Source: Luteimonas endophytica (GTDB lineage Bacteria; Pseudomonadota; Gammaproteobacteria; Xanthomonadales; Xanthomonadaceae). Taken from it: 64,000 nucleotides of DNA. Shown here piece after piece: positions 1 to 64,000 of the stretch. The DNA lies in NCBI RefSeq assembly GCF_029887875.1, contig NZ_JARXRM010000035.1, forward strand, positions 124,001 through 188,000. Reading direction: 5' to 3'. Numbering within the stretch: position 1 is the stretch's first letter; the number at the start of each line of letters is the position of its first letter. The translations under genes and the position numbers were made by a program. Under the pieces are notes generated by a model. It did not search any database. It saw only the letters and a program-made list of their open reading frames with translations, and was not told where the DNA came from.

Positions 1-866
1 CGACCCTGATCGGCTCGGTGCCGAACGCGGTGTTCGCGGCGGTGTCGCAGCAGAACCTCGGCCGCACGGTCACCTTCGCCGAGTGGTTCCTGTTCGCCTC
101 GCCGCTGACCGTAGTGATGCTGGCGGTGCTCTACGTCTACATGACCCGGTTCAAGTTCCGGGTGCGCCCGGCCCGCGAGATCGGCAGCGGGTTCGTAAGC
201 GATCAGCTGCGCCGGCTCGGGCCGATGGGATTCGAGGAAAAGGCGGTGCTGGCGGTGTTCGGCGCCGTGGGTGCGCTGTGGATCGGCGGCGGCTTCCTGC
301 CTGCGGGGCTGCGGCTGTCGGACACCTCGATCTCGATGGTCGGCGCGGTCGCCCTGTTTCTGCTGCCGGCGCGGCGCGGGCGCGGCCGGCTGATGGGCTG
401 GGCCGACATGCGCGACCTGCCCTGGGGGCTGCTGCTGCTGTTCGGCGGCGGGCTGTCGCTGGCGGCCGCCTTCGAGAGCTCGGGCCTGACCTCGTGGTTC
501 GGAGCGCTGCTGGCGGGCCTGCAGGTGCTGCCGTTCGCGATGATCATGCTGGCGCTGGCCGCGATCGTGCTGGCCATGACCGAGGTGATGTCCAACACCG
601 CGGTCTCCAACATGCTGATCCCGGTCGGCATCGGCCTGGCGCTGGGCATCGGCGCGGACCCGCACGCGATCATGGCGGTGATCGCGCTGTCGGCCAGCTG
701 CGCCTTCATGCTGCCGATCTCGACGCCTCCCAACGCCGCGGTCTTCGCTTCTGACTACATCGCCATCGACGACATGGTGCGCGCGGGGCTCTGGATGAAT
801 CTCGCCGCGGTGGTTCTGATCAGCGCCTTCGTGCTGCTGTGGCAGCCGCTGGCGATGCCGGGCTGA
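1..866 (+). CDS. SLC13/DASS-family permease, C-terminal part (5' end outside window)
   Basis: The reading frame is open from base 3 and starts mid-protein with TLIGSVPNAVFAA. This matches the substrate/sodium-binding loop (SNT/PPN type) of divalent anion:sodium symporters. About eight hydrophobic segments follow, and a second loop near the end (TEVMSNTAVSNMLIP, then LPISTPPNAAVFAS) repeats the signature of the inverted-repeat fold. The family imports dicarboxylates, sulfate or related anions across the inner membrane; the substrate cannot be read from this fragment. A GTG at 18 is only an internal codon, because homology continues upstream of it. A strong hairpin follows the stop. Confidence 0.85.
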   Translation, partial: TLIGSVPNAVFAAVSQQNLGRTVTFAEWFLFASPLTVVMLAVLYVYMTRFKFRVRPAREIGSGFVSDQLRRLGPMGFEEKAVLAVFGAVGALWIGGGFLPAGLRLSDTSISMVGAVALFLLPARRGRGRLMGWADMRDLPWGLLLLFGGGLSLAAAFESSGLTSWFGALLAGLQVLPFAMIMLALAAIVLAMTEVMSNTAVSNMLIPVGIGLALGIGADPHAIMAVIALSASCAFMLPISTPPNAAVFASDYIAIDDMVRAGLWMNLAAVVLISAFVLLWQPLAMPG

Positions 867-870
867 CCCG

Positions 871-900
871 CCGGCGGGCGGCATCGCTGGCGCCCGCCGG
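871..900. terminator. Perfect 10-bp hairpin between convergent genes
   Basis: CCGGCGGGCG and CGCCCGCCGG flank a 10-base loop, five bases after the permease stop and just before the stop of the convergent SRPBCC gene. It lacks a T-tract on either strand, so intrinsic termination is not certain. A role as a bidirectional transcription barrier or 3'-end stabiliser is an inference. Confidence 0.45.
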
Positions 901-907
901 GATCCGA

Positions 908-1351
908 TCAGTCCGGGATCTCCGGTTCGACCAGTTGCGCCAGCAGCGTCAGCGATTGCTGCCAGCCGAGGTAGCAGTCCGCGGCCGGAATCGCGTCCGG
1001 CACGCCTTCCTGCACGATGTCGAGCTCGGTGCCGCAGGACACGGCCTTGAGCGACACGGTGACCGTCATCTCGCCGGGGAGCCCTGGATCGTCGAAGCGA
1101 TCGGTGTGGCGGATGCGCTGGTTGGGCACCAGTTCGATGTACTCGCCACCGAAGCTGTGGCCATTGCCGGTGGTGAGGTTGGCGAACGACATGCGGTAGC
1201 GGCCGCCCACCCGGGCGTCCATCTCGTGCACGGTGCCGGTGAATCCGTGGGGCGGGAGCCATTTGCACATCGCGGCCGGGTCGAGGAACGCACGGTAGAC
1301 GCGCTCGGGCGGCGCGGCCAGGACGCGGTGGAGGCGGATGGTGGACGGCAT
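908..1351 (-). CDS. SRPBCC (AHSA1-type) domain protein
   Basis: This 147-residue protein consists of one START/Bet v1-like domain. It opens with STIRLHRVLAAPPERVYRAFLDP and continues with KWLPPHGF, GGRYRMSF and the closing helix with GWQQSLTLLAQLVE. That is the usual layout and length of the AHSA1 branch. These proteins bind hydrophobic ligands in an internal cavity; many are of unknown function and lie beside ArsR regulators, which is not the case here. The ATG at 1351 has a GGAGA ribosome site about seven bases upstream, next to a 9-bp inverted repeat. It is convergent with the SLC13 gene. Confidence 0.88.
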   Translation of the reverse strand: MPSTIRLHRVLAAPPERVYRAFLDPAAMCKWLPPHGFTGTVHEMDARVGGRYRMSFANLTTGNGHSFGGEYIELVPNQRIRHTDRFDDPGLPGEMTVTVSLKAVSCGTELDIVQEGVPDAIPAADCYLGWQQSLTLLAQLVEPEIPD

Positions 1352-1364
1352 GGTGATTCTCCGA

Positions 1365-1387
1365 AAGCAGAGGACGGCCCTCTGCTT
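1365..1387 (-). promoter_or_regulatory. Inverted repeat just upstream of the SRPBCC ribosome site
   Basis: AAGCAGAGG and CCTCTGCTT form perfect 9-bp arms around ACGGC. The repeat ends about 13 bases before the ATG of the minus-strand SRPBCC gene, directly upstream of its GGAGA site. It could be an operator or an mRNA hairpin limiting ribosome access. The sequence alone does not say which. Confidence 0.45.
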
Positions 1388-1642
1388 CGACGACGAACCG
1401 GACGGACGGGAATCGACACAGCCACGACCTGCCCTCGGCGCTGCCACCGGCCACGGGCGGCTGCGGTCAGCCGCGGGCATCGAAGGCGCCAGGTGGATGC
1501 GGTTGCGAGGCGCGGGCGAACCGGCGGCGGGCGCCAGCGGACGCTGGACGCAACGCTGCGCAGCCGGTCGGTACACTGGCATGATGCGTCGATCCATTTC
1601 GCCGGCCGCTTTTCCGCCGTTCCCCGCCGCTGGCGGCAACGG

Positions 1643-2554
1643 GTGAGGCCGGTGGCGGCTCCGACCCTCGCTGGCGTGCCCGCCAGCCGCGTGCAGCTGC
1701 CGCCGGGCCGCTGGGCGACGGTGCTCGATGCACTGTGCGATCGCTTCCCGACCATCTGTCGCGCCACCTGGACGGACCGTTTCGCCCGCGGCAGGGTGCT
1801 GGACGCGCGCGGGCGCCCGCTGGACGCCAGGGCGGCGCATCGCACGGGCATGGAGGTCCTGTATTTCCGCGAGGTCGCCGAGGAGCCGCGGATTCCCTTC
1901 GCCGAGACCGTGCTGCATGCGGACGCGCACCTGGTGGTCGCCGACAAGCCGCACTTCCTGCCGGTCGCGCCGACCGGCGCCTTCGTGCGCGAGACCCTGC
2001 TGGGCCGGCTGGTGCGCCGGCTCGGCAACCCGGACCTGGTGCCGCTGCACCGCATCGACCGGGCGACCGCCGGGCTGGTGCTGTTCTCGGCCGACCCGAG
2101 CAGCCGCGCCCGCTACCAGGCGCTGTTCCGCGAGCGCCGCATCGCCAAGCAATACCTGGCGCTGGCGCCGCCGCTGCCCGCGCTCGCGTTTCCGCAGCTG
2201 CGCCGCAGCCGGCTGGTGCGCGGCGAGCCGTTCTTCCGGATGCGCGAGGCGCCGGGCGAGCCGAACAGCGAAACCCGCCTGGAGGTCGCCTGGCGCGACG
2301 ATCGCGCCTGGTGCTACCGGCTGCTGCCGGTCAGCGGCCGCAAGCACCAGCTACGGGTGCACATGGCGGCGCTGGGCGCACCGATCCTCGGCGACCCTCT
2401 CTATCCGTTGCTGCGCGAGCGCGGCGCGGACGATCCGTCGGCTCCGCTCCGGCTGCTCGCGCACGCGCTGGAATTCGACGATCCGCTCGACGGCCGCCGC
2501 CGCCGCTTCGCCAGCGCCCGCGAGCTGGAAGCCGCGGACGTGCCCGAAAGCTGA
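1643..2554 (+). CDS. RluA-family pseudouridine synthase
   Basis: The enzyme isomerises uridine to pseudouridine in structured RNA. The catalytic loop is HRIDRATAGLVLF, with the invariant Asp of the HRLD-type motif. Further family signatures are VVADKPHFLPVAPTG, the arginine-rich RRIAKQYLAL segment, SGRKHQLRVHMAALG and ILGDPLYP. An N-terminal extension (SRVQLPPGRWATVLDALCDRF) before residue 70 is typical of a large-subunit-like subgroup with its own N-terminal module rather than an S4 domain. No ATG lies in a suitable place. GTG at 1643, or 1652, is the likely start, giving about 300 residues. The rRNA or tRNA target site is unknown. Confidence 0.88.
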   Translation: MRPVAAPTLAGVPASRVQLPPGRWATVLDALCDRFPTICRATWTDRFARGRVLDARGRPLDARAAHRTGMEVLYFREVAEEPRIPFAETVLHADAHLVVADKPHFLPVAPTGAFVRETLLGRLVRRLGNPDLVPLHRIDRATAGLVLFSADPSSRARYQALFRERRIAKQYLALAPPLPALAFPQLRRSRLVRGEPFFRMREAPGEPNSETRLEVAWRDDRAWCYRLLPVSGRKHQLRVHMAALGAPILGDPLYPLLRERGADDPSAPLRLLAHALEFDDPLDGRRRRFASARELEAADVPES

Positions 2555-2688
2555 AGCCGGCCGCCGCGGCGTGCGCGGCCGTCTTCAGTCCGTCACCGGT
2601 CTGCCGGCCCGGTCCACCACCAGCCGGACCGGCCGCCCGCCGTGGTAGAAAGCTCGCGCGGTACAGCCCGGCGCCCGCGCCGGCCGCG

Positions 2689-3333
2689 TCAGTCCCGCGA
2701 CGCCGGAAGCCCAGGGAGCGTGTGCGCCGGCAGCCGCAGGTCGAACAGGCGCGCGAACGCCTGCACCGCGAAGTAGAGCGCACCGAACGCGATCGCCGTC
2801 TGCGGGCGCCTGACCCAGAGGCCGTTCCCGGCCAGGCCCAGTTCCGAGACGATCGCGTAGGTCAGCCCGAGCCGCGGCACCGGCAGCAGCACGGTGAGCG
2901 CCACGCCCGCCAGATAGGCCATCACCGCCACCGCCCACGCCGACTGCAGCCGATGCCGCAGGTCGGGCCCCGGGCGTCCCATGGCGAGCGCGACCTTCGC
3001 CAGCAGCAGCCAGACGAACACCGCCAGCGGCCACCAGGAACGGGCCTCGGACACGAACGCGGCGATGAACGCCAGGTACAGCAGCGACATACCGCCGACG
3101 GTGCCGAGCCGGGTACGGCGCGGCACCCGTTCCGACAGCACGATGGCGCCGAGCACGGCGGAGGCGTGCACCAGCACGAACTCCACCACCATCACCATCA
3201 GTCCGGTACGTACCGCGCCCACCCCCAGCGTCAGCGGCGAGATCCAGAGCACCAGGAACCAGCCCGCGAGCGCGGCATCGGGAACGCTGCCCAGGACGCG
3301 CCCGGCCAGCGGTCTGGGCGCGGCGGGGGCCAT
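2689..3333 (-). CDS. Polytopic membrane protein of unknown function
   Basis: This 214-residue protein has about five or six hydrophobic helices (for example GWFLVLWISPLTLGVGAV and WAVAVMAYLAGVALTVLLP) joined by short Arg-rich loops such as SERVPRRTR. I recognise no catalytic motif. Its ATG begins one base after the stop codon of the upstream VIT-domain gene, so the two are almost certainly cotranscribed and probably translationally coupled. It may support export or anchoring of that protein, but this is inferred from position only. Confidence 0.75.
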   Translation of the reverse strand: MAPAAPRPLAGRVLGSVPDAALAGWFLVLWISPLTLGVGAVRTGLMVMVVEFVLVHASAVLGAIVLSERVPRRTRLGTVGGMSLLYLAFIAAFVSEARSWWPLAVFVWLLLAKVALAMGRPGPDLRHRLQSAWAVAVMAYLAGVALTVLLPVPRLGLTYAIVSELGLAGNGLWVRRPQTAIAFGALYFAVQAFARLFDLRLPAHTLPGLPASRD

Positions 3334-3334
3334 C

Positions 3335-6304
3335 CTAGCGATGCCGCTGCCGGGCGGGCGAGGGCGCCACCTCGAATTCCCCGACCAGCACGGTCTCCGC
3401 CCGCTCGGCCAGCCGCAGCGTGACCTTGCGATCCCGTTGGGCGGGCGTGCCGAACCCGGTGCTGAGCCACAGCTGCAGGGTGGTGGCGCCGGCGACCAGC
3501 TGCTGGCGATCGCCGAAGAAGTTCGCTTCGACGCGGTAGGTCCCGGGCTTGGCGTCGCGCAGCGCGAATTCCTCGGGGCCGTAGCCGCCGGTGAAGTCGC
3601 GCGACATGCGCCCGCCCTGCCGGGTCAGCCGGTTGCCGTAGTAGGCCTTCTCGCCGTTCGGATCGGTGACCCACAGGTCCATGTCGCTGTTGTCGCTGTC
3701 CCAGCCGAGCACCACGCGCAGGTCCAGCGGCAGGTTGCGCAGCAGGCGCGGATCGAACCGGTCGGTATCGAGCGGCTCGGGCGCGGTCGCGACGATCGCG
3801 TTGAGTTCGGCCAGCGCGGTCTGCTCGATGTCCTGGAAGCGGCCGTCCCATTCGCCCTCGACCACCTGGTACAGCGCTTCGACGGCCTGCTGCCGCTGGC
3901 CGGTGGCCGCATAGGCCAGCGCCAGGTCGCGGTAGCTCTGCGGCTCCTCGGCGCCCATGGCCAGCACCCGCTCCAGCACCGGCAGCGCGAGGTCGGCGCG
4001 GTCGGCCTGCATCAGGCGGTAGCCAAGCACCCGCAGCACGTGGCGGTTGTCGAGGTCCATCTCGGCGAGATTGGACAACACCCGCAGCGCCAGCCCGGGC
4101 TGGCCGCGCTCGAACAGCAGGTCGGCGACGTCCAGATGGAAGGCGGTGCCCTGCGGCTGGCGCGCGCGCTCGTCGAGGTACATGGCGTACAGGTCCGCGG
4201 CGGCGGCCTGTCGCAGGCGCCGGGCGTAGGGCGAGTCCGGGCGCCACGGCTGCAGCGCGATGGTGGCCGCAGGTGCGGCGGGCGACGCCCCGGGCGCGGA
4301 CACCGCCTGCTGCGGCCGCGAGCCTGTCGGATGGGCGCGGTCGAGGGTGGCCGGTTCCGGCGCCGCGCCGACCGGCGCCGGCGGAGGCGCGGATGCCTGC
4401 GCCAGCGGCCGGGCCGATGCCTCCCGCGCCGCCTCGTCGCGCGCGATCGCGGCCGTGGCGACCGCGGCGCCCTCCGCAACCTCGGCGTCGGCGTCGCCGA
4501 GCGCGCGCATCGGCGCTTCCCTGGGCGCCTCCTTGGGAAATGCACGCTGCCACCAGTCGGTGCGCTCGGCCCAAGCGGCGGCCACGGCATCCAGGCGCGC
4601 CTGCCGGCCCTGCCGGTGCTCGGCGCTCGCCGTCGCCTGCAGGCGCTCGAACGCGTCGCGCAGCGCCGCGGGCGGTTGGATCCGGTAGCGCACGTAGTCG
4701 GCCACGTCCTCCAGCACCAGCAGGGAGGTCTCGGGCGTGACCACGCCGAACCTGCGGCCGATGGCGGCGATGGCGGCGCGGTTGCGGCCGGGGTCGGCGC
4801 GCAGCGCCGCCAGCGAGAACCGCGCCCATTGCATCGCCGCAAGCCCGCCATGCGGCGCATCGCCGATCCGGACCTCGACCGGCTCGACCCGGCCGCCGCG
4901 GGAGAGCCGCAGGCGCAACCGCGCGGCGGGTTCCGTCAGCCGCCCCGCGATCCGCAGAAAGCCGTCCCGAGCGACCATCGATTCGGCGACCAGGTCGACC
5001 GCGCCCACGCCGTCCATCGAGACCAGGCGCGGCGGCGCGCGCAGCAGCGCGGCTTCCGCCGCCGCCAGGCCGCCGCTGTCCTCCAGCGCGATCGAGCTGC
5101 CGCGGTTGGCGGCGGCCAGCGCCGCCAGACGAACGCTGTCGCCGGCGCTGCCGGCGTGGATCGCGAACAGGCGCTGGGCCCCGCCCAGCGTCGGGAACGG
5201 CTGCGCGCCGTAGTTGAACAGGCCGTCGCCGAACAGCAGGTATTCGCCGATCGCGGGGTCCGGGGTCCAGCCGCCCGGGTTGGACGCGCCGTCGTAGACG
5301 GTGTCTTCCAGCGCACGGCGCAGTGCCCGCCAGTCGCCATCGGCGATCTCGAACGCACCGGCGACTTCCGCCGTGTCGCGCAGCCGGATGAGTTCCACCC
5401 GGGCGTCTCCTGCGGCCTCGAAATAGGCGTCCAGCAGCGCGAACTCCAGGTCGTGGGCGCGCCGCAGGCCGCTGGCGGAGCTGTCCCAGAGCAGGCCGAT
5501 CCTGGCCGGCGGGGTCCTCGGCGGCGCCGTGTCGCCGACCGGGATCTCGGCCAGGAACCAGGTGTCGCCGTCGTGGACCTGCAGCCGCGTGGCGGGGGCC
5601 GTCGCCGCGGGGAAGCGCAGGGTGACGCCGCGCTGCGGGCGGAACGCGCTCCGCTCGAGGCGCAGCCGGTGGATGCCGTCGCGGCCGGTGGTCATCGCCC
5701 GGTCCCGCATCAGCCCGACCAGTTCCGGCCGGTCGCGGCCCAGCACCGACAGGTGGAGCGAATCCAGGCCGGCGGCGAACTGCAGCGGCACGGTCGCCGC
5801 CCGGCCGGCCCCGTCGCGCGTCAGCGGCTCGAGCAGGGTGACCCGTACCCGGCGGCTGCCGCCGGCCGGGAACGGATACACGCGCAGGCGGAAGAAGTCG
5901 CCCTCGGTCTGCTCGAGCAGGCCCGGATCGATGCCACGGCGCTGGATCTCCTCGAACACCTGGCGTCCGCGCGTCTTCTCCACCGGCACCGCGTCGCGCA
6001 TCCTGCCGTCGATGTCCAGCGCGAAACCGACCACCTGCTGGCCGGGACGCAGCGGGAACTGCAGATTGCCCTCGAGCACCCGGGCATTGGGGTTGCCGAA
6101 CACCATGTCGATGGTGGTGCGCGCCACGCCGGCGCCTGGCTCCACCACCACCGACGCGGACTCGAGCCGCACCGGAAGCTCTTCCGGCGCCACCCGGATC
6201 AACGGCGGCGCGATCGGCGCGGTGAGGTGGCCGCCGTCCTGGGCCGGCGCCGGCGCGTGGGCGAGGGCGGCGCACAGCAGCGCCGCCATGATCGGATGAC
6301 GCAT
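3335..6304 (-). CDS. Secreted VIT / vWA-like / DUF2135 protein
   Basis: This is a 989-residue protein with a signal peptide (MRHPIMAALLCAALAHAPAPAQ). A VIT domain spans about residues 40-160 (DMVFGNPNARVLEGNLQFPL, VEKTRGRQVFEEIQRRGIDPGLLEQ). Next comes a vWA-like region whose DSSAS keeps the DxSxS metal-site pattern. A low-complexity Ala/Pro linker and TPR-like helices (FERGQPGLALRVLSNLAEM, LALAYAATGQRQQAVEALYQ) follow. The end is a DUF2135 domain (WDSDNSDMDLWVTDPNGEKAYY, YRVEANFFGDRQ). The start at 6304 gives a proper signal peptide; the frame runs further upstream without one. VIT/vWA proteins act as extracytoplasmic binding or scaffold modules; the ligand is unknown. Confidence 0.88.
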   Translation of the reverse strand: MRHPIMAALLCAALAHAPAPAQDGGHLTAPIAPPLIRVAPEELPVRLESASVVVEPGAGVARTTIDMVFGNPNARVLEGNLQFPLRPGQQVVGFALDIDGRMRDAVPVEKTRGRQVFEEIQRRGIDPGLLEQTEGDFFRLRVYPFPAGGSRRVRVTLLEPLTRDGAGRAATVPLQFAAGLDSLHLSVLGRDRPELVGLMRDRAMTTGRDGIHRLRLERSAFRPQRGVTLRFPAATAPATRLQVHDGDTWFLAEIPVGDTAPPRTPPARIGLLWDSSASGLRRAHDLEFALLDAYFEAAGDARVELIRLRDTAEVAGAFEIADGDWRALRRALEDTVYDGASNPGGWTPDPAIGEYLLFGDGLFNYGAQPFPTLGGAQRLFAIHAGSAGDSVRLAALAAANRGSSIALEDSGGLAAAEAALLRAPPRLVSMDGVGAVDLVAESMVARDGFLRIAGRLTEPAARLRLRLSRGGRVEPVEVRIGDAPHGGLAAMQWARFSLAALRADPGRNRAAIAAIGRRFGVVTPETSLLVLEDVADYVRYRIQPPAALRDAFERLQATASAEHRQGRQARLDAVAAAWAERTDWWQRAFPKEAPREAPMRALGDADAEVAEGAAVATAAIARDEAAREASARPLAQASAPPPAPVGAAPEPATLDRAHPTGSRPQQAVSAPGASPAAPAATIALQPWRPDSPYARRLRQAAAADLYAMYLDERARQPQGTAFHLDVADLLFERGQPGLALRVLSNLAEMDLDNRHVLRVLGYRLMQADRADLALPVLERVLAMGAEEPQSYRDLALAYAATGQRQQAVEALYQVVEGEWDGRFQDIEQTALAELNAIVATAPEPLDTDRFDPRLLRNLPLDLRVVLGWDSDNSDMDLWVTDPNGEKAYYGNRLTRQGGRMSRDFTGGYGPEEFALRDAKPGTYRVEANFFGDRQQLVAGATTLQLWLSTGFGTPAQRDRKVTLRLAERAETVLVGEFEVAPSPARQRHR

Positions 6305-6411
6305 CGAAACCCCCGTTCCGGATCGGTGTCCCCAGGGCGAACGTACCCGAAACGCGAGTGGGGTTGAAGGATGCGGCGCGGCCCCGGGCAACGCCGATCG
6401 CGGGCCGCCGA

Positions 6412-6945
6412 TCAACCGCGCGCCGGCAGCACCCGGGGATTGCGCAGCACCGCCGCCGACACCAGCGACACCAGGACTCCGACCGGGAAGATCTCCGCGA
6501 ACGTCATCGGCAGCCGGTACAGCGGATTGCGATACATCCGCTCGAACCTGCCGGCCTGCTCCACCGCCTGCGCCAGCGCTTCCCCGGTGGCCCCGCCGGC
6601 ACGCGCCCGCTCCACCATCATCCGTCCGAACAGGGCGGCGAAGTCCTTGTCGATCAGGGCCATCGCCAGTTCCCAGGCGGCGACGTAGAACAGGCCGGCC
6701 ACTAGGCTGATGGCCAGCCCCAGCCCGAACGCCGGCCAGAACCGGATCACCCCGCCGCCGGCGCAGTCGCGATGGCGCTTGATGCCGACGAACACCGCCG
6801 AAAGCGCCACCAGCATCGCCGCGTAGCCCAGCGCCATGCCGTAGCTGGGAGGGGGTTGGCCGCCATAGGCGAGGCTGACGGCGAGCAGTGCGGAGCCGGC
6901 GACCAGGCCGGCGGCGACGCCGTACTTCAGGAAGGTGGGCCACAT
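6412..6945 (-). CDS. DUF4199-family inner-membrane protein
   Basis: This 177-residue protein has four predicted membrane helices, including YGVAAGLVAGSALLAVSLAY and FGLGLAISLVAGLFYVAAWEL. Between them a cytosolic helix pair contains AQAVEQAGRFERMYRNPLYRLP, a layout typical of DUF4199. MWPTFLKYG is the likely start because the longer reading adds a non-hydrophobic stretch. It lies between a LuxR regulator gene and the VIT gene on the same strand, with gaps of about 106 bases on each side. The molecular function of the family is not known. Confidence 0.82.
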   Translation of the reverse strand: MWPTFLKYGVAAGLVAGSALLAVSLAYGGQPPPSYGMALGYAAMLVALSAVFVGIKRHRDCAGGGVIRFWPAFGLGLAISLVAGLFYVAAWELAMALIDKDFAALFGRMMVERARAGGATGEALAQAVEQAGRFERMYRNPLYRLPMTFAEIFPVGVLVSLVSAAVLRNPRVLPARG

Positions 6946-7051
6946 GGCGGTTGCCTCGCACGATGAAGGGACGCCGATTGGGCGACCGGCCGGCACCGGC
7001 CGCAATCGCCAAAACGGGTGATTTGGCCCGTTTTCGCCATTCCGGGTGGGC

Positions 7052-7471
7052 TCAGGGCACCAGGCCCAGCTCCCGTGCCCGCCGCAGGGCCTCGGTGCGG
7101 CGCCGCGCCCCCAGCTTGCCGAACAGCCGCGCGACGTGGGTCTTCACCGTGTTCGGCGACACGTGCAGGCGCGCCGCGATTTCCTTGTTGGAGTGACCGG
7201 CCGCGATCTCGGCCAGCACCGTCATTTCGCGCGGGCTGATGCCGAGCGCGGCCCGGGCCCGGGGGTTGCCGTCGAACTCCGGGCCCGGTGCGGCCCGGCG
7301 CCCCAGCAGCCGCGCGCCCAGCCACAGCCCGAGCGCCAGGAAGCCCGCGGCGAGCAGCAAGTCGTACACCTCCCCGGCGTGGCTGCGCGCCAGCCGCTGG
7401 TAGTCCAGCCCCTGCAGCGCGAGCGTGCCCAGGGCCAGCAGCGCACCGTAGAGGAGTGCGTGTTTCCACAT
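7052..7471 (-). CDS. Membrane-anchored LuxR-type transcription regulator
   Basis: Two N-terminal hydrophobic helices (HALLYGALLALGTLALQGL; LLLAAGFLALGLWLGARLLG) are followed by a LuxR/GerE helix-turn-helix: SPREMTVLAEIAAGHSNKEIAARLHVSPNTVKTHVARLFGKLGARRRTEA. There is no receiver domain, so the membrane part presumably senses or tethers. The start is either ATG 7471 or ATG 7483. It is the first gene of the minus-strand run LuxR, DUF4199, VIT, membrane protein and could control that run. This regulator/DUF4199 pairing is familiar from Xanthomonadaceae genomes. Confidence 0.88.
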   Translation of the reverse strand: MWKHALLYGALLALGTLALQGLDYQRLARSHAGEVYDLLLAAGFLALGLWLGARLLGRRAAPGPEFDGNPRARAALGISPREMTVLAEIAAGHSNKEIAARLHVSPNTVKTHVARLFGKLGARRRTEALRRARELGLVP

Positions 7472-7579
7472 GGCGCCCAGCATGCCTGCAAGCGGGCGCG
7501 GCGCAAACCGGCCCGCCGGTCCGGCCCGAGCGCCGCGCGATCCCTGTCGCCGGCTGCCGGCCCGGCCGGCCGCGGGCGC

Positions 7580-8811
7580 TCAGTCCGGGCGTGGGCGCGG
7601 GAGCGGGGCTTCGGCCGCGGAGCGGCTGGGCACGAGCGCGGTGACCTCGCCGTGCTCGTGCCGGACCCGGAACGGACCGGCACGCGGCAGCGCCGCGGCG
7701 GGCGCCCTTCCGACAGCGCCTCGAGCAGCGGCATCGGGTCGACCCCGAATTCCACCTCGCGCACGTCCCTGCCGAGGGTCGAGCGGATCACCGCGCTCTC
7801 GAACCCGGCCACCTCTTCCAGGTAGGGAATGGCCTGGTGGCGCGCGCGCGCGATCGAGGAACGCCAGCGCCTCGGTGCTGGCGAACTGCTGCGGCGGATG
7901 AGCCGCGGCATAGCCGGCGAACACCGTCTCGAACGCGTCGCCGCCGTGCGCCAGCAGGACCCGGGTGGTGAGCCGCGCGGCGCTGGCGACCTGGCCGGTG
8001 CGGGCGTTGAGCGCCAGTTCGCGCAGGATCCAGATTCCCGGGTCGTCGCCGAGCGTCGCAGGCGCTCGATCTGCCGCCGCACCTGATCCAGGCCGACCCG
8101 CGAGAGGTACGCCGGCAGCATCTCGAAGACGATCGCGCGCAGGGCGGGGAGGGCGGGAACGACCTCCGCGGCGAGAGCCATCACCTGGTCCGCGACCGGC
8201 CTGCAGTGCGCATCCAGCCAGTAGCCGCGGTGGAGGCTGCCGCCGGCGAGATGGATCTCCCAGACCCGCTCGAGCGGCAACCGGGCGAGCGCCTCGCGCA
8301 CCGGCTGCCGGCCGTTGCGCTCGTTGACCCACAGGTTGTGCAGGTCGAGCAGCAGGCCGCAGTCGGCACGGCGCGCGACTTCGGCGATGAACTCGCCGTC
8401 GGCGAGCTCGCCGGGGCGCGGGCGCAGGTAGTTGACGTTGTTCTCGACCGCGACCGGTACGCCCAGTCCGTCCGCCATCGCGCGGAGGTTGGCGGCGGCC
8501 TGCGCGGCGCTCTTCGGGGTCTGCACCGGCGGCAGCAGGGAGCCCGCGTCGACCCGGCCTTGTGGTGCCGGCACCGCGTTGAAGCTGAGGTGCTCGCCCG
8601 CCCGGGGCGCCCGCAGCGTGGAGACCACCTCGCGCATCAGGCCCATGCGCCGGGAATCGGGCGCGAGCGTGCCGCCCACCGGCGAGGCCACGCCATGCAC
8701 CAGCTTGCGTTGCGGCAGTGCGGCCAGCTGGTCCAGTACCCCGCTGTCCATCCGCATCGGCTGCCGCGGGTCCCCGGTCTCGAACCAGAAGAATTCGGGC
8801 TCGATCTCGAT
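7580..8811 (-). pseudogene. DUF692 (MNIO) enzyme fused to a DUF2063-like domain, broken by frame changes
   Basis: The N-terminal half reads as a multinuclear non-heme iron-dependent oxidative enzyme (MbnB/BufB/TglH type): IEIEPEFFWFE, KLVHGVASPVGG, GEHLSFNAVP, VAVENNVNYL, CGLLLDLHNLWVNE, WEIHLAGG and FEMLPAYL. The C-terminal half (LRELALNARTGQVASAARL, GYAAAHPPQQFASTEAL, IPYLEEVAGFESAVI, GVDPMPLLEALSEGR) resembles the DUF2063/BufC partner. No single frame carries it. Frame changes are needed near 8059, in an alternating CG run near 7842-7853 and around 7695-7712, and no normal start codon is available upstream of 8811. MNIO enzymes modify Cys residues in ribosomally made peptides; no Cys-rich precursor is visible nearby. 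It is either a true pseudogene or an assembly artefact. Confidence 0.75.
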
Positions 8812-8912
8812 CCTGCTTGGAAACGTGGTCCGGACGGTACGCCGGACAGGGAGGCCGCGGGTGCCCGTCTCCGATACAGTGGGCGCCCCTCCCGTAGCGC
8901 CACGGACACCGC

Positions 8913-9842
8913 ATGACGACTCCCCCTTCCGCCTATCCGATCGGCACGCCCGGCCTCCCGTGGGGCGCTGCCGAGGTGGCCAGCTGGCTGTCGCGGCAGA
9001 CCCGCAAGCGCGGCTACGGGGAGGTGCTGGCGGCGATCGAGCGCCTGCGCACGGACTTCGACGTGGAGGAGTACGGGCAGCTGGACTACCAGGGCGAGCG
9101 CTACCCGCTGGTCGCGCTCAGGAGCCGCGGCTGGCGCGACGACCTGCCTGTCGGCCTGGTGACCGGCGGCGTGCACGGCTACGAGACCAGCGGCGTGCTC
9201 GGCGCGCTGCAGTTCGTGGAGCGGCACGGATCGGACTATGCAGGCCGGCTCAACCTGCTGGTCGCGCCGTGCGTGAGTCCGTGGGCTTACGAACGGATCC
9301 AGCGCTGGAACATGCATGCGGTCGATCCCAACCGCTCGTTTCGCGCCGACAGCCCGGCACAGGAATCGGCGGCATTGATGGGACTGGTCGCCCCGCTCCG
9401 CGAGCGGGTGCTGGTGCATGTCGATCTGCACGAGACCACCGACAGCGACGAATCCGAATTCCGCCCGGCACTGGCGGCGCGCGACGGCAAGCCGTACGAA
9501 CCGGACGAGGTCCCCGACGGCTTCTATCTGGTCGGCGACAGCGCGGACCCGCAGCCGGCCTTCCAGCAGGCGGTGATCGAGGCGGTCGCCAGGGTCACCC
9601 ACATCGCCGCGGCCGATGCCGACGGCCGGATCATCCGGTCGCCGATGGCGGCGCCGGGGGTGATCAACTATCCGGTCGCCGAGCTGGGGCTCTGCGCGGG
9701 CGTGACCCGGGCCCGCTACAGGACCACCACCGAGGTCTACCCCGACAGCCCGCGCACGACCGCGGAGCAGTGCAACGCCGCGCAGGTCGCGGCGGTCCGC
9801 GCGGCGCTCGACTTCGCGCTCCAGCGCGGTGGGGGCCGCTAG
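8913..9842 (+). CDS. M14-family metallocarboxypeptidase
   Basis: This 309-residue zinc enzyme has the ligands in GGVHGYE (His88 and Glu91), the substrate-binding DPNRSF, a third ligand in HVDLHETTD and a catalytic Glu in TTTEVYPDSP. There is no signal peptide, so it is probably cytosolic. Its length and the DLHET segment fit the M14 branch near succinylglutamate desuccinylase/aspartoacylase, so the substrate could be a C-terminal residue of a peptide or an acyl-amino acid. It is divergent from the broken MNIO gene. Whether the two share a pathway is speculation. Confidence 0.88.
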   Translation: MTTPPSAYPIGTPGLPWGAAEVASWLSRQTRKRGYGEVLAAIERLRTDFDVEEYGQLDYQGERYPLVALRSRGWRDDLPVGLVTGGVHGYETSGVLGALQFVERHGSDYAGRLNLLVAPCVSPWAYERIQRWNMHAVDPNRSFRADSPAQESAALMGLVAPLRERVLVHVDLHETTDSDESEFRPALAARDGKPYEPDEVPDGFYLVGDSADPQPAFQQAVIEAVARVTHIAAADADGRIIRSPMAAPGVINYPVAELGLCAGVTRARYRTTTEVYPDSPRTTAEQCNAAQVAAVRAALDFALQRGGGR

Positions 9843-10072
9843 AAAAACCCCCTGCGGCGAGCCCCTGGAGTCCGCGGGCCGTGGCGTGCCCGGAACCATC
9901 GCGGGCGGATGCTCGCAAGCCCGAGTTCGCAAGGCTGTGACACGCCTGCATCTAGTCTGGAGGTTTCAGCAACGATAGAAAGGGCCAGCTCAAGGACCGC
10001 CTCGACGGCTTGATCTGGCTCCGCGCCATCGTCATGAACATCTTCTCGCCGGGCTACATCCGTGGGGAATCG

Positions 10073-11668
10073 ATGCCGGGCGACCAGTCGTGGGTCGCCC
10101 GCGGCTTGCGCTACCCGGTCGACGACCGAGGCCGGGGCGGGGCGTGGGGGCGCATCGAGGCGCTTGGCGCGCCCTGGCCCCTGTTGAGGGCCTGCGTCGT
10201 CGGCTCGGCGATTCTGCTTGGCGGTTGCGCGGTCGCGCCGCGCGAAGCGCCGGAGCCCGGTTCCATCGTTGCCGAGCCGCGACAGCGGTTCGTCGCTGCC
10301 GGGCCCGGCGCGGCGGCGCCCGTCGTCGACGCGTGGTGGACGCGCTTCGACGACCCGCTGCTCACCGAGTACGTCGACCGCGCGGGGTTCCATCACCCCT
10401 CGGTTCTTCAGGCGGTTGCGCGGGTGGAGCAGGCGCGGGCGCAGGCGCGGATCGCCCGCGCCGACCTCTACCCGCAGGTCGACGGGCGCTTCAGCGCATC
10501 GCGCCAGCGCCAGAATCTCGCCGGCCTCGGCGTCGGAGCGTTGTTGCCGACGTCTCCCGGCCAAGGCGGCGGCGACACGGGGCAGGCCGCGGACCAGGCC
10601 ACCGGCTTCACGACCGGCAGCTTCTCGCTCGACGCGAGCGTCAGCTGGGAACTGGATCTGTGGGGCAGGATCGGCGCGCAGAACGCGGCTGCGCGCGCCG
10701 ACTTCCTCGCCAGCGCCGAGAATCTCAGGGCCGTGCGGCAGTCGATCGCGGCACAGGTGGCCCGATCCTATTTCGCCTTGATCGAAGCGCGCCGGCAGGT
10801 CGCCGTTTCCGAAGAGCGCGTCGGCGCCCTCGCGGAGATCGCGCGTCAGGTCGGCGATCGCGCCGATGTCGGCGTCGCGCCACCGGGCGACAAGGCCCTG
10901 GCGTTCGCCAATCTCGACCAGGCCCGCGCGGGGCTGGCGCAGCGGCGCGAAGCGTCCGAGCGAGCCGCGCGCGCCTTCGACACGCTGATCCGCGCCTGGC
11001 CGGATGGGGCCGTCGTCGCGGGCGAGGTCCTGCCCGAGGCGCCGCCGCCGCCGCCGGCGGGGCTTCCGGCCGGGCTGCTGGCGCGGCGGCCGGACGTCCG
11101 CGCAGCGCGGCTCGCCCTGGCGGCCGCCGGCTATCGCGAAGCGGCGGCCGAGCGCGCGCTGTTGCCGGGGATCAGCCTCACGGGCTCAGCCGGGACCAGC
11201 AGCAGCGAGCTTTCCAGCCTGCTCGACGGAGACTCCTTCGTGTGGAGCATTGCCGGCGCGATTCTCCAGCCGATCTTCCAGGGCGGGCGGCTGCGCGCGC
11301 AGGTCGAGGCGGCAGAGGGCCGGAAGGCGGAAGCCATCGCCGCCTACGCCGAGGTCGCACTGCAGGCCCTGTCGGAAGTCGAGACGGCGCTGGCGGTGGA
11401 CGAGGTGCTGGCACAGCGGCAGCTGGCCCTGAGCAGCGCGGCGGAAGCCGCCGAGCGATCGGTGGCGATCTCGTTCAATCGGTATCGCGCCGGCCTCGAG
11501 CCGTTCATCACGGTCCTGCAGAGCGAGCAGACCGCGCTCGACGCGAGAAGCGCGTACGTCGCGGCCAGTCGCGCTCGCCTGGACAACCGGGTCGATCTGC
11601 ACCTGGCGCTCGGCGGCGGTTTCGATGATCCGGCGATCCCGCCGCCACCGGTGGAGCAACCTCGATGA
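10073..11668 (+). CDS. RND efflux outer-membrane factor lipoprotein (OprM/NodT family)
   Basis: This TolC-like channel has two repeated coiled-coil modules. Signatures include WWTRFDDPLLTEYVDRA, SWELDLWGRIGAQNAAA, ARSYFALIEARRQVAV, GLPAGLLARRPDVRAARLALAAA and SWELDLWG/FQGGRLRAQVEAAEGRK. A lipobox (AILLGGC) marks acylation about 52 residues after ATG 10073. That is a long leader, so a later non-ATG start is possible; the frame is open upstream to 9956. GGGGA precedes 10073. The stop overlaps the ATG of the adaptor gene (ATGA). It forms the outer-membrane exit of the tripartite pump encoded here. Confidence 0.92.
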   Translation: MPGDQSWVARGLRYPVDDRGRGGAWGRIEALGAPWPLLRACVVGSAILLGGCAVAPREAPEPGSIVAEPRQRFVAAGPGAAAPVVDAWWTRFDDPLLTEYVDRAGFHHPSVLQAVARVEQARAQARIARADLYPQVDGRFSASRQRQNLAGLGVGALLPTSPGQGGGDTGQAADQATGFTTGSFSLDASVSWELDLWGRIGAQNAAARADFLASAENLRAVRQSIAAQVARSYFALIEARRQVAVSEERVGALAEIARQVGDRADVGVAPPGDKALAFANLDQARAGLAQRREASERAARAFDTLIRAWPDGAVVAGEVLPEAPPPPPAGLPAGLLARRPDVRAARLALAAAGYREAAAERALLPGISLTGSAGTSSSELSSLLDGDSFVWSIAGAILQPIFQGGRLRAQVEAAEGRKAEAIAAYAEVALQALSEVETALAVDEVLAQRQLALSSAAEAAERSVAISFNRYRAGLEPFITVLQSEQTALDARSAYVAASRARLDNRVDLHLALGGGFDDPAIPPPPVEQPR

Positions 11669-12972
11669 GGTTGCCCGCATGGGCCGTTCTCGCGCTGTTG
11701 CTTGCCGGCTGCGGCGATGCCGGGAAGGAGAATGCCTCCGGCACCGACGTTGCACCGGTCAGCGTACGGGTCGTGCAGGTGCAGGAGGCGCCAGTGCAGT
11801 CGTGGGTCTACGCGCAGGGCACCGCCCGGGCCGCGCGGCGCGAATTCCTCACTTTCCAGAACAGCGGGCGCGTCGCCCATGTGGCGCCCGGCCTGGAGAT
11901 CGGCCGTCCGGTCCGGCGCGGGCAGCTCGTCGCCCATCTGCAACCGGATCGATCCGACGCCGAGCTGACCCGCGCCCGGGTCGAGCTGGCCAACGCGCGC
12001 GCGCAGGTCGCCGTGGGCGAAGCGGCCCAGGCCGAAGCGGCGGCGAGCCTGGAGCTGGCGCGCCAGACCTTCGCGCGCTTCGCCACCCTCCTCGATCTGG
12101 ATTCTGCTTCGCAACAGGAATACGACGAGGCCGAGGCGCGGCTGGGCCAGGCCAGGGCCGCCTACGCGCGCGCGCAGGCCCAGCTTGCCGGGCATCGTGC
12201 GCAGGTGGACGCGGCTCGGGCGCAGGTCGACGTGGCGCGGGTGACGGTCTCCGAGTCGCGCATCGTCGCGCCGATCACGGGCGTGATCGCGCGGCTCAAC
12301 ATCGAGGAAGGCCGCTATTTCACCCCGCAACTGGTGCGAACGCAGAGCGAGCAGGCCGCACTCGACACCGTCCCCGTCGTCATCGTCGACCCCTCCAGCT
12401 ACGAGATCTCCGTCGACCTGCCTTCCTACACCAGCCGCGAGCTGGAGGTCGGTGCCGAGGCGCTGATACGACCGAGCGCAGCGCCCGTGCCGGCCTCGCG
12501 AAAACCGCCGACGCAGGCGACCGGGGCCGGCAATGCTCCGCCCATCCCGATCGAGGAGTTTCGGATCTTCGGCCAGGTCCATGCAGTGAGCCCGGCGCTC
12601 GATCCCGAAACCCGTACCTACCGGGCGATGATCCGTACCACCCGGGGAGCCAGCCTGCTCCAGGATGGCGAGTTCGTTTCATCGTGGATCCGCGGCGCCC
12701 GCTCGGAAGACGGGCCGGCGGTTCCGTTCGAAGCCATCGGCTTCAGCGCCGGCGAACCGTATGTCTTCGTGGTCGATCGGGAGGCGGGCCGGGCCCGGCG
12801 GCGCCAGGTCGAGCTGGGCCTTGCGGGCAACGAGGTTCGCGAGGTGCTCTCTGGCGTTCGCACTGGCGAGTACGTGGTCACCGAGGGCAGGAGCGCGCTG
12901 GAGGATGGAGATCCGGTGCGCGTGATCGGGCGCGACCGGCCGGGTCGGAGCGATGGTGAGCAGGATGGCTGA
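11665..12972 (+). CDS. RND efflux periplasmic adaptor (HlyD/MFP family)
   Basis: This 435-residue membrane-fusion lipoprotein has a lipobox in VLALLLAGCGDAG. A lipoyl/barrel-sandwich half is followed by an alpha-helical hairpin (residues about 95-190, Ala/Gln/Arg-rich heptads), then a second lipoyl half with ESRIVAPITGVIARLNIEEGRYF and a beta-barrel region. It bridges the inner-membrane pump and the outer-membrane channel in the periplasm. It overlaps the upstream gene by four bases, and its end overlaps the pump start by about 20 bases, so the three genes form one operon. Confidence 0.93.
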   Translation: MRLPAWAVLALLLAGCGDAGKENASGTDVAPVSVRVVQVQEAPVQSWVYAQGTARAARREFLTFQNSGRVAHVAPGLEIGRPVRRGQLVAHLQPDRSDAELTRARVELANARAQVAVGEAAQAEAAASLELARQTFARFATLLDLDSASQQEYDEAEARLGQARAAYARAQAQLAGHRAQVDAARAQVDVARVTVSESRIVAPITGVIARLNIEEGRYFTPQLVRTQSEQAALDTVPVVIVDPSSYEISVDLPSYTSRELEVGAEALIRPSAAPVPASRKPPTQATGAGNAPPIPIEEFRIFGQVHAVSPALDPETRTYRAMIRTTRGASLLQDGEFVSSWIRGARSEDGPAVPFEAIGFSAGEPYVFVVDREAGRARRRQVELGLAGNEVREVLSGVRTGEYVVTEGRSALEDGDPVRVIGRDRPGRSDGEQDG

Positions 12973-15900
12973 GGCGCCGCCAGGGCCGGACAGCGAGGGC
13001 CCCAGGGAGAGCGAGGAGGTGCGCGTCGCGGGTCGCCTGCAGCGCTTCTTTCTCCTCAAGACCACCTTCGGCATCCTCCTGGCCCTGCTGCTGAGCGTAG
13101 GCGGATTCACGGCCTACACCCAGCTGGTCAAGGAGGCGTTGCCGGACCTCGAGATCCCGCAGGCGACCATCACCACCCAGTGGCCAGGTTCCGACCCGGA
13201 AACGATCGAGGAGCAGGTCACCACCGAGATCGAGGACGAGCTCACCACCCTCTCCGGGGTGAACTCGGTGAACAGCGCCTCGTTCGACAGCTACTCGATC
13301 ATCATGGTCGAGTTCGAGGCCGATGCGGACGCCTCGGACGCGATGCAGCGCCTGCGCGCTGCCGTCAGCACCGCCGAGGCCGAGTTGCCCGCCGATGCGA
13401 ACGCCCCCGAGATCGAGCAGATATCGGTGGACGATCGCCCGGTCATCACCATCGCCCTGTCCGGCGGCGCGGGCACGGCGGCGCTGAGCGGGCTGGGCAA
13501 GGAGGTGCAGGAGCGGCTGGAGCGGATCCAGGGAGTCAGCGAGGCCGAACTGGGCGGCGATCGCGAGGAGATCGTCCAGATCCTGCTGCAGCCCGAGCGG
13601 CTGCTGGCACTGGGCCTCTCGCCCCTCGAGGTGCGCGACGCGATCGGTTCGGCCAATCTCGAGCAGCCGTTCGGTGAGATCGAGAGCGCGCAGATCGGCG
13701 CCATCGTTCGGCTGGAGGGCCAGTTCCGCAGCGTCGAGGACCTGCGATCCCTTCCCGTTCGCCGCGCCGGCGGGGATCGCGCGGGACCGCCGGTCAGGCT
13801 GGAGGAAGTGGCGGTCGTCCAGCGTACGCGCGAGGCCGAGGAATCCACTACCGCCTACAGCAACCGCGGCGAGCCGTACCGACCGTCGATCGAGATCTCC
13901 GTGCGCAAGACCCCGGGAGCGGACACGCTCGAGATGATCGATGCCGTGCTCGAAGAACTACGGGCGATGCAGGAAGGCGAGGCCTGGGAAGCGGGCGTGC
14001 GCTACGACGTCATCCAGGACGACGCCGAGACGATTCGCGATTCGCTCGGCGACGTCTTCGTCAATGGGCTGCAGGCCATGGCGGCGGTCTTCGTGATCCT
14101 GTTCCTCGTGCTCACCTGGCGGGAGGGCCTGATCGCGGGACTCGCGATCCCGGTAACCTTCGCCGGCGCGTTGATCGTGGTGCTGCTGCTCGGCTACTCG
14201 CTCAACGAGCTGGTCATCATCGGGATGGTGCTGGCCCTGGGTCTCATGGTCGACGTCTTCATTCTGATGATGGAGGGCATGCACGACGAGATCTACGTGC
14301 AGAACAAGAGCTACGGGCAGGCGGCGCTCGCCACCGTGGACAACTACGCGATGCCGGCCTTCGCCGGCCAACTGACGACGATCCTGGCGATGGCGCCGCT
14401 GATGGCGATCGGCGGCGTGGCGGGCAAGTTCATTCGCGTCCTTCCGATCACCGCGATCACCTGCCTCGTCATCGCCTTCATCGTCGCTCTGCTCGCCGCG
14501 GTGCCGCTGTCGCGCTATCTGCTGGGCCCGGTCGCGCGAAAGCGCGGCGGGAACAGGAAGCGGCGCGCCGACCGGATCACCGAAAGCGCCTCGAAGTGGC
14601 TGAAAAGCTTCATCTGCGCCAGGGTGGTGGACAGCCGCAAGCATGCCTGGACCTGGGTCGGCGGCGCCGCGGCGGGATGCGTCCTCTCGCTGGTCGCCTT
14701 TTCGCAGATCCCGAGCGTGCTGTTTCCAAAGACCGATGGCGAAAGACTGGGTATCAATATCGAACTGCCTCCGGCGACCCAGCTGGACCGCACGCAGGAG
14801 GTCGCCGACGCGGTGGGGGAAATCCTGCGCGAGAAGGCCTATTTCGACAGCGTCATCAAGATCGCGGGCCGAAAGAGCCCTTTCATCCTGGTCTCGCCCG
14901 AGGCGCGGCTACAGCCGACGGAGGGCAGGAACTTCATAGGTTTTTCCGCCACCTTCGTCGATCGCGGCGAGCGTGATGCGCAAAGCTACGAGCTGGCGGA
15001 CGGCCTGCGCGATGAACTTCAGCAGTACCTCTCGGCCCATGTCGCCGGCGCTTCGCTTCTGGTGGTGCCGGAGACGAACCAGCAGAGCACGGGAGAGCCG
15101 ATCGAAGTCGCCTTGTCCGGTCCCGACATGCGCGTTCTGCAGCGGCTTTCCCAGAACGTGCAGGGCCTGCTCGAGCGCACCGAAGGCGTGGCCGACGTGC
15201 GCGACAATCTCGGCGATCTGAGCGCCGAGATCGCTCTGCGTCCGGATCGGGAAGGCCTCAGTTTCTACGGCATTTCGCAGCAGGAGCTGGCGGCGCAGGC
15301 GCGCTTCGCCCTGGGTATCCAGACGATCGGGACCTTCGCGGTCCCGGGGCCGACGGACGATCTCGACATCCGCATGGGCACCAACTGGCCGAGTCGTCAG
15401 GGGGATGCGGGCGGGCCCCGCCGCATCGACGAGCTCGACATGGTGCGCGCGTTCACCCCGCATGGACAGAGCGTGCCGATGCTCGCGTTGCTCGATCCGG
15501 TGCAGGGCGAGGCCATTCTCTCCATTTCGCACGAGGACGGCCGGCGTGCGTTGACCGTGCTCGCCGGCAACCAGGGGCGGCCGGTCACCGAGATCGTGGA
15601 GGAGATCCGGCCCGAGCTGGAGAAAATGCGGGACGACTGGCCATCGGGGTACGACTTCGATATCGGCGGGGAGGCCGAGGAAACGGCCGAAACGTTCGGC
15701 TCGGCGGGAATCGCGCTGGTGATCGCGTTGATCATGGTCTTCGGTGTCCTGGTCATCGTGTTCGACAGTTTTCCGCAGGCCTTCATCCTGCTCGTCACGA
15801 TGCCGCTGGCGCTGATCGGCTCGTTCTTCGGGTTCTTCCTGTTCGGGATGGAGTTTTCCTTCTTCGCCATGGTCGGCGTGATCTCGCTGATCGGGATCGT

Positions 15901-16198
15901 CGCCAACGACGGCATCGTGATGGTCGACACGATGAACCGCCGCCTGGCCGAGGGAGTCGACAAGGCGCGCGCCGCGGCGCGCGGCGCCGCCGAACGGCTG
16001 CGGCCCATCCTCACGACCTCGGCGACCACGATCGCCGGACTGGTGCCGCTTGCGATCGGCAATCCCATGTTCCGGCCGCTGTGCTTCATGATCATCTTCG
16101 GCTTGGTCTCCGCGACGATCATGCAGCTGTTCGTCGTTCCCGCGCTCTATTTCCTGCTCACCCGCAAAGCGGGAGGCGGACGCGAAGCGCTCGACTGA
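12953..16198 (+). CDS. RND efflux pump, inner-membrane permease
   Basis: This 1081-residue proton-driven exporter has the two-fold RND architecture: TM1, a large periplasmic loop (PDLEIPQATITTQWPGSDPETIEEQV), TM2-6, TM7, a second loop and TM8-12. ATG 12953 is preceded by CGGAG; ATG 12965 is an alternative. In AcrB-type pumps TM4 reads VDD and TM10 carries an essential Lys. Here TM4 is LMVDVFILMMEGMH (Asp434 then Val435) and TM10 is VANDGIVMVD (Asn985, Asp986), so the proton relay is arranged differently. Substrates are unknown; no regulator gene adjoins the operon. Confidence 0.93.
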   Translation: MVSRMAEAPPGPDSEGPRESEEVRVAGRLQRFFLLKTTFGILLALLLSVGGFTAYTQLVKEALPDLEIPQATITTQWPGSDPETIEEQVTTEIEDELTTLSGVNSVNSASFDSYSIIMVEFEADADASDAMQRLRAAVSTAEAELPADANAPEIEQISVDDRPVITIALSGGAGTAALSGLGKEVQERLERIQGVSEAELGGDREEIVQILLQPERLLALGLSPLEVRDAIGSANLEQPFGEIESAQIGAIVRLEGQFRSVEDLRSLPVRRAGGDRAGPPVRLEEVAVVQRTREAEESTTAYSNRGEPYRPSIEISVRKTPGADTLEMIDAVLEELRAMQEGEAWEAGVRYDVIQDDAETIRDSLGDVFVNGLQAMAAVFVILFLVLTWREGLIAGLAIPVTFAGALIVVLLLGYSLNELVIIGMVLALGLMVDVFILMMEGMHDEIYVQNKSYGQAALATVDNYAMPAFAGQLTTILAMAPLMAIGGVAGKFIRVLPITAITCLVIAFIVALLAAVPLSRYLLGPVARKRGGNRKRRADRITESASKWLKSFICARVVDSRKHAWTWVGGAAAGCVLSLVAFSQIPSVLFPKTDGERLGINIELPPATQLDRTQEVADAVGEILREKAYFDSVIKIAGRKSPFILVSPEARLQPTEGRNFIGFSATFVDRGERDAQSYELADGLRDELQQYLSAHVAGASLLVVPETNQQSTGEPIEVALSGPDMRVLQRLSQNVQGLLERTEGVADVRDNLGDLSAEIALRPDREGLSFYGISQQELAAQARFALGIQTIGTFAVPGPTDDLDIRMGTNWPSRQGDAGGPRRIDELDMVRAFTPHGQSVPMLALLDPVQGEAILSISHEDGRRALTVLAGNQGRPVTEIVEEIRPELEKMRDDWPSGYDFDIGGEAEETAETFGSAGIALVIALIMVFGVLVIVFDSFPQAFILLVTMPLALIGSFFGFFLFGMEFSFFAMVGVISLIGIVANDGIVMVDTMNRRLAEGVDKARAAARGAAERLRPILTTSATTIAGLVPLAIGNPMFRPLCFMIIFGLVSATIMQLFVVPALYFLLTRKAGGGREALD

Positions 16199-16462
16199 CC
16201 CGGCGCGTGGGAGGCCGGGGATCCGCCGCTGCCAGCGCCAGGCACAGCGCCTCCGTCTGCCGGTCCACCGGAAAGCGGCGCGCGATGTGCGGCGCGCGCG
16301 GTTCGCCCAGAGGTGTCCGGGCGCCGGCTGAGGGCGGGGCGGGATAGGTTCCTGCCGCGCGAGAATGCGGTCCGGAGCGTTGCCCCGGCCCCGCTGCCGG
16401 GAGCGCTCGCTGCTCTGGCCGCGGTCGCCGCCCCCGGTCGTCGTGCCTGCGGGCGGGCGGCA
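16199..16462. other. Gene-free spacer after the RND operon
   Basis: With the promoter that follows, this leaves about 300 bases between the RND operon and the MarR-GNAT gene. It holds no gene I can support. A short minus-strand reading (PHIARRFPVDRQTEALCLALAA) looks slightly protein-like, but it has no start or neighbours and runs antisense into the pump gene. No T-tract terminator was seen. Confidence 0.5.
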
Positions 16463-16491
16463 TTGACCCTTTGGAATCGTCGGACTAAAGT
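16463..16491 (+). promoter_or_regulatory. Sigma70-like promoter, probably giving a leaderless mRNA
   Basis: TTGACC at 16463-16468 and TAAAGT at 16486-16491 are separated by exactly 17 bases. The next gene's ATG is at 16499, seven bases after the -10 box, so transcription would begin at or next to the A of the ATG. No ribosome-binding site is present. The flanks CTTTGG and CTAAAG form a loose inverted repeat that could be a MarR operator for autoregulation. Confidence 0.55.
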
Positions 16492-16498
16492 CAGATAA

Positions 16499-17401
16499 AT
16501 GGACGAAGACCAGATCCGCCGGGTCCGCAGCTTCAACCGCGCCGTGACGCGGCGGATCGGCGTGCTGAGCGACAGCTACCTCGGCGGTGGGCGCCCCCTG
16601 GCCGAGGCGCGGCTGTTGTTCGAGATCGGCCGGGCCGGCGCCGAGGTGCGCGAGCTGCGCACGCGGCTGTCGCTGGACTCGGCCTACCTGAGCCGGCTGC
16701 TGCGCTCGCTGGAGGCGCAGGGGCTGGTGGAGTCGAGCACGTCGTCCCGGGACCGCCGCGTGCGGCGCGCCACGCTGACCCGGAAGGGCCTGCGCGAAGT
16801 CGACGGCCTGGAGCGCCGCTCGCAGGCGTTCGCCGCGTCGATGCTGGCGCCGCTGGGCCGCGCGCAGCGCGAGCGGCTGGTGGCGGCGATGTCCGAACTG
16901 GAGCGGCTGCTGCGCGCGTCCGCGGTGGAGATCGCACCCGCCGACCCGGCCGGCGCCGACGCACGGACCTGCCTGGAGGCGTACTACCGGGAACTGGACG
17001 AACGCTTCGAGCGCGGGTTCGCGCCCGATCGCGGCACGCCACCGGCACCGGCCGAGCTGGTCCCGCCCCGGGGATTGTTCCTGGTGGCGCGCCTGGATGG
17101 CGTACCGATCGGTTGTGGCGGCCTGCGGACCCTCGAGCGCGGGACCGGGGAGATCAAGCGCATGTGGGTGGCGCCTGCGGCGCGCGGGCTGGGCGTGGCC
17201 CAGCGCATCCTCGAGGCGCTGGAAGCGCACGCCGCGGCCACCGGTCTGGGCACCCTGAGGCTGGACACCAACCAGGCGCTGCGCGAGGCGCAGGGGATGT
17301 ACCTGCGCAACGGCTACCGCGAGATCCCCCGCTACAACGACAACCCCCATGCGCACCATTGGTTCGAGAAGCGCGGGCTGCGCCGCCGCACGCCGGCTTG
17401 A
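16499..17401 (+). CDS. MarR-type winged-helix fused to GNAT acetyltransferase
   Basis: This 300-residue fusion has a MarR DNA-binding domain in residues about 1-140 (EARLLFEIGRAGAEVRELRTR, DSAYLSRLLRSLEAQGLVE, DRRVRRATLTRKG). A GNAT N-acetyltransferase domain spans about 150-295, with the acetyl-CoA loop VAPAARGLGVAQRILEALE and GYREIPRYNDNPHAHHWFEK. Such fusions are known and are thought to couple small-molecule or amino-acid acetylation to gene control. It precedes an arylamine N-acetyltransferase gene by 56 bases on the same strand, possibly cotranscribed. Confidence 0.9.
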   Translation: MDEDQIRRVRSFNRAVTRRIGVLSDSYLGGGRPLAEARLLFEIGRAGAEVRELRTRLSLDSAYLSRLLRSLEAQGLVESSTSSRDRRVRRATLTRKGLREVDGLERRSQAFAASMLAPLGRAQRERLVAAMSELERLLRASAVEIAPADPAGADARTCLEAYYRELDERFERGFAPDRGTPPAPAELVPPRGLFLVARLDGVPIGCGGLRTLERGTGEIKRMWVAPAARGLGVAQRILEALEAHAAATGLGTLRLDTNQALREAQGMYLRNGYREIPRYNDNPHAHHWFEKRGLRRRTPA

Positions 17402-17457
17402 CCTCGACCACGCTTGAGGTCGCAAGCTGGGGGCAACGCCAATCCGGAGGTCGAGCG

Positions 17458-18327
17458 ATGCCGTCCAAGCTGCAGTTCCGCGATGCCTACCTGCAACGCC
17501 TGGGCCACGCGCAACCGCCGCCGCCCACGCTCGACACCCTGCGCGAGCTGCAGCAGCGGCACACCGCTGAGTTTCCGTTCGAGACGCTTTCGACCCTGCT
17601 CGGCGAGCCGGTGCCGCTGGACCTGCCCGCGCTGGAGCGCAAGCTGCTGCACGACCGGCGCGGCGGCTACTGCTACGAGCTCAACGGCCTGTTCATGGCG
17701 CTGCTGCGCGAACTGGGCTACGAGGTCCGCGCCCTGGCCGGACGGGTGGTGATGGACGGCGGCGCCGACGCCGCGCGCACCCACCTGCTGCTGCTGGTGA
17801 CGGTGGACGGCGTGCGCCACCTCGCCGACGTGGGATTCGGCGGCCTGGTCCCCACCGCGCCGCTGCTGCTCGACGATAGGGGCGAGCAGGCCACGCCGCA
17901 CGAGTCCTACCGGCTCGACCACGACGATGGCGAATATGCGCTGCATGCCCGGGTCATGGGCGAGTGGCGCCCGCTGTACCGTTTCGACCTGCAGCCGCAG
18001 AGCGCCGTCGACTGCGAGGTCGGCAACTGGTACGTTTCGACCCACCCGGCCTCGCCGTTCCTCGGTCACCTGCGCGCGGCCCGCACCGGCCCCGGCATCC
18101 GCAAGGTCCTGCTGAACGGCCGCTACAGCCTCCACCGCATCGGCGAGCGAAGCGAGCGGCGCGAGCTGCCGGATGCCGATGCGGTCCTCGAGGTGCTGGG
18201 CCGCGAATTCGACCTGCACCCGCCGCAGGACCCGGGCCTGCGCGAGGCGATCGCGCGGCGGATCGAGCAGGACCGGCTGGCCGAGGGTGCCGCGCAGCGG
18301 CCGCACGCAGCTACGGTGCGCGCCTGA
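17458..18327 (+). CDS. Arylamine N-acetyltransferase
   Basis: This cytosolic enzyme of 289 residues transfers acetyl from acetyl-CoA to arylamines or hydrazines. The Cys-His-Asp triad is visible in RRGGYCYELN, ARTHLLLLV and LADVGFGG. The N-terminal FPFETLSTLLGEPVPLDLPALERKLL is typical of the family, and the length is normal. ATG 17458 has a GGAGG ribosome site about seven bases upstream. The final 17 bases overlap the 3' end of the convergent XRE regulator gene. Together with the preceding MarR-GNAT gene it suggests an acylation or detoxification pair. Confidence 0.92.
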   Translation: MPSKLQFRDAYLQRLGHAQPPPPTLDTLRELQQRHTAEFPFETLSTLLGEPVPLDLPALERKLLHDRRGGYCYELNGLFMALLRELGYEVRALAGRVVMDGGADAARTHLLLLVTVDGVRHLADVGFGGLVPTAPLLLDDRGEQATPHESYRLDHDDGEYALHARVMGEWRPLYRFDLQPQSAVDCEVGNWYVSTHPASPFLGHLRAARTGPGIRKVLLNGRYSLHRIGERSERRELPDADAVLEVLGREFDLHPPQDPGLREAIARRIEQDRLAEGAAQRPHAATVRA

Positions 18328-19150
18328 GCGGCGGCAGCCGGCGGCGCAACACCTTGCCGACCAGCGACATCGCCTGCATCACCTTCGCGGTCTTCTGATC
18401 GGCCGGGAAGAAGGATTCGATCGCCAGCTCCGACAGGGTCACCTCGACGGGAGTGCCGAATACCGTGGTGGTGCTGAGGAAGGCCAGTTCCCCGGCCTCG
18501 CTGCGCAGGCGCAGGGGCACCGCGATGGCGGCCGGATCAGGGGTGTCGTCGTGTTCCGGGGCGGGATAGGCGAGCAGTTCCCGCAGCAGTTCCCCGAGCA
18601 CCTCGTCGCCGCTGGTCTCCACCTGCCCGCGCAGGCGGTGGACGAGGTGGGCGCGCCACTGGCCCAGGTTGACGATGCGCGGTGCCACGCCCTCGGGATG
18701 GAGGCTCAGGCGCAGTACGTTGATCGGCGGCTCGAGCAGCGCCGGAGCGACGCCGCGGAGGAACGGCACCAGCGCGCGGTTGGCCGCCTGCAGCTGCCAG
18801 TGGCGATCGACGGCGAGCGCCGGGTACGGTTCGTGCCCGCGCAGCAGCAGGTCGATGGTGCGCCGTGCGGCCTCCAGCCCCGATTCTTCGAGCGCACGCT
18901 CGCCATAGACCGCCGCGTAGCCGGCCGCGGTGAACATCCGGTTGCGCTCGCGCAGCGGCACGTCCAGACGATCGGTCAGGCGCAACAGCATGGCGCGGCT
19001 GGGGAGCGAGCGCCCGGTTTCCATGAAGCTCAGGTGACGCGACGAGATGCCGGCCAGGCCGGCGAGGTCTTCCTGCGAGAGCATCCGCCGGCGGCGCCAC
19101 TGGCGCAGCTGCTCTCCGACCGGGCGTTGCGAAGGAACGGGCGTGGACAT
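18311..19150 (-). CDS. XRE-family regulator with MmyB-like ligand domain
   Basis: This 279-residue protein has an N-terminal HTH_3 domain (LRQWRRRRMLSQEDLAGLAGISSRHLSFMETGRSLPSRAML). A C-terminal MmyB-like region of about 180 residues follows (RTIDLLLRGHEPYPALAVDRHWQLQAANRA, INVLRLSLHPEGVAPRIVNL, VFGTPVEVTLSELAIESFFPAD), resembling PAS-like folds that may bind fatty-acid-type ligands. ATG 19150 is chosen because it places the HTH at the usual distance. It is divergent from a small membrane-protein gene, and a perfect palindrome lies in the gap, so it is probably autoregulatory. Confidence 0.9.
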   Translation of the reverse strand: MSTPVPSQRPVGEQLRQWRRRRMLSQEDLAGLAGISSRHLSFMETGRSLPSRAMLLRLTDRLDVPLRERNRMFTAAGYAAVYGERALEESGLEAARRTIDLLLRGHEPYPALAVDRHWQLQAANRALVPFLRGVAPALLEPPINVLRLSLHPEGVAPRIVNLGQWRAHLVHRLRGQVETSGDEVLGELLRELLAYPAPEHDDTPDPAAIAVPLRLRSEAGELAFLSTTTVFGTPVEVTLSELAIESFFPADQKTAKVMQAMSLVGKVLRRRLPPLRRAP

Positions 19151-19186
19151 GGCCCGGAACGATAGCCGATCGCCGGGCGTACGGGT

Positions 19187-19205
19187 CATTACCCGGCAGG
19201 TAATG
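19187..19205. promoter_or_regulatory. Palindromic operator in the XRE/membrane-protein gap
   Basis: CATTACC and GGTAATG are perfect 7-bp arms around CGGCA. The site lies 37 bases upstream of the XRE start and 57 bases upstream of the divergent gene's ATG. It is AT-rich against a GC-rich background. Position and symmetry make it the likely binding site of the XRE protein, controlling both genes. Confidence 0.65.
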
Positions 19206-19261
19206 GCGCACCGGACCGGAGCGGAGCAGCATCGGGCCAGTCCAAACAGAGGAGTCCAGCC

Positions 19262-19690
19262 ATGTCGCTGCAGCGCGTCTTCGCCAATCCGAAGTTCCTG
19301 TCCCGGGTCCTGCTCGTGGACGGCCTCGCCACCGGCGCCACCGCCTTGCTGCTGCTTTTCGCGGCCGACCTGTTGGCGCCGCTCCTGCAATTGCCCGCCG
19401 GCCTGTTGCGCACCGCCGGCCTGATCTGCGTGCCGTTCGTACTCTGGGTCCTGGCGCTGTCCCGTCGCCCGGCCCCGCCGCACCGCGCCATGGCCATCGT
19501 GGTGGCGATCAACGTGGCCTGGGTGGCCGGCAGCGCATGGGTCGCCTTCGGCGGTACCTGGCAGCCCAGCGCTCTGGGCATCGCCTTCGTCTGCGCGCAG
19601 GCGCTGGCGGTGCTGGCCTTCGCCGAGCTGGGCTGGTTCGGCCTGCGCGCCTCGCGTCCGGCGCCGCCGGTGGCGGCCGCGGCGCGGTAG
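19262..19690 (+). CDS. Small four-helix membrane protein
   Basis: This 142-residue protein has four hydrophobic helices: VLLVDGLATGATALLLLFAADLL, LICVPFVLWVLALS, AMAIVVAINVAWVAGSAWVAF and GIAFVCAQALAVLAFAELGW. I see no catalytic residues or known domain beyond this DoxX-like size and layout. GGAGTCC precedes the ATG. It is divergent from the XRE regulator and shares its palindrome, so it is the likely regulated target. The function is unknown. Confidence 0.78.
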   Translation: MSLQRVFANPKFLSRVLLVDGLATGATALLLLFAADLLAPLLQLPAGLLRTAGLICVPFVLWVLALSRRPAPPHRAMAIVVAINVAWVAGSAWVAFGGTWQPSALGIAFVCAQALAVLAFAELGWFGLRASRPAPPVAAAAR

Positions 19691-19780
19691 CCGGATCCCC
19701 CACTTTCGTCATGGGCCAGGGAGCGGAGGATGTGGCCACAATCGATGGCGGGGAACTCCCCCCGCCATCGGAGCTCCGCA

Positions 19781-20932
19781 ATGCCGACCACCCGCCGCGA
19801 CCTGTTCAAGCTCGGCGCGCTCGCCGCCGCCGCCGCTTTTCCCGCCAGCGCCGCCCCGGCCGCGACCCGGAAGGTGGAGCGGGCGGCGCGCCCACTGCGC
19901 ATCCTGATCCTCGGCGGCACCGGCTTCACCGGTCCGTTCCAGGTGGAGTACGCGCTGGCGCGGGGCCACCGAATCACCCTGTTCAACCGCGGATCGCGGC
20001 CCTCGCCGGACTGGCCGGGCGAGGTGGAGCAACTGCACGGCGACCGCAACAAGGGCGAGCTCGGCGCGCTGGAAGGGCGCGAGTGGGACGTGTGCATCGA
20101 CAATCCGACCAGCCTGCCGTTCTGGGTGCGCGACGCCGCGGACGTGCTGCACGGCAAGGTCGGACAGTATCTCTTCATCTCGACGATCTCGGTGTACGCC
20201 GACGGCTCGCGTCCGGGCATCGCCGAGGACGCGCCGCTGGCGGCCTACACCGGCAGCGACCCCATGGCCGAGACCATGGAGCGCCTGCGCGCGGACATGA
20301 GCCTGTACGGTCCGTTGAAGGCGCTGAGCGAGGCCGAGGCGCGCCGCCGGTTCGGCGAACGCACCACCATCGTGCGGCCGGGCTACATCGTCGGGCCCCG
20401 CGACGAGACCGACCGCTTCAGCTACTGGCCGCGGCGCATCGCCGCCGGCGGCGAGGTGCTGGTCCCCGGAGACGGCAGCGATCCGGTGCAGATCATCGAC
20501 GGGCGCGACCTGGCCGAGTGGATGATCCGCCTGGCCGAGAACGGCACCACCGGCACCTTCAACGCGGTCGGACCGGACTACCGGATGTCCACCGACGCGA
20601 TGGTGCACGGGATCCACGCCGTCACCGGCGGTCCGGTGCGCTTTACCCACGTGCCCGCGGAATTCCTGGCGGCGCACCAGGTCGGCTTCGGCGGCGACCT
20701 GCCGGTGTGGTTCCCCGCGGAGCACGCATACGGCGGCTATGGACAGGTCGACAACGCGCGTGCGCTCGCCGCCGGCCTCACCTTCAGGCCGCTGGCGACC
20801 ACGGTGGCCGATCTGCTCGGCTGGTTCGCCGGGCTGCCGGCCGAACGCCAGGCCGAGCAGCGCGCCGGCATGAGCCGCGAGCGCGAGGCCGAGCTGCTGC
20901 GGGCGTGGCACGGCCATCGGCAGGCCGGTTGA
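19781..20932 (+). CDS. Tat-exported NAD-dependent epimerase/dehydratase-like protein
   Basis: The N-terminus TTRRDLFKLGALAAAAAFPASAAPA is a twin-arginine signal, unusual for this fold. It is followed by a Rossmann extended-SDR domain: LRILILGGTGFTGPFQVEYALARGH (NAD loop), ADVLHGKVGQYLFISTISVY, TTIVRPGYIVGPRDETDR and VQIIDGRDLAEWMI. The classical YxxxK is present only loosely (YGPLK). The whole is 383 residues. Tat export implies the protein folds with its cofactor before secretion. The substrate is unknown. Glutaminase follows 81 bases downstream. Confidence 0.86.
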   Translation: MPTTRRDLFKLGALAAAAAFPASAAPAATRKVERAARPLRILILGGTGFTGPFQVEYALARGHRITLFNRGSRPSPDWPGEVEQLHGDRNKGELGALEGREWDVCIDNPTSLPFWVRDAADVLHGKVGQYLFISTISVYADGSRPGIAEDAPLAAYTGSDPMAETMERLRADMSLYGPLKALSEAEARRRFGERTTIVRPGYIVGPRDETDRFSYWPRRIAAGGEVLVPGDGSDPVQIIDGRDLAEWMIRLAENGTTGTFNAVGPDYRMSTDAMVHGIHAVTGGPVRFTHVPAEFLAAHQVGFGGDLPVWFPAEHAYGGYGQVDNARALAAGLTFRPLATTVADLLGWFAGLPAERQAEQRAGMSREREAELLRAWHGHRQAG

Positions 20933-21013
20933 GCGTCGCGCGGGCCCCGGCGCTGACCCGGGATTTACGCCGCGGCGCCCACACTGCCCGCCACGCCGAC
21001 GACCGGGCCAGCC

Positions 21014-21967
21014 ATGCGCACGCCATCCCAGATCCCGCACGACCTCAGCCGCCACGACCTGCCGGACATCCTGGGCACCATCGACGAAGAAGTCCGCCGG
21101 CGCTTCGGCGAGGGCAGGGTGGCCGACTACATCCCGGCGCTGGCCAGCGTGCCGAAGGAGCGCTTCGGCATGGCGCTGGTGACCCTGGACGGCGAGGTCC
21201 ACGCGGTCGGCGACGCGCGCGAGCCGTTCTCGATCCAGAGCATGTCCAAGGTGCACACGCTGACCATGGCGCTCGAGGCGGTGGGCGACCGGCTCTGGCG
21301 GCGCCTGGGCCGCGAGCCCTCCGGCGACCCGTTCAACTCCCTGATCCAGCTGGAGCACGAGAAGGGCATTCCACGCAATCCGTTCATCAACGCCGGGGCG
21401 ATGGTGGTGGCCGACGTGATCCTCTCGCACTGCGACCGGCCCGAACATGCGCTGCTGGACTTCGTGCGCGCGCGGTCAGGCAATCCCCGGATCGGGCGCG
21501 ACGAGGAGATCTGGGCCTCCGAGCGGCGCAGCGGCTATCGCAACGTGGCGCTGGCCAATTTCATCCGCAGCTTCGACAACATCGAGAACGACGTCGATGC
21601 GGTGCTCGACTTCTACTACCTGCAGTGCGCGCTGCGCATGGACTGTGTCGATCTGGCGCGAAGCGTTCGGTACCTGGCCGCCGACGGACGCTGCGAGTCT
21701 TCGGGCGAGCGGGTCACCAGCGAGGAACAGGCGACGCGCATCAACGCGATCATGCTGACCTGCGGTACCTACGACGCCGCCGGCGATTTCGCCTTCCACG
21801 TCGGGCTGCCGGCCAAGAGCGGGGTGGGCGGTGGCATCGTCGCGGTGGTGCCCAGCGTGATGAGCCTGTGCGTGTGGTCGCCGGCGCTCGACGAGAAGGG
21901 CAACTCGCTGCTGGGCGGCTACGCGCTGCACCGGTTCACCCGCATGACCGGGCTGTCGGTGTTCTGA
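21014..21967 (+). CDS. glsA: Glutaminase (GlsA type)
   Basis: This serine-dependent glutaminase hydrolyses L-glutamine to glutamate and ammonia in the cytosol. Its 317 residues match the family. Visible signatures are the beta-lactamase-like SxxK in SIQSMSK, the GREPSGDPFNSLIQLE loop, NPFINAGAMV, the Tyr of YRNVALANFIRSF, the TCGTYDAAGDFA block and the C-terminal GLPAKSGVGGGIVAVVPS. The upstream gap shows no clear promoter. Confidence 0.95.
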   Translation: MRTPSQIPHDLSRHDLPDILGTIDEEVRRRFGEGRVADYIPALASVPKERFGMALVTLDGEVHAVGDAREPFSIQSMSKVHTLTMALEAVGDRLWRRLGREPSGDPFNSLIQLEHEKGIPRNPFINAGAMVVADVILSHCDRPEHALLDFVRARSGNPRIGRDEEIWASERRSGYRNVALANFIRSFDNIENDVDAVLDFYYLQCALRMDCVDLARSVRYLAADGRCESSGERVTSEEQATRINAIMLTCGTYDAAGDFAFHVGLPAKSGVGGGIVAVVPSVMSLCVWSPALDEKGNSLLGGYALHRFTRMTGLSVF

Positions 21968-21973
21968 GGCGCC

Positions 21974-22019
21974 GCCCGCACCTGCCGGCGCTGCGCGATC
22001 CCGCCAGCCCGGTGCGGGC
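21974..22019. terminator. Inverted repeat after glutaminase
   Basis: GCCCGCACC and GGTGCGGGC form perfect 9-bp arms around 28 bases that can themselves pair (CCGGCGCTGCGC). It begins seven bases after the stop codon. There is no T-tract, so at most it is a Rho-assisted end or a stability element. Confidence 0.3.
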
Positions 22020-22103
22020 GCCGGTTCCGGTCCCGGCCCCCTCCCTGCCCATGCCGGCCGGGTTCTGGCAGGCTACGCTCCGACCACCTCCCCGGGAGCA
22101 ATC

Positions 22104-22532
22104 ATGGAAACCCAGGAAATCCACCGCGGCCGCCTGATCGACCACCTGCAGCTGGTGGTGCGCGACCTGGCCGCCAGCCAGGCCTTCTACAGCGCGGTGC
22201 TGGAGGCGCTGGAGCTGCCGATGGGCGGGACCGGCGATGGCTACTTCTGGGCCGACGAACTGTTCGTCTCCAGCCTCGACAGCGAGGCCGCCGCAGGCGA
22301 GCCGACCGGCCGCCATCACCTGGCCTTCCAGGCGCGCGACCGGGCGATGGTCGACGCCTTCCACCGCGCCGCGCTCGCCAGCGGCGGCACCGACCATGGC
22401 GCGCCCGGCGAGCGCCCCTACCACCCTGGCTACTACGCCGCTTTCGTGCTCGACCCGGACGGCAACAACATCGAGGCGGTGTACCACGGCGAGGCCCAGC
22501 GCAGCGCCGCCTCGGTGAAGGTGACGTTCTAG
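22104..22532 (+). CDS. VOC-superfamily (glyoxalase-like) protein
   Basis: This 142-residue protein is a single pair of beta-alpha-beta-beta-beta modules. It has LIDHLQLVVRDLAASQAFYSAVL at the start, GRHHLAFQARDRAMVDAFHRAALASG in the second module and the closing YYAAFVLDPDGNNIEAVYHGE. These carry the His/Glu metal-ligand positions of the glyoxalase/bleomycin-resistance fold. The reaction cannot be deduced. CGGGAG lies upstream of the ATG. Its TAG overlaps the stop of the convergent GAP-family gene in a shared CTAG. Confidence 0.86.
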   Translation: METQEIHRGRLIDHLQLVVRDLAASQAFYSAVLEALELPMGGTGDGYFWADELFVSSLDSEAAAGEPTGRHHLAFQARDRAMVDAFHRAALASGGTDHGAPGERPYHPGYYAAFVLDPDGNNIEAVYHGEAQRSAASVKVTF

Positions 22533-23242
22533 CGCCGACCGCTTCCGCCTTCGACGCCGGGTGCCGAGGCGCGCTCGTTCGACCCGAGATGGCGGGAGAC
22601 GGCGTCGCCGAGCAGGGCCACGCCGACGAGGGCGAAGATCCACAGCGCCGCTTCGCGGGCGCCGCGCTGCAGGCGCTGGCGCCAGCGCGCGAAGCGCTGG
22701 TCGGCGCGGCTGCCGAGCAGGGCATGCAGTGCGAGCAGCGCCAGCGGCGGGGCGACGAAGATGGCGTTGTAGGCGAACAGCAGCGGCAGCCATCGCTGCG
22801 GACCGAGCGCTTCGGCCAGCATCAGCGCGATCGCGGCGAAATAGGGCAGCGCCGTGGCCAGCTCGACCACCGTCACGGTCATGCCGAGCACCACGTAGCC
22901 GGCCAGGTGCGCGCGAGCCGGGGCGTGCGGCTCCTGCGCCCGGTGCGCGGTCTTGGGCGCGAAGATGCCGTAGGCCAGCAGGGCCGCGCCCAGCAGCGCC
23001 TGCGCGGCCAGCGCCACGGGATGGTCCAGGGCATCGCCGAGCGCGTCGCGCAGCGCGCCGAAGCCGAGCATCATCGCGATGCCGAGACCGAGGTACGCCA
23101 CCAGGATCCCGGCCACGTAGGCGAGCAGGCGCGGGGCGGCCTGGGGACGCGACAACAGCCACAGCGCCACCAGCAGCGCGGACGGGTTGAGACTGTCGAG
23201 CAGCGCGAGCGCCAGCAGCGCGGGCAGCAGGGGGGCTTCCAT
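22529..23242 (-). CDS. GAP (Sap)-family membrane transporter-like protein
   Basis: This 237-residue protein has six hydrophobic helices. LALALLDSLNPSALLVALWLLSRP near the N-terminus is the DSxNP signature of GAP/LysE-like exporters. Further helices include LLAYVAGILVAYLGLGIAMML and YVVLGMTVTVVELATALPYFAAI. Related proteins move lipids or small molecules outward; the cargo here is unknown. ATG 23242 is chosen since the longer open frame adds only Ala/Arg-rich filler. It ends by sharing CTAG with the VOC gene. Confidence 0.82.
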   Translation of the reverse strand: MEAPLLPALLALALLDSLNPSALLVALWLLSRPQAAPRLLAYVAGILVAYLGLGIAMMLGFGALRDALGDALDHPVALAAQALLGAALLAYGIFAPKTAHRAQEPHAPARAHLAGYVVLGMTVTVVELATALPYFAAIALMLAEALGPQRWLPLLFAYNAIFVAPPLALLALHALLGSRADQRFARWRQRLQRGAREAALWIFALVGVALLGDAVSRHLGSNERASAPGVEGGSGRR

Positions 23243-23375
23243 TGGGGGCGGGCGGCGGGGAGAAGCGGTCGATGATGCCGCGTTTGCCGCAGCAGGCAAG
23301 CCGGCGCGACGACCCCGGGCTGCCGCCGAGGCTGCTGGCGGCGGCGTGCCGAGCGATGCGTGCGCCGCGCTGGGT

Positions 23376-24407
23376 TCAGGCCACCACCCGGTTGCGGCCG
23401 CCATCCTTGGCCCGGTACAGCGCACGATCGGCGGCGTTGAACCAGTCCCGCAGCGTCGAGGAGGCGCCGCAGCCGGCCACGCCGATGCTGACCGTGGGAC
23501 GGACATCGGGATAGTCGTCGAGACGGATCGCCTCCACGGCGCTGCGCAGGCGTTCGGCCACCGCGATCGCCAGCGGCTCCGGCGTCGACGGCAGCAGGAC
23601 GACCAGCTCGTCGCCGCCGATGCGGCCGGCACGGTCGCCGGAGCGAAGCAGGGCGCCGACGGTCGCGCCGATCGCCCGCAGCACTTCGTCGCCGGCGGCG
23701 TGGCCGTGGCGGTCGTTGACGCGCTTGAACTCGTCGATGTCGATCAGCAGCAGGCAGGCCGCAGCCCCGCCCGGGGCCTGCTCGCGCAGGAGCTCCGCGG
23801 CGTGACGTTCCCAGTCCGCGCGTCCCGACAGGCCGGTGAGCGAGTCGGTCCGGTGCAACCGGTCCAGTTCGCGGTTCTGCAGGCCCACCTTGCGGATCAG
23901 CCGGTAGCTGCCGAGGGCGACCGAGGTGGTGTGGATCAGCAGCACCGGCAGGCAGGCGAGAATCACCGGCATCGGCGTCTCCGGATCGAACGCCCCCCCG
24001 GTGACCAGCGTGGCCGCGGCCATCGCGAGCAGCATTCCCGGCAGCGAGCGCAGCCACAACCCGCGGATGCCGGTGCTGATCTTGTCGACCGTGGTCAGGG
24101 TGAGGAGCAGGGCGCCGGGCAGCAGGCTGAAGTGCATCAGCGGCACCCACGCCCCCGCCAGCGCCGAGTCGACCAGCAGGTTGCGGATCTCGGCGCGGTA
24201 CGGGTCGGCGCTGCGGCGGGCGAGCAGCCAGGCCAGCTGTGGCCACAGCAGCGCGGTGAACGCCAGGAACAGCCAGCTGCCGGGCGGCGCGCCCTGCAGG
24301 TAGAGCACCGTCGCCATCGGCACCCCGCCCAGCGCCATGCCGCCGGTCCGGAACGGCCGGATGCGGCGGTGCAGGGAGGTGCGGCTGCCGGTCGCTTCGG
24401 GGTTCAT
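23376..24407 (-). CDS. MASE2-GGDEF diguanylate cyclase
   Basis: This 343-residue inner-membrane enzyme makes c-di-GMP from two GTP. A MASE2 sensor spans residues about 12-150 (HRRIRPFRTGGMALGGVPMATV, WLFLAFTALLWPQLAWLLARRSADPYRAEIRNLLVD, TLTTVDKISTGIRGLWLR). A GGDEF domain follows (DSLTGLSGRADW, LLLIDIDEFKRVNDRHGHAAGDEVL, GRIGGDELVVLLP). The catalytic motif is GGDEL, and RSGD five residues before it is the allosteric inhibitory RxxD site. Both seem functional. ATG 24407 matches the MASE2 start. It resembles AdrA/DgcC in layout. Confidence 0.93.
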   Translation of the reverse strand: MNPEATGSRTSLHRRIRPFRTGGMALGGVPMATVLYLQGAPPGSWLFLAFTALLWPQLAWLLARRSADPYRAEIRNLLVDSALAGAWVPLMHFSLLPGALLLTLTTVDKISTGIRGLWLRSLPGMLLAMAAATLVTGGAFDPETPMPVILACLPVLLIHTTSVALGSYRLIRKVGLQNRELDRLHRTDSLTGLSGRADWERHAAELLREQAPGGAAACLLLIDIDEFKRVNDRHGHAAGDEVLRAIGATVGALLRSGDRAGRIGGDELVVLLPSTPEPLAIAVAERLRSAVEAIRLDDYPDVRPTVSIGVAGCGASSTLRDWFNAADRALYRAKDGGRNRVVA

Positions 24408-24625
24408 GCGCGGCCCTCTCCGGGGCCCCGGGGCCAGGATGCCGCCGCTCCGGCGCCTTTCCCGGGCCGGTGGCGCGGCCTCGCGGCGGCGCGGCGCGGT
24501 GCGCCCGCTCCGCTGCGGAACCATGCCGGCGCGCCGGTGTCAGATCCGGAGCCCAGCGATCGATGAGGAGTGACCATTGCGAACGCCCGATGCCACGTCC
24601 GCCACTCCCATGCAAGTCGCACGCC

Positions 24626-25069
24626 ATGAATGACTGGTTCGCCAGCCTGAAGTCCATCGTCGGCCGCCACGAACCGGGCGACGACCCTCACGCGCTTCCC
24701 CGCGCCGCGGCGGCGCTGCTGCTGGAACTGGCGGTGACCGACGAGGGCGGCGACGCGGCCGAGCTCGACATCGTCCACGAGGCGATGCGGCGGACCTTCG
24801 GGCTGGGCACGGCGGAACTGCAGGACCTGCTCGACCAGGCCCACCAGGCGCAGCGCGAATCGGTGTCGCTGTACGAGTTCACGCGCCAGCTGCGGACCGG
24901 TCTGGCACCGGAGCAGCGCGCCGAGCTGGTGGAATGGATGTGGCGCGTGGCCTACGCCGACGCGCGGCTTGAGAAGCACGAGGAACACCTGGTGCGGCGG
25001 GTGGCGGACCTGCTGGCGGTCCCGCACCCGGAGTTCGTCCGCCGCAAGCTGCTGGCGCGGGGCGATTGA
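24626..25069 (+). CDS. TerB-family (DUF533-like) protein
   Basis: This 147-residue all-helical cytosolic protein starts with MNDWFASLKSIVG and has the TerB-type core: RAAAALLLELAVTDEGGDAAELDIVHEAMRRTFGL, then LVEWMWRVAYADARLEKHEEHLVRRVADLLAVPHPEFVRRKLLA. The acidic residues in VTDEGGD and AYADARLEKHEE occupy the metal-binding positions of the family. Many such proteins are stand-alone and need not give tellurite resistance. It is divergent from the MASE2 cyclase and convergent with the patatin gene. Confidence 0.88.
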   Translation: MNDWFASLKSIVGRHEPGDDPHALPRAAAALLLELAVTDEGGDAAELDIVHEAMRRTFGLGTAELQDLLDQAHQAQRESVSLYEFTRQLRTGLAPEQRAELVEWMWRVAYADARLEKHEEHLVRRVADLLAVPHPEFVRRKLLARGD

Positions 25070-25116
25070 AGGCGACCGGCCCGGCCCGGAACCCGGGGGC
25101 CGACGGGCCGTGCCGG

Positions 25117-26121
25117 TCATCCTGCCGGCAACGACCAGCTGGAGTGGCTGCCCAGCGCGCTTCGGTGCGCTTCCAGCCATTGACCGGCGCGCTCGCGGCC
25201 CAGCGCGCACAGGGCGCCGAGCATCGCCGGGCGCGTGTCCAGTTTCGCCTTGCCGCCGGCCTCGGCGAGCGATGCGCCCGGTTCCACCAGGTGCAGCCGC
25301 AGCGACTGCAGGCGCCGCCCGAGCGAGGTCAGCGCCAGCTTGCCGCGGATCAGCTGCTGGTTGGTGGCCAGGGCCTCCAGCTCGCGCAGGAAGGTGGTGG
25401 AGAAGGTGAGTTCCAGCGCGCGGTCGGCGATCTCGCGGGCGCTGGTCGGCAGCCGCGGGCTTTCCAGCGGCTGCACCAGCACGCAAAGCAGGTCGCGCGC
25501 GCGCGCCTCGTAGACCAGCGGCGCCAGCGCCGGGTTGCCGGCGTAGCCGCCGTCCCAGTGGGCGTCGCCGTCGATCTCCACCGCCCTGAACAGCTGCGGC
25601 AGGCAGGCCGAGGCCAGCACCGCCTCGCACGTCAGCCGTTCGCCGGTGAACAGCACCAGCGCGCCATCGCGCACCCGCGTGGCCGCGACGTGGAGGCGGA
25701 ACGGTGGGGCGGCGCGGATGCGCTCGAAGTCGATCAGCTCGTCGAGCAGGTCCGCCAGCGGGTTCAGCCCGAGCGGGTTGAGCTGCGCGGGCGTCAGGTG
25801 GCGGGTGAACTCGGTGAGCCAGGCCACGCCGCCCGCGGCCGGCGGCAGCCCCCAGGAGGCCAGCGCGCCTTTCTCGCCGATGCGCTGCCAGGTCCGGGCC
25901 AGGTGGGTGCGCGCGCCCTCGCGGCCGTCCTGGATCCAGCCGTGCGCCATCGCCACGGCGTTGACCGCGCCGCTGCTGGTGGCGCTGACCGCCTCGATGC
26001 CGAAGGCGGGCTCCTCGAGCAGGCGGTCGAGCACGCCCCAGGTGAAGGCGCCGTGCGCACCGCCGCCCTGCAGCGCCAGCAGCAGGTCCAGCGGTTCCGA
26101 TCGCTTCCATGGGCCGGGCAT
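25117..26121 (-). CDS. Patatin-like phospholipase
   Basis: This 334-residue lipid acyl hydrolase has an oxyanion loop LQGGGAHGAFTWGVL at residues 17-31. The nucleophile elbow VSATSSGAVNAVAM uses Ala where GxSxG would have the first Gly, a variant common in this bacterial subgroup. The catalytic Asp lies in HWDGGYAGNPALAPL. There is no signal peptide or membrane helix, so it acts in the cytosol or peripherally at the membrane. The start at 26121 places the oxyanion loop normally. It is divergent from the META lipoprotein gene. Confidence 0.92.
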   Translation of the reverse strand: MPGPWKRSEPLDLLLALQGGGAHGAFTWGVLDRLLEEPAFGIEAVSATSSGAVNAVAMAHGWIQDGREGARTHLARTWQRIGEKGALASWGLPPAAGGVAWLTEFTRHLTPAQLNPLGLNPLADLLDELIDFERIRAAPPFRLHVAATRVRDGALVLFTGERLTCEAVLASACLPQLFRAVEIDGDAHWDGGYAGNPALAPLVYEARARDLLCVLVQPLESPRLPTSAREIADRALELTFSTTFLRELEALATNQQLIRGKLALTSLGRRLQSLRLHLVEPGASLAEAGGKAKLDTRPAMLGALCALGRERAGQWLEAHRSALGSHSSWSLPAG

Positions 26122-26280
26122 GCAGCGTCCCCGCGGCGGGCGTCAAGGCGGTATAGCATGCCTACATGGCGACCGGCGCTGCGCGGGACGCGCTGTGCGC
26201 GAACACCCTGAGGTCATCGGCGGCGCAGCATCGGCTGCCGGCGCGGCGTAAGCTGGCGGCCGGCCATTCCGGTGCTCGCC

Positions 26281-26760
26281 ATGAACATGCGCCCTTCCGC
26301 AGGATTCCTTCCGCTGTTGCTGCTGGCCGCCTGCACCGGCGGAATGTCGCCGGATGCCGCGCCGGCCGGCGCCGCGCCGGACCCGCTGGCGCAGATCGGG
26401 CGCTGGGCCCTGCAGGGCGCGACCGATCCGGGCGGGCGGCCGATCGCGGCGGTGCTGCCCGGTGGCCGCGCCGTGCACGCGCTGGTCTTCGACGGCGAAC
26501 GCGTCGCCGTCCAGGGCGGTTGCAACCACGTCGGCGGCCGCTACCGCATCGAGGCCGGCGGGCGGCTGCGGGTGCTGGACATGCAGAGCACCCTCATGGC
26601 GTGCTCGGACCAGGCGCTGATGGACGCCGATGCCGCGGTCGCCGGGCTGCTGGAGGGCGAGGCGACGTGGCGCATCGCCGAAAGCTACCCGGAGCAACTG
26701 CGCCTCGAGCACGCCGATGGGCGCAGCAGCCGCTGGGTGGCCGAGCGCCCGGCGCGATGA
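26281..26760 (+). CDS. META-domain lipoprotein
   Basis: This 159-residue protein has a lipoprotein signal ([12 protein letters not shown]). A META/HslJ-like domain follows: [66 protein letters not shown]. The CN-GG and MACSD blocks are the family hallmark. HslJ-type proteins are linked to heat and drug stress; the molecular role is unresolved. ATG 26281 is favoured over the GTG at 26272. It is anchored at the periplasmic or outer-membrane face. Confidence 0.87.
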
Positions 26761-26806
26761 CCGTCGGCGCGGCGCCGGCACGCCGATGCCGGCGCCGGCG
26801 GCCGGA

Positions 26807-28600
26807 TCACTGCCGTTCCGCGATCCAGGCGTCGATCTCGCGCTCCAGCACCGTCAGCGGCACCACGCCGGTGAGCAGCACGCGGTTGTGGAACTCGCGC
26901 GGATCGAAGCGCTCGCCGAGCGCGTCGCGCGCCTTGTCGCGCAGCCGGATGATCTCCAGCTGGCCGACCTTGTACGAGGTGGCCTGGCCGGGCATCACCA
27001 CGTAGCGGTCCACCTCGGAGGGCGGGATGCCGTAGTCGATGGCCTGCTGCCGGGTCCAGCGCATGGCGTGCAGGCCGGTATCGGCGACCAGCCGGCGGGC
27101 GCGGAACAGTTCCGCGTCGAGTTGACCGAGCAGCCCTTCCGGATCGCCGTCGTACCAGCCTTCCTCGGCGGCCAGGCGCTCGGCGTACAGCGCCCAGCCC
27201 TCGCTGAAGGCGGAGATGCCGCCGAACGCGCGGGTCTGGCGGAACTTCGGCAGGTCCTGGTTCTCCACCGACAGCGCGATCTGGAAATGGTGGCCGGGCA
27301 CGGTCTCGTGGTACACCAGCGTGCGCAGGCCGAAGTTGGTCAGCCGGTCCTTGCGCAGCGGCATCTGATAGACCCCCGGGCGGGAGCCGTCCAGCGGCGG
27401 AGCGGTATAGCTGGCGGCGGCGCTGGCCCAGCGGTACTCGGGGTAGGGGCGCGCGATCACCGGCGTGCGCGGGCGGATGTCGAACAGGGTATCGGAGCGC
27501 TTTTCGGCGTCGGCGATCATGGTGTCGATGTCGGCCATGAGCCGCGCGCGGCCCTGGTCGGTCTCGGGATAGGCGAGGTCGGCCTTCAGGCGGCCGATAC
27601 GTTCGCGCACGCTGCCTTCGGTGCGACCGATCGAGCGCAGTATCGTGTCCATCTCCGCCTCGATCCGCGCCACCTCGCGCAGGCCGAGCTGGTGGATCTG
27701 CCGCGCGGTGAGGTCGGTCGAGGTGAACTGGCGCAGCCGCTGCGCGTAGGCCGCGGCGCCGTCCTCGAAGCGCCACAGGCCGGCATCGTCGGTGGCGTCG
27801 GCCCGCTGCGACTCGAGGGTGGCGATGGCCTCCCGCCAGGCGGGGTAGACGCCGTCGGCGACGATACCGGTGGCCTCCTCCACCAGCGCCTGCCGCGCCG
27901 CCTCGTCCACCTGGTCGACGCTCTCCAGCCTTTCGGCGAAGGTCGTGACCAGCGGGTTACCGGCCGGCTCGGGCGAGACGAACTGGCGCATCTGCGCGAT
28001 CGTCGCTTCGAGGATGAAGCGGGGCGGCAGGATTCCGCCGGCCGCCAGCTCGCGGGAGCGCTGCACCGCTTCGCCCATGCGCGCGTCGAACAGGCGCAGC
28101 CGCGCCAGGTAGTTTTCGGCGTCGCCGGCGCTGCGCACCGGGTGCACCACGGTCATCAGGTTCGGCAGGCCGACGTTGGCGCCGCCGAACTGGTTGAGCG
28201 GGTACTGGTAGCCGCTGTAGCGCTCGCCCTCGACGTGGTTGCGCAGCAGCCACTCCAGCAGCTCCGCCGAGACGCGCTCGTCGTCGCTCATCGCGGCGCG
28301 GTCGAACCTCGCCAGCCGCTCCAGGCCCTCGCGCGCCAGCGCCACCGTCTCCCCGCGGAACTGCGTGGTCAGCGGGGTGAGCTGGCGGTCCATGCGCTGC
28401 TGCAGTTCGCCGTCGAAATAGCGGCTGCCGGTGGCGGCGGAGGGTTGCCTCCGCATCCACTGGTCGGAGTAGGCCTCGAAGAAGGCATCGACCGATTCCG
28501 CATCCCGCGCGCCTTCCGCGGCAGGCGCGGCCCGGGCAGCCTCCAACGCAGGCGCGGACGCGCAGGCGGAGAGCAGGGCCGTCATCAAGGCCAGTACCAT
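26807..28600 (-). CDS. DUF885 lipoprotein (putative metallohydrolase)
   Basis: This protein of about 600 residues in the DUF885 family carries a metal-site helix in [15 protein letters not shown] and the downstream [15 protein letters not shown], resembling zinc metallopeptidases. Other conserved segments are [21 protein letters not shown] and [23 protein letters not shown]. The visible start ([13 protein letters not shown]) is a truncated-looking lipoprotein signal. An ATG at 28646 (MAKHHDSPP...) would supply a basic n-region if an eight-G run at 28620-28627 were one base shorter. The substrate is unknown. Confidence 0.88.
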
Positions 28601-28619
28601 CGCCAGCGCGGGCGGCGAC

Positions 28620-28627
28620 GGGGGGGG
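28620..28627 (-). repeat. Eight-base G homopolymer at the 5' end of the DUF885 gene
   Basis: On the coding (minus) strand this is a C8 run lying between ATG 28646 and the first in-frame ATG at 28600. With seven C the upstream ATG would join the gene in frame and complete its lipoprotein signal. Either slippage-prone regulation or a miscalled homopolymer could explain it. Confidence 0.5.
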
Positions 28628-28735
28628 AATCGTGATGCTTTGCCACGGCGGTCGCTCCGGCGGTCGGTCCGCGTCGATTCTACGCAGCCGCCGCGGCGAT
28701 GGTCGATTACCGGGGCGGGGCTGCGGACGATCGCC

Positions 28736-29455
28736 TCACACCGACGCCAACCGCTCCCTGGCCGCCTCGCTCAAACCGATGAATTCGCATCCGAACTGAT
28801 GGACCTGTCTGCCGCGCTGCCGCAAGCGCCGCACGTGGCGGACCCGCATCGCGACCAGCAGCGGCTCCGGGCCGGCGACCTCGATCTCGCAGCCGGGTAG
28901 CAGGTCTCCGCAGGCGAACGGCAGCTCGGTTTCGGAAGTGACCAGGGCCAGCCCGCCGCCGCAGATGTCGCGGATGGTGACGCGCAGCGCGGTCTCGCCG
29001 CCGGACGGTGCCCGGGCGTGGATCACGCAGGCCAGCGGCCCGCCGCTGGGCTCGCGGCGCGGCTCCAGGCGCCGCTGTACGTGCAGCAGCCGCGCGGGTA
29101 GCGGGACGCCGAGCGCCGCGGTGCCGGCATGGCGGCCGACGGTCATCTTCGCGGTGCCGAACCGCAGCAGCGCACCGGCGAGGGATGCCTGCAACGACAG
29201 GTGTCCGGCACGCAGCAGGCGCTGCAGCGGGCGGCGCTCGCGTGGCGCGCCGAGCCAGAGGGTGTCGCCATCGAGAGCCAGGGCCGGGAGCGCCAACCCG
29301 GAGATCCCGCCGTCGACGGTCGCCATCAGGCTGCCGCCGCCGGCGACGAGCCGCTGCAGAAGTCCGCGGATCGCGCGAGGGTCGCGCAGCAGGCATTTGT
29401 CGCCCGAACCGATGCCCGGCGGCTGCGGCGCGGTGCTGGAATCGGGGTCCTCCAT
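28736..29455 (-). CDS. YcgR-like PilZ c-di-GMP effector
   Basis: This 239-residue protein has two beta-barrels. An N-terminal YcgR-type domain (GSGDKCLLRDPRAIRGLLQRLVAGGGSLMATVDG) is followed by a PilZ domain starting at the RxxxR motif (RLEPR). It continues to RDICGGGLAL, where the consensus D/NxSxxG has Cys instead of Ser. The C-terminal HQFGCEFIGLSEAARERL is typical. Such proteins bind c-di-GMP and slow flagellar motors or tune motility. ATG 29455 is preferred; 29482 is possible. It is divergent from a polysaccharide deacetylase gene. Confidence 0.85.
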   Translation of the reverse strand: MEDPDSSTAPQPPGIGSGDKCLLRDPRAIRGLLQRLVAGGGSLMATVDGGISGLALPALALDGDTLWLGAPRERRPLQRLLRAGHLSLQASLAGALLRFGTAKMTVGRHAGTAALGVPLPARLLHVQRRLEPRREPSGGPLACVIHARAPSGGETALRVTIRDICGGGLALVTSETELPFACGDLLPGCEIEVAGPEPLLVAMRVRHVRRLRQRGRQVHQFGCEFIGLSEAARERLASV

Positions 29456-29558
29456 GATCCCGATTACGGCCGCGGCCGGCACAACTGTAGCGGCCCGGCA
29501 TGGCCGGTGAGCCGCGCGGGCGCCGCCGGCCCGAATGGCTCGATGCTACATTGCCGCA

Positions 29559-30527
29559 ATGCACTCACCCACCCCAGGCCGCCGCGGCGTCGTTGTCCTG
29601 GCCGCGACCGCGCTCGCACTGGTGCTTTCCGGCGCCACCGCGGCGCGCGCGGAGGCGCGGCGGATCGCCCTCAGTTTCGACGACGCACCGACCGCGGATG
29701 GCGCGCTTTTCTCCGGTAGTCAGCGCACCGCGGCGCTGATCCGGGTCCTCGCCGACGCGGGCGTGGAGCAGGCGGGATTCTTCGTCACCACGCGCAACCT
29801 GGCCGGGCCCGCGCAGGCCCGTCGCCTGCGCGCCTATGCCGGCGCCGGCCACGCGCTGGCCAACCATTCGCACGGGCACCGGTGGTTGTCTCGCACCCCG
29901 GCGGTGGACTACCTGGCGGACATCGACCACGCGGCGCGGGCGCTGGCGCCGTTCGACGGCGTGCGCCCATGGTTCCGCTTTCCCTTTCTCGACGAAGGCG
30001 CCGACGCCGCGGAGCGCGACCGCATCCGCGCCGGATTGGCCGAGCGCGGGCTGCGCAACGGCTACGTCACCGTCGACAACTACGATTGGTACCTCGCCGC
30101 CAAGGTGGACGAGGCGGTCGGCGCGGGCAGGGAGGTCGACTTCGAAGCGCTGCGGGACACCTACGTGGACATGCTGGTCGGCTGCGTCGAGTTCTACGAC
30201 GCCATCGCGCGGCGCACGCTGGGCCGCTCGCCCGCGCACGTGCTGCTGCTGCACGAGAACGATCTGGCCGCACTGTACGCGGGCGACCTGGTCCGCGCGC
30301 TGCGCCACGCCGGCTGGCGCGTGATCCGCATCGACGAGGCATACGCCGATCCGATCGCGGAGGCGCAGCCGCAGACGCTGTTCAACGGCCAGGGCAGGGT
30401 GGCCGCGCTGGCTCATGCCGACGGGGCGGCGGCCCGCGGGCTCATCCACGTCTCGGAGGACGAGGCATGGATCGATGCGGAGGTGGAACGGGCGCAGATC
30501 TTCGGCGTGCGGCCGGACGGCCGGTGA
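29559..30527 (+). CDS. Secreted polysaccharide deacetylase
   Basis: This 322-residue protein has a signal peptide (VVVLAATALALVLSGATAARA) and a NodB/CE4-type domain. Motif 1 is ALSFDDAPTADG with the catalytic Asp pair, motif 2 is NHSHGH with the metal His residues, and motif 3 is WFRFPFLDEG. It removes acetyl groups from polysaccharides such as peptidoglycan or exopolysaccharide in the periplasm or outside. The DDAP variant is common in proteobacterial secreted members. Exact substrate unknown. The DUF418 gene begins 21 bases downstream. Confidence 0.9.
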   Translation: MHSPTPGRRGVVVLAATALALVLSGATAARAEARRIALSFDDAPTADGALFSGSQRTAALIRVLADAGVEQAGFFVTTRNLAGPAQARRLRAYAGAGHALANHSHGHRWLSRTPAVDYLADIDHAARALAPFDGVRPWFRFPFLDEGADAAERDRIRAGLAERGLRNGYVTVDNYDWYLAAKVDEAVGAGREVDFEALRDTYVDMLVGCVEFYDAIARRTLGRSPAHVLLLHENDLAALYAGDLVRALRHAGWRVIRIDEAYADPIAEAQPQTLFNGQGRVAALAHADGAAARGLIHVSEDEAWIDAEVERAQIFGVRPDGR

Positions 30528-30548
30528 CGGGCTCGGGAACCGTGGACG

Positions 30549-31835
30549 GTGGCCGGACCGCAGGGCGCGGGACCGTCGTTGGTGGCTGAAGCGCCCGCGC
30601 CCACCGCTGGCGAAAGCCGGCTGGTTCTGCTGGACGCGCTGCGGGGTTTCGCACTGTTCGGCGTGCTGCTGGTCAACCTCAAGAGTTTGTCGCTCTACGG
30701 TCTGCTGCCGAAGGCGCAGCGGCACGCGCTGCCGAGCGCCGCGTTCGACCGCGCAGCCGACCTGGCGACCTCGGTGCTGGTGGACGGCACCGCGATCACC
30801 CTGTTCTCGATCCTGTTCGGGGTCGGGTTCGCCATGCAGATGCAGCGCGGTGACGGTCGGCCCGGCCGCGTGCAGCGCTACGTGCGCCGGCTGCTGGTGC
30901 TGCTGGCGATCGGCCTGGCCCACGCCTGGCTGCTCTGGTGGGGCGACATCCTTCGCTACTACGCGATCCTGGGCTTGGCGCTGCTGCCGTTCGCGCGCGT
31001 CTCCCCGCGGCTGCTCGCAGTGGCCGGGGTCGTGACGGTGGTGGCGCTACCGCTGGCCCTGCAGCCGGTGGTGCCGCAGCTGTTGCCGCCGCAGATCGGT
31101 TCCGCCGAGTCCGCGGCGCGATCGCTGGCCGCGTTCGGGAGCGAACGCTGGAGCGACATGTTCGCGGGCAACTTCGCCCGCGACCTGCGCATGCGCTTCG
31201 CGGTCTGGATCCTGCCGGCCTATGTCTTCGGCCGGCTGCTCCTGGGCGTGGCCCTGGGAAGCAGCGGCGTGTTGTGGGATCCGGCCAACCACCTGCGCTT
31301 CTGGAAGCGCTGCTGCCTGGTGACGCTGACGATCGCGGCCGCGACCGGGGTCCTGCTGTTCCTGCACGAGCACCGGGAGCCGGCGACGGCCCTGCCATGG
31401 CTGCAGAGCGCGCCCGGCAGGCTGGTCTTGCGCATGCTGCGCAACCTCGCGCCGCTGAATCTCGCCGTGTTCTATCTGTCGGGGTTCGTGCTGCTGTTCC
31501 AGCAGCCGGCATGGCGGACCCGGCTCGCCTGGCTCGCGCCGGTCGGGCGCATGGCGCTCAGCAACTACCTGGCGCAGACGGTGGCCGCCATCGCGCTGTT
31601 CTACGGCGTTGGCCTGGGGATCGGCCCCCGCTTCGGCATGGTCGGCGTCTGTGCTGCCGCGCTGGCGCTTTTCCTGCTGCAGGCGGCGGCCAGCGCGTGG
31701 TGGCTGCGGCGGTATCGTTTCGGGCCGCTGGAGTGGCTGTGGCGCTCGCTCACCTACGGTCGGCGCCAGCCGATGCGGCGCGATCGGCCCCGCCCCGCGG
31801 AGCATCGCGCTGGACCCGATGGCGCCACGGCATGA
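30549..31835 (+). CDS. DUF418-family membrane protein
   Basis: This protein of about 428 residues has some ten hydrophobic helices. The opening LVLLDALRGFALFGVLLVNL and the end FGPLEWLWRSLTYGR are the DUF418 signatures. Another marker is GRMALSNYLAQTVAAIALFYGVGLG. The family resembles membrane acyltransferases in layout but has no settled function. The start is GTG 30549 or a later GTG near 30582. It follows the deacetylase closely on the same strand, so a joint role in modifying surface polysaccharide is plausible but inferred. Confidence 0.85.
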   Translation: MAGPQGAGPSLVAEAPAPTAGESRLVLLDALRGFALFGVLLVNLKSLSLYGLLPKAQRHALPSAAFDRAADLATSVLVDGTAITLFSILFGVGFAMQMQRGDGRPGRVQRYVRRLLVLLAIGLAHAWLLWWGDILRYYAILGLALLPFARVSPRLLAVAGVVTVVALPLALQPVVPQLLPPQIGSAESAARSLAAFGSERWSDMFAGNFARDLRMRFAVWILPAYVFGRLLLGVALGSSGVLWDPANHLRFWKRCCLVTLTIAAATGVLLFLHEHREPATALPWLQSAPGRLVLRMLRNLAPLNLAVFYLSGFVLLFQQPAWRTRLAWLAPVGRMALSNYLAQTVAAIALFYGVGLGIGPRFGMVGVCAAALALFLLQAAASAWWLRRYRFGPLEWLWRSLTYGRRQPMRRDRPRPAEHRAGPDGATA

Positions 31836-32058
31836 GGGGACGTGTTCCCGGGACACCGACGCGGCGCGGATCCCCCGGCCGATCTGCGACCGCGGTTGGC
31901 GAAATTCGCACGTGGCGGTGCTACCAATGGAGACCGGGACGATAGCGGGCATGCGCGCGCCTCGTCGCGGGGCCACCGGGCGCCGGCACCGCGATCGGCG
32001 GGAGCTGGGTCCGGCGCGACGGCCGCCACCGCCGTCTTGTTCGCAGAGGAAGCAACCG

Positions 32059-33015
32059 ATGCACGATATCGACGTGGCCGTCGCGGCCCAACCGGTCCTC
32101 GACCCGCAACTCACGCTCGCGCTCGCCCAGGCCTCGATGGCCGCCTACGCCGCCTTCGACGGCACCCGCATCGTGCCGCCGCCCGACTACCGGCTGGTGG
32201 CCTCCTGGACCGGCTGGGACGCCGGGCCGTTCGGCGGCGTGGAGGAGCCGTACGGCCTGCTGTTCCAGTCCGTCCGCGACCCGGGAACCTGCCTCTTCGC
32301 CTTCCGGGGAACCGACTCGGACATGGACGCGCTGAGCGAGGCCGATTTCGTCACCACGGATTTCGTGCCGGCGTCCGGGCGCCTGGACCCGGCGCCGCAG
32401 GTGTCCACCGGCTTCTACGGGATCTACCATGACAGGGGCGGAAACATGGCCGCATCGATGCGCGGGCAACTGTTCGCGCTGCTCGACCGGTTCCGGCCCG
32501 CCCGGGTGCTGCTCACCGGCCACAGCCTCGGGGCGGCGCTGAGCCAACTGTTCTCGTTCGACCTGGCGGTGAGCCGGCAGCAGCAGGCGACCAACATCAA
32601 TTTCGCCAGCCCGATGGTCGGCACGCCGAGCTGGCAGCAGGCGTGGGCCGCCCACGTCGGCGCCGCGAGCGCCGTGCGCTGCTACAACTTCTGGGACTAC
32701 GTGCCGACGCTGCCGCCCTCGCTGGCGGGCTACGTCCCGGTGGGGCAGGGCTTCCGCACCGCGTTCTACGTCCGCGAAGGGTGGTACGTGCACGAACTGG
32801 CGCGCCACTCGCTGGCCAATCTGCAGACCGTGCTCCAGCATGCGATGTGGCTGGATCCGCAGGCGTGGAGCGGCACCTTCCAGGATCACGTGGCGCCGCC
32901 GCGGCTGATGCAGAGCGACATCCCGCCGCCCGGCGCGCAGGTCCCCTGGGCCGACCGGGCGCGGGAGACGCTGGCGTTCGAACGTTCGCTGCGGGCCGCT
33001 GCGTGGGCCTCCTAG
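32059..33015 (+). CDS. Class 3 (fungal-type) lipase family protein
   Basis: This 318-residue alpha/beta hydrolase has the nucleophile elbow LLTGHSLGAALSQLF and the oxyanion-side FAFRGTDSDMDAL. The WDYVPTLPPSLAGY segment supplies the Asp position and VHELARHSLAN a candidate His. No signal peptide is visible, so it is cytosolic or exported by a non-Sec route. AGAGGA lies eight bases before the ATG. About 220 bases without a gene lie upstream. It cleaves acylglycerols in related proteins; the natural substrate is unknown here. Confidence 0.88.
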   Translation: MHDIDVAVAAQPVLDPQLTLALAQASMAAYAAFDGTRIVPPPDYRLVASWTGWDAGPFGGVEEPYGLLFQSVRDPGTCLFAFRGTDSDMDALSEADFVTTDFVPASGRLDPAPQVSTGFYGIYHDRGGNMAASMRGQLFALLDRFRPARVLLTGHSLGAALSQLFSFDLAVSRQQQATNINFASPMVGTPSWQQAWAAHVGAASAVRCYNFWDYVPTLPPSLAGYVPVGQGFRTAFYVREGWYVHELARHSLANLQTVLQHAMWLDPQAWSGTFQDHVAPPRLMQSDIPPPGAQVPWADRARETLAFERSLRAAAWAS

Positions 33016-33068
33016 ACCTGGGCCCGGCGTTGGATCGCGCCAGCGCCGTACCGCTGCCGCCGCCGTCC

Positions 33069-33488
33069 TCAGGGCTGGTAGCAGGCGCCCGACGGATCGT
33101 GCTCGATCTGGATCAGGGTGCCGCCGGCTCCGCCCCAGACGTTGCCGCCGGTGAAGATCAGGCAGCCATGACCCTGGTACAGCACCTGCATGCGCCGCGC
33201 ATCGTCGCCGAAATAGAACGGGATCCAGCGCTTGCCGGATTCGTAGCTGTGGAAGCGATCGGGGGTGCCGTCCATGATCTCCTGGGTCTGCTGCATGTTC
33301 ATGCCGATCCCGAGCCTGGCGAACGGGCTGCCCTCGCGCGGCGTACCGATCACCTCGCCGGAAAACGAGCCGTCCTGCGACTTGACCTCGCGCCCACGGG
33401 GGCTGCTGGACGCCTCCTGCGGGCTGGAGGCGCAGGCGGCGAGCAGAAGTGCGGATGCAGCGGTGGCGATGATGCGCAAGTTCGTCAT
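33069..33488 (-). CDS. Small lipoprotein of unknown function
   Basis: This 139-residue protein has a clear lipobox (ASALLLAACASSPQ). The mature part begins with a Ser-rich linker and contains RLGIGMNMQQTQEIMDGTPDRFHSYESGKRWIPFYFGDDARRMQVLYQGHGC. That pattern (a G-M-x-x-x-E-I-M-D-G-x-P segment followed by strands) resembles SmpA/OmlA-type small beta folds. It would sit at the inner leaflet of the outer membrane. It lies downstream of the next minus-strand secreted gene, separated by about 118 bases. Confidence 0.8.
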   Translation of the reverse strand: MTNLRIIATAASALLLAACASSPQEASSSPRGREVKSQDGSFSGEVIGTPREGSPFARLGIGMNMQQTQEIMDGTPDRFHSYESGKRWIPFYFGDDARRMQVLYQGHGCLIFTGGNVWGGAGGTLIQIEHDPSGACYQP

Positions 33489-33606
33489 TGGGTACGTCCT
33501 GTTCCTGTGGTCGGAGTGGCGGGCATCCGTGCGATGGCGCCCGCCGCCATCCTCCATGCGCGCCCGGCGCTTGTCCAGCGGGGGGACGGCTCGCGCGGGC
33601 CGGCGC

Positions 33607-34341
33607 TCAGGGCAGCTGGTAGACGATCCGGCATTGCGCGGTGTCGAAATTGGCGGCGCCCTCTGGCGTGTCCTTGCGCCGCCCCCGCACCAGCATCCGG
33701 GCGGTGGGCGACGCCCCCACCAGCCCCAGGAGTTCGTCGTGTCCGTGCCCGCCGCCGATCTGCATGTCGAACAGGAAGACGTGGTCTGCGCCGTCCGAAC
33801 CGCGTACCGCGATGCCCATGTGTTCCGGATGTTCGCTGGCGTGGACCAGCGCGCCGCGGGCTTCGAAGGTCGCGGCGCCCGGCGAAGCGGGCAGGGAGCT
33901 GCCGTCATTGCCTTCCGCCGGCTCGGGGGCGAGCACGGCGAGCAGCTGCGGAGCCTCCGGCGGCAGTGCGATGTCCGCGCGCCCATCTGCCGGTTGCAAG
34001 AAGTGCAGACCCGCCAGCCGCTCGCGCAACGCCGCCTCGCGGCATGCGCGGTCCGGGCAGGAGGCGACCGTCCTCCGGAACGCCTCGCCGGCCGCGCGCC
34101 AGCATTCGGAAGCCGCGGCTTCGAGCCCGGCGGCCACCGCGAGTTCGTAGGCGAACAGCGTCTCCCCGAGCTGGTACATCACCTCGTGGCAGGCGACGTC
34201 GCCTTCGCGACAGCCGGTATCCGGATCGAGGGGAACCAGTGCCGGGGGCGGCGCTGGCGCCCCGGCGGCGACCCCGGCGGCCATGCCGGCCGCAAGCGCG
34301 GTGGCGATCCACTGGGGTGCGCGAAGTCGGATCCGGATCAT
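33607..34341 (-). CDS. Secreted Cys-containing protein of unknown function
   Basis: This 244-residue protein has a signal-like start (RAPQWIATALAAGMAAGVAAGAP). The mature part contains paired Cys (TGCREGDVACHEVMYQLGETL, SECWRAAGEAFRRTVASCPDRACREAALRERL) that could form disulfides in the periplasm. A beta-rich end holds GADHVFLFDMQIGGGHGHDELLG and CRIVYQLP. I recognise no family. It shares strand with the following small lipoprotein, so the two may be expressed together. Confidence 0.72.
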   Translation of the reverse strand: MIRIRLRAPQWIATALAAGMAAGVAAGAPAPPPALVPLDPDTGCREGDVACHEVMYQLGETLFAYELAVAAGLEAAASECWRAAGEAFRRTVASCPDRACREAALRERLAGLHFLQPADGRADIALPPEAPQLLAVLAPEPAEGNDGSSLPASPGAATFEARGALVHASEHPEHMGIAVRGSDGADHVFLFDMQIGGGHGHDELLGLVGASPTARMLVRGRRKDTPEGAANFDTAQCRIVYQLP

Positions 34342-34524
34342 GGCGTGCTCCGTCGGGACGCTGCAGGATGCAGCGGTGCCTGAATCATGACCCGGAAAAC
34401 GGCGCCGGCGGCGGCCACCCGCCGGAGTGGCGTGCGCCTCCCGCGCGGTACGCCTTGATCCTGGTCATGTCCCGGCGCCGCGCCCCGCGCTAGCCTGATT
34501 CGCCATCCGCAGCGGAGCCCGCCC

Positions 34525-35757
34525 GTGGAGACAGACGTCATCGTCGTCGGTGCCGGCCCGGCCGGTCTGTGCCTGGCGCGCGCGCTGGCCGAGCTCGGCC
34601 TGCGCGTCGACATCCTCGAACGGCAGCAGGCCGCGGCGATCGCCGAGCCGGCCTTCGACGGGCGCGAGATCGCGCTCACCCATGGTTCCATGCGGCTCCT
34701 GCGCGAGCTGGGGGTCTGGCGCCATATCCCCGAGGCCGAGGTGGCGCCGCTGCGCGCCGCCCGGGTGATGGACGGCAGCGACGGCGGCGGTTTCCGGATC
34801 GACCACGGCCGGACCGGCCACGTCCAGCTCGGCAGCCTTGTCGCCAACCACCTGATCCGCGCGGCGGCGTGGGCGGCGGTGGACGGCAGCGGGTCCATCC
34901 GTACCCACGCCGGCGTGAGCGTGGCCTGCGTGGACACCGACCAGGCCGGAGCGCGGGTCCGTCTCGGCGACGGCCGGGTGTTCGGCGGCCGGCTGCTGGT
35001 CGCGGCCGACAGCCGCTTCTCGGAGACCCGGCGGGCGCTGGGCATCGCCGTCGAGTCGCACGACTTCGGCCGCAGCATGCTGGTCTGCCGCATGACCCAT
35101 GCCGAGCCGCACCAGGGCACCGCCTGGGAATGGTTCGGGCGGGGCCAGACCCGCGCGCTGCTGCCGCTGCGCGAGGCACGCACCTCGTCCGTTGTGCTCA
35201 CCGTGACCGGAGCCGAGGCGGCACGGTTGCGCGCGATGCCCGCCGGGGCTTTCGCAGGCGAGGTGCATGCACGCTTCGAGGGGCGGTTGGGCGCGATGGC
35301 CCTGGCCAGCACCGTCCACGCCTACCCGCTGGTCGCCACCTGGGCGCGCCGCTTCATCGGGCCCCGGTTCGCCTTGGTGGGCGACGCGGCGTTCGGCATG
35401 CACCCGGTCACGGCGCACGGCTTCAACCTCGGCCTGGCTAGCGTCGAGCGACTGGCGCAGGCGGTGCGCGATTCGCTGGCATGCCATGGCGACCCCGCCC
35501 ACCCGGTGCTGCTGGCGCGCTATCAACGGCGCCACCGTGCCGGCAGCCTTCCGCTGTACCTGGGCACCCGATTCGTGGCCGGGCTGTACACCGACGACCG
35601 CCCGGCGGCGCAGCCGCTGCGCCGTGCGGTGATGGAAACCGGCGCCCGCCTGGCCCCGCTGCGCCGCGCGCTGGCCGCCGGCCTGATGGACGACGGCCCG
35701 GTCGACCCGCCGCTGGCGCAGCGGCTCTACAGGGGAGTGCGGCTGCTGGCGCCGTGA
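34525..35757 (+). CDS. ubiM: UbiH/UbiM-like FAD-dependent hydroxylase
   Basis: This 410-residue flavoprotein monooxygenase has the N-terminal FAD dinucleotide fold DVIVVGAGPAGLCLARALAELGLRVDILER. The middle motif is GRLLVAADSRFSETRR, and the second FAD motif is FALVGDAAFGMHPVTAHGFNLGLASVERLA, diagnostic of the UbiH/UbiF/Coq6 group. EPAFDGREIALTHGSMRLL fits the UbiM subgroup that hydroxylates C5 of the ubiquinone ring; that assignment is moderate and UbiH-like activity is possible. The GTG at 34525 is the start, with AGCGGAG upstream. Confidence 0.82.
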   Translation: METDVIVVGAGPAGLCLARALAELGLRVDILERQQAAAIAEPAFDGREIALTHGSMRLLRELGVWRHIPEAEVAPLRAARVMDGSDGGGFRIDHGRTGHVQLGSLVANHLIRAAAWAAVDGSGSIRTHAGVSVACVDTDQAGARVRLGDGRVFGGRLLVAADSRFSETRRALGIAVESHDFGRSMLVCRMTHAEPHQGTAWEWFGRGQTRALLPLREARTSSVVLTVTGAEAARLRAMPAGAFAGEVHARFEGRLGAMALASTVHAYPLVATWARRFIGPRFALVGDAAFGMHPVTAHGFNLGLASVERLAQAVRDSLACHGDPAHPVLLARYQRRHRAGSLPLYLGTRFVAGLYTDDRPAAQPLRRAVMETGARLAPLRRALAAGLMDDGPVDPPLAQRLYRGVRLLAP

Positions 35758-35838
35758 TGGGCCATGGCTGTCGCGCGGGAACACCGATGTTGCCGATCCG
35801 TGGCACGATCGCCACCGAGCCCCAGTCAAGGAACGACC

Positions 35839-37386
35839 ATGCGATCCGCCCTACGGCGCCCGATGCTCGCCATGCTCGCGATCCTGCTGGTCGGCTGCGC
35901 ACCTGGCGAGGAGGCCGCCTCGGGATCGCCTGGCCCAGCGGGCGCCGCGGCCGTCGATGAGGCCGGATGGGACGAGTACCTGCAACGGGCCGCCGTGGCC
36001 GACAAGCAGGACGGCTGGGTCGCGCGCTGCCTGGCCTATCCAGATCTGCCGGGAAACGACTGGGTGCCGGGAGCGGCGCGAGCTCGCTGTCCGCTGCTGG
36101 TGGATGCGTCGCCGTCGATCGAAGAGCTCGGGGCCGTGCTCGCTTCGGAGGACGGCGCGGACCTTCTGGACCGGCGCTTCGCGGCCTTGCTCGAGGCGCA
36201 GGCGTCCGATCCCGGGCGGGACGAGTCGCTGTTCCTCGCTTTCAACGCCTTCGGCTCCAGCGATGAGAGCCGGCGCCTGGCCGCGCAGTGGCTCTCGCAG
36301 AAGCCCCGCAGTCCATACGCCCGTGCGGCGATGGGCAGTCACCTGGTGGCCGCGGCCGGCCGCTCGCGGGGCGACCGGTGGATCCGCGACACGCCGGCGT
36401 CGAACGTGCAGGCCATGGAGCGCCTGATGCGGGCGGCGATCCGGATGCTGCAGTCGGCGCTCGATCTGGAGCCACGGTTAGGCCCGGCCTGCGTGGACCT
36501 GATGGTGGCCGCGCGGCTGCTCGGCGATCGAGAACTGCGCGACTCCGCCACCGGGCACTGCCTGTCCGTTGCCCCGCTGTCGTGGAACGTCCGTTTCGAG
36601 CAGCAGCAGGCGCTCGATCCGCGCTGGGGCGGATCCTTTGCCGAGCTGGAAGCCTCGGTGGCGGAGCTTCGGCCACTGGCGGAGCGGAACCCGGCACTGG
36701 GCGGGATGCTCGCGCGTGCAGTGGGGCTGCGCGCCTACCTGGCCTACCTGGGCCGGCAGGCGCCGATCGAAGATCTCGCCCCCGAATTCGAGCGAGCGGC
36801 GCGGATCGCCCCCGACCCGATCTTCATCGGTGAGGCCGGGATGGCCGCCAGGGCCGCCAGGGACTACCGGAAGGCGCTGGGCTATCTTTCCCAGGCTCTG
36901 CGGCTCGCGCCGGCCAACACCCGGTTCCTCCGCGGTCGCGCCGAAGTACGCATGAAGCTGGAGGACTACCAGGGCGCGGTGGTCGACGCCCGGCAAGCCA
37001 TGGTCGCGGGCGGTCCTACCGGTCACAACTACGCCGTCCTCGGCCGGTCGCTCTCGCGACTCGGGCGCACCGCCGAGGCCCGGGAGGCGTTCCATGCCGC
37101 GATGCAGGATCCGAACCAACGAAAGTGGGCCTTCATGCGCTGGTGCGAAACCTACATCCTCGGCGAGATGCAGCACGATGAGGCGCTGGCGTGTTCGCAA
37201 GGATTGGCCGCCGAGTATCCCGACGAAGCCGAAGCCCAGTTCATGCGCAGCGTCGTCCTCTACAAGGCGGGTCGAGCCGAACAGGCCTCGGCCGCCGCGG
37301 CGCGCTTCGCCCGGCTGGTGGACGAACGCCGCCCCCGGGAGCGCCAGATGGTGTCCGAGCTTGCCAGGATCTCTTCCGGCGAGTAA
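35839..37386 (+). CDS. TPR-repeat lipoprotein
   Basis: This 515-residue protein has a lipobox (LAILLVGCAPGEE). A long all-helical body contains tetratricopeptide-like units towards the C-terminus: DYRKALGYLSQALRLAPANTRFLRGRAEVRMKLEDYQGAVVDARQAMVAG and SLSRLGRTAEAREAFHAAM. TPR arrays are protein-protein docking surfaces, so it probably scaffolds partners in the periplasm. AAGGA precedes ATG 35839. No partner gene is evident nearby. Confidence 0.8.
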   Translation: MRSALRRPMLAMLAILLVGCAPGEEAASGSPGPAGAAAVDEAGWDEYLQRAAVADKQDGWVARCLAYPDLPGNDWVPGAARARCPLLVDASPSIEELGAVLASEDGADLLDRRFAALLEAQASDPGRDESLFLAFNAFGSSDESRRLAAQWLSQKPRSPYARAAMGSHLVAAAGRSRGDRWIRDTPASNVQAMERLMRAAIRMLQSALDLEPRLGPACVDLMVAARLLGDRELRDSATGHCLSVAPLSWNVRFEQQQALDPRWGGSFAELEASVAELRPLAERNPALGGMLARAVGLRAYLAYLGRQAPIEDLAPEFERAARIAPDPIFIGEAGMAARAARDYRKALGYLSQALRLAPANTRFLRGRAEVRMKLEDYQGAVVDARQAMVAGGPTGHNYAVLGRSLSRLGRTAEAREAFHAAMQDPNQRKWAFMRWCETYILGEMQHDEALACSQGLAAEYPDEAEAQFMRSVVLYKAGRAEQASAAAARFARLVDERRPRERQMVSELARISSGE

Positions 37387-37594
37387 GCAAGGCGGTCGGG
37401 GGCGGGTCTCCGCCCGGCATTCGGCGGCTTCCCTGGGACCGCCCGCCCGCCTTCACCGGCGCGCAGCGCTGCAATCGGGGCGCCCGCGCAGCGGCCGCCG
37501 GCCTTCACCACGCGGCTACGCCGGGCCGGGACATCATGTTCGGCGACGGCGCTCGCACCCGGTCGCGACCCGTCGAAGCGGCGAGGTGCCGAAG

Positions 37595-37885
37595 ATGCCC
37601 GAGCGGATCGAGGTGGGTTGCATGGTCTTCGTCGCCGACGGCGAGCTCGGCGTCGGCGCAGTGCGCGAGGTCCGCAAGGGCAGCGCCGAGCTGCTGGTGA
37701 ATATCGAGAATGCCGGGGATTTCCTGATCTCCATGGAAGCCGTGCGCGACGTCCACTCCGGAAAGGTGGTCCTCGACGTCGCACGCTTGCCGGGGCCGGT
37801 GCGCGAGGCCCTGGGACATGCCCACGAGGCCGAGGATCCCGACTACTCCGAGCCCGGCGAAGGCGCGGCCGAGGACGACCTGTAG
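37595..37885 (+). CDS. Small PRC-barrel/DUF2171-like protein
   Basis: This 96-residue acidic protein has beta strands in the order expected for a PRC-barrel-like fold: IEVGCMVFVADGELGVGAVREVRKGSAELLVNIENAGDFLISMEAVRDVHSGKVVLDVARL. An acidic tail follows (AEDPDYSEPGEGAAEDDL). GGTGCCGAAG precedes the ATG. It is 65 bases upstream of a histidine kinase gene on the same strand. Function unknown; the family assignment is by pattern only. Confidence 0.68.
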   Translation: MPERIEVGCMVFVADGELGVGAVREVRKGSAELLVNIENAGDFLISMEAVRDVHSGKVVLDVARLPGPVREALGHAHEAEDPDYSEPGEGAAEDDL

Positions 37886-37950
37886 GGCCGCGACTCAGGC
37901 GTGGTCGGAGCGGGCGTGGGCTATATTTGCAGCCTGGCAGCGACGGGGGC

Positions 37951-39132
37951 GTGGTGAACATATCGACGCGCGCGGACATCGCGCTGATCGACCGCATTCC
38001 GGCGGTCGAGAAGATTCTCGCGATGGTTTCGCGCCTCACCGGGATGCGCTTCGCGGCGGTGGCGCGGGTCACCGACAGCCGCTGGATCGCCTGCGCGGTA
38101 CGCGACGGGATCGGCTTCGGTATCGAGCGCGGCGGCGAGCTGCCGCTGGAGACCACGATCTGCAACGAGATCCGCCAGCACCGCGAGCCGGTGGCCTTCG
38201 GTCATGCGAGCGGCCATCCGCATTTTCGCGACCACCCCACGCCGAAGCTCTACGGATTCGAAAGCTATATCTCGGTGCCGATCTTCCGCCGCGACGGCGC
38301 GTTCTTCGGCACTCTCTGCGCGATCGACCCGGAACCGGCCAGACTGGACGACCCGGCCATCGTCCAGACGCTGGAGCTGTTCGCGGAACTGATCGCCACG
38401 CACATGGACAGCCTGGAGCAGCACGAACTCACCAGCGACGCGCTGCGCAGCGAGCGGGACACCGCCAGGGTGCGCGAGGAGTTCATCGCGGTGCTCGGGC
38501 ACGACCTGCGCAATCCCCTGCAGGTGCTGAGCAGCAACACCTGGCTGCTGCGCGGCGAACTCGACGAGACCTGGGAACAGCCGCTGGAAGACATGCGCAA
38601 CGCCTGCGCGCGGATGTCGGAGCTGATCGACAACATCCTCGATTTCGCCCACGGGCGCCTGGGCGGCGGGATCCCGGTGGTGCTGCGCGAGACCCCCGAC
38701 CTGGGCGGCGTGCTCGAGGACGTCGTCGCCGAGGTGCGCGCCGCGCATCCGGGCCGGCCCATCGAGGCCGATCTGGTGATCGGCGGCCCGGTGCGCTGCG
38801 ATCCGGATCGCGTCGCCCAGCTGTTCGCCAACCTGCTCATCAATGCCGCTGTCCACGGCGAGCCCCGCGCTCCGGCGCGGGCCACGGCGCGCGCGGACGG
38901 CGACGAGCTGGTGCTCTCGGTCGGCAATACCGGCCGCGCGATTCCCGAGGCGCAGCGCCGCCGCCTGTTCGAACCCTTCTCCCGGGGCGAAGCCGGAGGG
39001 CATGGACAGGGGCTGGGACTCGGGCTCTACATCGCCGCGCAGATCGCGCGCGCGCATCGCGGCACCCTGGAGGTGGAGTCCAACGACAGCAGCGGCACCC
39101 GATTCCGCTTCCGGATGCCGCTGCACGACTGA
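37951..39132 (+). CDS. GAF-domain sensor histidine kinase
   Basis: This cytosolic kinase has about 393 residues. A GAF domain (residues about 5-165: ISVPIFRRDGAFFGTLCAIDPEPA) is followed by a HisKA helix with the phospho-His in EEFIAVLGHDLRNPLQVLSS. The ATPase has N-box FANLLINAAVHG, G1 SVGNTGRAIPE (the usual Asp is Asn) and G2 GQGLGLGLYIAAQIARAHRG. The GAF-kinase combination resembles bacteriophytochrome-like or light/redox kinases, but the usual chromophore-binding PAS region is missing. GTG 37951 or 37954 starts it. No response regulator is adjacent. Confidence 0.87.
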   Translation: MVNISTRADIALIDRIPAVEKILAMVSRLTGMRFAAVARVTDSRWIACAVRDGIGFGIERGGELPLETTICNEIRQHREPVAFGHASGHPHFRDHPTPKLYGFESYISVPIFRRDGAFFGTLCAIDPEPARLDDPAIVQTLELFAELIATHMDSLEQHELTSDALRSERDTARVREEFIAVLGHDLRNPLQVLSSNTWLLRGELDETWEQPLEDMRNACARMSELIDNILDFAHGRLGGGIPVVLRETPDLGGVLEDVVAEVRAAHPGRPIEADLVIGGPVRCDPDRVAQLFANLLINAAVHGEPRAPARATARADGDELVLSVGNTGRAIPEAQRRRLFEPFSRGEAGGHGQGLGLGLYIAAQIARAHRGTLEVESNDSSGTRFRFRMPLHD

Positions 39133-39284
39133 GGGAGGCGGGCGGTCGATGCCGCCGGTGCGGCCCGACCCGCATTCACGGCCATGCCACGCTGGTGCCC
39201 GTAGGGTGACGGCACGACGCGCGCCGCGCCCATGCGGCCGGCTCGCGGGACCTTTGCTAACGCCCTCCGGGCAGGAGAACGCGC

Positions 39285-39458
39285 ATGATCAAGTGGGCCA
39301 TCATTTTCGCCGTCATCGGCCTGATCGCAGGCGCCCTGGGCTTCAGCGGCCTGGCCGGCGCGGCCATGGGCATCGCTCAGTTCCTGTTCTGGGTGGCCAT
39401 CGTCATCGCCGTGGTGCTGTTCGTGCTCGGCATGACGATCTACAAGAAAGCGACCTGA
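39285..39458 (+). CDS. DUF1328 (YtjA-like) small membrane protein
   Basis: This 57-residue peptide is almost entirely two membrane helices. Its start MIKWAIIFAVIGLIAGALGF, then SGLAGAAMGIAQFLFWVAIV and the basic end IYKKAT, match the DUF1328 family in length and sequence. GCAGGAG lies eight bases before the ATG. These peptides often respond to envelope or osmotic stress; the mechanism is not known. It sits alone between the histidine kinase and the convergent propeller-GGDEF gene. Confidence 0.9.
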   Translation: MIKWAIIFAVIGLIAGALGFSGLAGAAMGIAQFLFWVAIVIAVVLFVLGMTIYKKAT

Positions 39459-39494
39459 ACCAGCCGCGTCCGGGCCACCCCGCCGCCGCGCCCG

Positions 39495-42400
39495 TCAGCG
39501 ATCGAAACGCGGGGCGGCGCCTTCGGCGTGCAGCACCTGCACGCAGTCCGGCCCGGGCAGGGCCGGGGCGGCGCCGGCCAGCAGCGCCTGGATGCCGGCC
39601 TGGTCCGGCGCCGGGCCGGGCGCGAGCCCCACCCAGGCGTTCTTGCCGCCGCGCTTGGCGGCGTAGAGACAGCGGTCGGCCATGGCCACGCTGTCCTCCC
39701 ATTCGCCAAGCGCCGGCCACTCCAGCGAGAAAGGCCATGGCGCGAAGCCGATCGAGCAGGTCAGCTCCAGCAGCACGCCCGGGCCCGCGCGGATCGGCTG
39801 CCTGGCGATCGCTTCGCGGATCCGCTCCGCCAGGCGCATGGCGTCCTCGATCCGGGTGAAGCGGCTGATCAGCAGGAACTCCTCGCCGCCCCAGCGCACC
39901 AGCAGGTCCTGCTCGCGGCACAGCAGACGCAGCCGGTCGGCGAAGTGCACCAGCACTTCGTCTCCTGCCTGGTGGCCGTGCTCGTCGTTGACCCGCTTGA
40001 AGTCGTCGATGTCGATCATGAAGAACGCCAGGCGTTCGTGCCCGTCGACCGCCTGTTCGAGCTGCACACGCAGCGCCGAGGTCTCGCGGCCGAGCCAGGC
40101 CTGCAGGTCGCGGCGGTTGGAAATGCGGGTCAGCGGGTCGCGGCGGGTGGCCACGTCCAGCTGTTCGTTGGTGCGGCGCAACCGCAGGTTGGCGTCCTGC
40201 AACTGCGCGGTGCGTTCCGCGACTGTCCGGTTGAGCAGTTCGATCCGGCGCCGCTCGCGGCGCACCGTGGCGCCGACCCGCGAGGTCAGCCAGGCCAGCA
40301 GCAGCAGCCCGAGCAGGACGTATCCGGCATAGGCCAGGCCGTGTCGCCACCAGGGCGGCGCCACGTCGATCTCGAGGGTCCGCGGCGGACCGAACTGGCC
40401 GTCGCGCCCTGCCGCCTGTACCTCGAGCGTGTAAACCCCGGCAGGAAGATGGCTCACCGAGAACTCGGTATGCGCCGATTGGGGCTGCACCCATTCGCGA
40501 TGCAGCCCCAGCATCCGGTAGCGCAGCCGCGCTGCGTCCGGGGCGGTGAAGTCGATCGCGGTCATCTCGACCGAGAACACCCGATCCTGGTGGTCGAGGG
40601 CGATCCGGTCGGCGTAGACGATATTGGATCCATGGCGGAGCGATTCTCCGCCCGCTTCCCGCGGCATCACCCGCAGCGCGGTCAGCACCGGGCGCGCGGT
40701 CGGGCTGCGTGGCGGCAAGCCGCGCGGGTCGATCACGTCCAGACCGCGGGTGCCGCCGAAATACAACATGCCGTGGCCGCCGCGCAGCGCGGCTCCGCTG
40801 TTGAACTCGCGGTTGTTGAGGCCGTCGCGGGGGCGCAGGTTCTGGACGATTTCGGTGTCCGGGTCGAGTACGCTGAGTCCGTTGTTGGTACTCAGCCATA
40901 GGCGACCGCGGTGATCCTCGAGGATCCGGTAGACGACGTTGTTGAACAACCCGTCGCGGTCGGTATAGGCGCGCACCCGGCCGGCGTCGGGTTCGATGCG
41001 GAACAGCCCGCCGGAGAAGCTCCCCGCCCACAACGCATCGTCGCTCTCGTGCAGCGACCACAGCGACTCGTGCAGCTCGCCGGAGGTCGGCCGGAACGGT
41101 TGCGGCGTGCCGGCCGCATCGAGATACCAGAGGCCGTCCGCGTTGCTGCCGATCCACAGGGTGCCGCCGCGATCGCGCAGCAGGCTGGTCAGCAGGCGGC
41201 CGCGCAGCGGCGCCAGCCGCGGATCATCGACCACGCGTCCGTGTTCCATGCGGGCCAGGCCGCCGCGGGTGGCGACCCAGGCGGTATCGCCTTCCACCAG
41301 CAGCGTTTCGACCCGCTGGTCGGGCAGGCCGGCGACCCGCTCCGTGCCGCCGTCGCCGTCCCAGCGCCACAGCCCGCCGTGGGTGCCGATCCACCAGCCG
41401 ACGCCGGGCGCCCTGTGGATCGCGCGCACGGTATGGCCGGCGAAGGGCTCCACCGCCCGCCAGGGCCGGGTGCCGCGCCGCTGCATGAGTCCCGCATCGG
41501 TGCCGAGCAGCTGGTGGCTGCCGTCGCGCCAGATCGCGCGCAGGCTGCTGCTCGGCCACGCGCCGATCGGGTCCGTGTCCGCCAGTTCGTGGCGGATCGC
41601 CGCCGACAGCGGCCTGACCTGGTAGAGCCCGGAAGTGTAGGTGCCGATCCACAGCGTCCCCAAGCCGTCCTCGTGCAGCGCCACCACCCCGGATCCCGGC
41701 GCGCCGTCGAGCGTCAGCCGCCGCGGTGGCGCCGCGCCCGGGCCAAGCTGGACGATCGCGCCGTTGCCGAAGCCGACGAGAATGCGGCCATCGGCCAGGC
41801 GCAACAGCGCGCCGATCGCATCCGGTGCCGGTTGCAGGGCCGCCATCGGGTAGTGGCGCAGGATCGAGCCATCGGCCGGATCCAGCAGGTAGAGACCGCG
41901 GCGGGCGCTGGCCACCCATGCGCCTTCCGGGCCGCGCTGCAGGGCGACGCAGATGCGCGCGTTCCCCGGCGCCGCCGCCACCTGCCGCAGGGTCTTGCGG
42001 GTCGCGCGCCACAGGCGGCAGCCGCGATCCAGCGCGAGTGCGGTCCCTTCCGTGGGTCCGGGCACCAGCTGGACCACGTCGCCGGTGGCACCGAGCCGGT
42101 CCACCCGGTCCAGTGCCGCGCCGACCCGGTCCACGCCCGCACCGGTGCCGAGCCAGGCGCCTCCGGCCGGGTCGGGGAGGATCTGCGAGACCCGCGTATG
42201 CGACATGCCGTCGGCGGTCGTCAGGCGGGTTCGCACCCAGCTGGGCAGGTGGACCACTTCCAGTCCGGCGTCGTTGGTGCCCAGCCACAGCCGCTGGCGG
42301 TCCTGTTCGAACGCCAGGGCGTCTATGCTGCTGCTCAGCAGGCCGCCCTCCGCCGCCGGCCCGCGCCGATAGACCTCGAAGCGGTGGCCGTCGAAGCGGT

Positions 42401-42626
42401 TCAGGCCTTCCTGGGTAGCGATCCACAGGAAGCCCTGATCGTCGCCCTGCAGCGCGTTGACCGTGGACTGCGACAGCCCCTGATCGGGCCCGTACGCTTC
42501 CAGGCTGAGGCGACGGGCCTCGCCCCCGGCCTGGTCGGCCGCCTGGACGAACGCTGGCGACCAAGCCGCCAGCGCCGCCAGCATGGCGATGCGCCAGGCT
42601 CGGCGGCGACGGCTGTCTCTCGGCAT
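39495..42626 (-). CDS. Two-component-propeller sensor diguanylate cyclase
   Basis: This 1043-residue inner-membrane protein has a signal anchor (AMLAALAAWSPAFVQA). A periplasmic region of propeller repeats follows (LWIATQEGLNRFDG, RLWLGTNDAGLEVV, LWIGTYTSGLYQV, LWLSTNNGLSVLD), then a Y_Y_Y domain (FSVSHLPAGVYTLEVQA). A membrane helix (LAYAGYVLLGLLLLAWLTS), a coiled coil (RRIELLNRTVAERTAQLQDANLRLRRTNEQL) and a C-terminal GGDEF domain complete it. The active site is WGGEEF with an RxxD inhibitory site (REQD) five residues upstream. It links an extracellular ligand, perhaps a carbohydrate, to c-di-GMP synthesis. Confidence 0.94.
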   Translation of the reverse strand: MPRDSRRRRAWRIAMLAALAAWSPAFVQAADQAGGEARRLSLEAYGPDQGLSQSTVNALQGDDQGFLWIATQEGLNRFDGHRFEVYRRGPAAEGGLLSSSIDALAFEQDRQRLWLGTNDAGLEVVHLPSWVRTRLTTADGMSHTRVSQILPDPAGGAWLGTGAGVDRVGAALDRVDRLGATGDVVQLVPGPTEGTALALDRGCRLWRATRKTLRQVAAAPGNARICVALQRGPEGAWVASARRGLYLLDPADGSILRHYPMAALQPAPDAIGALLRLADGRILVGFGNGAIVQLGPGAAPPRRLTLDGAPGSGVVALHEDGLGTLWIGTYTSGLYQVRPLSAAIRHELADTDPIGAWPSSSLRAIWRDGSHQLLGTDAGLMQRRGTRPWRAVEPFAGHTVRAIHRAPGVGWWIGTHGGLWRWDGDGGTERVAGLPDQRVETLLVEGDTAWVATRGGLARMEHGRVVDDPRLAPLRGRLLTSLLRDRGGTLWIGSNADGLWYLDAAGTPQPFRPTSGELHESLWSLHESDDALWAGSFSGGLFRIEPDAGRVRAYTDRDGLFNNVVYRILEDHRGRLWLSTNNGLSVLDPDTEIVQNLRPRDGLNNREFNSGAALRGGHGMLYFGGTRGLDVIDPRGLPPRSPTARPVLTALRVMPREAGGESLRHGSNIVYADRIALDHQDRVFSVEMTAIDFTAPDAARLRYRMLGLHREWVQPQSAHTEFSVSHLPAGVYTLEVQAAGRDGQFGPPRTLEIDVAPPWWRHGLAYAGYVLLGLLLLAWLTSRVGATVRRERRRIELLNRTVAERTAQLQDANLRLRRTNEQLDVATRRDPLTRISNRRDLQAWLGRETSALRVQLEQAVDGHERLAFFMIDIDDFKRVNDEHGHQAGDEVLVHFADRLRLLCREQDLLVRWGGEEFLLISRFTRIEDAMRLAERIREAIARQPIRAGPGVLLELTCSIGFAPWPFSLEWPALGEWEDSVAMADRCLYAAKRGGKNAWVGLAPGPAPDQAGIQALLAGAAPALPGPDCVQVLHAEGAAPRFDR

Positions 42627-42739
42627 CGCGATGGCCGCCCCCGTTTTCGGCCGGACGCCGGATTCCCGCGCGGGACCGGCGGTGAACTGCGTCGATCACA
42701 GGATAACGGCAATCCGTCACACTTCTTGAATGCGTCGGG

Positions 42740-43215
42740 TCAGGGCCCTGCGTCCAGCACCCTCCGCAGCGGCAGTGTCGCCAGCCCCGCCAGAGCGGCC
42801 AGGGCGGCGGCAAGCGCGCAAGGTGCCGGCGGCTGGACCTCGAGCAAACCCGAGAGTGCCGGTACCTGGATCAGCGCGGCGCTCGCCAGCCCTGCCGCGG
42901 CGATCGCGCGCGGCGCCCGTCCGCGCAGGCCGGTCAGCGCCGCGAGGAACACCACGCTGCAGAGGAGCAGCACCGCCAGCGCCAGCGACCGCGCTGCCGC
43001 CGCGGGGTCCTCGCTTCCCCCGGCCCGCCCGCCGAGTGCGTATCCGGCCAGCACCGCGCCGGTGGCGACCGCACCGACCACCAGCGCCTCGGAGCGGTTT
43101 CGGCCACATCGTTGCCGCCGAAGCGCCGCCGCCGCTCGGCCACCTGCCCGGCGTTCAGCCCGATGCGCGGGTCGCTGCCTTCCAGAGGTTCGCGGGGAAC
43201 GCGCCTGCTCGGCAT
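42740..43215 (-). pseudogene. Remnant of a cation P-type ATPase (N- and C-terminal pieces only)
   Basis: From ATG 43215 the frame gives DPRIGLNAGQVAERRRRFGGNDVAE, the N-terminal cation-ATPase entry domain. A frame change near 43080 is followed by VVGAVATGAVLAGYALGG, LALAVLLLCSVVFLAALTG and AALIQVPALSGLLEV, which fit the last membrane helices of such pumps. The catalytic DKTGT core and nucleotide-binding domain, several hundred residues, are absent. This is a decayed pump after internal deletion, or a short descendant with a frame error. Confidence 0.6.
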
Positions 43216-43373
43216 CGGGGCATCCGTCCTGGGAGTGCCGCCTACTCTAAGCGTTCCGCGGGATGCTTCAGGAAGAGCCGGGCCCGGCATGACGCCGCCA
43301 CACAAGAAGGCGGTTCTCCACGCGCGGGCCCACCGGCGGACGGATGCGCGCTTTCCGCGAAGTGGAGAAGAAC

Positions 43374-43402
43374 AAAAAAAGGACGCCGCTTGCGCGGCGT
43401 CC
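43374..43402 (-). terminator. Intrinsic terminator of the acidic lipoprotein gene
   Basis: On the minus strand a perfect 9-bp stem GGACGCCGC/GCGGCGTCC with a four-base loop is followed directly by seven T. It lies about 25 bases after the stop of the 43427 gene. It is the clearest Rho-independent terminator in the window. Confidence 0.85.
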
Positions 43403-43426
43403 CTTGTGGTTCGCGAGCGGGGAAGG

Positions 43427-43720
43427 TCAGTTCTGGCTCTCTTCCTTCTCCTCCGGCATCGTCACGTCCACGTCGGGAACCTCGATTTCGCGTTGCTCGG
43501 TGGTCACGTCGACCTCCGGGACCTCGACCGTCTCGGTCCGGGTCCCCACCTCGACATCGGCGGTCTCGACATCGTATGCGGGAAGCTGTCCACCCGTGGT
43601 TTCCACGTCGACATCGGGCATCTCGCCTTCCTGGGTCTTCTCGACCTGGCAGGCGGCCAGCGAGAGGGCTGCACCGAGGGCGGCGACCAGGGCGGTGGAC
43701 TTGAAGATTGCTGGTTTCAT
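43427..43720 (-). CDS. Acidic repeat lipoprotein
   Basis: This 97-residue protein has a lipobox (GAALSLAACQVEKTQ). The strongly acidic mature part is built from degenerate repeats: MPDVDVETT, AYDVETADVEVGT, VEVPEVDVTT and VEVPDVDVTMP. AGGAGA precedes the ATG, and a GTGGGCCCAC palindrome lies just upstream of that. It is monocistronic with its own intrinsic terminator. Similar short PDVDVT lipoproteins recur in Xanthomonadaceae. Their function is unknown; cation binding or envelope charge is conceivable. Confidence 0.82.
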   Translation of the reverse strand: MKPAIFKSTALVAALGAALSLAACQVEKTQEGEMPDVDVETTGGQLPAYDVETADVEVGTRTETVEVPEVDVTTEQREIEVPDVDVTMPEEKEESQN

Positions 43721-43742
43721 GCTGGGTTCTCCTGTGGGCCCA

Positions 43743-44245
43743 CGAAATGGACGACGGGGGCATCCTTGGCGATGGGCTGTTGAGGCGAAGTGATGGGCGC
43801 AGCAGCGAGGCTCCTCGCGTTCAGCTTCACCGGAGCGCCTGCGGCCCCTGGCGGACGGATGAAGGTACGTTCAGCCGGTGGCTCGGTCGGCCGGCGTCAG
43901 GAAGGATCAGGGCGCACAGCCGCGGCGGCCTCGCCGAGCGCCTCGCGCACGTCGTGGTCGGCCGGCGCGATCCCGCGGCAGCGTTCGCAGGTCAGCGCAC
44001 CGGCCACTGCGGCATCAGCGCAAGCAGCGAGGCGCGCTGCAGGCAGGATTCCACTCCCCGCCACGCTCTCCACGAACACCGCCGCAGCACCGAGATGCGC
44101 AGGCCTCCTGTTCGTTCGCCTCGACGCCTTCGCCGCGGATGGTTCGATCGTCGCGGGCTCCGCGGGTTGGCCGACAGCGTGCGCCCGATAGCGGCCGGCC
44201 TTGATCGCGGTCGCTGGACGCTTTCCGCCGTACCCTCCCGCGATA
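43743..44245. other. Gene-poor stretch between acidic lipoprotein and small protein
   Basis: The 545 bases from 43721 to 44265 hold no gene I can support. A minus-strand reading over 43897-44100 (LTCERCRGIAPADHDVREALGE) looks faintly protein-like, with a CxxC, but it has no plausible start or ribosome site. The edges must contain promoters for the two flanking genes. Confidence 0.5.
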
Positions 44246-44265
44246 CATGACAGCGGAGAGGCACG

Positions 44266-44457
44266 ATGACCAGGTTGGACAAGCCCCTGCGCCGCGAGGT
44301 CCTCGTGGACGGGCACAGCTATACCCTGACCATCGATCCGGAAGGCATGAAGCTCGTGCCCAAGGGCCGGCGCAAGGGCGTAGAGCTGGGCTGGCAGGAG
44401 ATCGTCAGCGGCGACGCGGGCCTGGCCCTGGCGCTGCAGGCATCGCTGGAGGCGTAG
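44266..44457 (+). CDS. Small basic protein of unknown function
   Basis: This 63-residue protein begins MTRLDKPLRREVLVDGHSYTL and continues LTIDPEGMKLVPKGRRKGVELGWQEIVSGDAGLALALQAS. The pattern is a two- or three-strand beta sheet with a basic turn (KGRRKG) and a closing helix. GAGAGG lies seven bases before the ATG. A 7-bp hairpin (CTGCCGA/TCGGCAG) follows about 27 bases after the stop. I do not recognise a named family. Confidence 0.7.
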   Translation: MTRLDKPLRREVLVDGHSYTLTIDPEGMKLVPKGRRKGVELGWQEIVSGDAGLALALQASLEA

Positions 44458-44756
44458 GGGTCCCTGGAGCGCGTGCACGGTCTCTGCCGAAGATCGGCAG
44501 CGGCCGTTCGCCACGCGTATCACGGTGCCGGTTGCGCCACCGGGGAATCTCGCGGGTCGGCCGGCCGAAGCGGCCGTACAGCACGTCGATGCCGAACCGC
44601 GCGCGCGAATGAGCGTTGCGTCTTCCCGGGCCGGCGCGACATCCGGATCCGGCCGCTGCGAGCCGGCTGGCGCTCCCGGCGTGACCGGGCTCAAGAAACC
44701 GGGCGCGCGGCCGATCGAGTCAGCACCACGCGCTCACCCGACTGGAGTCGATCCCC

Positions 44757-45125
44757 ATGACAGCCCGACCGACCGTACTGCTCTGCGACGATTCGCGCGC
44801 TCTGCGCATGCTCACCGCCAGGCAGCTCTCGGAAGCCGGCTTCGAGGTGGTGGCGGAAGCGGGCAACGGTGCCGAAGCGGTGGAGGGCTATCGCGCGCAC
44901 CGTCCGGCGGTGGTGCTGCTGGACCTGGTGATGCCGCAGATGGACGGCAAGCAGACCCTGCAGGCGCTGCTGGAATACGATGCCGACGCCCGGGTGGTGA
45001 TCCTGAGTTCGCTGGGTGCGAAGAAGGACATCGAGGACTGCTTGCGCATGGGCGCGGCATCCTATCTGCAGAAGCCCATCGACCCAGAAGCGATGGTGCG
45101 CGTGCTCCGCGGCGTCGCCGGCTGA
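44757..45125 (+). CDS. Stand-alone CheY-like response regulator
   Basis: This 122-residue receiver domain has the acidic pair in LLCDDSRALR, the phospho-acceptor Asp in VVLLDLVMPQMDG, the switch residue in VVILSSLGAKKDIEDCL and the Lys in SYLQKPIDPE. It has no output domain. It is followed 32 bases later by a CheX-domain protein with a strong ribosome site, so the two form an operon. It probably works through protein-protein contact, with CheX as its phosphatase. The cognate kinase is not in the window. Confidence 0.9.
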   Translation: MTARPTVLLCDDSRALRMLTARQLSEAGFEVVAEAGNGAEAVEGYRAHRPAVVLLDLVMPQMDGKQTLQALLEYDADARVVILSSLGAKKDIEDCLRMGAASYLQKPIDPEAMVRVLRGVAG

Positions 45126-45157
45126 GCGGTCTGGTCCAATACAGGAGGCGACACCCC

Positions 45158-46006
45158 ATGGCGGCAAAGTTCCTTGGCCAGTACCTGCTCGAAGAAGGCC
45201 TGATCGACCGGCAGCAACTGCTCGACGCGCTCGACGCGCAGCGCGCATCCAATCCGGTGCTCGGCGAACTCGCGGTCGCCGCCGGCATGCTCGATGCGGA
45301 GCAGGCCGAGCGGATCAACGCGCGCCAGCGCAGCCAGGACCGGCGCTTCGGCGACCTGGCCCTGGAAATGGGCCTGCTCGGCCCCGAGCACGTCGCCGAG
45401 CTGCTGGAGCGGCAGCGCAAGGGGCGCCGGCTGTTCGGCGAGATCCTGGTGGAGCAGGGCGCGCTGACGGTCGCGCAGCTGGAGACCGCGCTGCGCAGCC
45501 ACGAACACGAACGTGCCGATGCCGACAGGGCGCTGGAGCTCGGGGTCGCCGCGCACCCCGCGGGGACCGTGCTGGCAGGCGCGATCAATACGTGCACCCG
45601 GCTGTTCCCGCGCCTGCTGCACGCGCATTGCCGCTTCTCGAGCCTGGTGGAGGCCCCCGACGGGCTGGACGGCTGCAACCTGACCGCACAGGTCCGAGTG
45701 CAGGCGGAGCGGCCGCTGCGCCTGGCCGTGGCCTGCGACGACGCCACCGCTGCGCGCATCGCCGGCGCGTTCCTGTCGATGCCCGAGGAAGAATGCGACC
45801 AGGCGCTGGCCGAGGATGCGCTGGGCGAACTGGTGAACGTGCTGGTGGGCTACGTCACCCGCGATGCGCTGCCGGAGGACGCCGACTATCGCGCCTCGCC
45901 GCCCGATCTGGGCGAGCCCGCCAGCGAGCTGCTGGCGCGGGCCGATACGCTGGCGGTGTCGATGAATTCCCAGGTCGGCCGGTTCGTGCTGCTGGTCGCG
46001 GCATGA
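45158..46006 (+). CDS. CheX-domain protein with N-terminal MshEN-like repeats
   Basis: This protein has 282 residues. Residues 5-113 hold four near-repeats of about 28 residues: FLGQYLLEEGLIDRQQLLDAL, VLGELAVAAGMLDAEQAERI, RFGDLALEMGLLGPEHVAELL and LFGEILVEQGALTVAQLETAL. These match the xLGxxLxxxGxLxxxxLxxAL pattern of MshEN (GspE N-terminal) domains, some of which bind c-di-GMP. Residues about 125-282 form a CheX-like domain with the phosphatase signature EDALGELVNVLVG (Glu224, Asn227). AGGAGG precedes the ATG. It probably dephosphorylates the adjacent CheY, possibly under c-di-GMP control. Confidence 0.82.
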   Translation: MAAKFLGQYLLEEGLIDRQQLLDALDAQRASNPVLGELAVAAGMLDAEQAERINARQRSQDRRFGDLALEMGLLGPEHVAELLERQRKGRRLFGEILVEQGALTVAQLETALRSHEHERADADRALELGVAAHPAGTVLAGAINTCTRLFPRLLHAHCRFSSLVEAPDGLDGCNLTAQVRVQAERPLRLAVACDDATAARIAGAFLSMPEEECDQALAEDALGELVNVLVGYVTRDALPEDADYRASPPDLGEPASELLARADTLAVSMNSQVGRFVLLVAA

Positions 46007-46064
46007 ACGCGGCGTAGACAGCCCAACGGCGTAGGCTGGGGCGGTCCCATCAGGAGGATCGGCG

Positions 46065-46124
46065 ATGGCCGGAGCCGCAGGCGCGATCTCGTTCCCATGG
46101 CGCCCGGCGGGCGCGCGGCGATGA
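46065..46124 (+). CDS. Possible 19-residue leader peptide
   Basis: ATG 46065 has a strong ribosome site (AGGAGG, seven bases upstream) and encodes MAGAAGAISFPWRPAGARR. Its TGA overlaps the ATG of the next gene (ATGA at 46121). The main gene has no good site of its own, so translation may depend on coupling to this leader. A one-base error that split a longer N-terminus is the alternative. Confidence 0.4.
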   Translation: MAGAAGAISFPWRPAGARR

Positions 46125-46654
46125 ACGTCGCGAGCGGCCTGACCGGCGAGGCCTCCGACCACAAGGTGGCGGCCGCGTTCGACGGCGTGGAGGCGGCGCA
46201 GGCGGCCGCCGCCGGCGTGCGCGAACGCCTCGCGCTGGGGATCGCGCAGGTGCGGGTGGTGGAACCGGGCCAGACCGGCCTGGACCGTGCCCTGGAGCCC
46301 GAGGACCGCGGCATCTTCCGCACCATCCTGCGCAGCCATCTGTGGCTGGGGATCGCCGGCGCGGTGCTGGGCGCGCTGGCGTTCGCGATCCTCCTGGCGA
46401 TGGGCTTGCCGCTGATCGCCCAGTCGCCGCTGATGGCGGCGGGGGCGATCGTCGGTTTCGGCGCGGTCGCGGGGTTGTTCGCGGGCGGGCTGGTCTCGCT
46501 GCGGCCGGATCACGACCCGTACGTGCTCGAGGCGCGCGAGGCCCACGCCGCCGGGCGCACGGTGCTGCTGGTCCACGCGACCAGCGCGGAGCAATGCGCG
46601 CAGGCGCAGGAACTCCTCGAAGCAGCGGGCGGCGACACCATCCGCACCCTGTAG
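46121..46654 (+). CDS. Two-helix membrane protein with flanking soluble domains
   Basis: This 177-residue protein has a N-terminal region (DHKVAAAFDGVEAAQAAAAGVRERLALGIAQVRVVEPG) like an alpha-beta module. Two adjacent membrane helices follow (LWLGIAGAVLGALAFAILLAMGL; SPLMAAGAIVGFGAVAGLFAGGLVSL), then a second alpha-beta part (AHAAGRTVLLVHATSAEQCAQAQELLEAAGGDTIRTL). The arrangement recalls DUF1269-type or general-stress membrane proteins with ferredoxin-like halves. Start ATG 46121 sits in the ATGA overlap with a possible leader; ATG 46097 is an alternative. Function unknown. Confidence 0.72.
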   Translation: MNVASGLTGEASDHKVAAAFDGVEAAQAAAAGVRERLALGIAQVRVVEPGQTGLDRALEPEDRGIFRTILRSHLWLGIAGAVLGALAFAILLAMGLPLIAQSPLMAAGAIVGFGAVAGLFAGGLVSLRPDHDPYVLEAREAHAAGRTVLLVHATSAEQCAQAQELLEAAGGDTIRTL

Positions 46655-46913
46655 CGGGCGCCAGCGGCCGGCTGCCTACGGCCTCCGCCCACGCCGCCGG
46701 TCCAAGGCGTTCCCGAAGCTCGATCCGGCCCTCCCCGGCGGGATCGCGTGGCGACTGCCGCGCCGCCGGCGGAACTGCCCCGGCGTGCGTTCTCGACGAG
46801 TTCTTGACCGAGGTCAGCGCGGTCCGGGCGGAACGGGTCGAGCATGGACTGGCGGTCGGTGGACGGCCGCGCTGCGCCGGCAGGCGCCGGCCGGCGACTT
46901 CGTGGAGATTGCA

Positions 46914-47153
46914 ATGGAATTCCATGTCGCGGTCCCGGGTACGCCGCCCGACCTCGCCGCCGTGGAGCGCGCGCTCGCCGCGCTCGACCCGGCGGCGCTG
47001 GTCGACCTCGATGCCGCTGGTGCAACGTTGCGGGTGTCCACCTCGATGGCCGCCGCGCAGCTGGCGGCGCTGCTCGGCAGCGTCGGCTGCGCAGTGGGCG
47101 AGGGCCAGGTGATCCAGCAGCCCTCGGTCTGCTGCGGCGGCTGCAGCGGATAG
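46914..47153 (+). CDS. Small HMA-like protein with a CCGGCSG tail
   Basis: This 79-residue protein has beta-alpha-beta-beta-alpha-beta periodicity: MEFHVAVPGTPPDLAAVERALAAL, DPAALVDLDAAGATLRVST and MAAAQLAALLGSVGCAVGEGQVI. That mimics copper-chaperone HMA domains, but the metal loop CxxC is replaced by PGTPPDL. Instead the last residues are PSVCCGGCSG, a three-Cys tail that could bind metal. No transporter or metal regulator adjoins it. Function unknown; metal handling is an inference. Confidence 0.68.
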   Translation: MEFHVAVPGTPPDLAAVERALAALDPAALVDLDAAGATLRVSTSMAAAQLAALLGSVGCAVGEGQVIQQPSVCCGGCSG

Positions 47154-47276
47154 CGATCCCCCGGTTCCGCAGGCCGGGGCCACGCCCTTGCCGCACCGAT
47201 GCGCGGCTGCTGGCCGCGACGGGCGTGCCCCGGGGGCGTGACCCCGGCCTGCGGGACGGCGCCGCGGCAGCAGCGT

Positions 47277-48179
47277 TCAGCGCGCCGGCGCCTCCGCGGC
47301 CAGGCACGCGGCCAGGAACTCCACCGTCGCACGCACCCCGGGCAGCTGTCCGCGCCGGTGCGGCAGCAGCAGCGTGGTGACGACGGTGCCGGCGCGCCAG
47401 CCCGGCAGCACCCGCAGCAGCGTGCCTGCCCGCAACGCGGGATCGCACAGCAGCTCCGGCAGGCAGGCGATGCCGAGCCCGGCATGCGCCGCGGCAAGCA
47501 GGACGGTCGATTCGTTGGCGACCATCCGGGCGCGCGGTTCGACCAGCACCGCCGCGCCTCCCGGACCCTCCAGCCGCCACGCGGTGTTGCCGGCGCCGGT
47601 GAGCAGGCCGTCGTGGTCGGCCAGTGCGTCCGGCGCGGCCGGCGCGGGGCGGCAGGCCAGGTAGGCCGGTGCGGCCACCAGGATCACCGGCTCCGCCATG
47701 ACCTGGCGCTGGACCAGGCCCGAATCGGGCAGCGGCGCGGCGTGTGAGCGCACCGCGATGTCGTAGCCCTCCTGGACGATGTCGACGAAGCGGTCGCTCA
47801 CGTCGAGCTGCAGCCGCAGCCGGGGGTGCGCGGCCGCCAGCCGCGGCAGGTGCGGGGCGAGCAACTGCTGCGCGACCGGCACCGAACTGGTGATCCGGCC
47901 CGGACCGCTGGGTTCGGCCTGGCGCGCCCGCACCGCGGTCTCCGCGGCCTCGGCCTCGACCAGCGCGGCGGCCGCGCGCTCGTGGAAATCGCGCCCCGGT
48001 CCGGTCAACGCGAAGCTGCGCGAGGTGCGGTGCACCAGACGCGCGCCCAGCGCGCGCTCGAGTTCCGCGACCCGCTTGCTGACCGTCGACTTCGGCACCC
48101 CCAGCAGGCGGCCGGCAGCCGCGAACCCGCCGCTGTCGACGGCCGCAACGAAGTACCGCAGGTCGTTGAGATTCAGCAC
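47277..48179 (-). CDS. LysR-family transcription regulator
   Basis: This 300-residue protein has an N-terminal winged HTH (NLNDLRYFVAAVDSGGFAAAGRLLGVPKSTVSKRVAELERALGARLVHRTSR). A periplasmic-binding-like effector domain follows (GRITSSVPVAQQLLAPHLPRLAAAHPRLRLQL, VDIVQEGYDIAVRSH, GLGIACLPELL). The start is GTG at 48179. It is divergent from a glutathione S-transferase gene, the classical LysR target layout, with an 8-bp inverted repeat between them. The inducer is unknown. Confidence 0.93.
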   Translation of the reverse strand: MLNLNDLRYFVAAVDSGGFAAAGRLLGVPKSTVSKRVAELERALGARLVHRTSRSFALTGPGRDFHERAAAALVEAEAAETAVRARQAEPSGPGRITSSVPVAQQLLAPHLPRLAAAHPRLRLQLDVSDRFVDIVQEGYDIAVRSHAAPLPDSGLVQRQVMAEPVILVAAPAYLACRPAPAAPDALADHDGLLTGAGNTAWRLEGPGGAAVLVEPRARMVANESTVLLAAAHAGLGIACLPELLCDPALRAGTLLRVLPGWRAGTVVTTLLLPHRRGQLPGVRATVEFLAACLAAEAPAR

Positions 48180-48195
48180 GCCATCGTCTCCACGA

Positions 48196-48241
48196 GTGGA
48201 CTTTGCGGCGCATTTTTACGGTCTACACGGCTGAAGTCCAC
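48196..48241. promoter_or_regulatory. Inverted repeat in the LysR/GST divergent promoter
   Basis: GTGGACTT (48196-48203) and AAGTCCAC (48234-48241) are perfect 8-bp arms separated by 30 bases that include an AT-rich CATTTTTAC segment. The arms lie between the two start codons, 17 bases from LysR and 40 from the GST. Binding of a LysR tetramer is the likely role. Confidence 0.5.
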
Positions 48242-48280
48242 ACCAGTAGCTTTACAGGCGCCATCCCCGCGGAGACCGCA

Positions 48281-48991
48281 ATGACCCCCATCCTGTTCTA
48301 CGGCGTTCCATCCGGCTGCTCGTTCGGCAGCATCGTCGCGCTCGAGTGGCTCGGCGCCCCCTATCGCCTGTGCCGGGTGCGCATGCCCGAGGACGTCTCG
48401 GGCCCGGGCTACCGTCGCCTCAACCCGGTCGGCGAGACGCCGACGCTGCTGACCGCCGAAGGCGCGGCACTCAGCGAGAGCATGGCGATCCTCAACCACC
48501 TCGGCGCACGCGCCATCGACGCCGGCCTGGGTTTCCCCCAGCGCAGCCCCGGGTTCGACCGCCTCAACCAGATGCTGGGGTTTCTCAACACCAGCTTCTT
48601 CGGCGCGTTCTCGCCGCTCTGGTACGCACTCGAGCACGCCGTCGATGGCGCGGCCCGGCAGGCGCTGGTCGACTACGGGCGCGCGGCCGTCGCCAGGGCG
48701 CATGCCGATCTGGAGCGCATGCTCGGCGATGGACCGTGGCTGCTCGGCGGGCACCGCACCCTGGCGGATGCCTACTTCGTCGGCATCGCGCGCTGGACGG
48801 GCTATCACGCGGTCGTCGACCGCGCCGACTATCCCGGCCTGCAGCGCCTGTACCAGCGGCTCGAAGCCGACCCGGCGGTCGCGTTCGCCCATGCCGTGGA
48901 GGCGGGGCGGCCCGCGGGCGGCGGCCCGGGCTTCCAGGGCGAGGTCGGCCTGGACGAGGCGCTGGCGCTGGCGGCCGCCCCGGCCGGCTGA
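48281..48991 (+). CDS. Glutathione S-transferase family protein
   Basis: This 236-residue protein has a thioredoxin-fold N-terminal domain: ILFYGVPSGCSFGSIVALEWLGAPYRLCRV, NPVGETPTLLTAEGAALSESMAIL with the cis-Pro and the Ser that binds the gamma-glutamyl group. A helical C-terminal domain follows (GPWLLGGHRTLADAYFVGIARW). The conserved N-cap DAYF box is present. It probably conjugates or reduces electrophiles with glutathione in the cytosol. It is divergent from the LysR gene and likely its target. Confidence 0.9.
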   Translation: MTPILFYGVPSGCSFGSIVALEWLGAPYRLCRVRMPEDVSGPGYRRLNPVGETPTLLTAEGAALSESMAILNHLGARAIDAGLGFPQRSPGFDRLNQMLGFLNTSFFGAFSPLWYALEHAVDGAARQALVDYGRAAVARAHADLERMLGDGPWLLGGHRTLADAYFVGIARWTGYHAVVDRADYPGLQRLYQRLEADPAVAFAHAVEAGRPAGGGPGFQGEVGLDEALALAAAPAG

Positions 48992-49098
48992 GCGCCGGCT
49001 CGCCGGGGCGCCCCGGGGTTGGGGGCGGCTTGGGTCTCCCGGAGTGGCAACGGCCGCGGCCAGGGATCACCATGGCGTCCCCCACGCACGGAGCCGCC

Positions 49099-50364
49099 AT
49101 GAAGCAGCTGATCATCGCGTTGTGCCTGGCCTGCGCGCCGCCGCTGGCGGCCGCCGAGCTGGCGATCGTCGGAGCGACGATCCAGCCCGCGCCGGAGGCC
49201 CCGGCGATCGTCGGGGGGGCGGTGCTGGTGCGCGATGGCGAGATCGTGGCCGTCGGCGCCGCCGGCGAGGTCGAGGTTCCCGCCGGCGCGACCGTGATCG
49301 ACGGCGAAGGAGGCTTCCTCACCGCGGGCTTCTGGAACAGCCATGTGCATTTTCTGTCCCCGGCGCTGCGCGCGCCTGCCACCCGGCCCGCGCCGGAGCT
49401 GGAGGCCGCGGTGCGCGAAGCGCTGACCAGCCGGGGCTTCACCACCGTGTTCGACATTTCCTCGTTCCACGGCGACGCCGCGGCGATGCGGGCGCGGATC
49501 GAGTCGGGAGAGGTGGCGGGTCCCGAGGTGCTGTACGTCGACGCGCCGTTCTTTCCCGAAGGCGGCACCCCGGTCTACGTCCGCGACCTGCTCGAGCGGA
49601 TCGGCGCCCCGAGCGCCGAGGTCGCCGACCCCGCCCAGGCGCGCGAGCGGGCGCGACGCCAGCTGGCCGCCGGCGCCGACGGGGTGAAGCTGTTCGCCGG
49701 CGCCATCGTCGAAGCGGGGGTGGTGCCGATGGACGTGGCGATCGCTCGCGCGGTGGTGGAGGAGGCGCACGCCGCCGGCAAGCCAGCGTTCGCGCATCCG
49801 ACCGATCTGGCCGGCCTGGAGGTGGCGATGGCCAGTGGGGTCGACGTGCTGGCGCACACCACGCCTTCCATGGGGGCATGGGATGCGGCGCTGGTCGAGC
49901 GGATGCGCGCGGCGGGCCTGGCACTGGTGCCGACGCTGACGCTGTTCGAGGTGGAACTGCGCCGCGAGCGCGCCCCGGACGAAGTACGCGAACGCGTCCT
50001 CGACGCTGCCGCCCGACAGCTCGGTGCGTTCGCCGCGGCCGGAGGCACGGTCCTGTTCGGCACCGACGTGGGCTATATCGACCACCTCGACACCCGCCGC
50101 GAATTCGAGTTGATGGCGCGCGCCGGACTCGACTGGCGCCAGATCCTCGACAGCCTGACCACCGCGCCCGCCGCGCGTTTCGGGCAGGGCGGCAGGAAGG
50201 GCCGGATTGCGCCCGGGATGCGGGCGGACCTCGTGCTGCTGCGGGCCGACCCGAGGGCCGATGTGCGTGGCTTCGCCGAGGTGCGCGCCACGATCCGCGC
50301 CGGCGAGCTGATCTATGCGGCCGCGGCCGCTCCAGGGGGCGGCGCCGAAGCTTCGGTGCGCTGA
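49099..50364 (+). CDS. Secreted amidohydrolase-family protein
   Basis: This 421-residue protein has a signal peptide (LIIALCLACAPPLAAAELA). A metal-dependent hydrolase fold follows, with GGFLTAGFWNSHVHFLSP (HxH metal site), a Lys in GADGVKLFAGA, His in PAFAHPTDL and VLAHTTPS, and the Asp in VLFGTDVGYIDH. The C-terminal composite sheet carries GRIAPGMRADLVLLRADP. The class resembles imidazolonepropionase- or prolidase-like periplasmic amidohydrolases. Substrate unknown. GCCGCC precedes the ATG and the ribosome site is weak. Confidence 0.88.
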   Translation: MKQLIIALCLACAPPLAAAELAIVGATIQPAPEAPAIVGGAVLVRDGEIVAVGAAGEVEVPAGATVIDGEGGFLTAGFWNSHVHFLSPALRAPATRPAPELEAAVREALTSRGFTTVFDISSFHGDAAAMRARIESGEVAGPEVLYVDAPFFPEGGTPVYVRDLLERIGAPSAEVADPAQARERARRQLAAGADGVKLFAGAIVEAGVVPMDVAIARAVVEEAHAAGKPAFAHPTDLAGLEVAMASGVDVLAHTTPSMGAWDAALVERMRAAGLALVPTLTLFEVELRRERAPDEVRERVLDAAARQLGAFAAAGGTVLFGTDVGYIDHLDTRREFELMARAGLDWRQILDSLTTAPAARFGQGGRKGRIAPGMRADLVLLRADPRADVRGFAEVRATIRAGELIYAAAAAPGGGAEASVR

Positions 50365-50482
50365 GCGGAGCCTCGGCGCGAGCGCGCGGAGCGCCGTGCT
50401 CCGCCCGCCGCCGCCGCTTCGCGCGTCGGGCGGAAGACGTGGGATGCGGGGAGCTAGCGCGGCCGCAGCGTCTCCGAACCGC

Positions 50483-50629
50483 TCATTCGCCGCCGGCGGG
50501 GGCCTGGCCTGCAGGTGCGGGCGCGGCGGCCTGCTTGGCGGCCTGCTTCTTCGCGCGCTTCTCTTCCTTCTGCTTCTGCTTGGCGATCTCGCGCTGGCGC
50601 TTTTCGAACGAGTAGTTGGGTTTTGCCAT
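50483..50629 (-). CDS. 48-residue basic coiled-coil protein
   Basis: This very short protein starts MAKPNYSFEKRQREIAKQKQ. A Lys/Glu/Arg-rich helix follows (KEEKRAKKQAAKQAA), then an Ala/Pro/Gly tail ending PAGGE. The helix could bind nucleic acid or pack as a coiled coil. Near-identical short proteins are widespread in Xanthomonadaceae and other proteobacteria without a known role. The start at 50629 matches the conserved MAKPNYSFEKRQRE opening. Confidence 0.82.
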   Translation of the reverse strand: MAKPNYSFEKRQREIAKQKQKEEKRAKKQAAKQAAAPAPAGQAPAGGE

Positions 50630-50639
50630 CGTTGGCCGC

Positions 50640-51120
50640 TCCGGGCATGGCGCCCCAGTGTAGGGCAGCGGGCGCGGACTCGCGTCGGCGCGGCCGTCTG
50701 GCATACGAATCAATGGGTTGAAGCGCGCATATGGGGCCTTCATGCGCCGCCAGGAAGAATCGGGGCTTCCCCGCCCACGAACCGAGCCCATGTTTCAGCC
50801 GAGCCGTTCCACGAGGGTGCCGCCAGCGTCGGGCGTTTCGCTCAACTCGGGCGAACGCCGGCCGATAACGGCCCAGGTGCGGAGTCTTCCGCCGTGCGGA
50901 TGCGGCCGCCCCCGCAGGACGGAGAGGAGCGCGCTGCGTTGCGGCCACGATCGCCCCGCCGGTCGATGACGGGGTCCTCGGGTCGCGCCCGCCCCGCACT
51001 GACACCCGCATCCGCGGACGTCGATCCGCCTGCAGCCGCGCCCGCGGGTGCCGCGGCGCAGGACGGGCGGCAGGGTGCGCGTGCAGGCCTGTCGGAGCGG
51101 CGGCGTCGGCGCCGGGAGGG
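50640..51120. other. Gene-free stretch upstream of the GGDEF gene
   Basis: About 495 bases (50630-51124) contain no gene I can support. Near 50728-50750 GCGCAT and ATGCGC bracket 11 bases, and a short GGGG-CTT-CCCC hairpin follows at about 50762. A minus-strand reading of 50690-50830 looks weakly protein-like but has no start. An untranslated leader or small RNA for a neighbour is possible. Confidence 0.45.
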
Positions 51121-51124
51121 CAGG

Positions 51125-52156
51125 ATGGGTTGGCTGAGGAACATTTTCGAGAAGCTGCGCGCCGACATCCGGCTGGCGATGATCTGCCTGCTGGGCACGC
51201 TCGCCACGGTCACGATCCTGCCGTTCGCGGTCCTTCGCGCGGTCAACGGCCAGTGGCTGGCCGCGGTGATCGACGTGCTGGTGGTGGCGGTGATCGCCGG
51301 CAGCGCGCTGTTCGCCTGGCACAGCGGCCGCACCCGGCTGGCCGGGTCGATCGTGGTGACGCTGGTCACGATCGGCTGCGTCGGCATCCAGGTCGCGCTC
51401 GGCCTCGAGGGGCTGCTGTGGGTCTACACGGTGATGATCGCCAACTTCATGATCGGGCCGCGGTTGCTCGCGGTGGCCGCCAACCTGGCGCTGATGGCGT
51501 CCCCGTTCCTGCTGCCGGCGGGGTTTCCCGCGCCCGACGCGCAGGCCACCTTTCTGGCGACGGCCGCGCTGGTGACCCTCTACGGGTTCATCTTCTCGTG
51601 GCTGGTGGCCTTCCACCACTCGCAGATGGAGGCGCTGGCCACCCGCGATGCGCTCACCGGCACGGCCAACCGCCGGGTGATGGAGGCCGAGGTGCCCGAT
51701 GCGGTGGCCAGTCACCACGCGCGCGGGCTGCCGGCCGCGCTGGCGGTGCTCGACCTGGACCACTTCAAGCTGGTCAACGACGAGCACGGCCACGACGCCG
51801 GCGACCGGGTGCTGGTGGCCTTCGCCGAGATCCTGCGCCGCAACCTGCGCAAGTCGGACCGCCTCTACCGCTTCGGCGGCGAAGAGTTCGCGGTGCTGTT
51901 TCCGGCGACCGACCGCGACGGGCTGGAGGCGGCGCTGGGCAAGCTGCTGGAGCGGATCCGGGAGGAGCTGCGCGGCCCCTCCGGGCCGGTGCGCGCGTCG
52001 ATCGGCGCGGCCATGCTGAACCCCGACGACGACTGGTCGAGCTGGATGATGCGGGCCGACGGCGCGCTCTACCAGGCCAAGCGCAACGGTCGCGACCGCA
52101 TCTGCATCGAAGGCGATGGGCGCTGTTCGCCGGAGCGCTGCGCGGGCGCGCGCTGA
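51125..52156 (+). CDS. Membrane-bound GGDEF diguanylate cyclase
   Basis: This 343-residue protein has about six membrane helices in residues 15-170 (MICLLGTLATVTILPFAVLRAV, VIDVLVVAVIAGSALFAW, LVTLYGFIFSWLVAFHHSQM). A cytosolic GGDEF domain follows: TRDALTGTANRRVMEAEV, LAVLDLDHFKLVNDEHGHDAGDRVL, YRFGGEEFAVLFPA. An inhibitory RxxD (RKSD) lies five residues before GGEEF, so the enzyme should be active and product-inhibited. It lies 90 bases upstream of a cytosolic chemoreceptor on the same strand. Confidence 0.93.
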   Translation: MGWLRNIFEKLRADIRLAMICLLGTLATVTILPFAVLRAVNGQWLAAVIDVLVVAVIAGSALFAWHSGRTRLAGSIVVTLVTIGCVGIQVALGLEGLLWVYTVMIANFMIGPRLLAVAANLALMASPFLLPAGFPAPDAQATFLATAALVTLYGFIFSWLVAFHHSQMEALATRDALTGTANRRVMEAEVPDAVASHHARGLPAALAVLDLDHFKLVNDEHGHDAGDRVLVAFAEILRRNLRKSDRLYRFGGEEFAVLFPATDRDGLEAALGKLLERIREELRGPSGPVRASIGAAMLNPDDDWSSWMMRADGALYQAKRNGRDRICIEGDGRCSPERCAGAR

Positions 52157-52246
52157 GGGTGCGCGCCGGCTCGCGCTCGGCGATCCTGCCCTCAATTCCC
52201 GCGCCCGGCGGCCGATAGCGGAGAAGTCCTCTTCCGGAACCGTCCG

Positions 52247-54085
52247 ATGCGCAGCGCCGAGCCTGCATCCAGCGCTGCCGATGCGACCATCGCCGCCGCC
52301 ACGCTGCCCGATGTCGACGTGCCGATGCTGCGCATCGGCGAGAACGGCCGCATCCTCGCCACCAACCGCAGCGCCGCCGACCTGCTGGGGCTGGACGATG
52401 CGCCCGCCGCGGGCCCGCTGGAGCGCGTGTGGGGGCTGCAGCTGGCCGATTTGCAGGGCGAGGAGGGGGTGTGGAACGCGCCCGGCGGCGATCCCGCCAG
52501 CCGGGTGCGCTACCGCCGCAACGGCGCCGCCGGCTGGTGGCTGAGCCTCCCCGATCCGGACACCGCCGCGCTGCTGCGCGACGCCGCCCGGCTCGCCGGC
52601 GGCGACGCCGCGGTTTCCATCAGCGCCGCGTTCGCACCGATGGCCGCGCGTCTGGAAGCGGCCGCGGCCGAGCGCGCGCTGCTCGAGGAGACCGCCGCGC
52701 GGCTCGCCTCCTGCCGCCTCGACTACCTGCCGCCGGCCGAGCTCGCGGAACACCCGCTGGCGCGTCGTCTCGCCGCGGGGTTCGGCAACCTCTCCGAGGC
52801 GATCCGTCAGGCCGTCGAACTCTCGGTCCAGATCGCCGCCGACATGCCCGAAGTGCGCAGCGAGAACCAAGCGCTGGCCAGCCAGTCCGACGGCCAGGTG
52901 GCGGCGCTGGCCCGGGTGCGCGAGGTCGCGGCGGGATTGATCGCGGGGCTGGAGGCGACCAACCGCGAGGTCGCCGCGCTGCAGGGGCTGGCACGCGACG
53001 CCGACGGCCGCGCGGCCGAAGGCTGCGAAGCCGCCGGCACCCTGTCGGTGGCGATGCGCCAGGTGGAGGAGCGCGTGGCGTGCGCCAACGGCATCATCGA
53101 GGTCATCGACGAGGTGGCCTTCCAGACCAATATTCTCTCGATCAACGCCAGCATCGAGGCGGCGCGCGCCGGCGAGGTCGGGCGCGGCTTCGCGGTGGTC
53201 GCCAAGGAGATCCGGGCGCTGTCGGAACGTACCGCGTCGGCCGCGCGCGACGTGCGCGGCATCATCGCCGAGACCACCGAGGCGCTGGCCCACGGCAGCC
53301 GCTCGGCGCAGGCCACCGGCGAGGTCATCGGCGGACTCGGCGAGATGATGGCCAGGACCGGGCGGGCGATGGCCGCCGTGGCCGGTCTGGTCGACGGCCA
53401 CGCTGCGGAGATCCGGGCGGTGGACGGATCGCTGGCCGAGGTGGCGGGCCTCGCCCACAGCAACCACCAGCACGCGCTCAGCGTGGTGGAGCGTTCCGGC
53501 GAGGTGCTGGCGCGCACCGACGTGCTGCAGGACTGCGTGGGGCTGTTCGAATTGCCCGCCGATCCACTGTGCGAGCCGCGCCACGCGCGCGTGCGCGGGC
53601 TCGCGCACGCGGCCGCCGCGCGGGTCGGTCGGGTGCTGGAAGCGGCAGCGGCCGAGGGCCGGATCGCCATGGACGCGCTGTTCTCGCGCGAGTACGTGCC
53701 GGTTCCCGGCACCAACCCGGAAAAGTTCCATTCCGCCTTCGACGCGCTCTGCGACGAGCTGCTGCCCGCGGTGCAGGAGCGTGCGGCCGCCGCCGAACCC
53801 TGGATCGTGTTCGCGATCTGCGCCAACCCGGACGGCTACGTGCCCACCCACAACCTGCGCTTCAGCCAGCCGCTCACCGGCGATCCCGCCCGCGACCTGG
53901 TGGGCAACCGGACCAAGCGGATCTTCACCGACCGGGTCGGCCGCAGCGTCGGCTGCCATACCGACGACTACCGGCTGCAGGTCTACCGTCGCGATACCGG
54001 CGAGATCATGTTCGACCTGTCGGTCCCGGTCTTCGTCGGCGGCCGCCACTGGGGCGGTTTCCGGGTCGGCTACGCGCTGGGCTGA
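52247..54085 (+). CDS. Cytosolic MCP-type chemoreceptor with C-terminal sensor domain
   Basis: This 612-residue protein lacks membrane helices. A PAS-like N-terminus ([27 protein letters not shown]) is followed by a long helical region. The MCP signalling hairpin is [25 protein letters not shown] then [21 protein letters not shown]. After it a globular domain ends the protein ([59 protein letters not shown]), a pattern seen at the C-terminus of some soluble receptors and reminiscent of Cache folds. It would signal to a CheA kinase not present in this window. Confidence 0.88.
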
Positions 54086-54176
54086 AAACCGGCCGCGATG
54101 TGCCGATGACGGGAATCGGCGCCGCGCCCCGGCCGGCGCGGCGCCGGCCGTGCCAGCATGCGCGTGGAGGTGATCC

Positions 54177-55100
54177 ATGCGCATCCCACGTCCCATCCCG
54201 ATCCTGTCGCTGCTGCTGGCGGCGGGGGCCTGCTTCGCCGGCGGCGGCGGGCCGCAGCCGTGTCCGGCGTCCCGGGCGGACGGCCCGGAGACCGCGATCG
54301 TCGAGGTCTCCCTGGCGGGTGTCCCGGCGATCCTGCGCGTGCCGGCCGCGGTGGAACTGGCGCCGGTGTTGCTCTGGCACGGGTTCGGCCCGCCGCGCAG
54401 CGAACGCGAACTGATGGCGCTGCTGCCGCTGGACGACGTGCCCGCGGTCAAGGTGTACCTGGGCCTGCCGCTGCATGGCGCCCGCGCGCCCGCTGCGGGC
54501 GAGCTGGCACGGCGCCAGGCCGAGGATCTGGCCAGCGGCGTGTTCGAACCGGTGGTGATGGCCGGCGCCCGGGAGCTGCCCGCGGTGGTCGCGGCGCTGC
54601 GCGCCGCGGGCTGCGCCCGGCCCGGTGCGGCGGTCGGGCTGTTCGGTTTCTCGGCCGGCGGCGCGGCGGTGTTCCACGCGCTGGCCGAACGGGACGTGGC
54701 GGTGTCGGCCGCGGTGGTGCTCAACGCCTCCACCGGCCTCGGCGCCTCGGTGGACGCCTGGGAGCGGGCGACCGGCGGCAGCTATGCATGGAACGACCGC
54801 GCACGCGCCCTGGCGGCGCGGTCCGACGTGGTCTCACGCGCCGCCGACATCGCCGCCGGCGATCCGCCCCCGGCGCTGCTGATCGCGCACGGCGCGGAGG
54901 ATGCGATGGTCGCCGGCGGCCATCCCCAGGCCGCGGAAACGGCATTGCGGCCGTACTACCGCGGCCCGCACGCAACGCGCCTGCAGCTGCAGGTGGTCGA
55001 GGGCATGGCCCACGCACCGGCGGGGTCGGCCGCGCTGGGCGCGCTGCAGGCGGAGGTCGCCGCCTGGTTCAGCCGGCACCTCGGCCCGGCCGGCAGCTGA
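54177..55100 (+). CDS. Secreted alpha/beta hydrolase
   Basis: This 307-residue protein has a signal peptide or lipobox-like start (ILSLLLAAGACFAGGGG). A hydrolase fold follows: VLLWHGFGPPRSE (oxyanion region), nucleophile elbow GLFGFSAGGAAVFHAL, catalytic Asp in IAHGAEDAMVAGG and His in VEGMAHAPAGS. It is a periplasmic or lipid-anchored esterase/dienelactone-hydrolase-like enzyme of unknown substrate. Its last 32 bases overlap the convergent EamA transporter gene. Confidence 0.85.
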   Translation: MRIPRPIPILSLLLAAGACFAGGGGPQPCPASRADGPETAIVEVSLAGVPAILRVPAAVELAPVLLWHGFGPPRSERELMALLPLDDVPAVKVYLGLPLHGARAPAAGELARRQAEDLASGVFEPVVMAGARELPAVVAALRAAGCARPGAAVGLFGFSAGGAAVFHALAERDVAVSAAVVLNASTGLGASVDAWERATGGSYAWNDRARALAARSDVVSRAADIAAGDPPPALLIAHGAEDAMVAGGHPQAAETALRPYYRGPHATRLQLQVVEGMAHAPAGSAALGALQAEVAAWFSRHLGPAGS

Positions 55101-56004
55101 GCCCGGCTGCCACCGCTCCACGCGCCGGCTCGGGATCGCGCGGGCCGCCCCAGCCGCGGTGCATTCCCGCCGCAGCAACGATGATGAGCGCCGCTCCGAG
55201 CAGCTGCACGGGCTGGAGGCGGTGGCCGAAGGCGAGTGCATCGACGACGATCGCCGCGACCGGATAGATGAAGGTGAGCGACCCGGTCAGCCGGGTCGGC
55301 AGCTTCTGGATCGCGCCGTAGAGCAGGATGTACATCAGTCCGGTGTGGACCACTCCCAGGGTCGCCAGCGCGCCCCAGCTGCGGGCGTCGGCGGGCAGGT
55401 CGGCGAAGTCCGCGAACGGCGCGAGCAGGACCGCGCCGACCCCGACCTGGACCAGGGCGATGAGCTGCGGAGGCGTGCCGTCGAGCCGCTTGGCGACGAT
55501 CGCCGCCAGCGCGTACAGGAACGCCGCACCGAGCGCCAGCAGCACCCCGGCCAGGAACCCCGGCCCGACGTAGCCGGCCTCGGGCCTGGCCTGGACGATC
55601 AGCAGCACCCCGGCGAAGGCCGCGCCCAGCCACGCCAGCCCCGCGCCGGTCAGGCGCTCGCCGAACAGCAGCGCGCCCAGCGCCACCAGCATGAACGGCT
55701 GGGTGTTGTAGACCGCGGTGGCGACCGAGATCGAGGCGCGCGGGAACGCCGCGAACAGCAGCAGCCAGTTGGCCACGATCGCGGCCCCGCCGAGGGCCGC
55801 CAGTCCCAGCGTGCGCGGAGGCAGCCTGCGGCGCAGCAGGCCGCGTGCGCCGCAGACCGCGAGCAGCGTGGCGGCGCCGAACAGGCAGCGCCAGAACACC
55901 ACGTCCTGCGGTGGCCGTCCGGAAACCACCACGAACCAGCCGATGGTCCCGAGAATGACCATCGCGACGCTCATCTCGAGCGTGCCCTGGGTGTGCTTTT
56001 GCAT
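55069..56004 (-). CDS. EamA/DMT-family transporter
   Basis: This 311-residue protein has ten hydrophobic helices in two EamA halves. The first contains SVAMVILGTIGWFVVVSG and AAFPRASISVATAVYNTQPFMLVALGALLFGERLT. The second contains LLALGAAFLYALAAIVAKRL and RLTGSLTFIYPVAAIVVDALAFGHRL. Such transporters export amino acids or other metabolites. It is divergent from an Lrp regulator with a 121-base gap, the common Lrp/exporter arrangement. Start ATG 56004 (MQKHTQGTLE). Confidence 0.9.
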   Translation of the reverse strand: MQKHTQGTLEMSVAMVILGTIGWFVVVSGRPPQDVVFWRCLFGAATLLAVCGARGLLRRRLPPRTLGLAALGGAAIVANWLLLFAAFPRASISVATAVYNTQPFMLVALGALLFGERLTGAGLAWLGAAFAGVLLIVQARPEAGYVGPGFLAGVLLALGAAFLYALAAIVAKRLDGTPPQLIALVQVGVGAVLLAPFADFADLPADARSWGALATLGVVHTGLMYILLYGAIQKLPTRLTGSLTFIYPVAAIVVDALAFGHRLQPVQLLGAALIIVAAAGMHRGWGGPRDPEPARGAVAAGLSCRPGRGAG

Positions 56005-56125
56005 GATTCGACCCCGCGCGATCCGGGACTTATGATGTTGAAATGCAATGCCGGACAACAGCGGTTCTGGCAGCATCTTCCGCGAACTAGCTTTCTTTTA
56101 TTAGGCAGACCAAGGAGATGGCCTG

Positions 56126-56584
56126 ATGTCTTCGCTCGACGGTCTCGACCGCCGCATCCTCGAGGTGCTCGGCGCCGATGCGCGGATCTCGCTCAAGCGG
56201 CTGGCGGCCGAGGTCGGGCTGTCCTCGCCCGGGGTCTCCGAGCGGTTGCGGCGGCTGCAGGAGCGTGGGGTGATCCGCGGCTTCGGTGTCGACATCGACC
56301 CCGAAGCGCTGGGTTATCCGCTGCAGGCGATCGTGCGGATCCGGCCGCTGCCGGGCCGGCTGCAGCTGGTGCAGCGGCTGCTGGTCGAGATCCCGGAGTT
56401 CTGCGAGTGCGACAAGGTGACCGGCGACGACTGCTTCATCGCCCGGCTCCACGTGCGCTCGATGGCGCAGCTCGACGAGATCCTCGACCGCATCGCCGAA
56501 CAGGCCGAGACCAGCACCGCGATCGTCAAGGCCCAGCCGGTCCGGCGCCGGCCGCCGCATCTGTGGGGCCGCGAGCCGGAATAG
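56126..56584 (+). CDS. Lrp/AsnC-family transcription regulator
   Basis: This 152-residue protein has an N-terminal HTH (LDGLDRRILEVLGADARISLKRLAAEVGLSSPGVSERLRRLQERGVIRGFGVDID). A RAM ligand domain follows (AIVRIRPLPGRLQLVQRLLVEIPEFCECDKVTGDDCFIARLHVRSMAQLDEIL). AAGGAG precedes the ATG. It probably senses an amino acid and controls the divergent EamA exporter. Its 3' end overlaps the convergent DUF4105 gene by 59 bases. Confidence 0.94.
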   Translation: MSSLDGLDRRILEVLGADARISLKRLAAEVGLSSPGVSERLRRLQERGVIRGFGVDIDPEALGYPLQAIVRIRPLPGRLQLVQRLLVEIPEFCECDKVTGDDCFIARLHVRSMAQLDEILDRIAEQAETSTAIVKAQPVRRRPPHLWGREPE

Positions 56585-58400
56585 CGCCGTCCAGCCGCAG
56601 CCCGCCCTCGGCCTGGTGCAACTCACGGAGCCGGGCCGAGAGCAGTGCCAGGTTGGCCTCGGTAGCGTCGAGTTCGGCGCGGCGCGCGGGCGGCAACCAG
56701 CCGCGCGCCGCCGCGTGCAGGTGCTCGCGCTCGGCCTGCCAGGCGCTGGCGCGCTCGGCGCCCGAACGCGCCAGCGCGGCGCGTTCGTCCCGCTGGGGCA
56801 GGCCATACCCGCCGTCGCCGAGCAGCTGGGCAGGACGGCTGAAGATCCCCTGCCAGTGCAGCATTCCGGCGATCTGGTCGCGTCGCGCGGGGTCGCTCGA
56901 CAGGTGTCGCTTGAGCGCGTCGCGCGCCCGCGACTCCTCGCGCCGCAGCGCGGCCTGCTCGAGCAGCAGCAGCGCGGCGGCCGCGCGCAGATCGGCCCGG
57001 CCCAGCCACGGCCGCCGCCGGGCCGCGGCGAGCTCCAGCCATTGCTCCACCCGCGCCTGCGGCAGGCCCAGGGACTGGCGGGCCACCTCGAACATCGCCT
57101 GGTAGCGCGCACTGGCGGAGGCGAAATAGTGGCCCAGGCGCTGCGCCCGCTCGCGGTCGTCCAGCACGGCGCTGTCGGCGATGCCGGCGCGCTCCAGCCG
57201 CCGCAGCAGCGCCGTCGGGGTCACGCTGGCCAGCCGCGCTCCGGCCAGTCGCGGCACGCCGTCGTGCAGCAGCTTGAAGGTCTCGACCGCGCAGTTGTTG
57301 CCCAGGAAGTAGTAGCGCCCGTCGTAGCTCCAGTGCAGGCGCGCCGCGCGTTCGAGCAGCATCGCGACCTCGTCGCGGCCGAGCGCCAGCGGGATCGACT
57401 GCAGGCCGCGCAGCTCGACCCCGGTGTACTCGTCGATCACCTGCGCCAGCGGCAGCACGTACAGCCGCGAGGGGTAGGAGCCGGTGAGCCCCCGCCAGCT
57501 GGAGATCTGCACGTCGTCGACGAAGGCGCGGAACGACAGCACCAGGTGATGCTGCAGGTCCAGCCGGCAGTCCGGGCCGGGCGCGCGGCCCGGGGCGCAC
57601 ACCACCAGCCGGAGCATGCTGTGGCCCCAGCGGCTCATCGGGCGGCCGTCGGGTTCGGCCAAGAGGTAGTCCACCGCGTGCACCCGTGCCGGATCGATCT
57701 GCAGCAGCGGGCTGTCGGCGCCCGCATCTGCCACCAGCAGCGGAAGCCCGGGCGCGCAATCGGCGACCGGCGGGGCATGGTCGAAATGCGCGGCGAAATG
57801 ACGGTAGAGCCCCGGCCGCCGGCAGCCGTACCCAGGGTCGAGCAGGAAATGTTCCAGGTTCACCGCCACGAACTCCGCGGGGCTTTCCAGTTCGTAGCGG
57901 TCTGGGCTGCGGTCGGTGAACGCGTTGCGCGTACGCAGGCCCGCCCGGAAAGGCCGGACCTGCCAGCCGGCCAGGTCCAGCAGGCGCGGGTCTCGCGACA
58001 GGCCGCCGGCGGGCGACCGGTCGTGCAGGTGTGCGAGTTCGTGGATCGCGGCGGCCAGCGCGGCGCGGGTCGCCGGGTCGTCGACGCCGGCACCGGGCGG
58101 CCGCGCCATCCAGTCGTCCAGCAGCGCGCGATCGAGCTGGATCCGGCGTCCGCCGGCGCGCCCGTGCACGCCCGGCGGCAGATCGTCGCGCCATTCCAGT
58201 ACGCCCTCCGCCGGCAGCGATTCGCGCCACCTGGCCGGCAGGCGCTGCAGCGACAGCTGCAGCAGTGCGCGCGCGGCGGCCTGGCGCGGCCCGGCCGCGC
58301 CGGCCACCTCCCACTGCAGCGCCGCGGCGGGCGCCGCCCACAGCAGCAGCGGGAGCAGCAGCGGCCAGCGCCGGAGGGCCGGCCGGCCGCGCGGTTTCAC
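56526..58400 (-). CDS. DUF4105-family secreted protein
   Basis: This 624-residue protein has a signal peptide (RRWPLLLPLLLWAAPAAALQ). An N-terminal part with a zinc-like HELAHLHD helix is followed by the DUF4105 core: SRWGHSMLRLVVCAP, LVLSFRAFVDDVQISSWRGLTGSYPSRLYVLPL and YYFLGNNCAVETFKLL with the conserved NNC. A long helical tail follows. The fold of DUF4105 resembles NlpC-like Cys hydrolases (His in WGHS, Cys in NNC). Start GTG 58400 overlaps the upstream stop as GTGA. Confidence 0.86.
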   Translation of the reverse strand: MKPRGRPALRRWPLLLPLLLWAAPAAALQWEVAGAAGPRQAAARALLQLSLQRLPARWRESLPAEGVLEWRDDLPPGVHGRAGGRRIQLDRALLDDWMARPPGAGVDDPATRAALAAAIHELAHLHDRSPAGGLSRDPRLLDLAGWQVRPFRAGLRTRNAFTDRSPDRYELESPAEFVAVNLEHFLLDPGYGCRRPGLYRHFAAHFDHAPPVADCAPGLPLLVADAGADSPLLQIDPARVHAVDYLLAEPDGRPMSRWGHSMLRLVVCAPGRAPGPDCRLDLQHHLVLSFRAFVDDVQISSWRGLTGSYPSRLYVLPLAQVIDEYTGVELRGLQSIPLALGRDEVAMLLERAARLHWSYDGRYYFLGNNCAVETFKLLHDGVPRLAGARLASVTPTALLRRLERAGIADSAVLDDRERAQRLGHYFASASARYQAMFEVARQSLGLPQARVEQWLELAAARRRPWLGRADLRAAAALLLLEQAALRREESRARDALKRHLSSDPARRDQIAGMLHWQGIFSRPAQLLGDGGYGLPQRDERAALARSGAERASAWQAEREHLHAAARGWLPPARRAELDATEANLALLSARLRELHQAEGGLRLDGAIPARGPTDAAAGAGPAGP

Positions 58401-58702
58401 TGCGTCAGGATCGCCCGGGCCAGCTGCATGTCGCTGGCGTCGCGCGCCCGGTCGCTGCGCTCGCGCAGCAGGCGCAGCGCTGCTTCCAGCCGGGCGCCGC
58501 GGATCCGGCCATCGCTGGCGACGAAGCCGGCGGCATCGTCGCGGGCCTGCAGCACCACCTTGTCGTCGCCGGAGGTGCTGCCCGACGAGGCGGAAGACCC
58601 GCCCGAGGAGGCGCCGGCGGAGGTGCCGGCGAAGCTGCCGGCCGTGGCCGGCACGGAGCACGCGAGCAGGAGCAGGAAAGGGAGGAGTGCGGTACGGGGC
58701 AT
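58397..58702 (-). CDS. Small secreted Ser/Gly-rich protein
   Basis: This 101-residue protein has a signal peptide (ALLPFLLLLACSVPATAGSF; the Cys could also be a lipobox). A low-complexity Ser/Gly/Ala stretch (SAGASSGGSSASSGSTSGDD) comes next, then a helical end (RLEAALRLLRERSDRARDASDMQLARAILTQ). It is translationally coupled (GTGA) to the DUF4105 gene, so the two products likely act together in the periplasm. I recognise no family. Confidence 0.78.
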   Translation of the reverse strand: MPRTALLPFLLLLACSVPATAGSFAGTSAGASSGGSSASSGSTSGDDKVVLQARDDAAGFVASDGRIRGARLEAALRLLRERSDRARDASDMQLARAILTQ

Positions 58703-58719
58703 GGTTCGGGTCCGTTGGG

Positions 58720-59000
58720 GGGAAGGCGAGCGCCGGGACGGCGCAAGACTACCGGAACCGGCCCGGCCCGGTCCGCCCGTTGCGGCGGGTTCCGCGCCCG
58801 CGGGTCGTGCGGCGTTCATGCGCCTGCGGCGGCCGCTGGCCGGCTGGCGGCTGAAGCGGGAGGGGGTTTTGCGGGCCCGGATCCGCTGCGACCGGCCCGC
58901 GGGGCGTAAGATGCCCAGGCTGCTCGTGGTTTCGCGCGTCCCGCGGCCGTTCCGGTGCCGTCCCGCTCCCTGCCTCGCGCCTCCGTCCCCCCGCGGGACC
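58720..59000. other. Divergent promoter gap, no gene seen
   Basis: The 317 bases from 58703 to 59019 separate the small secreted protein from the methyltransferase. No gene or T-tract terminator is visible. Several GC palindromes (CCCGCGGG type) occur but none stands out. The 5' regions of both divergent transcription units must lie here. Confidence 0.45.
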
Positions 59001-59019
59001 CGGCCCAACGGGAGCCTCC

Positions 59020-59697
59020 GTGCCTGGCTATCAGACCCACATCCGCGTCCACGCCCTCGGCGATCGCGAGTTTCGGATCCGCGCCCTGGCGGACGTCCAG
59101 CAGTTCGCCGATCCCGACCTGGCGGCCGAACGCGCCGGGATCTCCTCGGCGCAATGGAGCCTGTTCGGCCAGGTCTGGCCGGCCGGGCGCATGCTCGCCG
59201 AGGCGATGGCCGGGCACGACGTCGCCGGCAAGCGCATCCTGGAGCTCGGTTGCGGCCTCGGCCTGGCCAGTCTGGTGCTGCGCGCGCGGGGCGCCGACGT
59301 CCTCGCCAGCGACCGCCATCCGCTCGCCGAGGTGTTCCTCGCCTACAACGCGGCCCTCAACGGGCTCGACGCGGTGCCCTACCGGACTCTCGACTGGGAC
59401 GCGCCGGCCGGCGCGCTCGGTCGCTTCGACCTGATCATCGGCAGCGACGTGCTCTACGAGCGCGGCCATGTGGCCGCGCTGGCGGGCCTGCTGCAGCGCC
59501 ACGCGCAGCCCGCCGCCGAGGTGCTGATCGCCGATCCCGGACGCGGCAACAGCGGCGCGTTCACCAGGGCGATGGTGGCGCAGGGCTACGTCCCCACCGA
59601 GCAGCGCCGGGCGATGGAGGCCGGCGAGGTGGCCCCGTTCCGCGGCCGCCTGCTCGGCTACCGCCGTGCCGCCGCCATCACGGCGGAGGTGGCATGA
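59020..59697 (+). CDS. Class I SAM-dependent methyltransferase
   Basis: This 225-residue Rossmann methyltransferase is of the lysine/protein methyltransferase-like (METTL/Nnt1) type. Motif I is KRILELGCGLGLASLVLRARGADVLASD and the post-I Asp is in LASDRHPLAEV. LIIGSDVLYERGHVAALAGLL is the D-V-L-Y motif, followed by EVLIADPGRGNSGAF. The GTG start is read as Met (MPGYQTHIRVHA). The stop overlaps the ATG of the YkgJ gene (ATGA), so the two are coupled. The protein substrate is unknown. Confidence 0.88.
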   Translation: MPGYQTHIRVHALGDREFRIRALADVQQFADPDLAAERAGISSAQWSLFGQVWPAGRMLAEAMAGHDVAGKRILELGCGLGLASLVLRARGADVLASDRHPLAEVFLAYNAALNGLDAVPYRTLDWDAPAGALGRFDLIIGSDVLYERGHVAALAGLLQRHAQPAAEVLIADPGRGNSGAFTRAMVAQGYVPTEQRRAMEAGEVAPFRGRLLGYRRAAAITAEVA

Positions 59698-60032
59698 AGG
59701 GGGTCCCGCACCGCGAGGATCGCGAGGGCATGGAGCGAGAAGTCTCGTGCGCGCGCTGCGATGCGATCTGCTGCCGGCTCACCGTGGTGCTCGACCCGGA
59801 GGACCAGGTGCCCGGCCATCTGACCACCCGCACCGAGCGCGGGCTTGCGGTGATGGCGCGCGACGAGGACGGCTGGTGCGTGGCCGTCGATCCGCTGCGG
59901 ATGTGCTGCACGATCTACGGGCAGCGGCCGGCGGTGTGCCGGAAGTTTTCGATGGGCGGCCCCTACTGCCGCGAGATCCGCGCCACCCACCATGGGCAGT
60001 TGCGGCGCGGCATCCCACTGACCATGTACTGA
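59694..60032 (+). CDS. YkgJ-family cysteine-cluster protein
   Basis: This 112-residue protein carries a CxxCC-type cluster: CARCDAICCRLTVVLDPED, then CVAVDPLRMCCTIYGQRPAVCRKF and YCREI. The Cys pattern is the YkgJ (CxxCxxCC) zinc/iron-sulfur family. It is coupled to the methyltransferase by ATGA. The family is often found near maturation enzymes; the role is not settled. The start is the ATG at 59694. Confidence 0.88.
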   Translation: MKGVPHREDREGMEREVSCARCDAICCRLTVVLDPEDQVPGHLTTRTERGLAVMARDEDGWCVAVDPLRMCCTIYGQRPAVCRKFSMGGPYCREIRATHHGQLRRGIPLTMY

Positions 60033-60049
60033 AAGCTCCACAGGAAGCC

Positions 60050-60247
60050 ATGTCCAAACCCACCAAATCCAAGAGCAAGTCGCCGCATCCGCGCCAGGCG
60101 CGCAGCGCCGCCGAGGGCGGTACCGACAAGCGCGTGACCAGCGATCGCATCTCCGAGGATCTCGCCGCCTTCCGGAAGTCGGGCGGCCGGATCGAAGTGC
60201 TCGGGATCACCCGCGTGCTGACCAGGATCGACGGCGCCGGCGAGTAG
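60050..60247 (+). CDS. Small basic protein after YkgJ
   Basis: This 65-residue protein begins MSKPTKSKSKSPHPRQARSA and continues EGGTDKRVTSDRISEDLAAFRKSGGRIEVLGITRVLTRIDGAGE. The basic N-terminus is probably disordered; the rest may form a short strand-helix-strand. AGGAA precedes the ATG, 17 bases after the YkgJ stop, so it is the third gene of the operon. No family recognised. Confidence 0.75.
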   Translation: MSKPTKSKSKSPHPRQARSAAEGGTDKRVTSDRISEDLAAFRKSGGRIEVLGITRVLTRIDGAGE

Positions 60248-60372
60248 CTGGGGTGCGTTCCCCGCGTGGCCGCGTCGGCCCTTCCGGCCGGCGGCGGTCG
60301 CGGGCGCGATGGCGTTTCGTTCAGCGCACCCCGGATATCCTGCTGCCGAGCGAGCCGATTGTGGAGGCGAAG

Positions 60373-60639
60373 ATGGCCACCGGGTGGGCCGGCGACGGCG
60401 CCGTGCAGGACCAGATCGACGCGACGGTGAAGGATGGGATCCAGCGCGCCCGCAGCCGGCTGCGGCAGGGCCCGGGCCTGTCGCGCTGCGAAGAATGCGA
60501 GTCCCCGATCCCCGAGGCCCGCCGCAAGGCGGTGCCCGGGGTGCGCCTGTGCGTGGCCTGCCAGGAAGCCGAGGACCGCGAGGCGGGCGCTGCCAGAGGC
60601 TACAACCGCCGCGGCAGCAAGGACAGCCAGCTGCGCTGA
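60373..60639 (+). CDS. DksA/TraR-type C4 zinc-finger protein (YbiI-like)
   Basis: This 88-residue protein has the zinc finger SRCEECESPIPEARRKAVPGVRLCVACQEAED (CxxC-x17-CxxC). A preceding helix (DGAVQDQIDATVKDGIQRARSRL) and tail RGYNRRGSKDSQLR match the YbiI branch. DksA/TraR proteins bind RNA polymerase, but this short form lacks the long coiled coil and its tip acids, so it may act differently. ATG 60373 (MATGWAGDG) fits the family. Confidence 0.88.
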   Translation: MATGWAGDGAVQDQIDATVKDGIQRARSRLRQGPGLSRCEECESPIPEARRKAVPGVRLCVACQEAEDREAGAARGYNRRGSKDSQLR

Positions 60640-60684
60640 GCCATTCCCGCAGTTCGGCGTTGCGGAATCGACCCGGCAGCGGTC

Positions 60685-61425
60685 TCAGCCCCTTGCCAGG
60701 AACGCCTGGTAGTCCTCGATGGTGTCGGCGACGCTGGCCTCGAACAGGCGCGCGCCGGCCTCGATGCTGGCCAGCGAAGGATCCGAGCCGATCCGCCCAT
60801 CCGGAAACTTCTCCCGGTAGTCGCGGGCGTCGCCGAAATCGGCCACCGGAGCGAGCCGTGGGGTCATCGTCATCGGTTTCGCCCGGTCCGGATGGGCGTG
60901 CCAGGTCAGGGAGATTTCCGACGGGGTGGCGTGATGCCCCTCGCTGTCGGCAAACAGCTCGCGCGAGAGCCGCTGCACCCGGGCGCCCATGTACCAGTTG
61001 GCCAGCTTCAGGCGGAGTCCGGCGGCCTGGCCCGCGAAGCTCGCATCGGCGTGGATCTCGGCGAACGCCGCCTGGGCGGTGGCGACGTTGCCGCCGTGGC
61101 CATTGAAGAAATACACGTGGCGGAAGCCGTGGAGGGCGAGCGACCGCACCACGTCGCCGATCACCGCGATCAGGGTGGACGGGCGCAGCGCCAGCGAGCC
61201 GGGGAACGCCAGGTGATGCTGCGCCATGCCGATCGAAAGGGTCGGTGCGACCAGCGCGCCGATGCGCTCGGCCACGGCCTGGGCGACCACTTCGGGGCAG
61301 ATCGCGTCGGTGCCGATCAGGCCGTTCGGACCGTGCTGTTCGGTCGATCCGATCGGCACGATGATGCCGGTCGAGCCGGCCAGATAGGCTTCGACCTCGG
61401 GCCAGGTGCACAGTTGCAGGCGCAT
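60685..61425 (-). CDS. Creatininase-family amidohydrolase
   Basis: This 246-residue metal enzyme has the ligands in PIGSTEQHGPNGLIGTDA (Glu, His, Asp), then VYFFNGHGGNVATA and EGHHATPSEISLTWH. The family opens cyclic amides or imides (creatinine, mycofactocin and related steps). Here it is the last gene of the MscS-racemase-creatininase run, 53 bases after the racemase. No mycofactocin genes are seen. The actual substrate is unknown. Confidence 0.9.
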   Translation of the reverse strand: MRLQLCTWPEVEAYLAGSTGIIVPIGSTEQHGPNGLIGTDAICPEVVAQAVAERIGALVAPTLSIGMAQHHLAFPGSLALRPSTLIAVIGDVVRSLALHGFRHVYFFNGHGGNVATAQAAFAEIHADASFAGQAAGLRLKLANWYMGARVQRLSRELFADSEGHHATPSEISLTWHAHPDRAKPMTMTPRLAPVADFGDARDYREKFPDGRIGSDPSLASIEAGARLFEASVADTIEDYQAFLARG

Positions 61426-61478
61426 GGGATCTGCCGGTGCGGGTGGGCGCCAAGCATACCGCCACCGGTACCGCGGGC

Positions 61479-62207
61479 TCAGCCCGCGGCGGGCTTGAGC
61501 GGCAGCGCGGTGCCGCCCTGCAGCGCGCGCCGGAGCGCGGCTCGCGCCAGCAGGCGGGTGGAGTCGAGCGTCGGCAGCGGCGAATTGGCGCCGTCGATCA
61601 CCAGCGGCAGTTCGGTGCAGCCGAGCACCACCGCGTCGCAGCCGCGATCGCCCAGGCGCGCGATCGCCTGCTGCAACCGCCGGGTCGAGGCCGGATCGAA
61701 GACCCCTTCGACCAGTTCCTCCATGATGATGCCGCCGATGGCGTCGCGGTCCGCAGCTTCCGGGCGCACCCAGCCGAGCCCGCGCGCCTCCAGCTTCTCC
61801 GGGTAGACGGGGCCGTCCACCAGCCAGCGGGTGCCGGTAATGCCGATGCGCCGGTAGCCGCGTGCCAGCGCCTCGGCGGCCACCGCGTCGGCGATGTGCA
61901 ACCACGGCAGCGGAGAGCGCGGCAGCACCTGCGGCAGCGCCTGGTGGATGGTGTTGTCGGGGCAGATCAGGAAGTCGGCGCCGGTACGCGCCAGCTTTTC
62001 CGCCGAGGCCAGCATCAGGTCCGCTACCCCGTGCCAGTCGCCGCGCTCCAGGCGGGCCACGTAATCGGCCAGCGGCGGCGTATGCATGGAGACCTCCGGA
62101 TGCGCGTACCGCTGCGGCAGTGGCGCCCCTGCGCCGCTGCAGATGGCGCGGTAGCAGAGCGCCGCGCCCTCGGCGGAGCAGGCGACGATTCCGATGTGCT
62201 GGGCCAT
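61479..62207 (-). CDS. Aspartate/glutamate racemase-family protein
   Basis: This 242-residue protein begins HIGIVACSAEGAALCYRAIC. It has the two catalytic-Cys motifs LICPDNTIHQAL and AVVLGCTELPLVI of the Asp/Glu racemase superfamily, with the substrate-linked GITGTRWLVDGPVYPE in between. It racemises an amino acid or hydantoin; the CPDNT form is typical of a broad-specificity subgroup. It starts about 20 bases after the MscS stop, so it is in the same operon, followed by the creatininase. Confidence 0.9.
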   Translation of the reverse strand: MAQHIGIVACSAEGAALCYRAICSGAGAPLPQRYAHPEVSMHTPPLADYVARLERGDWHGVADLMLASAEKLARTGADFLICPDNTIHQALPQVLPRSPLPWLHIADAVAAEALARGYRRIGITGTRWLVDGPVYPEKLEARGLGWVRPEAADRDAIGGIIMEELVEGVFDPASTRRLQQAIARLGDRGCDAVVLGCTELPLVIDGANSPLPTLDSTRLLARAALRRALQGGTALPLKPAAG

Positions 62208-62227
62208 GCGCGGCGGGGCTCCTTGGC

Positions 62228-63604
62228 TTATTCGCGGGGTGCGTCGGGATCGAGCAGGTTGCCCGCGGTGGCGGCGTGATCGCGATCGATCTGGCGGTCG
62301 ATGTGGTGCTCGGCGCGCAGGTCGGCGCTGGCGCCGGCCTCGGCTTCCAGTGCCGGCGCACCTGGGCGGGACGGCGGCGGCGCAGGCGCGACCGGATCCC
62401 CCGGCCCGCGCTGGTGCAGTTCGACCCGGTAGCCGGGATCGGGCATTTCGATGTGGTGCTTCAGGAACGCGCGCTTGAGCAGGCGGATCGCTTCGCTGCG
62501 CGCGGCTGCGAAGCTGGTGTTGCGCTGGTCGATCCAGGCGGTCACCCGGAGGACGGTGGTGGAATCGCCGAGTTCGAGAATCAGCACCGACGGCGCAGGC
62601 TCCTCGAGGATTCCCTCGATGGTTGCCAGCGCCTCGCGCCCGACCCGCTGGGCGTGCGACACCGAGGCACCGTTGGCGATCCCGACGTCGAAGGCGAACT
62701 GGCGCTGCGGGTTGCGCGAGTAGTTGAGCATCACGCCCTTGAACACCAGCGCGTTCGGCAGACGCAGGTGATTGCCGTCGAGCGTGACCAGGACGGTCGC
62801 GCGCGAGGTCAGCGCCGCCACCTTGCCCTCGTGACCGTCGATCACCACGTGGTCGTGCGGCGCGAAGGGCTGGCGCAGGCTCAGCAGGATGCCGGCGATG
62901 TAGTTCTCGGCGACGTCGCGGAAGGCGAAGCCGACCGCGATGCCGGCCACCCCGGCGGTCCCCAGCAGCGCGCCGACCAGCGCACCGGCGTCGAGCAGGT
63001 CGAGGGCGATCACCAGCCCCGCCAGCAGCGCTCCGATGCGGATCGCCTGGCGCGTGAGGTCGACCAGGAACGGGTTGCGCCGCATGCGCCGCTGCAGGCC
63101 CGGGCGCAGCGACAGCCAGCGGCCCACCCACCAGGCGCCGACGACGATCGCGCCGGCGACCAGCAGCAGCGGCAGTGCCGAGTAGAGGTTGCGCAGCCGC
63201 TCGACCGCTTCTTCGAACACCGGCGCGGTGCGGGTGCGAACGTCGGTGTCCAGCTCGAGCCGGTTCTCGACCAGCACCACATCCTGCGCCTGCTCGGCGA
63301 TGGTGGCGGCCAGCTGCCGGCGCGCGTCGTCGGCGGCCAGCCCGCGCAGTGTCGCCACGCCGCCGCTGACCTCGACCCGCGACTTCTCCAGTCCCGGGAT
63401 CACCGCCAGCCTTGCGGCCAGGCGTTCCTGCACCGCGCGGTCCGCATCGCGCAGCGCCGCCACCACCGCGGGATCGGCGGCCGGCGGATCGGCATCTTCC
63501 TGCATCGATGCCGGCGGCCGCGCCGACTGCGCCGGGGTCGCGCCGGCCCACTGCGCGAGGGCGAGGCCGGCCAGGCACAGCAGCAGGGCGAGGCGTCGGG
63601 GCAT
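62228..63604 (-). CDS. MscS-family mechanosensitive channel with periplasmic BON-like domain
   Basis: This 458-residue inner-membrane channel has a signal peptide (LALLLCLAGLALAQWAGA). A BON-like periplasmic domain follows (VVAALRDADRAVQERLAARLAVIPGLEKSRVEVSGGVATLRG), then three membrane helices ending with the MscS pore helix region GALLGTAGVAGIAVGFAFRDVAENYIAGILLSL. The vestibule contains APHDHVVIDGHEGKVAALTSRATVL. An extended cytosolic tail is Pro/Ala/His-rich. It releases osmolytes on hypo-osmotic shock. First gene of the operon with racemase and creatininase. Confidence 0.92.
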   Translation of the reverse strand: MPRRLALLLCLAGLALAQWAGATPAQSARPPASMQEDADPPAADPAVVAALRDADRAVQERLAARLAVIPGLEKSRVEVSGGVATLRGLAADDARRQLAATIAEQAQDVVLVENRLELDTDVRTRTAPVFEEAVERLRNLYSALPLLLVAGAIVVGAWWVGRWLSLRPGLQRRMRRNPFLVDLTRQAIRIGALLAGLVIALDLLDAGALVGALLGTAGVAGIAVGFAFRDVAENYIAGILLSLRQPFAPHDHVVIDGHEGKVAALTSRATVLVTLDGNHLRLPNALVFKGVMLNYSRNPQRQFAFDVGIANGASVSHAQRVGREALATIEGILEEPAPSVLILELGDSTTVLRVTAWIDQRNTSFAAARSEAIRLLKRAFLKHHIEMPDPGYRVELHQRGPGDPVAPAPPPSRPGAPALEAEAGASADLRAEHHIDRQIDRDHAATAGNLLDPDAPRE

Positions 63605-63731
63605 CGGTCCGATCGGCGGGGCGGGGCGCCAGTGTCGCCGCTCGTGCCGGTCATGGCAAAGCCGCCGCCATGCACGGCGGCTGCACGGAGGGTGGCGGAT
63701 GATCGCGCCGCGATCGCACGGAGCGGACGGC

Positions 63732-64000
63732 ATGCGCTACGAACTGTATTACTGGCCCGGGATCCCCGGACGCGGCGAATTCGTCCGCCTGGCGCTGGAA
63801 GAGGGAGGCGCCGAGTATCTCGACGTCGGCAACCACGAGAAGGCGGGCGGCATGGAATCGATCGCGGCCCTGCTGGAGGGCGACGGCGCGCGTCCGCCGT
63901 TCGCGCTGCCGGCGCTCAAGGCGGGCGGGCTGGTGGTGGCGCAGGTCGCCGCCATCCTGCAGTACCTCGGCCCGCGTCTCGGACTGGTCGCGCGCGATCC
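63732..64000 (+). CDS. Glutathione S-transferase, N-terminal part (3' end outside window)
   Basis: The frame runs open to the window end. The visible 89 residues are a thioredoxin-fold domain: RYELYYWPGIPGRGEFVRLALEEGGAEYLDV, then a variable loop and ALPALKAGGLVVAQVAAILQYLG, with the Pro-Ala-Leu and Gln-Ser-type glutathione-binding positions (here Gln is followed by Val). CGGAG precedes the ATG at 63732. It is divergent from the MscS operon. It is a different subgroup from the GST at 48.3 kb. Confidence 0.85.
   Translation, partial: MRYELYYWPGIPGRGEFVRLALEEGGAEYLDVGNHEKAGGMESIAALLEGDGARPPFALPALKAGGLVVAQVAAILQYLGPRLGLVARD

Follow-up and report, generated by a model that had tools for sequence, protein, structure and literature searches.

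In one described MNIO (DUF692) system, the partner protein HvfC supports the mixed-valent iron state of HvfB, and joining the two into one engineered chain (HvfBC) gives higher activity than co-expressing them (PMC13419390). A class of partners structurally related to NGO1945/TglI without a DUF2063 signature has been termed PME-type 2 (PMC12452194). The natural MNIO fusions mentioned in this literature are PflD and other MNIO–nitroreductase proteins, along with MovX, to which an RRE/wHTH is fused; ChrH is said to carry a further domain of unknown function, and the HvfBC fusion is a laboratory construct. We found no natural fusion of an MNIO to a DUF2063-like partner in the open-access literature, including the accessible portions of PMC10214503, PMC11002830, PMC12141560, PMC12257519, PMC12636437, PMC12710340, PMC13060819, PMC13174530 and PMC13419390; subscription papers and supplements lie outside this scope, and absence from print is unproven.

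We examined a window (the whole 64,000-nt stretch of Luteimonas endophytica DNA analyzed here) in which the original prediction had placed a frame-broken fusion of this kind. The whole remnant spans 7635–8812 on the minus strand, and the features of the locus are as follows:

7052–7483 (−), LuxR/GerE-type regulator ORF, intact, 143 aa
7635–8053 (−), remnant of a partner-protein-like domain (DUF2063-like, then a short beta segment), over two frames
7690–7702, near 7700 (−), further frame change toward the 3′ end
7840–7852 (−), alternating CG run with a change of coding frame
8054–8057 (strand not applicable), linker deletion scar, with a frame change at the scar
8058–8812 (−), remnant of the MNIO (DUF692) catalytic domain in one open frame, about residues 31–282 of the 500-aa Luteimonas salinisoli protein
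8813–8874 (strand not applicable), 5′ deletion scar, with homology blocks stopping at 8875 and 8812
8913–9842 (+), weakly AstE/AspA-like hydrolase ORF, intact, 309 aa, divergent (Pfam score under its cut-off)

The assignment of the N-terminal half to the MNIO family held firmly: the minus-strand segment scored 133.5 bits for PF05114 (cut-off 25), and the block from 8812 to 8058 comprises 251 codons free of stops. Downstream of it, coding homology runs in one frame over ∼8053–7850, switches to the MNIO block's frame over ∼7838–7695, and returns to the former frame over ∼7690–7635, so the frame changes predicted near 8059, in the CG run and near 7700 were all borne out by frame-by-frame homology. 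A complete barrel in an intact gene is not what the window holds, as the first ∼30 codons are gone and the frame is broken. Close to the remnant, on the same strand, lie a VIT + DUF2135 + TPR protein (3335–7012) and a DUF4199 protein (6412–7005).

The nearest intact copy that we found is a 500-aa protein of Luteimonas salinisoli (locus L003; 80% amino acid identity over 251 residues). At the nucleotide level, the window aligned to this locus in three collinear blocks (9820–8875, 8812–8058 and 8053–7635). The MNIO block aligned without gaps to L003 5946–6700 at 84% identity, and the C-terminal block aligned to L003 6883–7307 at 81% identity. Two large deletions separate the blocks, both additional to what the original prediction had seen. 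Between 8812 and 8875, the window has 62 nt versus 607 nt in L003 (∼545 nt missing), a stretch that in L003 holds an entire candidate precursor gene (5599–5841) and the beginning of the enzyme gene (∼30 codons); at 8054–8057, the window has 4 nt versus 182 nt (∼178 nt of interdomain linker missing). The prediction had reported that no start could be found in one frame, and indeed no in-frame start was found upstream of the conserved part of the window MNIO; the 5′ deletion explains this, as it explains why no Cys-containing peptide lies nearby. With ∼720 nt missing, the present sequence, if confirmed by resequencing, would not give one frame. The locus is orthologous in the two species, as the same AstE/AspA-like neighbor occurs in both. 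In L003, ∼3.6 kb of other genes (∼7400–10900) lies between the fusion and the LuxR-type homolog and is absent from window positions 7484–7634.

Searching for intact fusions with short Cys-containing ORFs beside them, as had been proposed, proved fruitful: we collected ten intact fusions, all with an upstream CxxC(H/C)SG motif. Besides L003, these comprise L004 (Xanthomonas bonasiae), L005 (a Terriglobia MAG), six loci from the window's own family (L024–L027, L029 and L030) and L052, whose genome belongs to a different family of that class; L004 is closely related to L024, and L024–L026 fall in one genus. Frames were open in L003–L005, and three intact relatives scored 124.7–143.2 bits for PF05114. 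A 281-aa MNIO from a Zetaproteobacteria MAG (L006) lacked the C-terminal half and was excluded from the set.

The fusion gene is rare in sampled genomes. Surveys covered sampled genomes at a threshold of E ≤ 1e-40, with at most four to five candidates per genome scored in the family, class and phylum surveys, so their counts are lower bounds. At least 12 matches were obtained among 297 sampled genomes of the family (six full-length, five to the MNIO part only, and the window copy). At least two of 369 genomes in the class survey had a match (the window's own and genome G442), as did at least one of 398 in the phylum survey (only the window's own) and at least one of four in the order of G442. 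The alignment behind the class and phylum searches had eight full rows and one partial row (L003, C-terminal part only). None of the 17 listed genomes of the same genus gave a match at E ≤ 1e-40. Among plasmids, two records matched the MNIO half only, and no fusion was found.

We asked what is encoded directly upstream of the intact enzymes. The motif CxxC(H/C)SG occurred just upstream in 10 out of 10 intact fusion loci and in none of 2000 dinucleotide-shuffled upstream regions (counting any forward frame within 350 nt, with a full ORF not required). It sits in ORFs of ∼75–100 aa; the L003 candidate precursor contains GRLGCEGCHSGFDIRYLIERDF, and genome G442 has two tandem copies of a candidate containing LGCTACCSGWDIRFDI. 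We discarded a CxxC(H/C)SG-like match at position 515 of L005 as a chance hit, given its large distance from the enzyme. In a search with the L003 peptide, a precursor was found beside the fusion in seven out of seven other fusion genomes tried and was absent from the window's own genome (0/1). The statement that no Cys-rich precursor accompanies the window gene therefore stands, as no CxxC(H/C)SG was found in the six frames of 6500–10500 and the relevant stretch is deleted. The idea of an orphan substrate does not survive, given that all 10 intact homologs carry a candidate precursor directly upstream and that the window has lost it. Put in terms of a RiPP cluster, a short precursor ORF beside the modifying enzyme is present at 10 out of 10 intact relatives and missing from the window.

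The upstream CxxC(H/C)SG ORF is likely the substrate of the enzyme. It might instead encode an unrelated small conserved protein, as it has no Pfam match and its NCBIfam matches are weak and far under cut-off. We consider this unlikely in view of its position and conservation: the gap to the MNIO is 4–32 nt at eight loci (L004 and L029 left out; enzyme starts of L026 and L027 presumed), the motif is conserved across two phyla and occurs in tandem copies in one genome, and dN was below dS in all 10 pairwise comparisons computed (five loci; L004 not in the set). A precursor preceding the MNIO is, moreover, the gene order reported for bufferins, and used for searching, in PMC12452194. Judged by eye, the candidate precursors have no signal peptide; they match the correlation between signal-less precursors and PME-type 2 partners described in the same paper.

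The C-terminal half had been predicted to be DUF2063-like, a claim that held for the predicted fold and failed for the sequence. Searches of three intact fusions gave no match to Pfam DUF2063 (PF09836, PME-type 1) at E up to 5, and the half has no Pfam or NCBIfam match of its own. A profile comparison of the fusion C-termini with Pfam-type DUF2063 proteins (15 of 16 such proteins, taken from the same bacterial family) gave 1.5%, which is not above shuffled columns (up to 9.8% in 20 shuffles); separate partners of split-type loci gave 35%, and a joint alignment gave 53%, with the shuffle control covering the fusions alone. We thus rejected DUF2063 membership by sequence, given the missing Pfam match and a profile comparison not above shuffles. 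A sequence-profile search of the PDB with the C-terminal alignment likewise returned nothing meaningful (best E 0.36).

The C-terminal part of the full-length model was poor; the isolated L003 domain was modeled with AlphaFold2 (mean pLDDT 78.7, from three sequences). Foldseek alone ranked TglI best (E 0.11, probability 0.97), BAX second, and the DUF2063 structure 3DEE third (E 1.1), with no match below E 0.001. We took a second look at 369 Foldseek-picked PDB chains using VIA-align, with the intact L003 domain and not the broken window copy as query. The top two rows were TglI chains (Z 9.7 and 9.5; the first, 8hci_A, aligned over 130 residues with an rmsd of 4.4) and the third was NGO1945 (3DEE; Z 6.0 over 111 residues), followed by an unrelated chitosanase (Z 3.3) and by MbnC in fifth and sixth place (Z 3.3 and 3.1). 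According to the VIA-align output, Z values below 8, or below ∼13 for helical proteins, may reflect a common arrangement only.

These weak Foldseek E-values, together with the absent Pfam match and the profile comparison of the fusions alone, leave some room for an unrelated helical extension in place of a partner domain. That seems quite improbable to us, since the top three rows among 369 chains are all MNIO partners and two more such rows (MbnC) appear among the 20 with Z ≥ 2. It is also opposed by gene order: four out of five split-type loci have a separate homologous gene after the MNIO, where partners usually sit (motif search; in the fifth, L031, the motif used did not find a partner gene), and this separate partner matched the fusion C-terminal domain at an hhalign probability of 99% (E 2.7e-17). 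The predicted fold thus fits a PME-type 2 partner, with an NGO1945/TglI-related structure and no DUF2063 signature.

Other MNIO clusters were met along the way. The window's own genome carries a three-gene oxazolin-type cluster elsewhere (L001; contig C7, ∼115.2–117.4 kb), consisting of a precursor ORF ending in EGKCGEGKCGGAA (EGKCG-type by eye), an MNIO and a Pfam DUF2063 partner; all of its frames are open, and from its sequence the cluster looks intact. In G442 (L068, 2517–8907), a tandem pair of CTACCSGWDIRF precursors and the MNIO–partner fusion come directly after a canonical bufferin-like trio (a Cys-rich precursor with a signal-like start, an MNIO and a Pfam DUF2063 protein); beyond the fusion, an FTR1/cytochrome c gene lies on the other strand. 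The split-type loci L032–L035 consist of a CRPCLSGLDR precursor, an MNIO and a separate partner, with an upstream ORF of ∼200 aa that, judged only by eye, resembles a cupin of the cysteine dioxygenase type.

We then weighed decay against error. Differences between the MNIO block and L003 were distributed 32/24/65 over the three codon positions, and the NG86 estimates were dN 0.114 and dS 0.408, a bias indicating that the block was under selection until recently. Nonsynonymous divergence of the window from outgroups was slightly above that of L003 (0.209 vs. 0.171 to L004; 0.209 vs. 0.181 to L027). Out of 65 positions invariant in the 10 intact fusions, four were changed in the window block and none in L003; we treat this as only supporting evidence, because in a leave-one-out comparison 5 of the 10 intact copies, more distant ones, themselves differed at 2–13 otherwise invariant positions.

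The original prediction leaned toward real decay and noted the CG run as a typical error site. One frame change does sit in that run and the assembly is a draft in 46 contigs, so assembly or sequencing error could conceivably be hiding a fused gene and a precursor that are intact in the organism. We regard this as very unlikely. Slippage in a CG run cannot account for gaps of ∼545 and ∼178 nt with homology resuming on either side, which rules out sequencing error as the sole cause and upholds decay. The assembly is 99.99% complete and 0.03% contaminated, both flanking ORFs are open, and invariant residues are altered within the open MNIO block itself. Nor was the precursor matched anywhere in this assembly by the query that retrieved it from every other genome tried. 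Real decay is in all likelihood what produced the lesions.

Could the remnant still work as a truncated MNIO, translated from an ATG at 8757 and served by another partner or substrate? The open 251-codon block and its still visible third-position bias would allow for this, which we nevertheless deem very unlikely: the ATG lies beyond the invariant E33/E35/W40 region, the deletion has taken the first barrel strands, and the invariant W101 and S103 are changed. Neither the linker nor a partner domain in frame is left, the ORF continues into other sequence, and the genome's other MNIO has an adjoining Pfam DUF2063 gene of its own. Taken as a whole, the evidence is best explained by a natural MNIO–partner fusion gene that survives in the window only as a pseudogene, with the system dead in this genome, a reading to which we assign a probability of about 85%.

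As for the intact relatives, we see roughly even odds that they represent an undescribed two-gene RiPP system pairing a leader-type CxxC(H/C)SG precursor with a natural single-chain MNIO–partner enzyme. In these relatives the system consists of two genes, one for a candidate precursor of ∼75–100 aa with a conserved CxxC(H/C)SG core and one for a single polypeptide in which a linker connects an N-terminal MNIO barrel to a helical partner-like domain at the C-terminal end, with a short beta segment resembling a partial RRE behind it. Extrapolating from MNIO biochemistry, with HvfC as the model for its role (PMC13419390), the C-terminal domain would most likely hold the precursor leader and help set the iron center, and the MNIO domain would most likely oxidize one or both core cysteines with O2. 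Deletion of the precursor gene, enzyme start and linker, along with the broken frame, has left the system dead in the window genome. So far, the proposed system has a scattered occurrence in the Luteimonas/Xanthomonas family, in a second family of the class and in Acidobacteriota.

Among known systems, the closest by predicted structure is the pearlin pair TglHI (PDB 8HI7/8HCI): the full-length model found its best PDB match in chain B, taken as TglH, and the C-terminal half matched chain A, taken as TglI, best of all. TglH and TglI are separate proteins, whereas the fusion family has one chain; TglA has an added C-terminal Cys (table in PMC12452194), whereas the CxxC motif of the fusion-family precursors is internal. 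The oxazolin and bufferin maturases HvfBC and BufBC, with their DUF2063 partners, combine an MNIO and a partner as the fusion family does. Scores of three intact relatives fell well below the cut-offs for both BufB, the best NCBIfam match (99.1–122.6 bits vs. 310), and HvfB (73.6–94.8 bits vs. 360); the window frame scored 114.2 and 83.8 bits, respectively. Unlike HvfBC and BufBC, the fusions have a partner half lacking the Pfam DUF2063 signature, and their precursors lack a signal peptide by eye.

MovX, according to PMC13419390 and PMC12452194, is likewise a natural MNIO whose own chain includes a domain that probably binds peptide; that domain is described as an RRE/wHTH, compared here by description only, whereas the fusion family has a helical DUF2063-like domain followed by a short beta segment. 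PflD (PMC12636437) is a natural MNIO fusion too, but to a second enzyme, a nitroreductase, and not to a partner domain. The adjamnio-7 precursors, exemplified by Novilysobacter spongiicola in PMC12452194, resemble the candidates here in carrying CxxC, lacking a signal, adjoining an MNIO and coming from a related host; compared by description only, they may correspond to the split-type relatives L031–L035 (CRPCLSGLDR) or to the fusion-family precursors. A partner search restricted to the gene after the MNIO, as in PMC12452194, would be expected to miss fused partners. By analogy, what was engineered as HvfBC (PMC13419390) seems to have a natural counterpart in the intact family, and the proposed system, if true, would be nature's version of that laboratory-built enzyme.
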